Assembly (NCBI GenBank): GCA_945607565.1
Contig: CALYZD010000014.1
Span: forward strand, 1 to 36,287
Origin: an uncultured Bacteroidales bacterium
GTDB lineage: Bacteria > Bacteroidota > Bacteroidia > Bacteroidales > Marinilabiliaceae
Reading direction: 5' to 3'
Length of the DNA stretch: 36,287 nucleotides
Of this stretch, positions 1 through 36,287 are shown piece by piece (the stretch's first letter is position 1; every line of letters begins with the position of its first letter). The translations under genes were made by a program, and so were the position numbers. The notes beneath the pieces were generated by a model, which searched no databases, was not told where the DNA came from, and saw nothing but the letters and a program-made list of their open reading frames with translations.

Positions 1-813
1 ATCTGGCACTCGCAGTGCGCCGGCTGGTTCCACGTCGACAACGACGGCAATCTGGTGGACCGCGAGACGCTCAAGGCCCGCATCAGGGAGCACATCACCC
101 GCATAATGACCCACTTCAAAGGCCGCGTTGACGCGTGGGACGTCTGCAACGAATGCTTCGAGGATGACGGCAGCCTGCGCCGCAGCCTTTTCTATCAGAT
201 AATGGGCGAGGACTACATCCCGTGGGCCTTCGAGTGCGCCCAGGCCGCCGACCCCGACGCCGAACTCATCTACAACGACTATTCGATGAACAAGCCCGCC
301 AAGGTCGAGGCCGTGTGCCGCTTCTTTGAGCCGCTCATAGCCTCGGGCCTCAAGGTGAGCACCATCGGAATGCAGGGCCACATCATCCTGGCCGACGGCG
401 CCGAGAGCATCATCAGCCAATACGACCACTCCATCAGTTGCATAGGCCGGCTGGGCGTGGGCGCGGCGTTCACCGAGCTCGACCTATCGGTGCTCCCCAA
501 TCCCTACGGATTTTCGGGCGCCAACGTCAGCGACCGCTTTGCCTACCGCCCCGAGATGGACCCCTACCGCGACGCGCTCCCCGACTCGGTGCAGACGGCC
601 GTCGACGACTTCTGGCTCGGATTCTACCGGATGCTGCTCGCGCACAGGCAGGTGGTCAACCGCGTGTCGTTCTGGTGCTTCAACGACGCCAACTCGTGGC
701 GCAACGACTTTCCCATAGCCGGCCGCCGCGACTACGCGACCCTCTTCGACCGTCAGGGCCGCCCCAAGAGCACCATCGGCAAGCTGATAGACCTGCGCCG
801 CGAGGCCCGGTGA
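1..813 (+). CDS. GH10 endo-1,4-beta-xylanase, C-terminal part (5' end outside window)
   Basis: The reading frame is open from base 1, so the gene starts upstream of the window; the GTG at 55 is internal. The protein matches the GH10 (beta/alpha)8 barrel. WDVCNE supplies the acid/base glutamate (codon 151-153), and FTELDLSVLP supplies the nucleophile glutamate (codon 475-477). The aromatic-rich C-terminal stretch around VSFWCFNDANSW is also typical of the family. GH10 enzymes hydrolyse internal beta-1,4-xylosyl bonds of xylan, with retention of configuration. The next gene encodes a GH43 enzyme 48 bases downstream on the same strand, which fits a xylan utilisation operon. Whether the protein has a signal peptide or lipobox cannot be seen because the N-terminus is missing. 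Confidence 0.93.
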   Translation: MWHSQCAGWFHVDNDGNLVDRETLKARIREHITRIMTHFKGRVDAWDVCNECFEDDGSLRRSLFYQIMGEDYIPWAFECAQAADPDAELIYNDYSMNKPAKVEAVCRFFEPLIASGLKVSTIGMQGHIILADGAESIISQYDHSISCIGRLGVGAAFTELDLSVLPNPYGFSGANVSDRFAYRPEMDPYRDALPDSVQTAVDDFWLGFYRMLLAHRQVVNRVSFWCFNDANSWRNDFPIAGRRDYATLFDRQGRPKSTIGKLIDLRREAR

Positions 814-825
814 TTACGAATGCAT

Positions 826-853
826 CAATCATCAATCATAAATCATAAATCGA
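826..853 (+). repeat. 7-bp tandem repeats in the leader of the GH43 gene
   Basis: Four successive 7-mers, CAATCAT, CAATCAT, AAATCAT and AAATCGA, fill most of the gap between the GH10 stop and the GH43 start at 862. The A/T-rich run lies where a Bacteroidetes ribosome-binding region would be. It may be only leader composition, or a slippage-prone tract that changes leader length. Confidence 0.6.
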
Positions 854-861
854 AAAACACA

Positions 862-1899
862 ATGACACAGAAACGCTATCTGTTCCCTGCCGACTACATG
901 GCAGACCCGTCGGTCCACGTCTTCGACGACCGCATCTATATCTATCCCTCGCACGACTGGGAGGCCTCCAACGTCGAGAACGACAACGGCGACCAGTATA
1001 TCATGAAAGACTATCACGTCCTGTCGATCGACGGCGACCCGATGACGGGCACCGTTGTCGACCACGGCTGCGTGCTGCGCCAGGAAGACATCCCCTGGGC
1101 CGGCCGCCAGCTGTGGGACTGCGACGTGCAGCAATACGAGACCGAAGTGCCCACCACCGCCGCCGAGCAGGCCGAGGGCCTCGGCTTCAGCAAGAAAGTG
1201 CGCCGCTACGTGATGTATTTCCCCCTCAAAGACCGCAACGACGTCTTCCACTGGGGCACCGCCGTGGCTGACAATCCCGCCGGACCCTTCATTCCGCAGC
1301 CGGCGCCCGTGCCCGGCAGCTACAGCATCGACATGTGCGCCTTCCGCGACCCCAACGACCATCAGGTCTACGTCTATTTTGGCGGACTCTGGGGCGGACA
1401 GCTCCAACGCTACAAAGACAACATCCACCTCGAAACACCACACCTGCCCGAGGGCGACGAAGAAGCCCTGCCCGCACGCTGCGTCCGCCTGACGCCCGAC
1501 GGCATGGCCTTTGCCGAAGCGCCGCGCCCCATCGTGGTGGTGGATGCTGACGGCCGTCCGCTGCGTGCCGCCGACCCGCACCGCTTCTTCGAGGCGTCGT
1601 GGACTTTTGTGCGCAACGGCGTCTACTATTTCACCTATTCCACCGGCGACAGCCACCTGCTCTGCTACGCCACCGGCAACAATCCCTACGGACCCTTCAC
1701 CTACGGCGGCGTCATCCTGACGCCCGTGGTGGGCTGGACCACCCATCACTCCATCATCGAGTATCACGGGCAGTGGTATCTGTTCCACCACGACAGCGTC
1801 CCCTCGGGCGGCAAGTCGTGGCTGCGCAGCCTCAAGGTGTGCCCGCTCACCTTCGCGCCCGACGGCAGCATCCTGACCATCGAGGGCACCGACGACTGA
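862..1899 (+). CDS. Glycoside hydrolase family 43 (beta-xylosidase / alpha-arabinofuranosidase type)
   Basis: This is a 345-residue protein with the GH43 five-bladed propeller signature. Asp15 in ADPS is the expected general base, Asp157 in SIDMC the pKa modulator, and Glu244 in FEASWTF the general acid. The start DYMADPSVHVF followed by YIYPSHDWE resembles subfamily 1-like enzymes, but the subfamily is a judgement from memory. No signal peptide is visible, so it probably acts in the cytoplasm on short xylo- or arabinoxylo-oligosaccharides released by the upstream GH10 enzyme. The start at 862 is preferred over 820 because the family motif begins at once after it and 820-861 is repetitive A-rich leader. 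It ends just before a strong terminator, so it is probably the last gene of its operon. Confidence 0.92.
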   Translation: MTQKRYLFPADYMADPSVHVFDDRIYIYPSHDWEASNVENDNGDQYIMKDYHVLSIDGDPMTGTVVDHGCVLRQEDIPWAGRQLWDCDVQQYETEVPTTAAEQAEGLGFSKKVRRYVMYFPLKDRNDVFHWGTAVADNPAGPFIPQPAPVPGSYSIDMCAFRDPNDHQVYVYFGGLWGGQLQRYKDNIHLETPHLPEGDEEALPARCVRLTPDGMAFAEAPRPIVVVDADGRPLRAADPHRFFEASWTFVRNGVYYFTYSTGDSHLLCYATGNNPYGPFTYGGVILTPVVGWTTHHSIIEYHGQWYLFHHDSVPSGGKSWLRSLKVCPLTFAPDGSILTIEGTDD

Positions 1900-1942
1900 C
1901 GCGGCTCCACCCCTGAAAAATGAATTTATCGTTTCGTTCTTT

Positions 1943-1977
1943 GTCCGGCACGGGTTCTGCCCCGGCCGGACTTTTTT
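1943..1977 (+). terminator. Rho-independent terminator after the GH43 gene
   Basis: GTCCGGC (1943-1949) pairs perfectly with GCCGGAC (1965-1971), and six T follow. It closes the GH10-GH43 transcription unit. Confidence 0.8.
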
Positions 1978-2062
1978 CGTTCTGGGGGAGCGGATGCCGT
2001 GGGAAGTGAAAAAAGGTTGGCACAACCGTAAAATAGTCACGCGGCCGAGGCGCGCGCTTTGT

Positions 2063-2070
2063 TAGCTTTG
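2063..2070 (+). promoter_or_regulatory. -7 box TAGCTTTG of the DXS-like gene
   Basis: This is a perfect match to TAnnTTTG, continued as TTTGCAG, 41 bases before the ATG at 2111. No clear -33 TTTG is seen at the usual distance. Confidence 0.6.
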
Positions 2071-2110
2071 CAGCGTCGTCCAAGCGTAACCAACCAAACA
2101 GCATATCATC

Positions 2111-3871
2111 ATGTATCTCGAAAACATCAATTCGCCCGCCGACCTCAAAGGTCTGAGCCTGCCGCAGCTCAAGGGGCTGTGTGCCGAGGCGCGCGAGGCC
2201 CTCGTGGCCCGGCTGAGCGCCCGCGGCGGCCACTGCGGCCCCAACTTCGGAATGGTCGAGGCCACCGTGGCCCTGCACTACGTCTTCAATTCGCCCGCCG
2301 ACCGCATCGTCTTCGACGTGTCGCACCAGAGCTACGTCCACAAGATGCTCACCGGCCGCCGCCACGCCTTCACCGAACCCGCCGCCTTCGACGCCGTGTC
2401 GGGCTATTCGGAGCCGGCCGAGAGCGAGCACGACAACTTTGTGATAGGCCACACGTCGACGGTCGTCAGCCTTGCCTGCGGCCTGGCCAAGGGGCGCGAC
2501 CTGCTGGGCGGCTCCGAGAACGTCATTGCCGTGCTGGGCGACGGCTCGCTCAGCGGCGGCGAGGCTTTCGAGGGGCTCAACAATGCGGCCGAACTGGGCA
2601 CCAATTTCATCGTCCTGTTCAACGACAATCAGATGTCGATTGCCGAGAACTACGGCGGCATGTATGCCGGCCTGGCCGAGCTGCGCCGCACCGGCGGACA
2701 GTCGCCCTGCAACCTCTTCCGCGCCCTGGGCCTCGACTACCGCTACGTGGCCGACGGCAACGACCTCGGCGCGCTCATCAGCGCGCTGACCGAGGTGCGC
2801 GGCATTGACCACCCCGTGGTGGTGCACATCAACACCGTCAAGGGCAAGGGCTTTGCGCCGGCCGAGGCCGACAAGGAGACCTATCACTACTGCGCCCCGT
2901 TCGACCCCGTCACGCTCCGCCCGCTCGCTGCCGACGACGCTCCCGACTATGCCGACCTGACGGCCGACTATCTGCTGGCGCGGATGAAGGACGACCCGTC
3001 GCTGGTGGCCATCACCTCGGGCACGCCCACGGTCTTCGGCTTCACGGCCGACAGGCGCGCGCAGGCCGGGCCGCAGTTCGTGGACGTGGGCATCGCCGAG
3101 GAGCACGCCGTGGCCTTGGCCTCGGGCATAGCGACGCGCGGCGGCCATCCGGTGTGGGGCGTCTACAGCACGTTCGTCCAGCGCACCTACGACCAGCTGT
3201 CGCAGGACCTCTGCATCAACGACAGCCCAGCCACCATACTCGTCTTCTGGGCATCGGCGCTCACCATGAACGACGTGACCCACCTCTGCCTCTTCGACAT
3301 CCCGCTGCTGAGCAACATCCCGAACCTGGTCTACCTTGCGCCCACCTGCCTCGACGAGTACATGGCCATGCTGCAGTGGAGCATTGGCTACACCGGCCAT
3401 CCCGTGGCCATACGCGTGCCCGTGGGCGTCCCCGAGCACACGGGCCGCACCTACGTGCCCTGCTTCGACGCGCTCGACACCTTTGAGACGGTGCGCCGAG
3501 GCAGCCGCGCCGCCATAGTGGCCGTGGGCTCCATGATGCCGGCTGCCATGCGTGCCGCCGAGCTGCTTGCCGACTATGGCATCGACGCCACCGTCATCAA
3601 CCCGCGGTTCGTCTCCGGGGTCGATGCGCAGACGCTCGATGCCCTGCGTGCCGACCACACCGTGGTCATGACGCTCGAAGACGGCGTGCTCGACGGCGGA
3701 TTCGGCGAGAAGATTGCGCGTTTCTATGCCGAGACCGACATGCGCGTGGTGCTCCGCGGGCATCGCAAGGAGTTCGTCGACCGCTACGACCGCCGCAGCC
3801 TGATGCAGGCCAACCGCCTGACGCCCGAGCTGATTGCCGCCGACGTGGCCCGCGCGCTCGCCGCACGATAG
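2111..3871 (+). CDS. Short-form 1-deoxy-D-xylulose-5-phosphate synthase-like enzyme
   Basis: This 586-residue thiamine-diphosphate enzyme has the DXS domain order. The N-terminal ThDP-binding half has GGHCGPNFGMVE, GDGSLSGGEAFEGLNNA and NDNQMSIAENYG. The pyrimidine-binding half has the catalytic glutamate in DVGIAEEHAVALASGIA, then YSTFVQRTYDQ. DXS condenses pyruvate and glyceraldehyde 3-phosphate. The segment that in true DXS reads roughly DRAG..GADGxTHxGxFD is here FWASALTMNDVTHLCLFD: the His is kept, but the Arg and Asp used for substrate phosphate are not in place. It is also shorter than classical DXS (about 620-640 residues). It may be a paralog acting on another acceptor, so no dxs symbol is given. 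It has its own -7 box and follows xylan-degradation genes. Confidence 0.8.
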   Translation: MYLENINSPADLKGLSLPQLKGLCAEAREALVARLSARGGHCGPNFGMVEATVALHYVFNSPADRIVFDVSHQSYVHKMLTGRRHAFTEPAAFDAVSGYSEPAESEHDNFVIGHTSTVVSLACGLAKGRDLLGGSENVIAVLGDGSLSGGEAFEGLNNAAELGTNFIVLFNDNQMSIAENYGGMYAGLAELRRTGGQSPCNLFRALGLDYRYVADGNDLGALISALTEVRGIDHPVVVHINTVKGKGFAPAEADKETYHYCAPFDPVTLRPLAADDAPDYADLTADYLLARMKDDPSLVAITSGTPTVFGFTADRRAQAGPQFVDVGIAEEHAVALASGIATRGGHPVWGVYSTFVQRTYDQLSQDLCINDSPATILVFWASALTMNDVTHLCLFDIPLLSNIPNLVYLAPTCLDEYMAMLQWSIGYTGHPVAIRVPVGVPEHTGRTYVPCFDALDTFETVRRGSRAAIVAVGSMMPAAMRAAELLADYGIDATVINPRFVSGVDAQTLDALRADHTVVMTLEDGVLDGGFGEKIARFYAETDMRVVLRGHRKEFVDRYDRRSLMQANRLTPELIAADVARALAAR

Positions 3872-3882
3872 GGCGCATTAAA

Positions 3883-3938
3883 ACAAGTCTGCCGTCGGAG
3901 CGTTGGCCTGATTGTCAACGCTCCGGCGGCAGACTTGT
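3883..3938. terminator. 23-bp hairpin between convergent genes
   Basis: The arms at 3883-3905 and 3916-3938 are complementary over 23 bp with one G-U pair and a 10-base loop. The hairpin sits between the convergent DXS-like gene and the GT90 gene, so it probably terminates transcription from both sides. Confidence 0.85.
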
Positions 3939-3975
3939 GTCTTGTCTTCCCGGCAAAAATTGTGGCGGCGCGGGC

Positions 3976-4956
3976 TCAGGGCAGCTGCACCTTGCCGTCG
4001 ACTGCGGTGTGCGCGAAATATTTCCTCATCACAAGGTACGACACTATCCGCTCCTTCTTCCTGTCGAGGAACTGCCGGACGTACTCGTGCGCGTGGTCCA
4101 CTATGGCCTGCGCCTCGTCGGGGTGGCTGTTGTAGTAGCTGATGCGCTCTTCGATGTCCGAATAGTCGGGCTTTATCTCGATGTAGTGATAGTCGGGGCG
4201 CAGCGTCCCCTCCATGAACCACGTCTCGCACGTGGGGCGCGGCATCACGGCCACGCAGTTGCTCGACATCACCCACTTCAGGTTCGAGGCCACGTCGTAG
4301 CCCTCAAGCGCCATGATGTAGCGGTAGTGCAGATGCTCGCCGATGCTGAGCTTGCCGGCCCGATAGCGCGCGTCGATGCGTCCGCCCACGTCGCCCGCGT
4401 CAAAGCCCTCCTTGCCCATGAACTTATTGAGGAAGTCGATGCGGCCGGGCTTGCCGTGCGCGTCGCCTCTGAAGAGCACCACCGGCTTCTTGTCGGTCAG
4501 CGCAATGGGGTCGTTCACGAACATGAAGTGGCGCACCTTGTCGAGCTTCATCACCACCGAGTTGACGGCCCGCCCGCGCTCGTCGTCGGCCAGCGGCCTC
4601 GACTTGACTACTGTGGGGTAGTCGAAGAGGCTGGTCACGTCGCCCGGCTGGTGCATCCAGCGGAAGGCTTTGGAGAAGTATCGCGTGAATTCGAACGTGT
4701 CGAAGAAGTAGGTCGAGTTTCCGGTGCGCTTGCGGTAGGTGTGGTCGGCCAGCGTGCGGCTTGCGTCGGCCGGCAGTTCGCAGACGCCGGCGAGCCGGTT
4801 GTAGTAGTCGACGCGCGCGTCAATGTCGCTCTTGTCGGCGCGCCGGGCATATTCGGCCATGATGCGTTTCTCTCTGAGCGCCAGCAGCCATCGGGGCGTC
4901 AGCGTCATCATGAATCCTCTGATGTAATATGTTATGTGTGAGTTCTTTCCTGCCAT
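3976..4956 (-). CDS. Glycosyltransferase family 90 (LpsA / CAP10-like)
   Basis: The 326-residue protein carries the GT90/CAP10 signature: VVLFRGDAHGKPGRIDF in the middle, SSNCVAVMPRPTCETWFMEG, then LRPDYHYIEIKPDYSDIEE, which matches the family motif where a conserved Glu and HY(V/I) precede K..SDLEE. Such enzymes transfer xylose or glucose; bacterial members build LPS core or capsule. The start at 4956 is used, but the Met-Met at residues 16-17 is also possible. It is the third gene of a minus-strand operon after two GT2 genes, 38 bases downstream of the second, so the three transferases probably extend the same surface glycan. No transmembrane segment is evident. Confidence 0.85.
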   Translation of the reverse strand: MAGKNSHITYYIRGFMMTLTPRWLLALREKRIMAEYARRADKSDIDARVDYYNRLAGVCELPADASRTLADHTYRKRTGNSTYFFDTFEFTRYFSKAFRWMHQPGDVTSLFDYPTVVKSRPLADDERGRAVNSVVMKLDKVRHFMFVNDPIALTDKKPVVLFRGDAHGKPGRIDFLNKFMGKEGFDAGDVGGRIDARYRAGKLSIGEHLHYRYIMALEGYDVASNLKWVMSSNCVAVMPRPTCETWFMEGTLRPDYHYIEIKPDYSDIEERISYYNSHPDEAQAIVDHAHEYVRQFLDRKKERIVSYLVMRKYFAHTAVDGKVQLP

Positions 4957-4994
4957 GGTTCGTTTCTGTTTTTATGTGTTTTGATTATTTGTCT

Positions 4995-5807
4995 CTAACC
5001 GTTTTTCAGATGCTTGTCGATGCCGTTGGGGCACCACGTGCGGCGTTCGCTTATGGTGGCCTGCAGCTGGCGCAGGTGCGTGTGCTCGTTGCTGCGCGAG
5101 GCCTCGGGGTGGTGCAGGTGATAGACGTTGCCGCCCATCTTGAGGGCCTTCTTGCGCACGCCGGCAAAGTGGAGCCGCCATGCCAGCTCGCCGTCCTCGT
5201 GTCCCCACTCCAGCAGGTTCTCGTCGTAGCCGTTGACGGCCACAATGTCGCTCTTCCAGAAGGCCATGTTGCATCCGCGCAGGTGGTCGATGGCCTTGGC
5301 GTAGCGCAGTGCCATGAAGTGGCGCAGCACCCGCGAGCGCAGGCTGTTGAGGATGTATCCCGGCGGCAGTCTGACGATGCTGACGGTCGTCTGCCGGCGC
5401 TCCATCATCCGCCTTGTCATCGGCTCCGACAGCCTGACGCGGCTGCCGCACACGAAATATCCGCGCTCGGCCAGCTCCATGTGGTCGGCCACAAAGTGCG
5501 GCGACAGCACCACGTCGCCGTCGACCTGAATCAGATAGTCGCCCGTGGCGGCGGCCATCGCCTTGTTCATTATCACCGTGCGGCGGAAGCCGAGGTCGTC
5601 GTGCCAGATGTGGCGGATGGGCACCGCGTTTGCGGCCTGCAGGCGTGCTATCAGGCTGCGGGTGGCGTCGGTCGAGCCGTCGTCGGCAATCACTATCTCG
5701 TCGGGCAGGCGTGTCTGCGCCCCGATGCTGCCGATGGTCAGTTCGAGGGCCTCGGGCCAGTTGTAGGTCGACACGATGACCGACACTTTGGGCTGGGCTG
5801 GGGTCAT
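4995..5807 (-). CDS. Glycosyltransferase family 2 with C-terminal galactosyltransferase-like domain
   Basis: This 270-residue protein starts with a GT-A fold: VSVIVSTYNWPEALELTI, IVIADDGSTDATR and a metal-binding motif in YLIQVDGDVV. The C-terminal part, GCNMAFWKSDIVAVNGYDE then WGHEDGELAWRL, matches the domain found in chondroitin-synthase and galactosyltransferase-like GT2 enzymes, where the ED pair helps catalysis. The ATG at 5807 overlaps the TGA of the preceding gene (ATGA, 5804-5807), which indicates translational coupling and rules out longer starts. It probably adds one sugar in LPS or surface glycan synthesis; donor and acceptor cannot be read from sequence. Confidence 0.9.
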   Translation of the reverse strand: MTPAQPKVSVIVSTYNWPEALELTIGSIGAQTRLPDEIVIADDGSTDATRSLIARLQAANAVPIRHIWHDDLGFRRTVIMNKAMAAATGDYLIQVDGDVVLSPHFVADHMELAERGYFVCGSRVRLSEPMTRRMMERRQTTVSIVRLPPGYILNSLRSRVLRHFMALRYAKAIDHLRGCNMAFWKSDIVAVNGYDENLLEWGHEDGELAWRLHFAGVRKKALKMGGNVYHLHHPEASRSNEHTHLRQLQATISERRTWCPNGIDKHLKNG

Positions 5808-6634
5808 ATCTCTTTGCGTTTTCGGAGTTCGATAATCTTGCCGACCATGACGAACTGGTAGTAGGCCAGGTTGGTGGCGTCGATGAAGCCGGGCAGCCCG
5901 TCGCGGAAGCCTCCCTTGATGACGTAGGCCTTCAGGAAGCGGAAGAGCGGGCGCGTCAGGAGCGCTCCGAGGCCGTAGCGCTTGTGGCTGCGGCGCGGCA
6001 CTTCGAGGTCGGTGTAGGTGTTTATTTTGTCGATGCGCTCGGCCCACGTCTCGTTGGCAAGGTGGATGAGCGCGAGGTCGGTGCGGCGTGCGGGGATGGC
6101 GGCCGTGGGGCCGTCGACGGCGGGCTGCGCGTGTATATGCTCGGGCCAGACGGTGCCTTCGCGCTTCATGAACCTCAGGATGTGGTCGGGGTAGGAGCCG
6201 TGCATGAACCGGCCCATGAAGAAGTTGCGGCGCGGCAGGTAGAGGCCTGCCGGGCAGTCGGGCCGCCCGATGAGCCGGTAGAGGTATGGCGCCAGGCCCT
6301 GTGGCACCAGCTCGTCGGCATCCACCACCAGCACCCACCGGCCTGTGGCCTGCTGCAGGGCGAAGTTGCGCGCCGGCTCCACTATGCGGTGCTCGCCCCG
6401 CCCGAATGTGACCACCCGGCAGCCGCGGCTCCGCGCTATCTCGACGGTGTTGTCGGTGCTCTCCATGTCGCACACCAGCACTTCGTCGAAGCCCTGCACC
6501 GTGTCCAGGACGCGGTGGAGGTGGCGCGAGGCGTTGTAGGTGTTGATTACCACGCTTATCGTGTCGCCGCCCCGGCGCTCCTGCCCGGCAAGGTCCGGCG
6601 GCGTCCGCTCGGCGGAGTTGTTGACTGCGGTCAT
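5804..6634 (-). CDS. Glycosyltransferase family 2, WaaE/KdtX-like
   Basis: This is a 276-residue GT2 enzyme. The motifs are ISVVINTYNASRHLHRVL, VLVCDMESTDNTVEIA, RNFALQQATGRWVLVVDADE (the last residues being the metal-binding site) and the long C-terminal helix-rich end. The arrangement resembles LPS core glucosyltransferases of the WaaE/KdtX kind. A TTG in frame at 6667 would lengthen it, but that codon overlaps a TACATTTG promoter box at 6665-6672, so the ATG at 6634 is the better start. It is first in the operon GT2-GT2-GT90 and its stop overlaps the next start by four bases. Confidence 0.88.
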   Translation of the reverse strand: MTAVNNSAERTPPDLAGQERRGGDTISVVINTYNASRHLHRVLDTVQGFDEVLVCDMESTDNTVEIARSRGCRVVTFGRGEHRIVEPARNFALQQATGRWVLVVDADELVPQGLAPYLYRLIGRPDCPAGLYLPRRNFFMGRFMHGSYPDHILRFMKREGTVWPEHIHAQPAVDGPTAAIPARRTDLALIHLANETWAERIDKINTYTDLEVPRRSHKRYGLGALLTRPLFRFLKAYVIKGGFRDGLPGFIDATNLAYYQFVMVGKIIELRKRKEI

Positions 6635-6664
6635 TCTTTTTCTGAGGTTATGATTTGATGGCTG

Positions 6665-6672
6665 CAAATGTA
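6665..6672 (-). promoter_or_regulatory. -7 box TACATTTG of the glycosyltransferase operon
   Basis: Read on the minus strand, this is a perfect TAnnTTTG continued as TTTGCAG, 30 bases before the ATG at 6634. It decides the start of the first gene. Confidence 0.6.
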
Positions 6673-6730
6673 TAACAAATGTTCCACCCGCTGCATCGGT
6701 CGGGCCACAATCGGCGACCCTCCGGCGCAG

Positions 6731-6779
6731 AAAAGCCTGCCAGCATGGCCGCAGTGTGGCGGGCTGTGCAGGCAGGCTT
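6731..6779 (-). terminator. Probable terminator after the 44-residue membrane protein gene
   Basis: AAGCCTGCC (6733-6741) pairs with GGCAGGCTT (6771-6779). On the minus strand the stem ends in a TTTT run. The loop is long (29 bases) and itself partly pairs. It lies downstream of the small gene at 6832-6966. Confidence 0.5.
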
Positions 6780-6831
6780 GGTCTTATGGCGGTGCGGTGC
6801 GCGTGCCCGGCGGCGGGCGCACGCCGTCGCT

Positions 6832-6966
6832 TCAGTTCACAAGGATGTTGAACAGGAAGAACGAGAATCCGAACAGGAGGATAATCAGGACGACCTCGAT
6901 GACGGAATAGTAGAATATCTTCCGCTTGAGGCGCGTTGAGAGTTGGTCATCGTCTGTCGGTTTCAT
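6832..6966 (-). CDS. Small single-pass membrane protein, 44 residues
   Basis: On the minus strand an ATG at 6966 opens 44 codons to a TGA at 6832-6834. The product has a charged N-terminus (MKPTDDDQLSTRLKRK) and one hydrophobic helix at about residues 17-43 (VVLIILLFGFSFFLFNILV). The KRK before the helix predicts the N-terminus in the cytoplasm by the positive-inside rule. It has its own -7 box at 7021-7028 and a hairpin downstream, which supports a real transcript. I do not recognise a named family. It may be a small regulator or subunit of a membrane complex, but nothing here shows which. Confidence 0.65.
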   Translation of the reverse strand: MKPTDDDQLSTRLKRKIFYYSVIEVVLIILLFGFSFFLFNILVN

Positions 6967-7020
6967 ACAATTCGCAAGTGATATTGTTTTGGTCGTCGTC
7001 ATGTGGTTTCAACTGATTGC

Positions 7021-7028
7021 CAAAAGTA
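7021..7028 (-). promoter_or_regulatory. -7 box TACTTTTG of the small membrane protein gene
   Basis: This is a perfect TAnnTTTG on the minus strand, 54 bases before the ATG at 6966. The 171-base stretch 6967-7137 between this gene and folB is A/T-rich and holds no other gene that I can see. Confidence 0.5.
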
Positions 7029-7137
7029 GTGCTTTAGTTATCCTCTTTTGGCGACATTCATCAATCATGCCAACAAATTAAGTTAAATTAACAGTCATAA
7101 GCCGTTGTGCGTAATCGGATTGCACCGCCGGCCGGCC

Positions 7138-7491
7138 TCAGCCCTTCATGGTCAGGCTCACGCTCTTCATCTGCCCTCCCACCGGCGGCGCCAGCTTCGA
7201 CACCCTGACCGTCAGTTCCTCTATCTGCGGAAACGTCTGGCGCAGCGCGTTTATTATCCGCATCACCACGTTTTCGAGCAGATGGCTGCTGACGGCCATC
7301 TGGCTGCGCACCACCTCGGCCACCTCCACATAGTTGAGCGCGTCGGCGATGCTGTCGGTGCGGGCGGCAAGGGTGCAGTCGGTCACTATGCTGATGCTGA
7401 CCGCAAAGCGGCAGCCCACGCGGCGCTCCTCTTCGTAGCAGCCGTGGTGGGCGTAGACTATCATCTCGTCGAGTTCGATTGTTCCTTTCAT
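7138..7491 (-). CDS. folB: Dihydroneopterin aldolase
   Basis: This 117-residue protein cleaves 7,8-dihydroneopterin to 6-hydroxymethyl-7,8-dihydropterin and glycolaldehyde in folate synthesis. It has the short T-fold of FolB: IVYAHHGCYEEERRVGCRF with the catalytic/substrate glutamate, IADALNYVEVAEVV, and VSKLAPPV with the conserved lysine. The length is the usual one. The ATG at 7491 is chosen because the family motif begins just after it and the upstream in-frame codons are low-quality sequence overlapping the -7 box at 7532. It stands alone, divergent from glnS. Confidence 0.93.
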   Translation of the reverse strand: MKGTIELDEMIVYAHHGCYEEERRVGCRFAVSISIVTDCTLAARTDSIADALNYVEVAEVVRSQMAVSSHLLENVVMRIINALRQTFPQIEELTVRVSKLAPPVGGQMKSVSLTMKG

Positions 7492-7531
7492 CGTTGCAGG
7501 TCCTTTCTTTTTTTTCTGATGCTTCGGCGGG

Positions 7532-7539
7532 CAAAGATA
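7532..7539 (-). promoter_or_regulatory. -7 box TATCTTTG of folB
   Basis: This is a perfect TAnnTTTG on the minus strand, followed by CCC, 40 bases before the folB ATG. Confidence 0.6.
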
Positions 7540-7699
7540 ATCGGAGGCGGCATTCGGCGTGCGCGCTGTCCGGCCAACTGTCGCCAAAAATCAGCAAGCG
7601 TCGCTCCGGGCTCAACCAGCCGCGCCCGCCGATGTGCAAAAAAGCGTAAAGATGCGGGCAATAGATGGCGCAATCGGACACCGCGCATTCAAAAACCAT

Positions 7700-7707
7700 T
7701 AATTTTG
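7700..7707 (+). promoter_or_regulatory. -7 box TAATTTTG of glnS
   Basis: This is a perfect TAnnTTTG followed by C. Transcription should begin near 7714, so only the ATGs at 7725 and 7737 can be the glnS start. Confidence 0.6.
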
Positions 7708-7736
7708 CTTTCCGAAAACAAAGAATGGAAGAATAT

Positions 7737-9455
7737 ATGAACACCGAGGACAAGGAGTTGAACAACTCCGAACTGAAGACCAACTTCATCTATCAGGAGA
7801 TAGAAGCCGACTTGGCACAGAACAAGAACAACGGGAAAGTCCTGACCCGCTTTCCGCCCGAACCCAACGGATACCTGCACATAGGCCACGCCAAGTCGAT
7901 ATGCCTCAACTTCGGCATAGCGCGCGACTTTGGCGGCGGCTGCAACCTGCGCTTCGACGACACCAACCCCGTCAAGGAAGATGTCGAATATGTCGATTCG
8001 ATAATGGAAGACGTGCACTGGCTGGGCTTCGACTGGGTGGGCGAGCCCCGGTATGCCTCGGACTATTTTCAGCAACTCTACGAATGGGCCGTCAAGCTCA
8101 TCAAAGACGGCAAGGCCTACGTCGACGACCAGACGGCCGAGCAGATAGCCGCCCAGAAGGGCAGCCCCACCGTGCCCGGGCAGGAGAGCCCCTACCGCAA
8201 CCGCTCGGTGGCCGAGAACCTCGAGCTCTTCGAGCGCATGAAACGCGGCGAGTTCGCCGACGGCCAGTGCGTCCTGCGCGCCAAGATAGACATGGCCTCG
8301 CCCAACATGCACATGCGCGACCCGCTGATGTATCGCATCATCCACCGCAGCCACCACCGCACCGGCGACAAGTGGTGCATCTACCCGATGTACGACTTCG
8401 CCCACGGCCAAAGCGACTTCATCGAAGGCATCACCCACTCCATCTGCACGCTCGAATTCGAAGTGCACCGCCCGCTCTACGACTGGTTCCTCGACCGCGT
8501 GCTCGACGGCGCCCCCGAGCCCGAGACGCGCAACCGCCAGATCGAGTTCGCCCGCCTCAACATCAACTATACCGTCATGAGCAAGCGCAAGCTGCTCCGC
8601 CTTGTCAAAGAAGGCATCGTGGCCGGCTGGGACGACCCCCGCATGCCGACCATCTGCGGCCTGCGCCGGCGCGGCTACACGCCCAAGAGCGTCCGCGACT
8701 TCGCCGAGCGCGTGGGCGTGGCCAAGCGCGACAACGTGATTGACATGGCGCTGCTCGAACACTGCGTGCGCGAGGATCTCAACAAGACGGCCCCCCGCGT
8801 CATGGCCGTGCTCGACCCTGTGCGCGTGGTGGTCGACAACTATCCGGCCGACCGCGTCGAGATGGTGGAGGTCGAGAACAACCCCGAAGACCCGACGCAG
8901 GGCACGCGCACACTGCCCTTCTGCAACGAACTGCTGATTGAGCGCGACGACTTCATGGAGAACCCGCCCAAGAAATATTTCCGCCTCGCGCCCGGCACCG
9001 AAGTGCGCCTCAAGGGAGCCTACATCGTCAGGTGCGTGGGCGTCGACAAGGATGCCCAGGGCAACATCACGACCATCCACGTTACCTACGACGCCGACAC
9101 GCTCAGCGGCATGCCCGGCAGCGAACGCAAAGTCAAGGGGACGCTCCACTGGGTGTCGGCACGCCACGCCATCGCCGCCGAAGTGCGCGTCTACGACCGC
9201 CTCTTCAACGACCCCGAGCCGGGCGGCCACGAAGCCGAGGGCCACGACTTTGAGGAGTACCTCAATCCCGACTCGCTCACGGTCATCACCACGGCCCGCG
9301 TCGAGCCCGGCCTAGCCACTGCCCGTCCGCTCGACCACTTCCAGTTCCAGCGCCTGGGCTACTTCAACGTCGACCCCGACTCGGAGCGCGAAGGCAAGCT
9401 GATTTTCAACAAGACAGTAGGCCTCAAAGACAGCTGGGGCAAAGCCGCAAAATAG
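7737..9455 (+). CDS. glnS: Glutaminyl-tRNA synthetase
   Basis: This is a class I aminoacyl-tRNA synthetase of 572 residues that charges tRNA-Gln. The HIGH motif is in [16 protein letters not shown], and the KMSKS-type motif is VMSKRKLL. GlnRS-specific text follows: [34 protein letters not shown] and the two-barrel anticodon-binding C-terminus. The ATG at 7737 is taken because GGAAGA lies just before it; the ATG at 7725 is an in-frame alternative adding four residues. The gene is monocistronic, with a -7 box upstream and a 17-bp terminator downstream. The presence of GlnRS suggests direct charging of tRNA-Gln rather than dependence on transamidation. Confidence 0.96.
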
Positions 9456-9481
9456 CATCCGTCATAAAGCGATGACATCCC

Positions 9482-9526
9482 AGGCGCGGTGCGACAGACA
9501 GTTCTGTCGCGCCGCGCCTTTGGTTT
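9482..9526 (+). terminator. Rho-independent terminator of glnS
   Basis: The arms at 9482-9498 and 9503-9519 pair over 17 bp with one G-U pair and the loop CAGT, followed by a T-rich run. Confidence 0.85.
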
Positions 9527-9530
9527 GCCC

Positions 9531-9686
9531 GACAACGAACGACAATGTTTCTTCTGCGTGCTTTAATTTAAAGTGCGACAACTGGTGACAACTTTTGTGT
9601 GTTGTCGGTTGTTGTCCTTGGTTGTCGATGTTTTTTTAGTGCGACAATCCTTTTTCTTGCCGCGCCATACCAGTTGTCGTGTTGTC
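9531..9686. repeat. Phased GACAAC / GTTGTC array before the ABC/GntR cassette
   Basis: The 357 bases between glnS and the ABC gene hold no convincing gene, but they hold about ten copies of one hexamer in both orientations. GACAAC is at 9531, 9577 and 9587; GACAAT at 9541 and 9643; GTTGTC at 9601, 9611, 9621, 9673 and 9681. Neighbouring copies lie 10 bases apart (8 in the last pair), so they face the same side of the helix. GACAACTGG (9577-9585) is also the inverse of CCAGTTGTC (9670-9678). A multi-site protein-binding region is the simplest reading; the protein is unknown. Confidence 0.75.
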
Positions 9687-9743
9687 TGAGGCGCACATAA
9701 TCAGCGCATTGCGATTTTATTTTGAAAATAATCGTCGGAATGC

Positions 9744-9774
9744 TTGTGTGTTTGCAAAAGGTTGCATACACTTG
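9744..9774 (+). promoter_or_regulatory. Promoter of the ABC/GntR operon
   Basis: TTG (9744-9746), 20 bases, then TACACTTG (9767-9774), one mismatch from TAnnTTTG. Expected transcription start is near 9781, 32 bases before the first ATG. Confidence 0.5.
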
Positions 9775-9799
9775 CAGTGTACTATTAAGGTATAACACT
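9767..9799 (+). promoter_or_regulatory. Candidate YtrA/GntR operator overlapping the promoter
   Basis: TACACT (9767-9772) TGC AGTGTA (9776-9781) is a perfect inverted repeat, and a third half-site AACACT follows at 9794-9799. The repeats cover the -7 box and the expected start of transcription. From memory, YtrA-family repressors bind AGTGTA/TACACT-type half-sites. A YtrA-like gene is the third gene of this operon, so autorepression is likely. Confidence 0.6.
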
Positions 9800-9812
9800 A
9801 AACGAAACGACG

Positions 9813-10643
9813 ATGATAGAGATTAAAAACTTCACGTATGGCTACGGCAAGACCGGGCGATGCGTATTCAGCGATTTCGATTTTCGCTTTGAGCCGGGCT
9901 GCGTCTACGGCCTGCTGGGCGAGAACGGCGTGGGCAAGTCGACCCTGCTCCATGCCATGATGGGCCTGCTGCGGCCGCGCGCGGGGGCTATCCGTTTTGG
10001 CGGCACCGACGTGTGTGAGCGCAGGCCTTCGGTGCTGTCGGACTGCTACATAGTGCCCGAGGAGTACGACCTGCCGCGCATCAGCCTGTCGGATTATGTG
10101 CGCATCAACGCGCCGTTCTACCCCAAGTTCAGTCGCAGCGACTTCGAGCGGTATCTGGCGGGCTTCGAACTGCCGGCCGCGCTCAACCTCAAGAGCCTCT
10201 CGATGGGCCAGAAGAAGAAGGTCGTCATGTGCTTCGCGCTGGCCACCAACGCCTCGCTGCTGCTGATGGACGAGCCCACCAACGGTCTCGACATCCTCTC
10301 CAAGAGCCTCTTCCGCAAGGTGATGGCCCAGGGCATGAACGAGAGCCGCACCATCGTCATCTCGACGCATCAGGTGCGCGATGTCGAGAACATGCTCGAC
10401 CGCGTCGTCATCCTCGGCAGGCAGGGCATCCTCTTCGACCGCACGGTCGACGAGGCGGCGCGACACCTGCGCTTCGGCATCGGCGCGCCGGACGCCATCT
10501 TCGCCGCACCGTCGCTCCAGGGCCTCGCCACCATCAGCCGGGGCGACGGCGTGACCGACTCGGCCGTCAACATCGAGCTGCTGTTCTGCGCCGTCCAGGC
10601 CGACGCGCGGAAAATCAACGATTGTTTCACCAACCAACGCTAA
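9813..10643 (+). CDS. ABC transporter ATP-binding protein
   Basis: This 276-residue nucleotide-binding protein has a Walker A LGENGVGKST near residue 35, signature LSMGQKKK near 128, Walker B LLLMDEPTNGLD near 148 and the H-loop in ISTHQVRD. The C-terminal 60 residues are not part of the core. It probably energises the membrane protein encoded 12 bases downstream. Grouping with a YtrA-type GntR regulator recalls the ytr/bcr-type ABC operons that respond to cell-envelope stress in Firmicutes; that parallel is inference. It is the first gene after the operator region. Confidence 0.92.
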   Translation: MIEIKNFTYGYGKTGRCVFSDFDFRFEPGCVYGLLGENGVGKSTLLHAMMGLLRPRAGAIRFGGTDVCERRPSVLSDCYIVPEEYDLPRISLSDYVRINAPFYPKFSRSDFERYLAGFELPAALNLKSLSMGQKKKVVMCFALATNASLLLMDEPTNGLDILSKSLFRKVMAQGMNESRTIVISTHQVRDVENMLDRVVILGRQGILFDRTVDEAARHLRFGIGAPDAIFAAPSLQGLATISRGDGVTDSAVNIELLFCAVQADARKINDCFTNQR

Positions 10644-10655
10644 AACCTCACAGTC

Positions 10656-11468
10656 ATGAACGATACGCTGAGCGTAAGCCGCATAGCGCTGCTCCTCAAG
10701 AAATATTATGCCGAAGACCGCGTGCGCGTCTTCAGCCTGCTGGCCGTCACCTTCCTGGTGCTGGCCGGATGCTTCATCTTCTTCCGCCTCGTGATGGGCT
10801 TCAACGTCACCGCCTTCGCGTCGATGGTCTACGTCGTGGTGTCGTGCCTCTTTTCGCTGACGCTGGGCTACGTGTCGGCGCACTTCTTCTGCACCGGGCA
10901 GATACGCTCGCGCCGCATAGCCATGCTGACCACGCCGGTGAGCACGGCCGAACGCTTTCTGGCCGCCATCGTCGTGTCGCTCTTCGGCGTGACGCTGATG
11001 TTCGGCGTGGCCTTCGTGCTGGCCGACCTCGTGCAGACGCTCGTCACCGGCGGCGCCAGCCTCTTTTCCGACGCCGAGCTGATGACCGACATCTACAACA
11101 AGATGAAGATGGTCTTCGGCAACGACTTCTCGCCGCTGCGCTTCGGCGTCGAGAGCCTCACCACGGGAGCTCTTCTCTACAACGCCTACTTCCTGCTGTG
11201 CGGCCTGACGTTCGACAGGCACCCGTTCCTCATCGGCCTGCTCATCTTCGTGGCTGCCGACGCCGTGCTGGGGCGCGTGGCCATGCAGATTGTGAATCCC
11301 GACATCGACCTGGCGACGCTGGCCACGACGCAGCCCGACCGTCTGCCCGAACTCCTGCCGCATTACCTCGGCCGGCTGATGAACGTGACGCGCATCATGC
11401 ACATCGTGGCCACGGTCACGCTCTATGTGCTGGTCTTCTTCCGCATCAGGCGCTCGCAACTCCGATAG
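10656..11468 (+). CDS. Polytopic membrane protein, probable ABC permease partner
   Basis: The 270-residue protein has about six hydrophobic segments, clear ones near residues 25-45 (VFSLLAVTFLVLAGCFIFF), 52-75, 100-125, 165-200 and 240-262. There is no recognised catalytic motif. Position directly after an ABC ATPase gene and before a GntR regulator gene makes it the likely permease subunit, probably of an exporter, since no binding protein is encoded nearby. The RRIAMLTTPVSTAERF loop is reminiscent of ABC-2 related permeases. The substrate is unknown. Confidence 0.8.
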   Translation: MNDTLSVSRIALLLKKYYAEDRVRVFSLLAVTFLVLAGCFIFFRLVMGFNVTAFASMVYVVVSCLFSLTLGYVSAHFFCTGQIRSRRIAMLTTPVSTAERFLAAIVVSLFGVTLMFGVAFVLADLVQTLVTGGASLFSDAELMTDIYNKMKMVFGNDFSPLRFGVESLTTGALLYNAYFLLCGLTFDRHPFLIGLLIFVAADAVLGRVAMQIVNPDIDLATLATTQPDRLPELLPHYLGRLMNVTRIMHIVATVTLYVLVFFRIRRSQLR

Positions 11469-11493
11469 TCAACCACCCAAAACACAGACGACA

Positions 11494-11865
11494 ATGGACT
11501 TCAAGGAATCAAAATCAATCTACGTTCAGCTGGCCGACCGCATCTGCGAGGACATCCTGCAGGGCAAACTAGCCGAGGACGAACGGATACCGTCGGTGCG
11601 CGAGTTCGGCGTGGCGATGGAGGTTAACGTCAACACGGCCATGCGCGCCTATGATCTGCTGCAGTCGCAGGAGGTCATCTACAACCGCCGCGGCATAGGC
11701 TATTTCGTGTCGAAGGGCGCGGCCGCCGCCATCCTTGCCGTGCGCCGCAAGATGTTCGTGGAGAACGAGCTGCCCGAGATTTTCAGGCAGATGGATCTGC
11801 TGGGCATCACCGTCGACGACATCGCCCGGCTCTATTCCGAAACCCTCAAGACTTCGCGGCCATGA
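11494..11865 (+). CDS. GntR-family transcriptional regulator, YtrA subfamily
   Basis: The protein has 123 residues. Residues 1-70 are a winged helix-turn-helix: SIYVQLADRICEDILQGKL, RIPSVREFGVAMEVNVNTAMRAY, then the wing YNRRGIGYFVS. The short C-terminal tail (about 50 residues, two helices) is the YtrA type, which lacks a large ligand domain. Such proteins repress their own ABC operon. The gene is last of the three large genes and the candidate operator lies upstream of the first one. The ATG at 11494 is 25 bases after the permease stop. Confidence 0.9.
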   Translation: MDFKESKSIYVQLADRICEDILQGKLAEDERIPSVREFGVAMEVNVNTAMRAYDLLQSQEVIYNRRGIGYFVSKGAAAAILAVRRKMFVENELPEIFRQMDLLGITVDDIARLYSETLKTSRP

Positions 11866-11915
11866 GCGCCATATTATACTGGCTGGGCTTCCTGCTCGGA
11901 ATGCTTTTCGGCTGA
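11862..11915 (+). CDS. Possible 17-residue hydrophobic micropeptide
   Basis: An ATG at 11862 overlaps the GntR stop codon as ATGA and opens 17 codons to a TGA at 11913-11915. The product, MSAILYWLGFLLGMLFG, is almost entirely hydrophobic and could just span or insert in a membrane. The ATGA overlap is a usual sign of translational coupling, and the frame ends shortly before the operon terminator. It is short enough to arise by chance, so confidence is low. Confidence 0.35.
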   Translation: MSAILYWLGFLLGMLFG

Positions 11916-11951
11916 CGGCATCCGCCCGCATCACAGACGGCAGCAGACGCG

Positions 11952-12023
11952 TCCGGCCGGCAGGTCATCTCTCCCGACTCACAATAGAGTGGGGGGAGGT
12001 GCCTGCCGGCCGGATTGTTTTTT
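11952..12023 (+). terminator. Long hairpin terminator of the ABC/GntR operon
   Basis: TCCGGCCGGCAGG (11952-11964) pairs perfectly with CCTGCCGGCCGGA (12002-12014), with further pairing inside (ACTC with GAGT). T-rich sequence follows. It may also stop transcription from the convergent deaminase gene. Confidence 0.8.
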
Positions 12024-12045
12024 CTTTCTCTTTGGGCCGATGCTC

Positions 12046-12510
12046 TCAGTAGGGCGTCTTGTCGTCTTTGGCGGCCCACTTCTCGAACACCTTGATGGCT
12101 TCGGGGTGCATCGACTGTATTTCGGGGATGCTGCGCCGGCCGATGGGGCGCTCTATCTGCCGGTAGATGAAGCTGTCGTCGAAGTCGATGCGGGCGGCGT
12201 CGGCCTGGGTGCATCCGTAGTGGATGCGCGATATGCGGGCCCAGTAGATGGCGCCGAGGCACATGGGGCAGGGCTCGCACGAGGTGTATATCTCGCAGCT
12301 GCTCAGGTCGAAGGTGCCGAGGCGGCTTGTGGCGTCGCGGATGGCCATCACCTCGGCGTGGGCGGTGGGGTCGTTGTTGGCCGTCACGCGGTTGCAGCCC
12401 CGGCCCACAATCTGTCCGTCTTTGACCACCACGGCGCCGAAGGGTCCGCCGTCGTTGTCGATGTTCTCCATGGCCAGCCTGATGGCCTCGCGCATGTTGT
12501 TTTCTTCCAT
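12046..12510 (-). other. Guanine deaminase-like domain with possible own start (guaD-like)
   Basis: The ATG at 12510 (MEENNMREAIRLAM) would give a 154-residue protein, the usual size of a stand-alone GuaD-type deaminase, which hydrolyses guanine to xanthine and ammonia. The bases just before it are A-rich like the leaders of other genes here. The frame is continuous with the permease, so this may be a domain, a separately translated product, or both. Confidence 0.6.
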
Positions 12511-13635
12511 TTCGTCGTTCGTTTTATGTTCGCCGGCCAAGGTAGTGTTTTTTGGCGTCTCCTGTTCGCCGTTGTCGTCGGCCTGCAGATATTCTTTGGC
12601 GTAGGTGATGATGACGGCCGTCAGCGGCAGTGCAATCATCATGCCGAGCACTCCCAGCAGGCTGCCCCACACCGAGAGCGCCAGCAGGATGAAGGCAGGG
12701 CTGAGGCTGTAGGCCTTGCCCATGATGCGCGGGTTGAGCACGGTCTCCTGCACTATCTGCACTACGGTCATCACGGCCAGGGGCGGCAGCGCTTCCTGCC
12801 AGAATCCGGTGCCGGCCTCGAGGGCACGCAGCAGTGCCAGCAGCAGCACCACGGGTATGCCGGCCAGCTGCAGGTAGGGCACCATGTTGAGCACGCCCAT
12901 CAGCAGCCCCATCACAATGCCGAGCGGCAGCCCCGTGAAGGCGAACCCGGCGGCCAGCATCACCCCGACAATGAGCGAGATGGTGCCCTGCGCGCGGAAA
13001 TAGGTGTTGGCGGCGCTGACGATGTCCTTGCCGATGCGGCCGGCGCGACGCTTGTGGCGCTGCGGGATCAGCCTCTTCAGTTTCTGCTTGACGTCGGGGA
13101 AGTCGCACATCAGGAAGACGGTGTAGAGCAGCGCCATGGCGATGCTTGTGACGTCGGAGAGCACGGCGGCCGTGGTGTAGGCCAGATTGCTGATGCGCGG
13201 CAGCAGTTCGCCGCCCACGGTCACGATGTTGTCGACGGTCACGATGCTTTCGAGGTTGAAGCGTGCGATGAGGTCGGTGAGGCGGCGGCGGTTCTCGGGC
13301 GTGTCGAGCGACTCGAGCGTGCGGCTGACGATGACCGAGAACCGTTCGAACTCGCCGACGAACATCGGGACAATCCACCACAGCAGGCCGGTGCAGGCAA
13401 TCAGAATGCCGGCAAAGACCACTATGGCGGCCGGCCCGCGCCGCATGTGGAGGCGGTCGGTCAGCAGGCGGACCAGCGGGTCGAGCAGATAGGCGGCCAG
13501 CATTGCCACCACAAACGGGATGAGCACCGAGCTCAGCGAGCGCAGCACCAGCATCAGGCCCACCAGCAGTGCGGCCGAGAGAGTGTAGCGCACAATGCGG
13601 TCGACGGTGAAGTAGGGCAGACGGAATGGTTGCAT
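12046..13635 (-). CDS. Fusion: AI-2E-family permease + guanine deaminase-like enzyme
   Basis: One uninterrupted frame encodes 529 residues. Residues 1 to about 350 form an AI-2E (PerM/YdiK-like) permease with about eight hydrophobic segments; PYLQLAGIPVVLLL and the conserved end LNPRIMGKAYSLSPAFILLALSVWG are clear (the latter in two overlapping pieces). A polar linker follows (about 355-375). Residues 376-529 form a complete zinc-dependent deaminase: NDPTAHAEVMAI with the catalytic glutamate, SCEPCPMC with the zinc cysteines, and FDDSFIY typical of guanine deaminase (GuaD). In most genomes these are separate genes. The linker resembles a former A-rich leader, so a lost stop codon is likely. 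Separate translation from the ATG at 12510 remains possible. The ATG at 13635 is taken because codons further upstream do not look like protein. Confidence 0.8.
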   Translation of the reverse strand: MQPFRLPYFTVDRIVRYTLSAALLVGLMLVLRSLSSVLIPFVVAMLAAYLLDPLVRLLTDRLHMRRGPAAIVVFAGILIACTGLLWWIVPMFVGEFERFSVIVSRTLESLDTPENRRRLTDLIARFNLESIVTVDNIVTVGGELLPRISNLAYTTAAVLSDVTSIAMALLYTVFLMCDFPDVKQKLKRLIPQRHKRRAGRIGKDIVSAANTYFRAQGTISLIVGVMLAAGFAFTGLPLGIVMGLLMGVLNMVPYLQLAGIPVVLLLALLRALEAGTGFWQEALPPLAVMTVVQIVQETVLNPRIMGKAYSLSPAFILLALSVWGSLLGVLGMMIALPLTAVIITYAKEYLQADDNGEQETPKNTTLAGEHKTNDEMEENNMREAIRLAMENIDNDGGPFGAVVVKDGQIVGRGCNRVTANNDPTAHAEVMAIRDATSRLGTFDLSSCEIYTSCEPCPMCLGAIYWARISRIHYGCTQADAARIDFDDSFIYRQIERPIGRRSIPEIQSMHPEAIKVFEKWAAKDDKTPY

Positions 13636-13752
13636 GTCTATTTTGTGTTTTAAGCGTTTTTTTCGACGACAACGACCTTTCTTTGTCGTGCAATGTCGTT
13701 TGCGGTTGCAAAATAAGTTTTTTCGCATTCCGCGTCATCCTCAAAATGTTTT

Positions 13753-13760
13753 TATCTTTC
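13753..13760 (+). promoter_or_regulatory. Weak -7 box TATCTTTC of the lipoprotein gene
   Basis: One mismatch (final C for G) from TAnnTTTG, 57 bases before the ATG at 13817, in the 181-base divergent gap. Confidence 0.3.
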
Positions 13761-13816
13761 GAAGTTTTTGGCGGATGCTCGCCGGCAATTTAGAATCATC
13801 AACTTCTCTGCACAAA

Positions 13817-15208
13817 ATGACAATTGGCAAATCAATCCTGACAATAGCGGCATTGGCGGCATTGGTCGCTGCCTGCCAGAGCGACTACTCCTATGGCGGC
13901 GGCGAGCGCGGCGTCGACCTCTCGGCCGACACCGTCTCGTTCGACACCGTCTATTCCGACGCGGCCACGGCTGCCGCATCCATCAAGGTCTACAACCGTT
14001 CGTCGTCCGACATGACGGTGGCCTCCATAGCCTTGGCCGGCGGCGAGGCTTCGGCATTCGAGGTCAACATCAACGGGCAGGCCGCCTGCGAGGCGCACGG
14101 GCTGAGGCTGGCCTCGGGCGACAGCCTCTACGTCTTCGTGCGTCTGCGCGCCGGAGCCAACGGCTCGTCGGAGCCCGTCGAAATGCTCGACTCGGTGGTG
14201 GTGACCACTGCCCGCGCGGTGCAGCGCGTGGTGCTCCGCGCCTGCTCGCAGGACGTGGTGCGCCTTGCCGACGCCAGCCTCGGCACCATGCACCTGACGG
14301 CCGACAGGCCCTACCTCGTCACCGGCACGCTGACCGTCGACTCGGCGGCCGTGCTGACCGTGGACGCCGGAGCTCGCATCTATTTCGCCGGCGACGCCTC
14401 GATGCTGGTGCACGGCCGCCTCGAAGTGTGCGGCACGCCCGACCGACCGGCCCTCTTCGCCACCCACCGGCGCGAGGCCTGGTATGCCGACCTCCCCGGA
14501 CAGTGGCAGGGCATCGAGCTGGCCGCAGGCAGTTCGGCATCGCTCGCCTACGCCACGGTGGCCAACGCCGTCACCGCCCTGCGCATCGACTCGGCTGCCA
14601 CGGCCGACGCCCTGGTTGGCTGCCGGCTAATGCACGCCTCGCGCGACGGACTGCACGCCCGCTGCGCCCGGGTCGACCTGACGAACACGCTGGTGGCCAA
14701 CTGCGGCCGATGCCTTGTGCTGGTCGAGGGAGGCCGGTGCCGGATGCTCCACTGCACGCTGGCCAACTATCAGCGTCGCATCTCGCGCCTGGCACCGTCG
14801 CTCTATGTGTCCGACAACTGGCTGGCCGACGACGGCACGCCCGTGTGCGCGCCCGTCGAGAGCCTCGAAATCGTCAATTCGATTGTCTACGGGACGATGC
14901 TCAACGAGCTGACACTCGACATGAGCGGCGAGACCGAAGAGCCCGTCACCACCGTGCGCCACTCGCTGCTGCACCTTGGCTCGGCCTGGGCCGACACCGA
15001 GGCCGACAGCCGTTTCGAGGCCACGATAGTCAACTCCGACCCACTCTTCAGCGACACCGACGGCGCGCATTTCGGCCTCACCGCCGACTCGCCCGCGCGC
15101 GACGCCGCCGACCCAGCCAGCGCTCTGCCCGTCGACATCCGCAGCATCGCCCGCTTTGCCGACGGCCAGCCCGACATGGGCGCCTTCGAATTTGAGGTGT
15201 CAGAATAG
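13817..15208 (+). CDS. Beta-helix surface or periplasmic lipoprotein
   Basis: The 463-residue precursor has a lipoprotein signal: basic start MTIGKS, hydrophobic core, lipobox ALVAAC with Cys at about residue 20. After a beta-sandwich-like region (about 35-150) comes a right-handed parallel beta-helix: GTLTVDSAAVLTVDAGARIYF and HGRLEVCGTPDRPALF are typical rungs (about 165-400). The end, GQPDMGAFEFEVSE, matches the choice-of-anchor Q type C-terminus often found after such helices in Bacteroidales. Beta-helix lipoproteins often bind or cleave polysaccharide, but I see no catalytic signature. The gene stands alone between the divergent fusion gene and fhs. Confidence 0.82.
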   Translation: MTIGKSILTIAALAALVAACQSDYSYGGGERGVDLSADTVSFDTVYSDAATAAASIKVYNRSSSDMTVASIALAGGEASAFEVNINGQAACEAHGLRLASGDSLYVFVRLRAGANGSSEPVEMLDSVVVTTARAVQRVVLRACSQDVVRLADASLGTMHLTADRPYLVTGTLTVDSAAVLTVDAGARIYFAGDASMLVHGRLEVCGTPDRPALFATHRREAWYADLPGQWQGIELAAGSSASLAYATVANAVTALRIDSAATADALVGCRLMHASRDGLHARCARVDLTNTLVANCGRCLVLVEGGRCRMLHCTLANYQRRISRLAPSLYVSDNWLADDGTPVCAPVESLEIVNSIVYGTMLNELTLDMSGETEEPVTTVRHSLLHLGSAWADTEADSRFEATIVNSDPLFSDTDGAHFGLTADSPARDAADPASALPVDIRSIARFADGQPDMGAFEFEVSE

Positions 15209-15343
15209 CATCGGCGCAAATCGGTTGCAATCAGTGTATTGGCGCAAACAGGCCGCGTCGCCACTTCGGAATGATGACAAAAATAGTGTGCCGATGTGGT
15301 TATAGTATAGTTGTATAAATATTCATCCGCTTCATGTTTTTGT

Positions 15344-15351
15344 TAGTTTTG
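15344..15351 (+). promoter_or_regulatory. -7 box TAGTTTTG of fhs
   Basis: This is a perfect TAnnTTTG continued as CAGCC, 30 bases before the ATG at 15381. The upstream gap (15209-15343) also holds the direct repeat GGCGCAAA at 15213 and 15241, of unknown meaning. Confidence 0.6.
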
Positions 15352-15380
15352 CAGCCATCTAACGTAACTCAAATACTAAC

Positions 15381-17015
15381 ATGAAAACAGATTCGGAAAT
15401 AGCACAATCCGTAGCCCTGGCCCCGATAGGGCAGGTGGCGGAGGCGCTGGGCATCGACCCGGCCGAGATCGAACCTTATGGCCGCCACATGGCCAAGATC
15501 AGCGAGCGGCTGATTGACGCCGAGCGCGTGCGCCGCAGCCGGCTGATACTTGTCACGGCCATCACGCCCACACGCGCCGGCATCGGCAAGACCACCGTGT
15601 CCATCGGCCTGGCGCTGGGGCTCAACCGCATCGGGCGCAAGGCTGTGGTGGCGCTGCGCGAGCCGTCGCTGGGGCCCTATTTCGGCATGAAGGGCGGCGC
15701 GGCCGGCGGCGGATATGCCCAGGTGCTGCCCATGGAGAAAATCAACCTGCACTTCACCGGCGACTTCCACGCCATCACTTCGGCCCACAACACGCTGGCC
15801 GCCATGCTCGACAACCATATCTATCAGAACGCCGCCAACGGCTTCGGGCTCAAAGAGATACTGTGGCGGCGCGTGCTCGACGTCAACGACCGTGCGCTGC
15901 GCAACGTGGTGACCGGCCTGGGCGCGCGCACCGACGGTCCGATGCGTCAGACGGGCTTCGACATCACGCCGGCATCCGAGCTGATGGCCATCCTCTGCCT
16001 TGCCGACTCGCCGGCCGACCTGCGCCGCCGCATCGACAACATCCTGCTGGGATTCACCTACGACGACCAACCTTTCCGCGTGTCGGACCTCGGCGTGGGC
16101 GGAGCCATAGCGCTGCTGCTGCAGGACGCCATCAATCCCAACCTTGTCCAGACCACCGAACAGACGCCCGCCTTTGTGCACGGCGGCCCGTTCGCCAATA
16201 TAGCCCACGGCTGCAACTCGCTGATGGCCACGCGCATGGCCATGACCTACGGCGACTACGTGGTGACCGAGGCCGGCTTCGGTGCCGACCTGGGCGCCGA
16301 GAAATTCTTCAACATCAAGTGCCGCAAGGGCGGACTGCAGCCGGCGCTGACCGTGATTGTGGCCACCGCGCGCGGCCTGAAGATGCACGGCGGCACGCCC
16401 GTCGCCGACATCGCCAAGCCCGACATGCAGGGCCTGACCGCCGGCCTGGCCAACCTCGACCGCCACATCGGCAACATGCGCTCGTTCGGGCAGACGGTGG
16501 TGGTGGCCTTCAACCGCTTCGACACCGACACCGACGACGAGATTGACGCCGTGCGCCGTCACTGCGAGCAGCAGGGCGTGGGCTTTGCCGTCAACACAGC
16601 CTTTGCCGACGGCGGGCGCGGGGCCGAAGCCTTGGCGAGCCTCGTGGCCGACACCATCGAGAGCCGCCCGTCGCAGCCGCTGGCCTTCACCTATGCCGAC
16701 GACGACCGGCTGCAGACCAAAATCGAAAAGGTGGCCGGCCGCATCTATGGCGCCGCCTCGGTCAGCTTTGCGCGCACGGCCCTGAGCAAGCTCGAGAAGG
16801 CCGAGAGCCTCGGCATGGGCCGCTTCCCGGTGTGCATCGCCAAGACGCAGTTCTCGTTCTCGGACAATCCCAAGCTCTTCGGCGCGGCCAGCGGTTTCGA
16901 GTTGACTATCAACGATGTGGTGATCAACGCCGGCGCCGAAATGATAGTGGCCGTGGCGGGCGACATCCTGCGCATGCCCGGCCTGCCCAAGGAGCCTCAG
17001 GCCCTCCGCTTCTGA
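15381..17015 (+). CDS. fhs: Formate--tetrahydrofolate ligase
   Basis: The 544-residue enzyme makes 10-formyl-tetrahydrofolate from formate, THF and ATP. The nucleotide loop is [20 protein letters not shown], a slight variant of the usual TPAGEGKTT. Further family blocks are [20 protein letters not shown] (almost invariant in Fhs), [34 protein letters not shown] and [15 protein letters not shown]. Length fits the family (about 550). It is monocistronic, with its own -7 box and a terminator at 17040. In gut Bacteroidales it feeds formate carbon into purine and formyl-methionine synthesis. Confidence 0.97.
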
Positions 17016-17039
17016 CGTGCAATCTCTTCATAGTCCACG

Positions 17040-17084
17040 GTCCGTGCCGGCTGCCATCGCGTGTGGCGCCGGCGCGGACTTTTC
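17040..17084 (+). terminator. Rho-independent terminator of fhs
   Basis: GTCCGTGCCGGC (17040-17051) pairs with GCCGGCGCGGAC (17068-17079), with one G-U pair, followed by TTTTCGTTTT. Confidence 0.8.
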
Positions 17085-17117
17085 GTTTTGCGGTGGCGCG
17101 GCGTCGGCCTTTTGTAG

Positions 17118-17125
17118 TAGATTTG
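17118..17125 (+). promoter_or_regulatory. -7 box TAGATTTG of the editing-protein gene
   Basis: This is a perfect TAnnTTTG continued as CATC, 23 bases before the ATG at 17148. Confidence 0.6.
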
Positions 17126-17147
17126 CATCAGCATCAATCACTATTCT

Positions 17148-17696
17148 ATGACAATGGAACTGACAGACGGACGCCCGGCCAGCACCGCCGCGCGCCAGGC
17201 CCGCGAGGTGCGCGTCTACGACCTGCTCGACAGCCTCGGCATAGCCTATGCCACCGCCGACCACGAGCCCGCCGCCACCATGGACATCTGCCGCCGCATC
17301 GAAGAGGCCACCGGCGTGGGCATCTGCAAGAACCTCTTTCTGTGCAACCGCCGGCAGACCGACTTCTACATGCTGCTGATGCCCGGCAGCAAGCCCTTCA
17401 AGACCCGCGAACTGTCGGCGCAGGCGGGCATCACGCGGCTCTCGTTCGCCACGCCCGACCACATGCTGGCCATGCTCGACACCGAGCCGGGCGCCGTCAG
17501 CGTGTTCGGGCTGATGAACGATGCTGGCCGCCGCGTGCGCCTGCTGGTGGACCGCGACCTGCTCTCGGCCGACCGCTGGGGCTGCCATCCGTGCGTCAAC
17601 ACGTCGATTGTCAGCATAGCGCGGGCCGATGTGCTGGAGCGGTTCGTGCCGGCCGTGGGCCACACGTGGACGCCCGTCACCCTGCTGGGCGAGTGA
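17148..17696 (+). CDS. Prolyl-tRNA editing (YbaK/ProX-like) deacylase
   Basis: This 182-residue protein belongs to the YbaK/EbsC/ProX (INS) superfamily of free-standing editing domains, which remove wrong amino acids such as alanine from tRNA-Pro. It shows CKNLFLCNRRQTDFYMLLM with the conserved lysine, the SVFGLMND block, and GCHPCVNTS, the counterpart of GxHPxxNT in the family. The match to the ProX/PrdX group is better than to YbaK. An alternative start is the ATG at 17154. It has its own -7 box. Confidence 0.88.
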   Translation: MTMELTDGRPASTAARQAREVRVYDLLDSLGIAYATADHEPAATMDICRRIEEATGVGICKNLFLCNRRQTDFYMLLMPGSKPFKTRELSAQAGITRLSFATPDHMLAMLDTEPGAVSVFGLMNDAGRRVRLLVDRDLLSADRWGCHPCVNTSIVSIARADVLERFVPAVGHTWTPVTLLGE

Positions 17697-17709
17697 GGCC
17701 GCGCCGGCG

Positions 17710-17741
17710 TTTGCCGGCCTGAGTGCTTGTGAGTATTTTTG
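17710..17741 (+). promoter_or_regulatory. Promoter of the MATE operon (-33 TTTG, -7 TATTTTTG)
   Basis: TTTG at 17710-17713, a 20-base spacer, then TATTTTTG at 17734-17741 make one of the two complete Bacteroidetes-type promoters in the window. The ATG at 17761 follows 19 bases later. Confidence 0.65.
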
Positions 17742-17760
17742 TGCCAAAAACCACTGTTCG

Positions 17761-19092
17761 ATGAAGTCATCCGTCAGCAATCGTTCCATCTGGAACATCG
17801 CCTGCCCTATCATCTTCGGCAACATGGCCCAGACCGTCATCTCGTTCACCGACACGGCCTTCCTCGGCCACATCGGGGGCGTGGAGCTGGGCGCGTCGAT
17901 GATGTCGGGCATCTACTATTTCGTGTTCGCCACCCTTGCGTGGGGCTTTGCCGTGGGCGTGCAGATAATCATAGCCCGTCGTCTGGGCGAGCGTCGTCTG
18001 GGCCGCATCGGCATCGTGTTCGACCATGGGCTGATATGCGTGGCCTTCATAGCGGCGGCCATGTTTGCCGTGCTGCACTTCGGCACCGGGCGAATGCTGG
18101 GCGGCGTCATCGAGTCGGACAGCATTCGCGCCGCAGCCATGCAGTATATGGGCTATCGTCACTACGGCATCATCTTCGCCTGCTTCAATTTCCTGTTCCG
18201 CTCGCTCTATGTGGGCCTGTCCGACACGCGCCCCATCACCTATTCGACCTTGCTGATGGCCGTGGTCAACATCACGCTCGACTATGGCCTCATCTTCGGG
18301 CGCCTCGGGCTGCCGCAGCTGGGCGTGGGCGGGGCTGCGCTGGCGTCGGTGTGTGCCGAGGCGTCGGCGCTGGTGTTTTTTGCGGTGTTCTCGGTGGTCA
18401 GGCTGCCGCAGGCGCAGTACTCGCTGTTCCGCTTTGCCGGGTTCGACTCGGGGCTGATGCGCGAGATATGCCGCCTGTCGTTTCCCACCATGGCGCAGCG
18501 GCTGGTGTCGTTCGGCATCTGGTTCGCCTTCTTCGTCATGATCGAGGGCATGGGCGAGGTGCCGATAGCGGTGTCGGGGCTGGTGCGCAGCGTCTACATG
18601 GTCATCACCATACCCGTGTTCGCGTTTGCGGCCACGGCCAACACGGTCACCAGCCGCATCATTGGCGAGGGTCGGCCCGACGAGGTGATGCCCACGCTCA
18701 TGCGCATCATGCGCAACAGCCTCTGCCTGGTGGTGCCGCTGGTGGCTCTGTGCGCGCTCATCCCGCACTACACCATCAGCATCTTCACCGACGACGCCGA
18801 ACTGGCCGCCGCCTCGGTGCCGGTGGTCTACGTGCTGTGCGCGGCCACGCTGACCATGACCTTCGGGATGGTCTTTTTCGAAGCCGTGTCGGGCACGGGC
18901 AGCACCACGGCCGCGCTCTGCCTCGAAGCGGGCGTCCTGGTCGTCTACCTGACCTACATGTGGCTGCAGACCCATGTGTGGCGCAGTGCCATCCACTGGG
19001 TGTGGACGGCCGAGATTGTCTACGGGACGCTCATCGGCATCATCTCCTACGCCTTCGTGCGCCGAGGCACGTGGCGCAGCCGCAAGGTCTGA
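17761..19092 (+). CDS. MATE-family efflux transporter
   Basis: The 443-residue protein has about twelve membrane segments and opens with the MATE start SIWNIACPIIFGNMAQTV, ISFTDTAFLGHIGG. Internal repeats of the family are visible (first and second halves each begin near GNMAQ / LSFPTMAQRLVSFG). It would export cationic drugs or metabolites in exchange for sodium or protons across the inner membrane; the substrate cannot be read. The start at 17761 is chosen because it lies just after a complete promoter, whereas in-frame codons further upstream lie inside the previous gene. It probably leads an operon with the acetyltransferase and nitroreductase genes. Confidence 0.93.
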   Translation: MKSSVSNRSIWNIACPIIFGNMAQTVISFTDTAFLGHIGGVELGASMMSGIYYFVFATLAWGFAVGVQIIIARRLGERRLGRIGIVFDHGLICVAFIAAAMFAVLHFGTGRMLGGVIESDSIRAAAMQYMGYRHYGIIFACFNFLFRSLYVGLSDTRPITYSTLLMAVVNITLDYGLIFGRLGLPQLGVGGAALASVCAEASALVFFAVFSVVRLPQAQYSLFRFAGFDSGLMREICRLSFPTMAQRLVSFGIWFAFFVMIEGMGEVPIAVSGLVRSVYMVITIPVFAFAATANTVTSRIIGEGRPDEVMPTLMRIMRNSLCLVVPLVALCALIPHYTISIFTDDAELAAASVPVVYVLCAATLTMTFGMVFFEAVSGTGSTTAALCLEAGVLVVYLTYMWLQTHVWRSAIHWVWTAEIVYGTLIGIISYAFVRRGTWRSRKV

Positions 19093-19149
19093 CCGCCCGA
19101 CCGTAGGCGCTCAATCGGAATCATCAACCCTGAAAAACCATAACTGACT

Positions 19150-19713
19150 ATGACCGAGAAAGAAAAGATGCTGGCCGGCGAGCCCTACTACGCTCTCGAC
19201 CCGCAATTGCTCAGCGAACTCAACGCCATGAAGGACATGGTGTGGGAATACAACAGCCTGCGGCCGTCGATGCGGGCCGAGCGCGAGGCCATGCTCCGCC
19301 GCATGATAGGCAGCCTCGGCTCCGACCCGCTGATAGTGCAGCCGTTCTGCTGCGACTATGGCAGCAACATGTGCCTGGGCGACAGGTTTTTCGCCAACTT
19401 CGGATTCACCGTGCTCGACGAGGCGCGCGTCAGCATCGGCCACAACGCCTTCATCGGGCCCAACGTGGGCATCTACACCGCCTGCCACCCGACCGACGCC
19501 GCCGAGCGCAACCGCTACATCGAGTGGGCGCGGCCGGTGAGCATCGGCGACAATGTGTGGATTGGCGGAGGCGTCACCATCTGTCCCGGGGTCAGCATCG
19601 GCCACAACGTGACCATCGGCGCCGGCAGCGTGGTGGTGCACGACATCCCCGACAACTGCGTGGCCGTGGGCAATCCGGCAAGGGTCGTCAGGCATCTGCC
19701 CGCCCAAGGCTGA
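19150..19713 (+). CDS. Maltose/galactoside O-acetyltransferase-type enzyme (Maa/LacA family)
   Basis: This 187-residue acetyltransferase begins with the Maa domain (MTEKEKMLAGEPYYALDPQL) and then a left-handed beta-helix of hexapeptide repeats (VSIGDNVWIGGGVTICPGV, SIGHNVTIGAGSVVVHDIP). The catalytic histidine is in IYTACHP. Family members transfer acetyl from acetyl-CoA to sugars such as maltose or galactosides in the cytoplasm, perhaps to mark sugars for export. It starts 57 bases after the MATE gene with no promoter box between. Confidence 0.93.
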   Translation: MTEKEKMLAGEPYYALDPQLLSELNAMKDMVWEYNSLRPSMRAEREAMLRRMIGSLGSDPLIVQPFCCDYGSNMCLGDRFFANFGFTVLDEARVSIGHNAFIGPNVGIYTACHPTDAAERNRYIEWARPVSIGDNVWIGGGVTICPGVSIGHNVTIGAGSVVVHDIPDNCVAVGNPARVVRHLPAQG

Positions 19714-19733
19714 TTCCGCGAGGGGGCGGATTG

Positions 19734-19788
19734 TCGGAAATCTATTGGAAACTAATCGGGAACTAATCAGAAATCAATCAGGAAAGGA
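19734..19788 (+). repeat. Five tandem 11-bp repeats in the nitroreductase leader
   Basis: Five units in a row: TCGGAAATCTA, TTGGAAACTAA, TCGGGAACTAA, TCAGAAATCAA and TCAGGAAAGGA. They end six bases before the ATG at 19795. The period is close to one helical turn and the units carry GGAA/AGAA, so they may affect translation initiation or bind a protein. Confidence 0.7.
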
Positions 19789-19794
19789 CTATTC

Positions 19795-20409
19795 ATGAAA
19801 CTCAAGACCATTTTCAACATTCTTTTTCTCGCTCTGCTGACGGTGCTGACCGTCTGGACCGTGTTTGTGGAGCCCAGGCCTGCGGCCGGCCCCGACGCCA
19901 TCGGCGTCATCATGACCCGCACCAGCATACGGCGCTACGAGCCGCGCCCCGTGGAGCCGGGCAAGGTCGACACGCTGCTGCGCGCGGCCATGGCGGCACC
20001 CTCGGCCGGCAACAAGCAGCCGTGGGCCTTTGTGGTGCTGACCGACACTGCGCTGACCGACAGCATTGCCCGACACATCGGGCCGGCACGTCCGCTGAAG
20101 GGCGCGCCGCTGGCCATCGTGGTCTGTGCCGACACCACGCGCACCTTTGCCGGCCCGGCGCACGACTTCTGGGTTCAGGACGCGTCGGCCGCCACCGAGA
20201 ATATGCTGCTGGCGGCCCATGCCATGGGGCTCGGCGCTGTCTGGCTCGGCGTCTATCCGATGGCCGAGCGCACCCGCTTTGTGGGCCGGCTGCTCGGGCT
20301 GCCCGAGAGCGTGCTGCCGCTGGGCATAGTGGCCGTGGGCTATCCGGCCGAGAGCCCCGCGCCCAAAGACAAGTGGCGCCCCGAGGCCGTCCACGCCAAC
20401 CGCTGGTAA
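19795..20409 (+). CDS. Nitroreductase-family flavoprotein with N-terminal membrane anchor
   Basis: This 204-residue protein has an N-terminal hydrophobic helix (about residues 5-25, KTIFNILFLALLTVLTVWTV) followed by a nitroreductase fold. RTSIRRYEPRPVEPGKVDTLL and AAMAAPSAGNKQPWAFVV are the FMN-binding signatures; ENMLLAAHAMGLGAVWLGVY and VGYPAESPAPK complete the fold. The members I know of are mostly cytoplasmic NAD(P)H oxidoreductases, so the anchor is unusual: either the domain faces the periplasm or it is tethered to the inner face. The gene converges with the AraC gene, with only 16 bases between their stops. Confidence 0.9.
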   Translation: MKLKTIFNILFLALLTVLTVWTVFVEPRPAAGPDAIGVIMTRTSIRRYEPRPVEPGKVDTLLRAAMAAPSAGNKQPWAFVVLTDTALTDSIARHIGPARPLKGAPLAIVVCADTTRTFAGPAHDFWVQDASAATENMLLAAHAMGLGAVWLGVYPMAERTRFVGRLLGLPESVLPLGIVAVGYPAESPAPKDKWRPEAVHANRW

Positions 20410-20425
20410 GAGGCGGGGCGGGAGG

Positions 20426-21343
20426 CTAACGCGCGGCCAGCTTTTCGCGGTACTGGTTGGGAGTGAGGCCCGTGTTGCGCTTGAAGAGGCGCGCAAAGTG
20501 CTGCGGATACTGAAAGCCGAGGCTCTCGGCAATCAGCGTCACGGTGTCGGACGTGCCGGCCAGGCGGTCTTTGGCCATCTCCACAAGCTTGAACTGGATA
20601 TACTCCTGCGCCGTGCGGCCGGTCTTGCGCTTTATCAGGTCGCCGAAGTAGTTGGCCGACAGGCAGGCCTTGTCGGCAAAGTATCTGACCGACGGCAGTC
20701 CGTGCTCGAGCGCCTTGCCCACGGCGAAATATTCGTTGAGCATCTGCTCAAAATTGCTCAGGACCTCGGTATTGACATTGTCGCGCGTGATGAACTGACG
20801 ATCGTAGAAGCGCATGCAATAGTTCAGTAGCAATTCGATGTTGCTGACGATCAGCTGCTTGCTGTGGCTGTCGATGGCGTGCTCGAGTTCCTGGCGGATG
20901 TTGCCGAGGCAGTCCTCGAACACCTGGCGCTCGCGTTCGGAGAGGTGCAGCGCCTCGTTGGACAGATAGTTGAAGAAGCTGAAACGGTGGATGTTGCGCG
21001 CCAGTTCGGTGCCGCGAATCAGGTCGGGGTGGAAGACCAGCCCGAGGCATTCGGCCGGCGTCCCGTCGTCGGGCATGGGGTCGAAGCCGATGGTCTGGCC
21101 CGGCGCAAAGCAGACCACCGTGCCCTTCTGATAGTCGTAGGCGCGGCGGCCGTAGAGAATGGAGCAGCACACAGACTGCTTGAGGAACAGCGCGTAGATG
21201 CCATAGTCGATGGTGCAGCTCTCGGTGAGCGGCCGGCCGTCCTTCATGTCGACGACGCCCACCAGCGGATGCAGCGTCTCGAAGCCGTGCAGGTCGTTGT
21301 AGGCCTCCACCGAGTCGAGCACTATGTGTTTTCTGTTGTCCAT
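20426..21343 (-). CDS. AraC-family transcriptional regulator
   Basis: The 305-residue protein has an N-terminal cupin-like sensing domain (about residues 20-110; FAPGQTIGFDPMPD, GLVFHPDLIRG) and a C-terminal double helix-turn-helix (about 200-305). The second contains SLGFQYPQHFARLFKRNTG and LTPNQYR, the classical AraC signature. It is divergent from the exported flavodoxin gene across 231 bases and convergent with the nitroreductase gene, so it may control one or both redox genes. This type is common next to flavodoxin or nitroreductase genes in gut Bacteroidales (recalled, not checked). Confidence 0.93.
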   Translation of the reverse strand: MDNRKHIVLDSVEAYNDLHGFETLHPLVGVVDMKDGRPLTESCTIDYGIYALFLKQSVCCSILYGRRAYDYQKGTVVCFAPGQTIGFDPMPDDGTPAECLGLVFHPDLIRGTELARNIHRFSFFNYLSNEALHLSERERQVFEDCLGNIRQELEHAIDSHSKQLIVSNIELLLNYCMRFYDRQFITRDNVNTEVLSNFEQMLNEYFAVGKALEHGLPSVRYFADKACLSANYFGDLIKRKTGRTAQEYIQFKLVEMAKDRLAGTSDTVTLIAESLGFQYPQHFARLFKRNTGLTPNQYREKLAAR

Positions 21344-21440
21344 AGACTGACGTTGGTTTTTATGTGCAGCGCAATGTTATGATTTTTCGGCCTATCGGCC
21401 CGAAGCGGAGGTAAAAAAGGTATCACAATCCGTAAATCGG

Positions 21441-21467
21441 GTCAGCCGCCGGGCGCCGGGCGGTGAC
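21441..21467. promoter_or_regulatory. Imperfect palindrome between the AraC and flavodoxin genes
   Basis: GTCAGCCGCC, a GC-rich centre, then GGCGGTGAC form an imperfect inverted repeat (GTCA/TGAC and CCGCC/GGCGG) in the divergent gap, about 50 bases upstream of the flavodoxin -7 box. It is a possible AraC-type binding site. On the minus side only a weak -7 box (TACCTTTT, 21415-21422) is seen. Confidence 0.4.
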
Positions 21468-21518
21468 ATGTGTAACAAATACCGTGATGCGGGTATTCGC
21501 AGGCCGCGCCGCCGTGGT

Positions 21519-21526
21519 TATATTTG
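21519..21526 (+). promoter_or_regulatory. -7 box TATATTTG of the flavodoxin gene
   Basis: This is a perfect TAnnTTTG continued as CAGC, 48 bases before the ATG at 21575. Confidence 0.6.
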
Positions 21527-21574
21527 CAGCGGTCCGGCTCCGGACAATCAACCGAAAAACGCACACATTCGAAA

Positions 21575-22123
21575 ATGAAACGACTGATGACAATCCTTTT
21601 CGCCTGCGCGGCGTCGCTCGCGGGCGTCCACAGCACACAGGCCGCCGGGCGCGTGCTGGTGGCCTACTTCTCGTGGGGCGGCAACACGCGCACCGTGGCC
21701 GGCCAGATAGCCGAGCTCACCGGTGCCGACCTCTACGAGATCAAGCCCGCCCATGCCTACCCGACCGACTACAACGCCTGCGTCGAAGCGGCGCGCGCCG
21801 AGAAGAACGCCTCCGCCCGCCCCGCCCTCCAAGGCCAGCTGCCCGACGTGTCGGCCTACGACGTGGTGCTCATCGGCTTCCCCAACTGGTGGGGGACGAT
21901 GCCCATGCCCGTCTTCACCTTTGTCGAGAGCCTCGACCTCAGGGGCAAGACCGTGGCGCCCTTCTGCACCCACGGCGGTGGCGGCGAGCAGCAGTGCTTT
22001 GCCGACTTTGCCCGGGCCGCCCGCGTCGAAGTGGGCAAAGGCTTCCTGCGCAGTGGCAGCGGCGCCGGCACGGCCCGCCCGCAGGTGGAGCGATGGCTGC
22101 GCAATGCCGGCCTCATCCAATAG
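21575..22123 (+). CDS. Exported flavodoxin-like protein
   Basis: The 182-residue precursor starts with a signal peptide (MKRLMTILFACAASLAGVHS, then TQAA as likely cleavage site at about residue 23). The mature part is a flavodoxin: VLVAYFSWGGNTRTVA binds the FMN phosphate, VVLIGFPNWWGTMPMPV and FCTHGGGG are the isoalloxazine loops. Flavodoxins normally carry electrons in the cytoplasm, so export is notable. The start at 21575 is fixed by the signal peptide and by the -7 box upstream, which overlaps the earlier in-frame ATG at 21524. It probably belongs to the AraC regulon. Confidence 0.9.
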   Translation: MKRLMTILFACAASLAGVHSTQAAGRVLVAYFSWGGNTRTVAGQIAELTGADLYEIKPAHAYPTDYNACVEAARAEKNASARPALQGQLPDVSAYDVVLIGFPNWWGTMPMPVFTFVESLDLRGKTVAPFCTHGGGGEQQCFADFARAARVEVGKGFLRSGSGAGTARPQVERWLRNAGLIQ

Positions 22124-22146
22124 CCGCATCGCATTCCGACCGCATC

Positions 22147-22221
22147 ACGGCCGGCGCACCGCATCCCGACAGGCCTCCTCCACACAGGGCCCGCTGGCGG
22201 TGCACCGGCCGTTTCGTTTTT
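22147..22221 (+). terminator. Rho-independent terminator of the flavodoxin gene
   Basis: The 16-base arms at 22147-22162 and 22197-22212 pair with one mismatch, followed by TTTCGTTTTT. Confidence 0.75.
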
Positions 22222-22353
22222 GTTGGGCATTCGCCCCAAGCCCCGAAGCCCTGATGGGCAGTGAGTTGTGGCAAATTCATACAATCTGGCAATCATTTCT
22301 TACGAATTAACATCTTTTAGTGCAGGTGAGAGTTATTTTGAGACTGATGCGTG

Positions 22354-22361
22354 TAAATTTG
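22354..22361 (+). promoter_or_regulatory. -7 box TAAATTTG of the chemoreceptor-like gene
   Basis: This is a perfect TAnnTTTG followed by C, 24 bases before the ATG at 22386. A TTTG at 22337 lies too close to be a standard -33 box. Confidence 0.6.
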
Positions 22362-22385
22362 CGATAACTCAACTCAAAAACATTT

Positions 22386-24275
22386 ATGAAAACAAGACAC
22401 AACTTGAAGATCGAAGTTGTCTGGAAGATCTTCGTACCAATTGTGGTGGTCTACGTGGCGGTCATCTCCTACCAGTCGTTTGTGGACTATCACAAGACCC
22501 TGAAACTGACGCAGGAAAAGACGTCGGCCCTGGCCGGTCGCATAGCCGGCAGCCTCTCCGACCAGCTGACGGTCGACATGGTCTATTGCCGCGCTCTGCA
22601 GCAGATGATGTCGGCCACGGCGCACCTGCCCGCCCGCGAGCGCATCGACGCCTGCGACCGCATGATGGCCACCGCCAAGGAGAACAATCCTGGATTCATG
22701 AGCGTGTGGTACAACTGGCAGCTCTGCACCCTCGACTCGCACTGGCCGCACTCCTATGGCCGCGCCCGCTCCACCATCATCAGCAAGGGCGCCTCCAACG
22801 TGATGCGCAAAGACACCCTCGACCTCGACGGCGAGCCCGACGGAATGTATAAGGACTATCGCCAGTACTGCGGCGAAGTGATAACCGAACCCTACTACGA
22901 AGACTTCGAAGGCGTCTACGACCATGAGGTGCTCTCGGCCAGCTACTGCCTGCCGCTGCTGCGCAACGGCAACTTCCAGGGCCTGATGGGCATCGACGTC
23001 AGCCTCGATCACTTCCAGAAACTCATCTCGTCGCTCAACGTCAGCAGCCGTGTCAAGCTCATCCTCATAGCGCCCGACGGCCGCGTGGTGGCCAGCAGCA
23101 ACACCGGCCAGCGCGGGCTCTACGTCGACTCGGTGATGCCGCAGTTCACCACGGCCCACCTGACCGACACCGTCCTTGCCGGCTCCGAAGCCTCGGCCGT
23201 GTTCGACGTCGACAACACGTCGCACTTCTGCGCGCTGATGCCGGTGCGCATCGGCAAGTCGCCGCAGTGCTGGGCCCTGGCCGCCATGCTCGACGAGACC
23301 TACGTGGTGGCAGACGCCCGCTCCAATCTGATGTTCTTCCTGCTGCTGGGCCTCGTGGGCACGCTCGTCATCGGCCTGCTGCTGTGGCGCTTCTCGACCC
23401 ACATTGTGGAGCCGATAGTGGCCATCCGCGACTATGCCCGCCGCATCAGCAGCGGCGACCTGCGCAGCGACTTCACGCTCAGCGTGGGGCGCAAGGACGA
23501 GCTGGGCGACATGGTGGACGCGCTCAGGACCATGAGCTCGCGCCTCAAGCAGACCATAGGCCAGCTTCAGGCCAGCGCCGTGGCCGTGGCCGGCACGGCC
23601 GAGCGCATCAACGAGGACGTCCGCATGCTGGCTGAGGGCGCGCTCGAACAGTCGTCGGCCATGCAGCAGATAACCACGTCGATGTCGGAGATTGACACGG
23701 CGTCGCTCAAGAACCACAAGCATTCGAAGGATGCCATGGACTGCTCAAGCGCGGCCAGCGCGCGCGTGCAGGAGGGCGCGGCGTCGGTGCACGATGCCAG
23801 CGACGTGATGCTCAAGATCGGTGGCAGGCTGGCCGCCATACGCGACATCGCCAACCAGACTGGCATCCTGTCGCTCAACGCGTCGGTGGAGGCGGCAAGG
23901 GCAGGGGCGGCCGGCCGCGGCTTTTCGGTGGTGGCGGCCGAGATTCGGCGTTTGGCCGAGAACAGCCGTCAGGCATCGGACATGATAGACCATCTGGCCG
24001 AGATGTGCAAAGACCGCGCCGTGGCCGCTTCGGAAAAGATAACGCAGATTGTCCCCGACATCGACCGCACGGCCACTCTGGTGCAGGAGATTACGGCCAA
24101 CAGCTTTGCGCAGAGCACGGCCGTGTCGCAGGTGTCGCACGCCATGTCGCAGATGAACGACCTGTCGCAGCGCAACGCCGAGAGCGCCGACCGCATGGCC
24201 AACTATGCCGAGATGCTCCACAGCCAGTCGCGCAGCATGTCGGAACTTGCGCATTCGTTCCGCCTGGCCAACTGA
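22386..24275 (+). CDS. Methyl-accepting chemotaxis protein-like receptor (dCache-HAMP-signalling domain)
   Basis: This 629-residue receptor has a first membrane helix at about residues 12-30 (KIFVPIVVVYVAVISY), a periplasmic dCache-type sensor (about 35-310; MSVWYNWQ, GLMGIDVSLDHFQ), a second helix (about 313-335, MFFLLLGLVGTLVIGLLLW), a HAMP domain (about 336-390, IVEPIVAIRDYARRISSGDL) and a coiled-coil signalling domain. The conserved hairpin tip is IANQTGILSLNASVEAARAG followed by GRGFSVVAAEIRRLAE. It should bind a CheW/CheA complex. No che, flagellar or gliding genes are near, and gut Bacteroidales are generally not flagellated, so its output is unclear. It is monocistronic, between its own -7 box and that of the next gene. 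Confidence 0.92.
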   Translation: MKTRHNLKIEVVWKIFVPIVVVYVAVISYQSFVDYHKTLKLTQEKTSALAGRIAGSLSDQLTVDMVYCRALQQMMSATAHLPARERIDACDRMMATAKENNPGFMSVWYNWQLCTLDSHWPHSYGRARSTIISKGASNVMRKDTLDLDGEPDGMYKDYRQYCGEVITEPYYEDFEGVYDHEVLSASYCLPLLRNGNFQGLMGIDVSLDHFQKLISSLNVSSRVKLILIAPDGRVVASSNTGQRGLYVDSVMPQFTTAHLTDTVLAGSEASAVFDVDNTSHFCALMPVRIGKSPQCWALAAMLDETYVVADARSNLMFFLLLGLVGTLVIGLLLWRFSTHIVEPIVAIRDYARRISSGDLRSDFTLSVGRKDELGDMVDALRTMSSRLKQTIGQLQASAVAVAGTAERINEDVRMLAEGALEQSSAMQQITTSMSEIDTASLKNHKHSKDAMDCSSAASARVQEGAASVHDASDVMLKIGGRLAAIRDIANQTGILSLNASVEAARAGAAGRGFSVVAAEIRRLAENSRQASDMIDHLAEMCKDRAVAASEKITQIVPDIDRTATLVQEITANSFAQSTAVSQVSHAMSQMNDLSQRNAESADRMANYAEMLHSQSRSMSELAHSFRLAN

Positions 24276-24283
24276 CGGCGGCT

Positions 24284-24291
24284 TAATTTTG
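24284..24291 (+). promoter_or_regulatory. -7 box TAATTTTG of the POT transporter gene
   Basis: This is a perfect TAnnTTTG just after the receptor stop codon, giving a leader of about 65 bases before the ATG at 24365. Confidence 0.5.
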
Positions 24292-24302
24292 TATAACTTG
24301 CG

Positions 24303-24326
24303 GCCGCCGTGCGTGCGCGTGGCGGC
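24303..24326 (+). terminator. Hairpin in the leader of the POT transporter gene
   Basis: GCCGCC (24303-24308) pairs with GGCGGC (24321-24326), followed by ATTTCGTT. It may be a weak terminator of the receptor gene; because it lies after the -7 box at 24284 it would also be in the leader of the next gene, where it could attenuate expression. Confidence 0.3.
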
Positions 24327-24364
24327 ATTTCGTTCACAAAATCATACAAAAACAAACTGAAATC

Positions 24365-25798
24365 ATGTCTGTATTCAAGAAATTCTCGCTGTCGTTCTGG
24401 ATAGCCAATGTGGCCGAGCTCTTCGAGCGCTGGGCCTGGTACGGGTTCTACATGGCCTTTGCGCTCTATCTGGTCGGCAGCAAAGACACCGGCGCGCTCG
24501 GCTTTTCGAGTGCCGAGAAGGGCCTGATAATGGGCACGGGCTCCATGATGCTCTATCTGCTTCCCATCATCACCGGCGCCATCTCCGACCGCATCGGCTA
24601 CAAGCTGACCATGCTGGTGTCGTTCGTGATGTATCTGGCCGGATACTTCATGGTGGGCACGTTCACGTCGTTCTGGGGCGTCTATCTGTCGTTCATCTTC
24701 CTGGCTGCGGCGGGAGCCACGTTCAAGCCCATCGTGTCGGCGGTGGTCTCGCGCAGCACCACGGCCCAGACGTCGTCAATTGGCTTCGGCATCTTCTACA
24801 TGATGGTCAACATCGGCGGATTCATCGGGCCGTTCATAGTGGGCGCCATCTATCAGGCCGGCTGGAGCTACGTGTTCTATCTGTCGATGGCCACCATTGC
24901 GGTCAACTTCCTGTTCGTCCTCTTCTTCTTCCGCGACGAGCACAGGCCGCAGGGCCACATGAGCATCGGCAGCGTGCTGGCCACTTCGTTCGCCAACATC
25001 GGCCGGACGCTGGTCAACTGGCGCTACGTGCTTTTCCTGCTCATCATGGTCATCTTCTGGAGCTCGTTCAACATGCTCTACTATTCGTTCCCCGTCTTTG
25101 CCGACGAATGGATCGACACCTCGTCGCTCTATGCCGCGCTGCACTCGGTGTGGCCGTGGCTGGCCGAGGCCATCGGGACGGCCGGCGGCACCATCTCGGC
25201 CGTCACCCTCACCAGTTTCGACTCGTTCTTCATCATCGTGTTCCAGATAGCCGTGTCGGGCGCGGTGATGAGGTTCAAGCCGCTGACGGCCATGATGATA
25301 GGCATCACCGTGCTGGCCGCCGGGCTCTACATGATGTTTGCCGGATGCAGCGGCTGGCTTGCCTTGGCCGGATTGCTGGTCTTCAGCCTGGGCGAGATGG
25401 CCAGCAGCCCCAAGTTCACCGAATATGTGGGCTCCATTGCTCCGGCCGACCAGAAGGCGCTCTACATGGGCACGTCGTTCCTGCCCATAGCCGTGTCGCA
25501 CAGCGTGGCCGGCGTGCTTTCGGGCGGCATCTACGACCGCATGGCCGGACGCCTCAGCCTCCTGCGCGACTATGCCGCACAGCACTCCATCGCCATCGAC
25601 CCGTCGGCTGCCGAGGCCGACATCTGGCAGACCGTCGAGGCTGCCACCGGCCAGTCGCACGCCCAGCTGACGCAGACACTCTGGGACGCCTACGACCCGG
25701 CCTCCATCGGCGCGGTCTATGCTGGCATAGCACTGCTCAGCGTCGTCCTGCTCCTAGTCTACGACCGCACCGTGCGCCCCGTGCAGCAGCCGCAGTAG
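24365..25798 (+). CDS. POT/PTR-family proton-coupled oligopeptide transporter
   Basis: The 477-residue major-facilitator protein has about twelve to fourteen membrane segments. The N-terminal AELFERWAWYGFYMAFALYL contains the ExxER proton-coupling motif of POT transporters (usually ELCERFSYYG). GAISDRIGYK is the MFS loop 2-3 motif, and GFGIFYMMVNIGGFIGPFI is the POT signature in the fifth helix. It imports di- and tripeptides with protons. The outer-membrane barrel gene lies 66 bases downstream without a promoter box, so co-transcription is possible. Confidence 0.93.
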   Translation: MSVFKKFSLSFWIANVAELFERWAWYGFYMAFALYLVGSKDTGALGFSSAEKGLIMGTGSMMLYLLPIITGAISDRIGYKLTMLVSFVMYLAGYFMVGTFTSFWGVYLSFIFLAAAGATFKPIVSAVVSRSTTAQTSSIGFGIFYMMVNIGGFIGPFIVGAIYQAGWSYVFYLSMATIAVNFLFVLFFFRDEHRPQGHMSIGSVLATSFANIGRTLVNWRYVLFLLIMVIFWSSFNMLYYSFPVFADEWIDTSSLYAALHSVWPWLAEAIGTAGGTISAVTLTSFDSFFIIVFQIAVSGAVMRFKPLTAMMIGITVLAAGLYMMFAGCSGWLALAGLLVFSLGEMASSPKFTEYVGSIAPADQKALYMGTSFLPIAVSHSVAGVLSGGIYDRMAGRLSLLRDYAAQHSIAIDPSAAEADIWQTVEAATGQSHAQLTQTLWDAYDPASIGAVYAGIALLSVVLLLVYDRTVRPVQQPQ

Positions 25799-25864
25799 CC
25801 GTTTGCTTCGGAGTGCAATAAACCATAACTTAGCCGCCGCTAATCAATAAAAAAACACCAACCA

Positions 25865-26410
25865 ATGAAACGTATCTTATCACTCGCAGTGCTATTCTGC
25901 ATCTGCCTGTGCGCTTCGGCCGGCGACGTGCTGTCGCTTGGTGTCAAGGGCGGCGTCAACGTGTCGGGCCTCAGCAGGAGCGACTTCGACAACATCACCA
26001 CGGGCCACGGCGGCCTCTTCTTGCGCCTGCGCTTGGGTCCGGTGGCTCTGCAGCCCGAGGTGCTCTACTCGCGCCTTGGTGCCGATGCCGACATCTCGGT
26101 GACCAAAGACGACATCCGCTTCGACTACCTGCTGGTGCCCGTCATGCTCAAGGTCTATCCCATGCCGCTGCTTGGCTTCAACCTGCAAGCCGGGCCGCAG
26201 TTTGGCTACCTTGCCCACTCGTCGATGAGCAAGGACGATTTCGACATCAAAGACTCCGACCTCAGCATCAACCTTGGTGCAGGCTGGGACACGCGCCTCG
26301 GCCTCTGCTTCGACGCGCGCTACTGCATCGGCACCTCCAACGTGCTGTCCGGCGACAAGTTCGATGTCAAGAACCGATGTTTCATGTTCAGCGTCGGCTA
26401 CGCGTTCTGA
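25865..26410 (+). CDS. Small outer-membrane beta-barrel protein
   Basis: This 181-residue precursor has a signal peptide (MKRILSLAVLFCICLCASA, cleavage near residue 19) and then about eight alternating amphipathic strands, such as LGVKGGVNVSGL, GLFLRLRLGPVALQPEVLYS and LGFNLQAGPQFGYLA. It ends in aromatic Phe (SVGYAF), as barrel proteins assembled by BAM do. The pattern is that of the Bacteroidetes 'outer membrane beta-barrel' (OMP_b-brl_2) family. The function is unknown; it is unlikely to be a large porin. Confidence 0.88.
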   Translation: MKRILSLAVLFCICLCASAGDVLSLGVKGGVNVSGLSRSDFDNITTGHGGLFLRLRLGPVALQPEVLYSRLGADADISVTKDDIRFDYLLVPVMLKVYPMPLLGFNLQAGPQFGYLAHSSMSKDDFDIKDSDLSINLGAGWDTRLGLCFDARYCIGTSNVLSGDKFDVKNRCFMFSVGYAF

Positions 26411-26443
26411 GCCCTCGCCGCCGGGGCTGAGACGAAAAAAACG

Positions 26444-26492
26444 GGAGAGACTGCATCATCCGCCGGGTGGTGCAGTCTCTCCGTTTTTTTTT
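26444..26492 (+). terminator. Strong rho-independent terminator after the beta-barrel gene
   Basis: The 18-base arms (26444-26461 and 26465-26482) pair with a few G-U pairs around the loop GCC, then nine T. Confidence 0.9.
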
Positions 26493-26549
26493 GTGCCGAT
26501 GCTTTTGGCCGATGCCCGCATGGCATTCTCCGTCATCATTCTCTCCCCC

Positions 26550-26596
26550 AAAAAAAACAGCGAAGCCCGACGGATTGCTGCCAATCCGTCGGGCTT
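26550..26596 (-). terminator. Terminator of tRNA-Cys
   Basis: The perfect 15-bp arms 26563-26577 and 26582-26596 directly follow the tRNA 3' end on the minus strand, and a T run (complement of 26550-26557) closes it. Confidence 0.9.
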
Positions 26597-26597
26597 T

Positions 26598-26671
26598 TGG
26601 AGGTCAGTGGCGGAATCGAACCGCCGTGCACGGTTTTGCAGACCGTTGCCTAACCACTCGGCCAACCGACC
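26598..26671 (-). tRNA. tRNA-Cys (anticodon GCA)
   Basis: On the minus strand the 7-bp acceptor GGTCGGT pairs with ACTGACC, and U73 and an encoded CCA (26598-26600) follow. The anticodon loop CTGCAAA gives GCA (26637-26639). The T arm is GGCGGTTCGATTCCGCC. It has its own -7 box and terminator. Confidence 0.97.
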
Positions 26672-26675
26672 AAAT

Positions 26676-26695
26676 CGTAATCGTTTTCGATTACG
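26676..26695 (-). other. Perfect 8-bp hairpin in the pre-tRNA-Cys leader
   Basis: CGTAATCG (26676-26683), TTTT, CGATTACG (26688-26695) lies between the -7 box at 26701 and the tRNA 5' end. It would form in the 5' leader next to the RNase P cleavage site. Confidence 0.6.
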
Positions 26696-26700
26696 GTGTG

Positions 26701-26708
26701 CAAAGATA
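26701..26708 (-). promoter_or_regulatory. -7 box TATCTTTG of tRNA-Cys
   Basis: This is a perfect TAnnTTTG on the minus strand, continued as CAC, 29 bases before the tRNA. Confidence 0.65.
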
Positions 26709-26773
26709 TATCTTTTTTCGCTCCAAGCAACAGCTGCGGGCATTTTTTTTAGCCCCGATTGCCGTGCCCTGCG

Positions 26774-27874
26774 CTACACGTTGAAGCGGAAGTGCATGAT
26801 GTCGCCGTCCTCCACCACATAGTCTTTGCCCTCGATGCCAAGGCGTCCGGCCTCGCGGCAGGCCGTCTCGGAGCCCAGCCTGATGAAGTCGTCATATTTG
26901 ATGACCTCGGCGCGGATGAATCCACGCTCGAAGTCGCTGTGGATGACGCCGGCTGCCTGCGGGGCGGTGAATCCGGCATGGAACGTCCATGCGCGCACCT
27001 CTTTGGGTCCGACGGTGAAGAACGTCTTGAGGTTGAGCAGATTGTAGGCCGAGCGTATGAGCTTGACCACGCCCGACTCCTGCAGGCCGAGGTCGTTGAG
27101 GAACATCTGGCGCTCCTCGTAGGTCTCGAGCTCGGCAATCTCGGCTTCGGTCTGCGCCGCAATCACGAGTATCTCGGCGTTCTCGTCCCTGACGGCTTCG
27201 CGCACGGCGTCGACATAGGCATTGCCCCCGACCACCGACGCCTCGTCGACGTTGCAGACATACATGACCGGTTTGGAGGTGAGCAGGAACAGGTCGTGGG
27301 CCACCTTGGCTTCGGCCTCGGTCAGCTCCACGGTGCGCGCGCTGCGGCCGGCCTGGAGCGCCTCGCGGTAGCGCACCAGCACGTCGAGCAGTTTCTTGGC
27401 GTCGGCGTCGCGCCCGCTGATGGCCTGCTTCTCCACCTTGCTGATGCGCGTCTCGATGGTCTCAAGGTCCTTGATCTGCAGTTCGAGGTCGATTACCTCC
27501 TTGTCGCGCACGGGGTTGATGCTGCCGTCCACGTGCGTGATGTTGTCGTTGTCGAAGCAGCGCAGCACGTGGATGATGGCGTCGGTCTCGCGGATGTTGG
27601 CCAGGAACTTGTTGCCCAGGCCCTCGCCCTTGCTGGCGCCCTTCACCAGGCCGGCAATGTCCACTATCTCGACGGTGGTGGGCACCACCTGCTGCGGGTG
27701 CACTATGCTGTCGAGCTCTTCGAGGCGCTTGTCGGGCACGGTTATCACGCCGACGTTGGGTTCTATGGTGCAGAATGGGAAGTTGGCCGATTGTGCCTTG
27801 GCGTTCGACAGGCAGTTGAACAGTGTCGACTTGCCGACGTTGGGCAGTCCGACGATACCACATTGTAAACTCAT
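26774..27874 (-). CDS. ychF: Ribosome-associated GTPase/ATPase YchF (OLA1 family)
   Basis: The 366-residue Obg-superfamily NTPase has the usual length. G1 is GLPNVGKST (residues 9-17), G3 is DIAGLVKGA, and the G4 position is NVDE instead of NKxD, the known reason YchF prefers ATP over GTP. A coiled-coil insertion (about 130-200) and a C-terminal TGS domain (about 280-366, FFTVGPKEVRAWTF, AGVIHSDFERGFIRAEVIKY) follow. It binds the ribosome and affects stress and translation fidelity in the cytoplasm. It has its own -7 box. Confidence 0.97.
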   Translation of the reverse strand: MSLQCGIVGLPNVGKSTLFNCLSNAKAQSANFPFCTIEPNVGVITVPDKRLEELDSIVHPQQVVPTTVEIVDIAGLVKGASKGEGLGNKFLANIRETDAIIHVLRCFDNDNITHVDGSINPVRDKEVIDLELQIKDLETIETRISKVEKQAISGRDADAKKLLDVLVRYREALQAGRSARTVELTEAEAKVAHDLFLLTSKPVMYVCNVDEASVVGGNAYVDAVREAVRDENAEILVIAAQTEAEIAELETYEERQMFLNDLGLQESGVVKLIRSAYNLLNLKTFFTVGPKEVRAWTFHAGFTAPQAAGVIHSDFERGFIRAEVIKYDDFIRLGSETACREAGRLGIEGKDYVVEDGDIMHFRFNV

Positions 27875-27914
27875 CTATTTGGTCTTTTTAGCGTTTTCTT
27901 CGAAAAATCGGGTG

Positions 27915-27922
27915 CAAAGATA
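27915..27922 (-). promoter_or_regulatory. -7 box TATCTTTG of ychF
   Basis: This is a perfect TAnnTTTG on the minus strand continued as CACC, 40 bases before the ATG at 27874. Confidence 0.65.
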
Positions 27923-27936
27923 GTATTTCCGTACAC

Positions 27937-27970
27937 AAAAAATGCGCCTCAGAGTCCAGCTCTAAGGCGC
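27937..27970 (-). terminator. Terminator of tRNA-Arg
   Basis: The 11-base arms at 27944-27954 and 27960-27970 pair with one mismatch, and on the minus strand a T run (27937-27942) follows. It ends three bases from the encoded CCA of the tRNA. Confidence 0.8.
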
Positions 27971-27972
27971 CT

Positions 27973-28049
27973 TGGTGTGATCCCGGGGGGAATCGAACCC
28001 CCATCGACAGAACCGGAATCTGTAATTTTATCCATTAAACTACAGGACC
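27973..28049 (-). tRNA. tRNA-Arg (anticodon CCG)
   Basis: On the minus strand the acceptor GGTCCTG pairs with CGGGATC (two G-U), followed by A73 and an encoded CCA (27973-27975). The anticodon stem ACAGA/TCTGT encloses TTCCGGT, giving anticodon CCG, which reads CGG. The T arm is GGGGGTTCGATTCCCCC. Confidence 0.96.
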
Positions 28050-28061
28050 ATTTTCGAGGTG

Positions 28062-28069
28062 CAAAGATA
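28062..28069 (-). promoter_or_regulatory. -7 box TATCTTTG of tRNA-Arg
   Basis: This is a perfect TAnnTTTG on the minus strand continued as CACC, 12 bases before the tRNA 5' end, so the leader must be very short. Confidence 0.6.
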
Positions 28070-28159
28070 TTATTTTAACCAATAGTTCCTACACCGTGCG
28101 CGCACTTGGTGCAGCTTTTTTTTCGCTGCGCGGTCGTCGTTGCCTGTGGGCGGAACGAA

Positions 28160-28188
28160 AGAGCCCGGCGCTCTGTGCGTCGGGCTCT
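28160..28188 (-). terminator. Probable terminator of pgk
   Basis: AGAGCCCG (28160-28167) pairs with CGGGCTCT (28181-28188). On the minus strand TTTCGTT follows. It lies 38 bases beyond the pgk stop. Confidence 0.6.
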
Positions 28189-28226
28189 GTGGTTTGATGC
28201 GGTCAGGCCTGAGGCCTGTCGGGTCA

Positions 28227-29483
28227 TTAGTAGCCGCGGATGGCCTTGATGCCCGGCAGGACTTTGCCTTCCATGTATTCGAGCATTGCGCCGCCGCCGG
28301 TCGACACATACGAAACCTTGTCGGCCAGCTTGTTCTTGTTGATGGCAGCCACCGAGTCGCCGCCGCCGATGAGGGTGAAGGCGCCGTTGGCCGTGGCCTG
28401 TGCCACTGCGTGGGCTATTGCCGATGTGCCTTTGGCGAACTTGTCCATTTCGAACACGCCCATCGGGCCGTTCCAGAGCACGGTCTTCGAGTTGGCTATC
28501 ACTTCGCTGAAGGTCTTGATCGACTCATCGGCAATGTCGAGGCCCATCCAGCCGTCGGGCGTCTCGTTGGTCTTCGACACGCAGGTGTTGGCTTCGGCGT
28601 TGAAGTCGTCGGCGTTGACGGCGTCAACCGGCAGATAGACCTGCACGCCTTTGGCCTTGGCCTTGTCGAGCAGACCCTTGGCCAGTTCGAGCTTGTCGTC
28701 TTCGCAGAGCGACTTGCCTATCTTGCCGCCCAGGGCCTTGATGAACGTGTAGGTCATGCCGCCGCCGATTATCAGGTTCTGAACGCGGTCGAGCAGGTTC
28801 TCGATGATCATGATTTTGTCCGATACCTTGGCGCCGCCCATGATTGCGGTGAACGGTTTCTGAGCCTCGTTGAGCACTTTGTCCATGGCCTTGAGCTCGC
28901 TGTTGATCAGGAAGCCGAACATCTTGCTCGATTCGTCGAAGTAGTCGGCGATGACGGCGGTGGAGCCGTGCGCGCGGTGGGCCGTTCCGAACGCGTCGTT
29001 GACGTAGACGTCGGCATACGAAGCCAGTTTCTTGGCAAATTCCTTCTGCTTTTCCTTCAGTTCTTTCTTGGCTGCGGCCTTTTCCTCGTCGGTCGCGAAC
29101 TCGGCGCGGGGCTTGCCTTCTTCCTCTTCGTAGAAGCGGAGGTTCTCGAGCAGCAGCACTTCGCCCGGCTTCAGGGCTGCAACCTGTGCGTCAGCCTTCA
29201 TGCAGTCGTCGCAGAACTGGACTTTGGTGCCCAGATTGCTCTCGATGGCCGAGATGATCTGCTTGAGCGAGTACTTCGGGTCGGGGTTCTGTTTGGGTCG
29301 GCCCATGTGCGACATCAGGATGGCGCAGCCGCCGTCGGCCAGCACTTTCTTGATGGTGGGCAGGGCACCGCGGATGCGGGTGTCGTCGCTCACTGCGCCG
29401 GTCTCTTTGTTGAGGGGCACGTTGAAGTCAACTCGGATTATGGCTTTCTTGCCATTGAAATTGAAACTGTCTATTGCAGTCAT
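28227..29483 (-). CDS. pgk: Phosphoglycerate kinase
   Basis: The 418-residue glycolytic enzyme transfers phosphate between 1,3-bisphosphoglycerate and ADP. The N-terminal domain has RVDFNVPL, the SHMGRPK loop and [32 protein letters not shown] is the strongest family signature. The C-terminal nucleotide domain has [18 protein letters not shown] and IGGGDSVAA. An Ala/Lys/Glu-rich helical insert (about residues 128-150) is common in Bacteroidetes. It is monocistronic with a complete promoter. Confidence 0.98.
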
Positions 29484-29541
29484 GGTACTTAGTGTTTTAT
29501 GTTGTTTGAAATATAGTCTGCGCGTTTCTTTTTCCGAGCGC

Positions 29542-29573
29542 CAAAGTTAGCTTTCGCCCGACGATTTGCCAAA
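29542..29573 (-). promoter_or_regulatory. Promoter of pgk (-33 TTTG, -7 TAACTTTG)
   Basis: On the minus strand TTTG (29573-29570), a 20-base spacer and TAACTTTG (29549-29542) form a complete promoter about 60 bases before the ATG at 29483. Confidence 0.7.
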
Positions 29574-29609
29574 TATTTTTCGCCGATGCTCTTTGGGCTG
29601 CGGCGGGTG

Positions 29610-30476
29610 TCATTTCCCGGCCACGGTCTCCATTATGGCAAGTGCCATGCGCGCGTCCACGCCGGGGGCCACGGCAAGGAAGTCGGGGTTGCGGAGCACG
29701 GGGCGGTTGTAGCGCATGGGGCTGTTGGCCGGGAAGGCGTGGAGGCATCCGCCCACCTGCTCCAGTATGGCCTGTCCGGCGGCGGTGTCCCACTCCATGG
29801 TGGTGCCGAATCGCGGATAGAGCGCGGCGTTGCCCTCGGCCATGCGGCACATCTTGATGGCGCTGCCAAGGCGCACCAGCTCGGCCCGGATGCCGGCCTG
29901 GGCCAGCCGTGCCACAAAGGTGTCGGTCTGCGGCGTGGGGTGACTGACGCTGCCGTAGACCGTGAGCGGCTGCCGCACGCCGTGCAGGGGCAGGCTCTGG
30001 CGTGGCCGCGTCAGCACGCGCGCCGTGGTGTGCTGCTGCCACAGGCGGTCGGCCAGGCGCCAGGCGTGGCCGGAGGCGCCCCAGTAGAGCCGGCCTTCGC
30101 AGGGCACGAAGATGACGCCCAGCACGGCGCGCCCCTCTTCGGCCAGGGCTATGCAGACGGCAAACTGCCCGTTGCGCTTGATGAACTCTTTGGTTCCGTC
30201 GAGGGGGTCGACTATCCACAGGCGGCGGTGGTGCCGGCGCTGCTCGTAGTCTTCGTGTAGGCTCTCTTCGCTCAGCACGGGCAGTCCGGTGGCTCCGAGC
30301 ACCGACGCTATGGTCCGGTCCGAGGCTTTGTCGGCGCGGGTCACGGGGCTGTTGTCGGACTTGAGTTCCACGTCGAGGCGGTCGGAGCCGTAGACCTTCA
30401 TCAGCTCGCGAGCGCCTTCGATGGCGGCCTGCATGGCGACGGTCAGCATGCGGTCGGTGGGTGTGTCGGGGGTCAT
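29610..30476 (-). CDS. cysQ: 3'(2'),5'-bisphosphate nucleotidase, CysQ-type
   Basis: This 288-residue member of the inositol monophosphatase superfamily hydrolyses 3'-phosphoadenosine 5'-phosphate to AMP and phosphate, recycling the by-product of sulfate assimilation and sulfotransfer. Metal-binding motifs: LSEES with the first glutamate, WIVDPLDGTKEFI, and EWDTAAGQAILEQVGG near the C-terminus. The ATG at 30476 overlaps the TGA of the preceding gene as ATGA (30473-30476), which fixes the start. It is the last gene of the manC operon. A phosphatase with other nucleotide or inositol substrates cannot be ruled out. Confidence 0.92.
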   Translation of the reverse strand: MTPDTPTDRMLTVAMQAAIEGARELMKVYGSDRLDVELKSDNSPVTRADKASDRTIASVLGATGLPVLSEESLHEDYEQRRHHRRLWIVDPLDGTKEFIKRNGQFAVCIALAEEGRAVLGVIFVPCEGRLYWGASGHAWRLADRLWQQHTTARVLTRPRQSLPLHGVRQPLTVYGSVSHPTPQTDTFVARLAQAGIRAELVRLGSAIKMCRMAEGNAALYPRFGTTMEWDTAAGQAILEQVGGCLHAFPANSPMRYNRPVLRNPDFLAVAPGVDARMALAIMETVAGK

Positions 30477-30916
30477 GGCAGCAGTGGTTTGGCGGTGTAG
30501 CGGCATGGCGCAAAGGTGTTGAGGTCGATGCCCTGTAGCAGGACGAGCCCCGGCTGCGCTCCCGGCTCGATGGCGCCCAGCCTCGGGTAGGTGCCCGACA
30601 GGCGTGCGCGTCCGGCTGTCAGGCTGTGCATTGTGCGGCAGAAGCTGTCGCGGTCGGTCCATTGCGGCGCGGGGTTGCTGCCGGGCAGGTCGATGGCGTG
30701 CACGTAGCCCATGGCCTGCAGCGTGCGGTCGCACCGGCCCCAGGCTATCAGCCCGGGCACCATCACTCCGGCCGCAAAGCGTGTGGAGGGCAGCTCGGTG
30801 AGTGTCGGCTCACATTCGCACACCGATGTTATCGTGCCGTCGGGCGCAAGCTCCACTATCGGGAAGCGGCCCAGCGAGCCGTCATTTCGCAAGTACCAGT
30901 GGCAGGAGTATTTCAT
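30473..30916 (-). CDS. Uncharacterised 147-residue protein
   Basis: I do not recognise this protein with certainty. The start (RFPIVELAPDGTITSVCECEP) followed by RFAAGVMVPGLIAWGRCD recalls the beta-sandwich and V.PGLI segment at the N-terminus of amidohydrolases, but the metal-binding HxH expected after PGL is missing (AWGRCD) and the barrel is absent. The end GLVLLQGIDLNTFAP also resembles the final sandwich strands of that superfamily. It may be a degenerate or internally shortened amidohydrolase that kept only the sandwich. It overlaps the DUF4296 gene by 35 bases at its start and cysQ by four bases at its end, so it is tightly embedded in the operon and likely translated. Confidence 0.7.
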   Translation of the reverse strand: MKYSCHWYLRNDGSLGRFPIVELAPDGTITSVCECEPTLTELPSTRFAAGVMVPGLIAWGRCDRTLQAMGYVHAIDLPGSNPAPQWTDRDSFCRTMHSLTAGRARLSGTYPRLGAIEPGAQPGLVLLQGIDLNTFAPCRYTAKPLLP

Positions 30917-31760
30917 CGGGATTGATGCTGTCGGTTACGTCGAACGGCATGTAGCGCAGCGCTATTCCGGTGACCGAGCCGCCTATCCGGGTCTTGTCGT
31001 CGGTGTCGATGAGCGTTCCGCAGAGGCCGCTGACGGTGGTGTCGCGCAGGGCGAATGTGGTATCGATGCTGTGGGTGTGGTTGCGCCGGCGGGCGTTGAT
31101 GAGCATGGTCAGCGTGTCGGCGGTGGAGTCGGCATAGGCCACCACTATGCGCGAGGCGACGGTGTCGGGCGTGGCGTTGGTGTGGTGGAAGACGAAGCCG
31201 GCCTTGAACTTGAGCACTCCGCCTCTTGCGCTGTCGAAGCTGTGGCGGTAGGTCAGGTCGCGCGGAAAGGTGTCGGCTTTGGCCAGCGGCAGGCGCACCA
31301 CTCTGGCGTGGTGCCAGCAGTCTGTGGCTATCGAGTCTTCGATGCTCTTGTGCAGGGCGGTCAGCGAGTCTTTGCGCATCTGCAATCGCTTGAACGAGGC
31401 TTCGCGGCGGCTGAGTATGGCCACCACTTCGTCGTAGACCTCCGAGAGCAGTTCGGGGTCGGAGGCGTACCAGTTCATTATCGAGTCGAAGTCGGGCTTG
31501 GTCATGCCGTAGCGTTCGAGTATGGTGTGGTAGCAGGCTTCGGTCAGCACCGGCCGGCCGTCGACGTGGCGGGCGCGCGTCAGGCTCATGTCGGCCTGCA
31601 GCATGGCGTCCACGGTCAGCAGGTCGGCCATCAGTGTGGCAAACTCGTCGCGGTCGGGGAAGTCGCAACCTACCTTGGGGTGGGGGCGTCCGCAGGCTGC
31701 GAGTGCGAGCGCGGCCACCACTATTGCGGCCGCTGTCTGTCGTATGTGTCGTGTCATCAT
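30882..31760 (-). CDS. DUF4296 lipoprotein
   Basis: The 292-residue precursor has a lipoprotein signal (MMTRHIRQTAAAIVVAALAL, then AAC with Cys near residue 23). The DUF4296 domain follows (about 35-125): FATLMADLLTVDAMLQADM, YHTILERYGMTKPDFDSIM, NWYASDPELLSEVYDEVV. The rest is a beta-rich region of unknown role. It starts ATGATG at 31760, overlapping the stop of the sugar transferase gene. DUF4296 proteins are confined to Bacteroidetes as far as I know and have no assigned function; the location suggests an envelope role. Confidence 0.85.
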   Translation of the reverse strand: MMTRHIRQTAAAIVVAALALAACGRPHPKVGCDFPDRDEFATLMADLLTVDAMLQADMSLTRARHVDGRPVLTEACYHTILERYGMTKPDFDSIMNWYASDPELLSEVYDEVVAILSRREASFKRLQMRKDSLTALHKSIEDSIATDCWHHARVVRLPLAKADTFPRDLTYRHSFDSARGGVLKFKAGFVFHHTNATPDTVASRIVVAYADSTADTLTMLINARRRNHTHSIDTTFALRDTTVSGLCGTLIDTDDKTRIGGSVTGIALRYMPFDVTDSINPDEILLPLVLAK

Positions 31761-33163
31761 TTTCCGTCGGCTCTGAGTACGGTGCGAATGGTTTTTAAGA
31801 CTATGACCACGTCGAGTGCCACCGACCAGTTGTCGATGTAGTCCATGTCCATGCGCATCCAGTCTTCGAACGAGATGTCGTTGCGGTTGCGGGACACCTG
31901 CCAAAGGCATGTGATGCCCGGGCGCATGGCCAGGCGGCGCAGCTGCCAGCGCTCGTACTGCGCCACTTCGGCCGGCAGTGGCGGGCGCGGGCCCACTATC
32001 GACATGTCGCCCCAGAAGACGTTGAAGAACTGCGGCAGCTCGTCGAGGCTGGTCTTGCGCATCCAGCGTCCGGCGCGGGTGATGCGCGGGTCGTGCGTCA
32101 TCTTGAAGACGGGGCCGTCCATCTCGTTCTGCTCCATCAGCTTGGTCTTGAGCTCTTCGGCGTTCTGCACCATTGTCCGGAACTTGTAGACTTCGAAGAC
32201 GCGGCCGCGCAGGCCGGTGCGCTTCTGCTTGAAGAAGACGGGGCCGCGCGAGTCGAGCTTGACGATGAGCGCCAGCAGCAGGAAGACCGGCGACAGGAAC
32301 AGTATGACGCAGGCCGAGAAGCCGATGTCGATGCCGCGCTTGAGGAGCAGCCCCACGTAGTTGGTGGGCGTGTTGGTGATGGTGAGTACCACGTTGGTGT
32401 CGAAATATCGGAGCTGCGTGGTGTTGCGGAGGCGGTTGAAGAAGTGCGAATAGAGCCTGAAGGTGATGCCGAGGTCGGTGCAGAGGTCCACGTAGTGCTG
32501 GAGCTCTTCGCTCGACTCGTATTTGCGGGCGTATATCAGTTCGTCCACCTGCATCGGCATCAGCAGTTCTTCGATGTTGGTGGTCGAGATGTCGTAGACG
32601 GGCAGGACGGTGCCGTATTTGTTGACGATGGTCTTGTCGCCCACCACGGCTTTGATCTGGAAGCCCCACTCGTTGCGACGGTGCATCAGGTTGAGCAGCT
32701 GCTCGCCCGAGGCGTCGCAGATGAAGGCCACGTGGCGGGCGTTGTAGCCGCGTCGGCGCAGTTCGCGCAGGGTCTTGTAGAAGACCACTTTGGCCACAAA
32801 GCACAGCGTCGCGCTCGTAGCTCCGAAGATTATCAGCACGCCGCGCCCGTAGTTGATGAAGCCCAGCAGCACTATGGTGGCCGTTATCATGACCGTGCCT
32901 ATCACATTCTGCAGCGCGCAGTTGTAGAGCACGTAGGCATACGAGCGGCTGCGGTAGACTTCGTTGGTCTTGAGCCACTCTTCGAGCGTGCCCCAGAAGA
33001 TGGCGATGAACACCGACACCACGAACGTGTCGTTGGTCATCTGCCACGCCATGTGCGGATAGAACACGCCGATGGCTATGTTGTATGAAATGCAGGCAAT
33101 GACAATGTCGATCAGCGTCAGCATTATCTTGACAAATTTCCCTCTGTTGCTCAGTACTTCCAT
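31757..33163 (-). CDS. Polyprenyl-phosphate sugar-1-phosphate transferase (WcaJ/WbaP-like)
   Basis: The 468-residue inner-membrane enzyme starts surface polysaccharide synthesis by moving a hexose-1-phosphate onto undecaprenyl phosphate. Four N-terminal helices (about residues 12-140), a CoA-binding-like Rossmann domain (about 145-260) and the C-terminal bacterial sugar transferase domain (about 270-468) are visible. Catalytic-domain motifs: KRGIDIGFSACVILFLSP, VYKFRTM, TRAGRWMRKTSLDELPQFF, NVFWGDMSIVGPRP and RPGITCLWQVSRN. The neighbour upstream makes GDP-mannose, but the sugar used is unknown. Its stop overlaps the next start. Confidence 0.95.
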   Translation of the reverse strand: MEVLSNRGKFVKIMLTLIDIVIACISYNIAIGVFYPHMAWQMTNDTFVVSVFIAIFWGTLEEWLKTNEVYRSRSYAYVLYNCALQNVIGTVMITATIVLLGFINYGRGVLIIFGATSATLCFVAKVVFYKTLRELRRRGYNARHVAFICDASGEQLLNLMHRRNEWGFQIKAVVGDKTIVNKYGTVLPVYDISTTNIEELLMPMQVDELIYARKYESSEELQHYVDLCTDLGITFRLYSHFFNRLRNTTQLRYFDTNVVLTITNTPTNYVGLLLKRGIDIGFSACVILFLSPVFLLLALIVKLDSRGPVFFKQKRTGLRGRVFEVYKFRTMVQNAEELKTKLMEQNEMDGPVFKMTHDPRITRAGRWMRKTSLDELPQFFNVFWGDMSIVGPRPPLPAEVAQYERWQLRRLAMRPGITCLWQVSRNRNDISFEDWMRMDMDYIDNWSVALDVVIVLKTIRTVLRADGK

Positions 33164-33263
33164 GTCGCGTTCACAAAAAAGGTGTGTGTCTCGGTTTTTT
33201 TTCTGATCTCTGGTGTCTGTCTTTCGGTTCTCGGTTGTGGGGGGGGAGGTGATGGCGATGCGG

Positions 33264-34358
33264 TCAGACTTGGTCGAGCTTTTCGCTGAATTCCTTGATG
33301 CGCTGCTCCTGGTCCTTGCGGCATATCAGCAGCGTGCGGTTGTCCTCGGCCACCACGTATCCGTCAAGGCCCTGGAGCACCATGCGTATGTTGCCCGACG
33401 TGCGCACAATGCAGTTGGTGCTCTCGACCATGGCCACCCCGTCGGCGGCCACGGCGTTGCCGGCCTCGTCTTTGCCGATGCGCTCGTAGAGCGAACCCCA
33501 CGTGCCCAGGTCCGACCATCCGAAGTCGGCCGGCATCACGAACACGCCGGCCGGCCGTCCGCACAGCTCCACGGCGTGGCCGCTCAGGCGTTCCATCACG
33601 GCGTAGTCTATCGATATGCTGCGGCACTGCGGAAAGAGGTCGTTGACCGCGCCCTGCTCGCTGTCGGAGTAGAAGGCCGATGTCAGGCTGTCGAACACGG
33701 CCGCCATTTCGGGCTCAAAGGTGCGCAGGGCGGCTTCGATGGTGCCCACGTCCCACACAAAGATGCCCGCGTTCCAATAGTAGGTGCCGCAGGCCAGATA
33801 GCGCTGCGCCACTTCGAGCGTGGGCTTTTCTTTGAACGACGACACTTGGCAGATGCCCTCGGTGCCGGTGGGTGTGCCGGTTTCGATGTAGCCATAGCCC
33901 GTGTTGGGATTGGTGGGCTTCATGCCCAGCGTCAGCACGTTCGACGTCCCCTTCACAAAGCCGATGCCGGCCGCAATGACGCGCCTGAACTCCACTGCGT
34001 CGAGCACAAAGTGGTCGGCGGGCGACACCACTATGGTGGCTTCGGGGCAGCGCTGCTTTATCTTCCAGGCCACGTAGCCTATGCACGGCGCCGTGTTGCG
34101 CATGCAGGGCTCGAGCAGGATGTTGCTTGCGGGAATGCTGGGCAGCTGCTCGCACACCAGATCGTAGTAGCGCGACGAGGTGACGACCCAGATGTTGTTC
34201 ATGGCAAACAGGTTGCCGAATCGTTCGACGGTTAACTGAATCAGCGTCTTGCCCACACCCAGCACGTCGATGAACTGCTTGGGGCACTCCGTGCGGCTCA
34301 TGGGCCAGAAGCGGCTGCCGATGCCTCCGGCCATTATAACCAGATGGTTATTGTTCAT
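33264..34358 (-). CDS. manC: Mannose-1-phosphate guanylyltransferase
   Basis: The 364-residue enzyme makes GDP-mannose from GTP and mannose 1-phosphate. The N-terminal pyrophosphorylase signature is VIMAGGIGSRFWPMSRTECPK; LLEPCMRNTAPCIGYVA, VVSPADHFV, GYGYIETG, VSSFKEKPT and FGWSDLGTWGSLYE follow in the usual order. It lacks the C-terminal mannose-6-phosphate isomerase cupin of long ManC proteins, as is usual in Bacteroidetes. It opens the operon with the sugar transferase, 100 bases upstream of it; no perfect -7 box is seen (CAAAGAAA at 34435-34442 is one base off on the minus strand). Confidence 0.95.
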   Translation of the reverse strand: MNNNHLVIMAGGIGSRFWPMSRTECPKQFIDVLGVGKTLIQLTVERFGNLFAMNNIWVVTSSRYYDLVCEQLPSIPASNILLEPCMRNTAPCIGYVAWKIKQRCPEATIVVSPADHFVLDAVEFRRVIAAGIGFVKGTSNVLTLGMKPTNPNTGYGYIETGTPTGTEGICQVSSFKEKPTLEVAQRYLACGTYYWNAGIFVWDVGTIEAALRTFEPEMAAVFDSLTSAFYSDSEQGAVNDLFPQCRSISIDYAVMERLSGHAVELCGRPAGVFVMPADFGWSDLGTWGSLYERIGKDEAGNAVAADGVAMVESTNCIVRTSGNIRMVLQGLDGYVVAEDNRTLLICRKDQEQRIKEFSEKLDQV

Positions 34359-34702
34359 AATCGTTTCTCGATGATTGTATATTCCATTTACTCCTGAACC
34401 GCTCGCGCCAGACGGTGGGGCGGAAATAGTTCGGCAAAGAAAGCAATTTTAACAATATCTGCATCGCATCGCCAAAAAAGAATGTCGGCCTATTTTCCGC
34501 CGGCGGTCTCCAGGCGCCGCCTAAACGGCTGATTCATAACGCTGACGGCATCGGCGCCCCGGGTGTGTGCTTTTGACCACACCCGGGCGGTCATAAAGAA
34601 TCTTAACATGAAACGTCAACGTAATCCGATTATGTCGCAGGAGTGTTATTTTTTTGCGACAATTAAACTCATACCATATAATAATACTAACACAATCAAA
34701 CA
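34359..34702. other. 344-base divergent intergenic region
   Basis: No gene is supported here. It holds a weak -7 box for manC (34435-34442), a 10-bp hairpin CCCGGGTGTG/CACACCCGGG (34558-34567 and 34578-34587) without a T run, an inverted repeat at 34633-34661, and a TA-T7-G tract at 34647-34656. Confidence 0.6.
34633..34661. promoter_or_regulatory. TGTCGCA / TGCGACA inverted repeat upstream of the T9SS cargo gene
   Basis: TGTCGCA (34633-34639) and TGCGACA (34655-34661) flank a 15-base T-rich spacer, 41 bases before the ATG at 34703. TGCGACAA also occurs at 9574 and 9640 in the phased array. Confidence 0.45.
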
Positions 34703-35107
34703 ATGAAAAGATTTTTACTTTCAATCTGTGTGTTGCTGACGGCCGCCCTGGCTGCCCATGCAACCGAAGTCACAATCACGGCTTCCGATGTCACGTGGAC
34801 AACAGCCGAAACGCACGACACTTATGGCGAGGGCATCAAGTATACCGACGGAACGGTTACTATCGAGATTTATGCCAATGGGGGACAATATACTCCGAAA
34901 TATAATACCGACGGCTACCTTCAGGTATATGCCCAAAATATGGTGCTCATAACGGCTAAAGACAATAATGTAGTCGGGGTTAAATTCGATTTTGCTTCAA
35001 CGAAGTATTCCAAGCCCTTCACATGCACCGAGGGTTCAGGCAGCTTGTCCGGCACTCAGTGGAGCTGGACGGGCAATGTAGGCACGTTCAGCGCATACAA
35101 CGAATAG
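34703..35107 (+). CDS. N-terminal fragment of the interrupted T9SS cargo
   Basis: This is the 134-residue product expected if the TAG is read as stop: signal peptide plus a single beta-sandwich-like unit, without a sorting domain. Its DNA is clearly richer in A/T than the rest of the gene (one 60-base line near 34861 has 25 G/C, against 36 in a line near 35461). Confidence 0.6.
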   Translation: MKRFLLSICVLLTAALAAHATEVTITASDVTWTTAETHDTYGEGIKYTDGTVTIEIYANGGQYTPKYNTDGYLQVYAQNMVLITAKDNNVVGVKFDFASTKYSKPFTCTEGSGSLSGTQWSWTGNVGTFSAYNE

Positions 35108-35176
35108 GCGGCTCAGGCTCGCATCAAAACATTCACCATCACCTATGCCTCGGCATCGTCGATTGTCGAAGCACCT

Positions 35177-36121
35177 GTGTTTTCGGTTGCGCCGGGCACC
35201 TATTTCGACGCTCAGCAGGTTGAGCTGACGTGCGCCACCGATGGTGCTCAGATCTACTACACCACCGACGAGAGCGAGCCCACGGCCGAATCCACCCTCT
35301 ACGAGGGGGCTTTCCCACTGTCGGCCAGCACCGTGGTTAAGGCCATAGCCATCAAGGGTTCCAACAAGAGCGTGGTGGCCACGGCTTCCTACACCTTTGG
35401 CCACAAGGTGACCACCATTGCTGCCGCCCTGGCTTTGGCCGACGGCGAAGTGGCACGCTTCGACGGCAAGGTGGTGGCCGTCTATCAGTACAGCTCCAAT
35501 CTCTACGTCACCGACGAGGCCGGCGACTATGCGCTCATCTATGGCAGCCTCGGCAAGACCTACTCCAACGGCGATGTGGTGCCGGTTGGATTCTATGGCA
35601 CCAAGAAGCTCTTCAACGGTCTGACCGAGTTCGAGGCCGAAGCCTCCTCTTTTGCCGCCTCCACTGAGGCAGAGTCGGCCGTGTCTCCGAAGACGGTCAA
35701 GGTCAGCGATGTCACGACCGCCATTCAGAATCACTACGTCCGCATCGAGGGCGTCACGCTCGACCCCACGGCCAAAACCATCACCGACGCCACCGGCAGC
35801 CTCGCGTTCTACAACACCTTTAAAGTAACCCTGCCTTCCGCATCGGCCACCGGTTCGGTCGAAGGCATCGTCAGCATCTACAACAACCTCCAGCTGCTGC
35901 CCATCGTCTTCTCTGAGGGCACGTCGGTCGACACGGCCGATGCCGACGTTGTTCGGATTGAGGCCGGCCGGGGCGTGATAGAGGTGCGTGGCAGCGCCGC
36001 CTCCATCGAGGTATACGACATCCGTGGAGCGCTCATCGGCCGCAGCCGCACCACGCAGGCCGGCGCCGGCATCTACTTTGTCCGCGTCGACGGCCGCACC
36101 TCCAAAGTGGTGGTCCGCTGA
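35177..36121 (+). CDS. C-terminal fragment of the interrupted T9SS cargo
   Basis: A GTG at 35177 is the first plausible start codon after the TAG, but a protein begun here would lack a signal peptide. It would hold the CHB_HEX_C-like unit, the OB-like region and the T9SS sorting domain. It probably is not made on its own. Confidence 0.35.
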   Translation: MFSVAPGTYFDAQQVELTCATDGAQIYYTTDESEPTAESTLYEGAFPLSASTVVKAIAIKGSNKSVVATASYTFGHKVTTIAAALALADGEVARFDGKVVAVYQYSSNLYVTDEAGDYALIYGSLGKTYSNGDVVPVGFYGTKKLFNGLTEFEAEASSFAASTEAESAVSPKTVKVSDVTTAIQNHYVRIEGVTLDPTAKTITDATGSLAFYNTFKVTLPSASATGSVEGIVSIYNNLQLLPIVFSEGTSVDTADADVVRIEAGRGVIEVRGSAASIEVYDIRGALIGRSRTTQAGAGIYFVRVDGRTSKVVVR

Positions 36122-36183
36122 CCGGCGGCCGTGCGATGACAAATCGCTTATTCATATCACCATAGCTTCCATACCTCACAGTG

Positions 36184-36224
36184 ACGGGGGACGCGGCCTT
36201 AGGTCGCGCCCCTCCGTTTTTTTT
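36184..36224 (+). terminator. Terminator of the T9SS cargo gene
   Basis: ACGGGGG plus CGCGGCC on the left pair with GGTCGCG and CCTCCGT on the right around TTA, with a small internal loop, and eight T follow (36217-36224). Confidence 0.85.
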
Positions 36225-36240
36225 GTGCTCCGCATCTATT

Positions 36241-36287
36241 GCCCATGGCGTTGCCATGGGCTGAGAGGCTTTTGCCCTTTCAGGGCG
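36241..36287. repeat. REP-like double palindrome cut by the window end
   Basis: GCCCATGGC (36241-36249) GTT GCCATGGGC (36253-36261) is a perfect 9-bp inverted repeat. A second short one, GCCCTTTCAGGGC (36274-36286), follows after 12 bases. This pair resembles intergenic palindromic repeats I recall from many Bacteroidales genomes; it continues beyond the window. Confidence 0.65.

Follow-up and report, generated by a model that had tools for sequence, protein, structure and literature searches.

A decamer array of GTTGTC words in a Bacteroidales genome: a candidate copy of a lineage-specific, BIME-like intergenic repeat

The stretch of DNA analysed here (the window, 36,287 nucleotides) corresponds to positions 1–36287 of contig C14 in a 2.8-Mb draft genome made up of 190 contigs. 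Within it, a gene for a glnS-like tRNA synthetase (class I E/Q; 7665–9455, plus strand) is followed by a GC-rich terminator-like hairpin (9482–9519, plus strand), which ends 11 bases before an array of GTTGTC decamers extending over 156 bases (9531–9686, no strand assigned). Beyond the array lie a GntR-type palindrome, AGTGTACTATTAAGGTATAACACT (9776–9799, no strand assigned), and the gene for an ABC transporter ATPase (9813–10643, plus strand), whose start codon is located about 126 bases downstream of the array. This gene is succeeded by one without a Pfam match and then by a GntR gene. A scan of the window against Rfam returned two tRNAs and nothing else.

In terms of exact hexamers the array has the arrangement <<<>>>>>, with GACAAC at 9531, 9577, and 9587 and GTTGTC at 9601, 9611, 9621, 9673, and 9681. 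Two additional words (GACAAT at 9541 and 9643) carry a single mismatch, so that eight words are exact and ten possess the GACAA/TTGTC core, which agrees with the description in the initial annotation of about ten copies in both orientations. The words fall into sub-groups. The first is formed by the units at 9531 and 9541, the latter reading ATTGTC (9531–9546, minus strand, step of 10 bases), and the second by those at 9577 and 9587 (9577–9592, minus strand, step of 10); the second makes an inverted repeat with the third, which consists of three exact units at steps of 10 (9601–9626, plus strand). A lone GACAAT unit (9643–9648, minus strand) and a fourth sub-group of two exact units at a step of 8 (9673–9686, plus strand) complete the array.

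This cluster is real and far beyond chance expectation. In 5000 dinucleotide shuffles of the region the GACAA/TTGTC core was found on average 0.97 times and never more than five times, as compared to ten times in the array, and any 6-mer attained a count of eight in just 0.05% of dinucleotide shuffles of the array region. Four of the nine neighbour steps are of 10 bases (P = 0.002 for four or more under uniform placement), and both these spacings and that of 8 bases in the last pair are as originally reported. The suggestion that all of these sites lie on the same face of the helix holds only within the individual sub-groups. No common helical phase was detected over the full 156 bases (Rayleigh test at 10.5 bp, P = 0.35), and phasing of the entire cluster was therefore rejected as not significant.

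Genome-wide counts in this work are based upon pattern searches, for which the reversed pattern served as the control. The exact same-strand pattern GTTGTC-N4-GTTGTC occurs as 10 pairs in the source genome, all of them within four loci, and the reversed pattern is absent from it; the genome-wide count of phased copies that had been proposed earlier, carried out here for exact 10-base pairs, thus supports the view that the repetition is not random. Pairs at other spacings are mostly separated by a multiple of three bases, as would be the case within coding sequence. Besides the window, the loci are L063 (contig C15), L064 (C44), and L065 (C79), and the steps in the arrays of this genome are of 10 bases (ten times), 11 (twice), and 8 (once). 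L063 lies between porP/sprF-like and ompH-like genes, upstream of the latter, and is preceded by a GC-rich inverted repeat that has no run of T. L064 is found between the ispH side and a gene for a T9SS-sorted leucine-rich-repeat protein; the flanks of L065 are an sppA-like gene and a large gene to which no Pfam family could be assigned. At both L064 and L065 the neighbouring genes converge and a terminator-like hairpin is close by, and since these two sites face no promoter, half of the copies serve none. A terminator-like or GC-rich palindrome adjoins all four arrays, and the genes flanking them have no function in common. A simple ORF rule places L063 and L064 in an open frame, and genes supported by Pfam lie outside both. 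A stretch of 36 bases is common to L064 and L065 (94%), which we count as evidence of dispersal, and L063 holds a segment of about 93 bases that has been duplicated internally (78%); it follows that the copies are related and were moved or duplicated.

When 71 genomes of the same family were searched with a three-unit pattern allowing up to two mismatches, 10 matches were obtained in the source genome and 0–2 in each of the others, so that the conservation in relatives by which the initial annotation proposed to check its reading is lacking among these same-family genomes, the others all being from different genera. These few matches were not accepted as true arrays, as several are in long open frames and a set of intergenic ones corresponds to a TGTCAT site that resembles a PHO box, next to an OmpR-type regulator. 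This TGTCAT run (L069, L071, L072, L074, and L075; approximately positions 1501–1526) is intergenic, consists of four words at steps of 10–11 bases, and lies near two genes, one encoding a response regulator of the OmpR type and the other a short secreted protein.

At the level of the order Bacteroidales, 9 of 295 genomes contain a match with at most one mismatch, and many matches are present only in the source genome, G132, G156, and G162 (G266 has three and G048 two). The sampled congeners of G132 and G162 contain none, and those of G156 one or none. In a species-level collection, repeated arrays were found, among the matches listed, in the Prevotellaceae drafts RUG483 and bin.26, Prevotella RGIG1450, and several RUG Bacteroidales, and also in Dyadobacter, Ruminococcus, and a Sumerlaeota draft. 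The multi-copy versions come from rumen Prevotellaceae/Bacteroidales drafts: exact 10-base pairs number 199 in RUG483, 68 in bin.26, 35 in RGIG1450, and 20 in RUG14617, with 0–2 for the control. Because the search word selects for GTTGTC, the arrays of other genomes may be convergent rather than homologous. Viral contigs yielded 63 stretches with the 10-base pattern, 37 with the reversed word, and at least 120 at 9- and 11-base spacing; neither word order nor spacing is special there, and the scattered single arrays in these contigs are background. In view of these viral controls and of the many plain GTTGTC decamer tandem repeats that occur in unrelated bacteria and viruses, homology with every public array of this kind was rejected as a general claim.

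The anatomy of the arrays was compared in RUG483, bin.26, RGIG1450, and RUG14617. They lie largely outside simple ORFs (52 of the 69 sampled; 12/18, 14/17, 13/17, and 13/17, respectively) in genomes whose intergenic share of sequence is 17–24%, and in most of them the arms are inverted (<<<<>>>> or >><<). The step is of 10 bases in RUG483 and RGIG1450, and of 9 and 10 bases mixed in bin.26 and RUG14617; since in RUG14617 the 9-base steps (28) outnumber those of 10 bases (20), the helical argument is weakened. A central hairpin of the type GACGC-(A/G)-GTTGCGTC is present in 10 of 12 RUG14617 loci, and in RUG483 (L584–L599) the palindromic array forms part of a repeat that extends over several hundred bases, with roughly 72–88% identity, and is often located at contig ends. 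Adjacency to a terminator, observed in the source genome and for 4/17 arrays of bin.26, is hardly seen in RUG14617 (1/17) and not at all in RGIG1450 (0/17), and was rejected as a general rule. No gene family is shared by the flanks of the arrays among 36 loci (71 flanking proteins, 25 families listed), and a single protein of the Phage_integrase family is found among the 71 flanking genes of the other genomes.

Between the two halves of the L063 duplication, no difference is seen at the 30 hexamer positions, as compared to differences at 19 of the 62 remaining positions (P = 2e-4), and the same table is obtained when the hexamers are defined in either copy alone. Among 12 RUG483 copies the mean column identity is 0.96 for hexamers, 0.72 for spacers and loop, and 0.90 for flanks. 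It should be noted that the hexamers were defined as exact matches (taken from the consensus in the case of RUG483), which favours constancy. One of the RUG483 copies has gained two units and another has lost two. The 25-base loop points one way in six copies and is reverse-complemented in the remaining six, and the inner spacers move with it. A site-specific invertible element would have recombinase sites with a conserved crossover core and an invertase next to it; the observations that bear on this comparison are the 6:6 loop orientations in RUG483 and the Phage_integrase protein noted above. Small inversions of hairpin loops are known from plastids, where a loop between short inverted arms likewise occurs in both orientations; we know of no case in which the arms of such plastid inversions are phased hexamer arrays.

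The position of the array upstream of the ABC start codon, together with that of L063 before the ompH-like gene, could be taken to indicate a cooperative or looping site for the ABC promoter, as the initial annotation had implied by linking it to the ABC/GntR cassette. This link does not survive comparison with the relatives. The array was found upstream of none of 18 ABC relatives, five of which retain the GntR palindrome, and the sister arrays at convergent gene ends are next to unrelated genes. Hence, the array does not belong to the ABC/GntR module, and its being an operator of this operon is very improbable. The array is not itself a GntR (YtrA-like) operator, the site for which stands apart from it, and the earlier statement that it is not explained by that operator is upheld. 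The palindrome, of the form AGTGTACTA-N6-TA..ACACT, would be a usable operator for the module; judging from its retention, the conserved part is the predicted GntR operator and the array a bystander. The same palindrome precedes ABC relatives in several families (L037, L038, L040, L042, and L046, upstream of position 1501).

The inverted arms could alternatively fold at the ends of transcripts into a hairpin that stabilises the mRNA or backs the terminator. Such a role would suit the many arrays with inverted arms and the terminators beside those of the source genome, and positions 9571–9631 of the window (z = −3.9) and L065 (z = −5.2) are predicted to fold. However, the L064 hexamers are all on one strand and give no fold (z = +0.7), a segment of L063 has z = −0.7, and the facing spacers of RUG483 match no better within loci than between them (permutation, summed P = 0.98), so that no covariation beyond permutation was found. 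As the hexamers are constant and the facing spacers do not co-vary, the word appears to be constrained as a word and not as half of a stem, and constant hexamers with changing 4-base spacers fit a site read by a protein better than an RNA hairpin, which we consider an unlikely explanation. The arrays could also be a mobile or self-amplifying repeat (MITE-like, or a minisatellite arising by slippage) that is neutral and without function for the host; the constancy of the hexamers would then reflect the needs of a transposase, recombination, or replication. The patchy occurrence, with none or at most one match in sampled congeners, the embedding of the RUG483 array in a longer interspersed repeat, the turnover of its units and inversion of its loop, and the pure decamer tandem repeats of unrelated organisms are all in keeping with this. 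Slippage, however, would copy whole decamers, and in a simple minisatellite the whole unit would diverge evenly, whereas here it is the spacers that differ while the hexamers stay. Neither terminal repeats nor a target duplication came to light, and transposase genes are not recurrent neighbours of the arrays. A neutral origin is regarded as rather doubtful.

The reading that we prefer, with a probability of about one half, is that the array represents a copy of an interspersed intergenic repeat, BIME-like and specific to its lineage, in which the hexamers would be recognised by a protein that probably binds DNA. Such a repeat would be built of short GTTGTC runs about one helical turn apart (10 bases, sometimes 8–11) in both orientations, with copies placed beside gene-end terminators. 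Each hexamer would most likely be the contact site of this sequence-specific protein, which might bind adjacent units head to tail, by analogy with PhoB/OmpR-type regulators on direct repeats. The repeats would spread and change by duplication, gain or loss of units, and inversion, as BIMEs do; they would not regulate a single gene, and might instead affect the insulation of gene ends or chromosome structure. The protein binding advanced in the initial annotation is thus retained as likely in the form of sequence-specific recognition of the hexamers, since spacers and flanks change and hexamers do not, but not on its strict same-face basis. Weighing against our explanation are the presence of only four copies in the source genome, the placing of two of these in open frames by the simple ORF rule, the lack of phased sites beside the OmpR-type regulators found in that genome, the excess of 9-base steps in RUG14617, the origin of the strongest data on spacer change from other genomes whose arrays are perhaps convergent, and the scarcity of terminators beside the arrays of RGIG1450 and RUG14617. 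A broader proposal, which is offered tentatively, is that these arrays form a novel class of intergenic element with GTTGTC-type arms at steps of about one turn, often placed next to or surrounding a GC-rich hairpin that can be exchanged; a dedicated protein would read the constant words among freely exchanged 4-base spacers, and the element would have multiplied independently in scattered members of the Bacteroidales, with turnover of units and inversion of loops.

No description of this element was found in the open-access papers searched, in agreement with the earlier remark that no such element is known. The nearest described kinds are the REP/BIME and TAACTGA repeats. REP/BIME are interspersed palindromic elements associated with RAYT transposases (PMC2817692), which the arrays resemble in being intergenic, dispersed, of alternating orientation, and palindromic in arrangement, with a core that is kept while other parts change (PMC2817692). 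Dispersed intergenic copies in mixed orientation are seen at the four loci of the source genome and in large number in RUG483, bin.26, RGIG1450, and RUG14617. The array unit differs in being a non-palindromic hexamer (GTTGTC-N4) at steps of about 10 bases, with neither a GT(A/G)G head nor self-complementarity and with only four copies in the source genome. The 25 families listed for the 71 proteins flanking arrays in other genomes include no IS200/IS605-type (RAYT-like) transposase. Moreover, REP palindromes retain complementary mutations (PMC2817692), whereas the facing spacers of RUG483 do not. The TAACTGA repeats, reported from Beggiatoaceae, Cyanobacteria, and some Bacteroidetes, are likewise patchy intergenic arrays of a short word with no assigned function; they consist of a heptamer repeated in direct orientation, for the most part immediately before start codons, and the type genome has only a single indirect repeat, with no variable spacer described in the passages considered here (PMC4679880).

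Regulators of the PhoB/OmpR type read tandem direct repeats of 11 bases (PMC4415409), and PHO boxes share with the array short conserved words in tandem, about four free bases, a period near one helical turn, and a TGTC-like core. They are, however, direct repeats of words of about 7 bases with an 11-base period at the promoters of a regulon, whereas the array consists of hexamers at steps of 10, 9, and 8 bases in inverted sub-groups, and two of the four copies are flanked by converging genes. The array also has no cognate regulator nearby: no OmpR-type regulator was found next to any array of the source genome, and none of the three full-length ones found in this genome has phased sites beside it. 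The same-family TGTCAT repeats indicate that phased direct repeats do occur next to such a regulator. Since the array departs from PHO boxes in its period, its location, and the lack of a matching regulator, this comparison is an analogy of working and not one of membership.

If one protein reads the hexamers, the arrays would represent an unrecognised chromosomal binding system or a mobile repeat comparable to BIMEs. To our knowledge, BIME-like repeats have been little described in the phylum Bacteroidota. In genomes like RUG483, with about 200 exact 10-base pairs, the binder should be easy to find, provided that the hexamers are read by a protein. The case also advises caution, in that copies of a local array should be counted genome-wide before it is called the operator of a neighbouring gene.

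Some variant arrays were also observed. Those of G162 (L605, L610, and L614) consist of GTTGTC/GTTGTT words around a GC-rich hairpin of the GAGCC...CGCGAGG type and are absent in two sampled congeners. A looser array of the GTNGTCA type with 10-base steps is present in Dyadobacter (L094, L111, L125, and L182; both orientations) and in G132 (L606). Lastly, one array locus found in two drafts (L157 and L159, from RUG14378 and RUG062) differs between them by extra units of about 23 bases that contain GACAAC.
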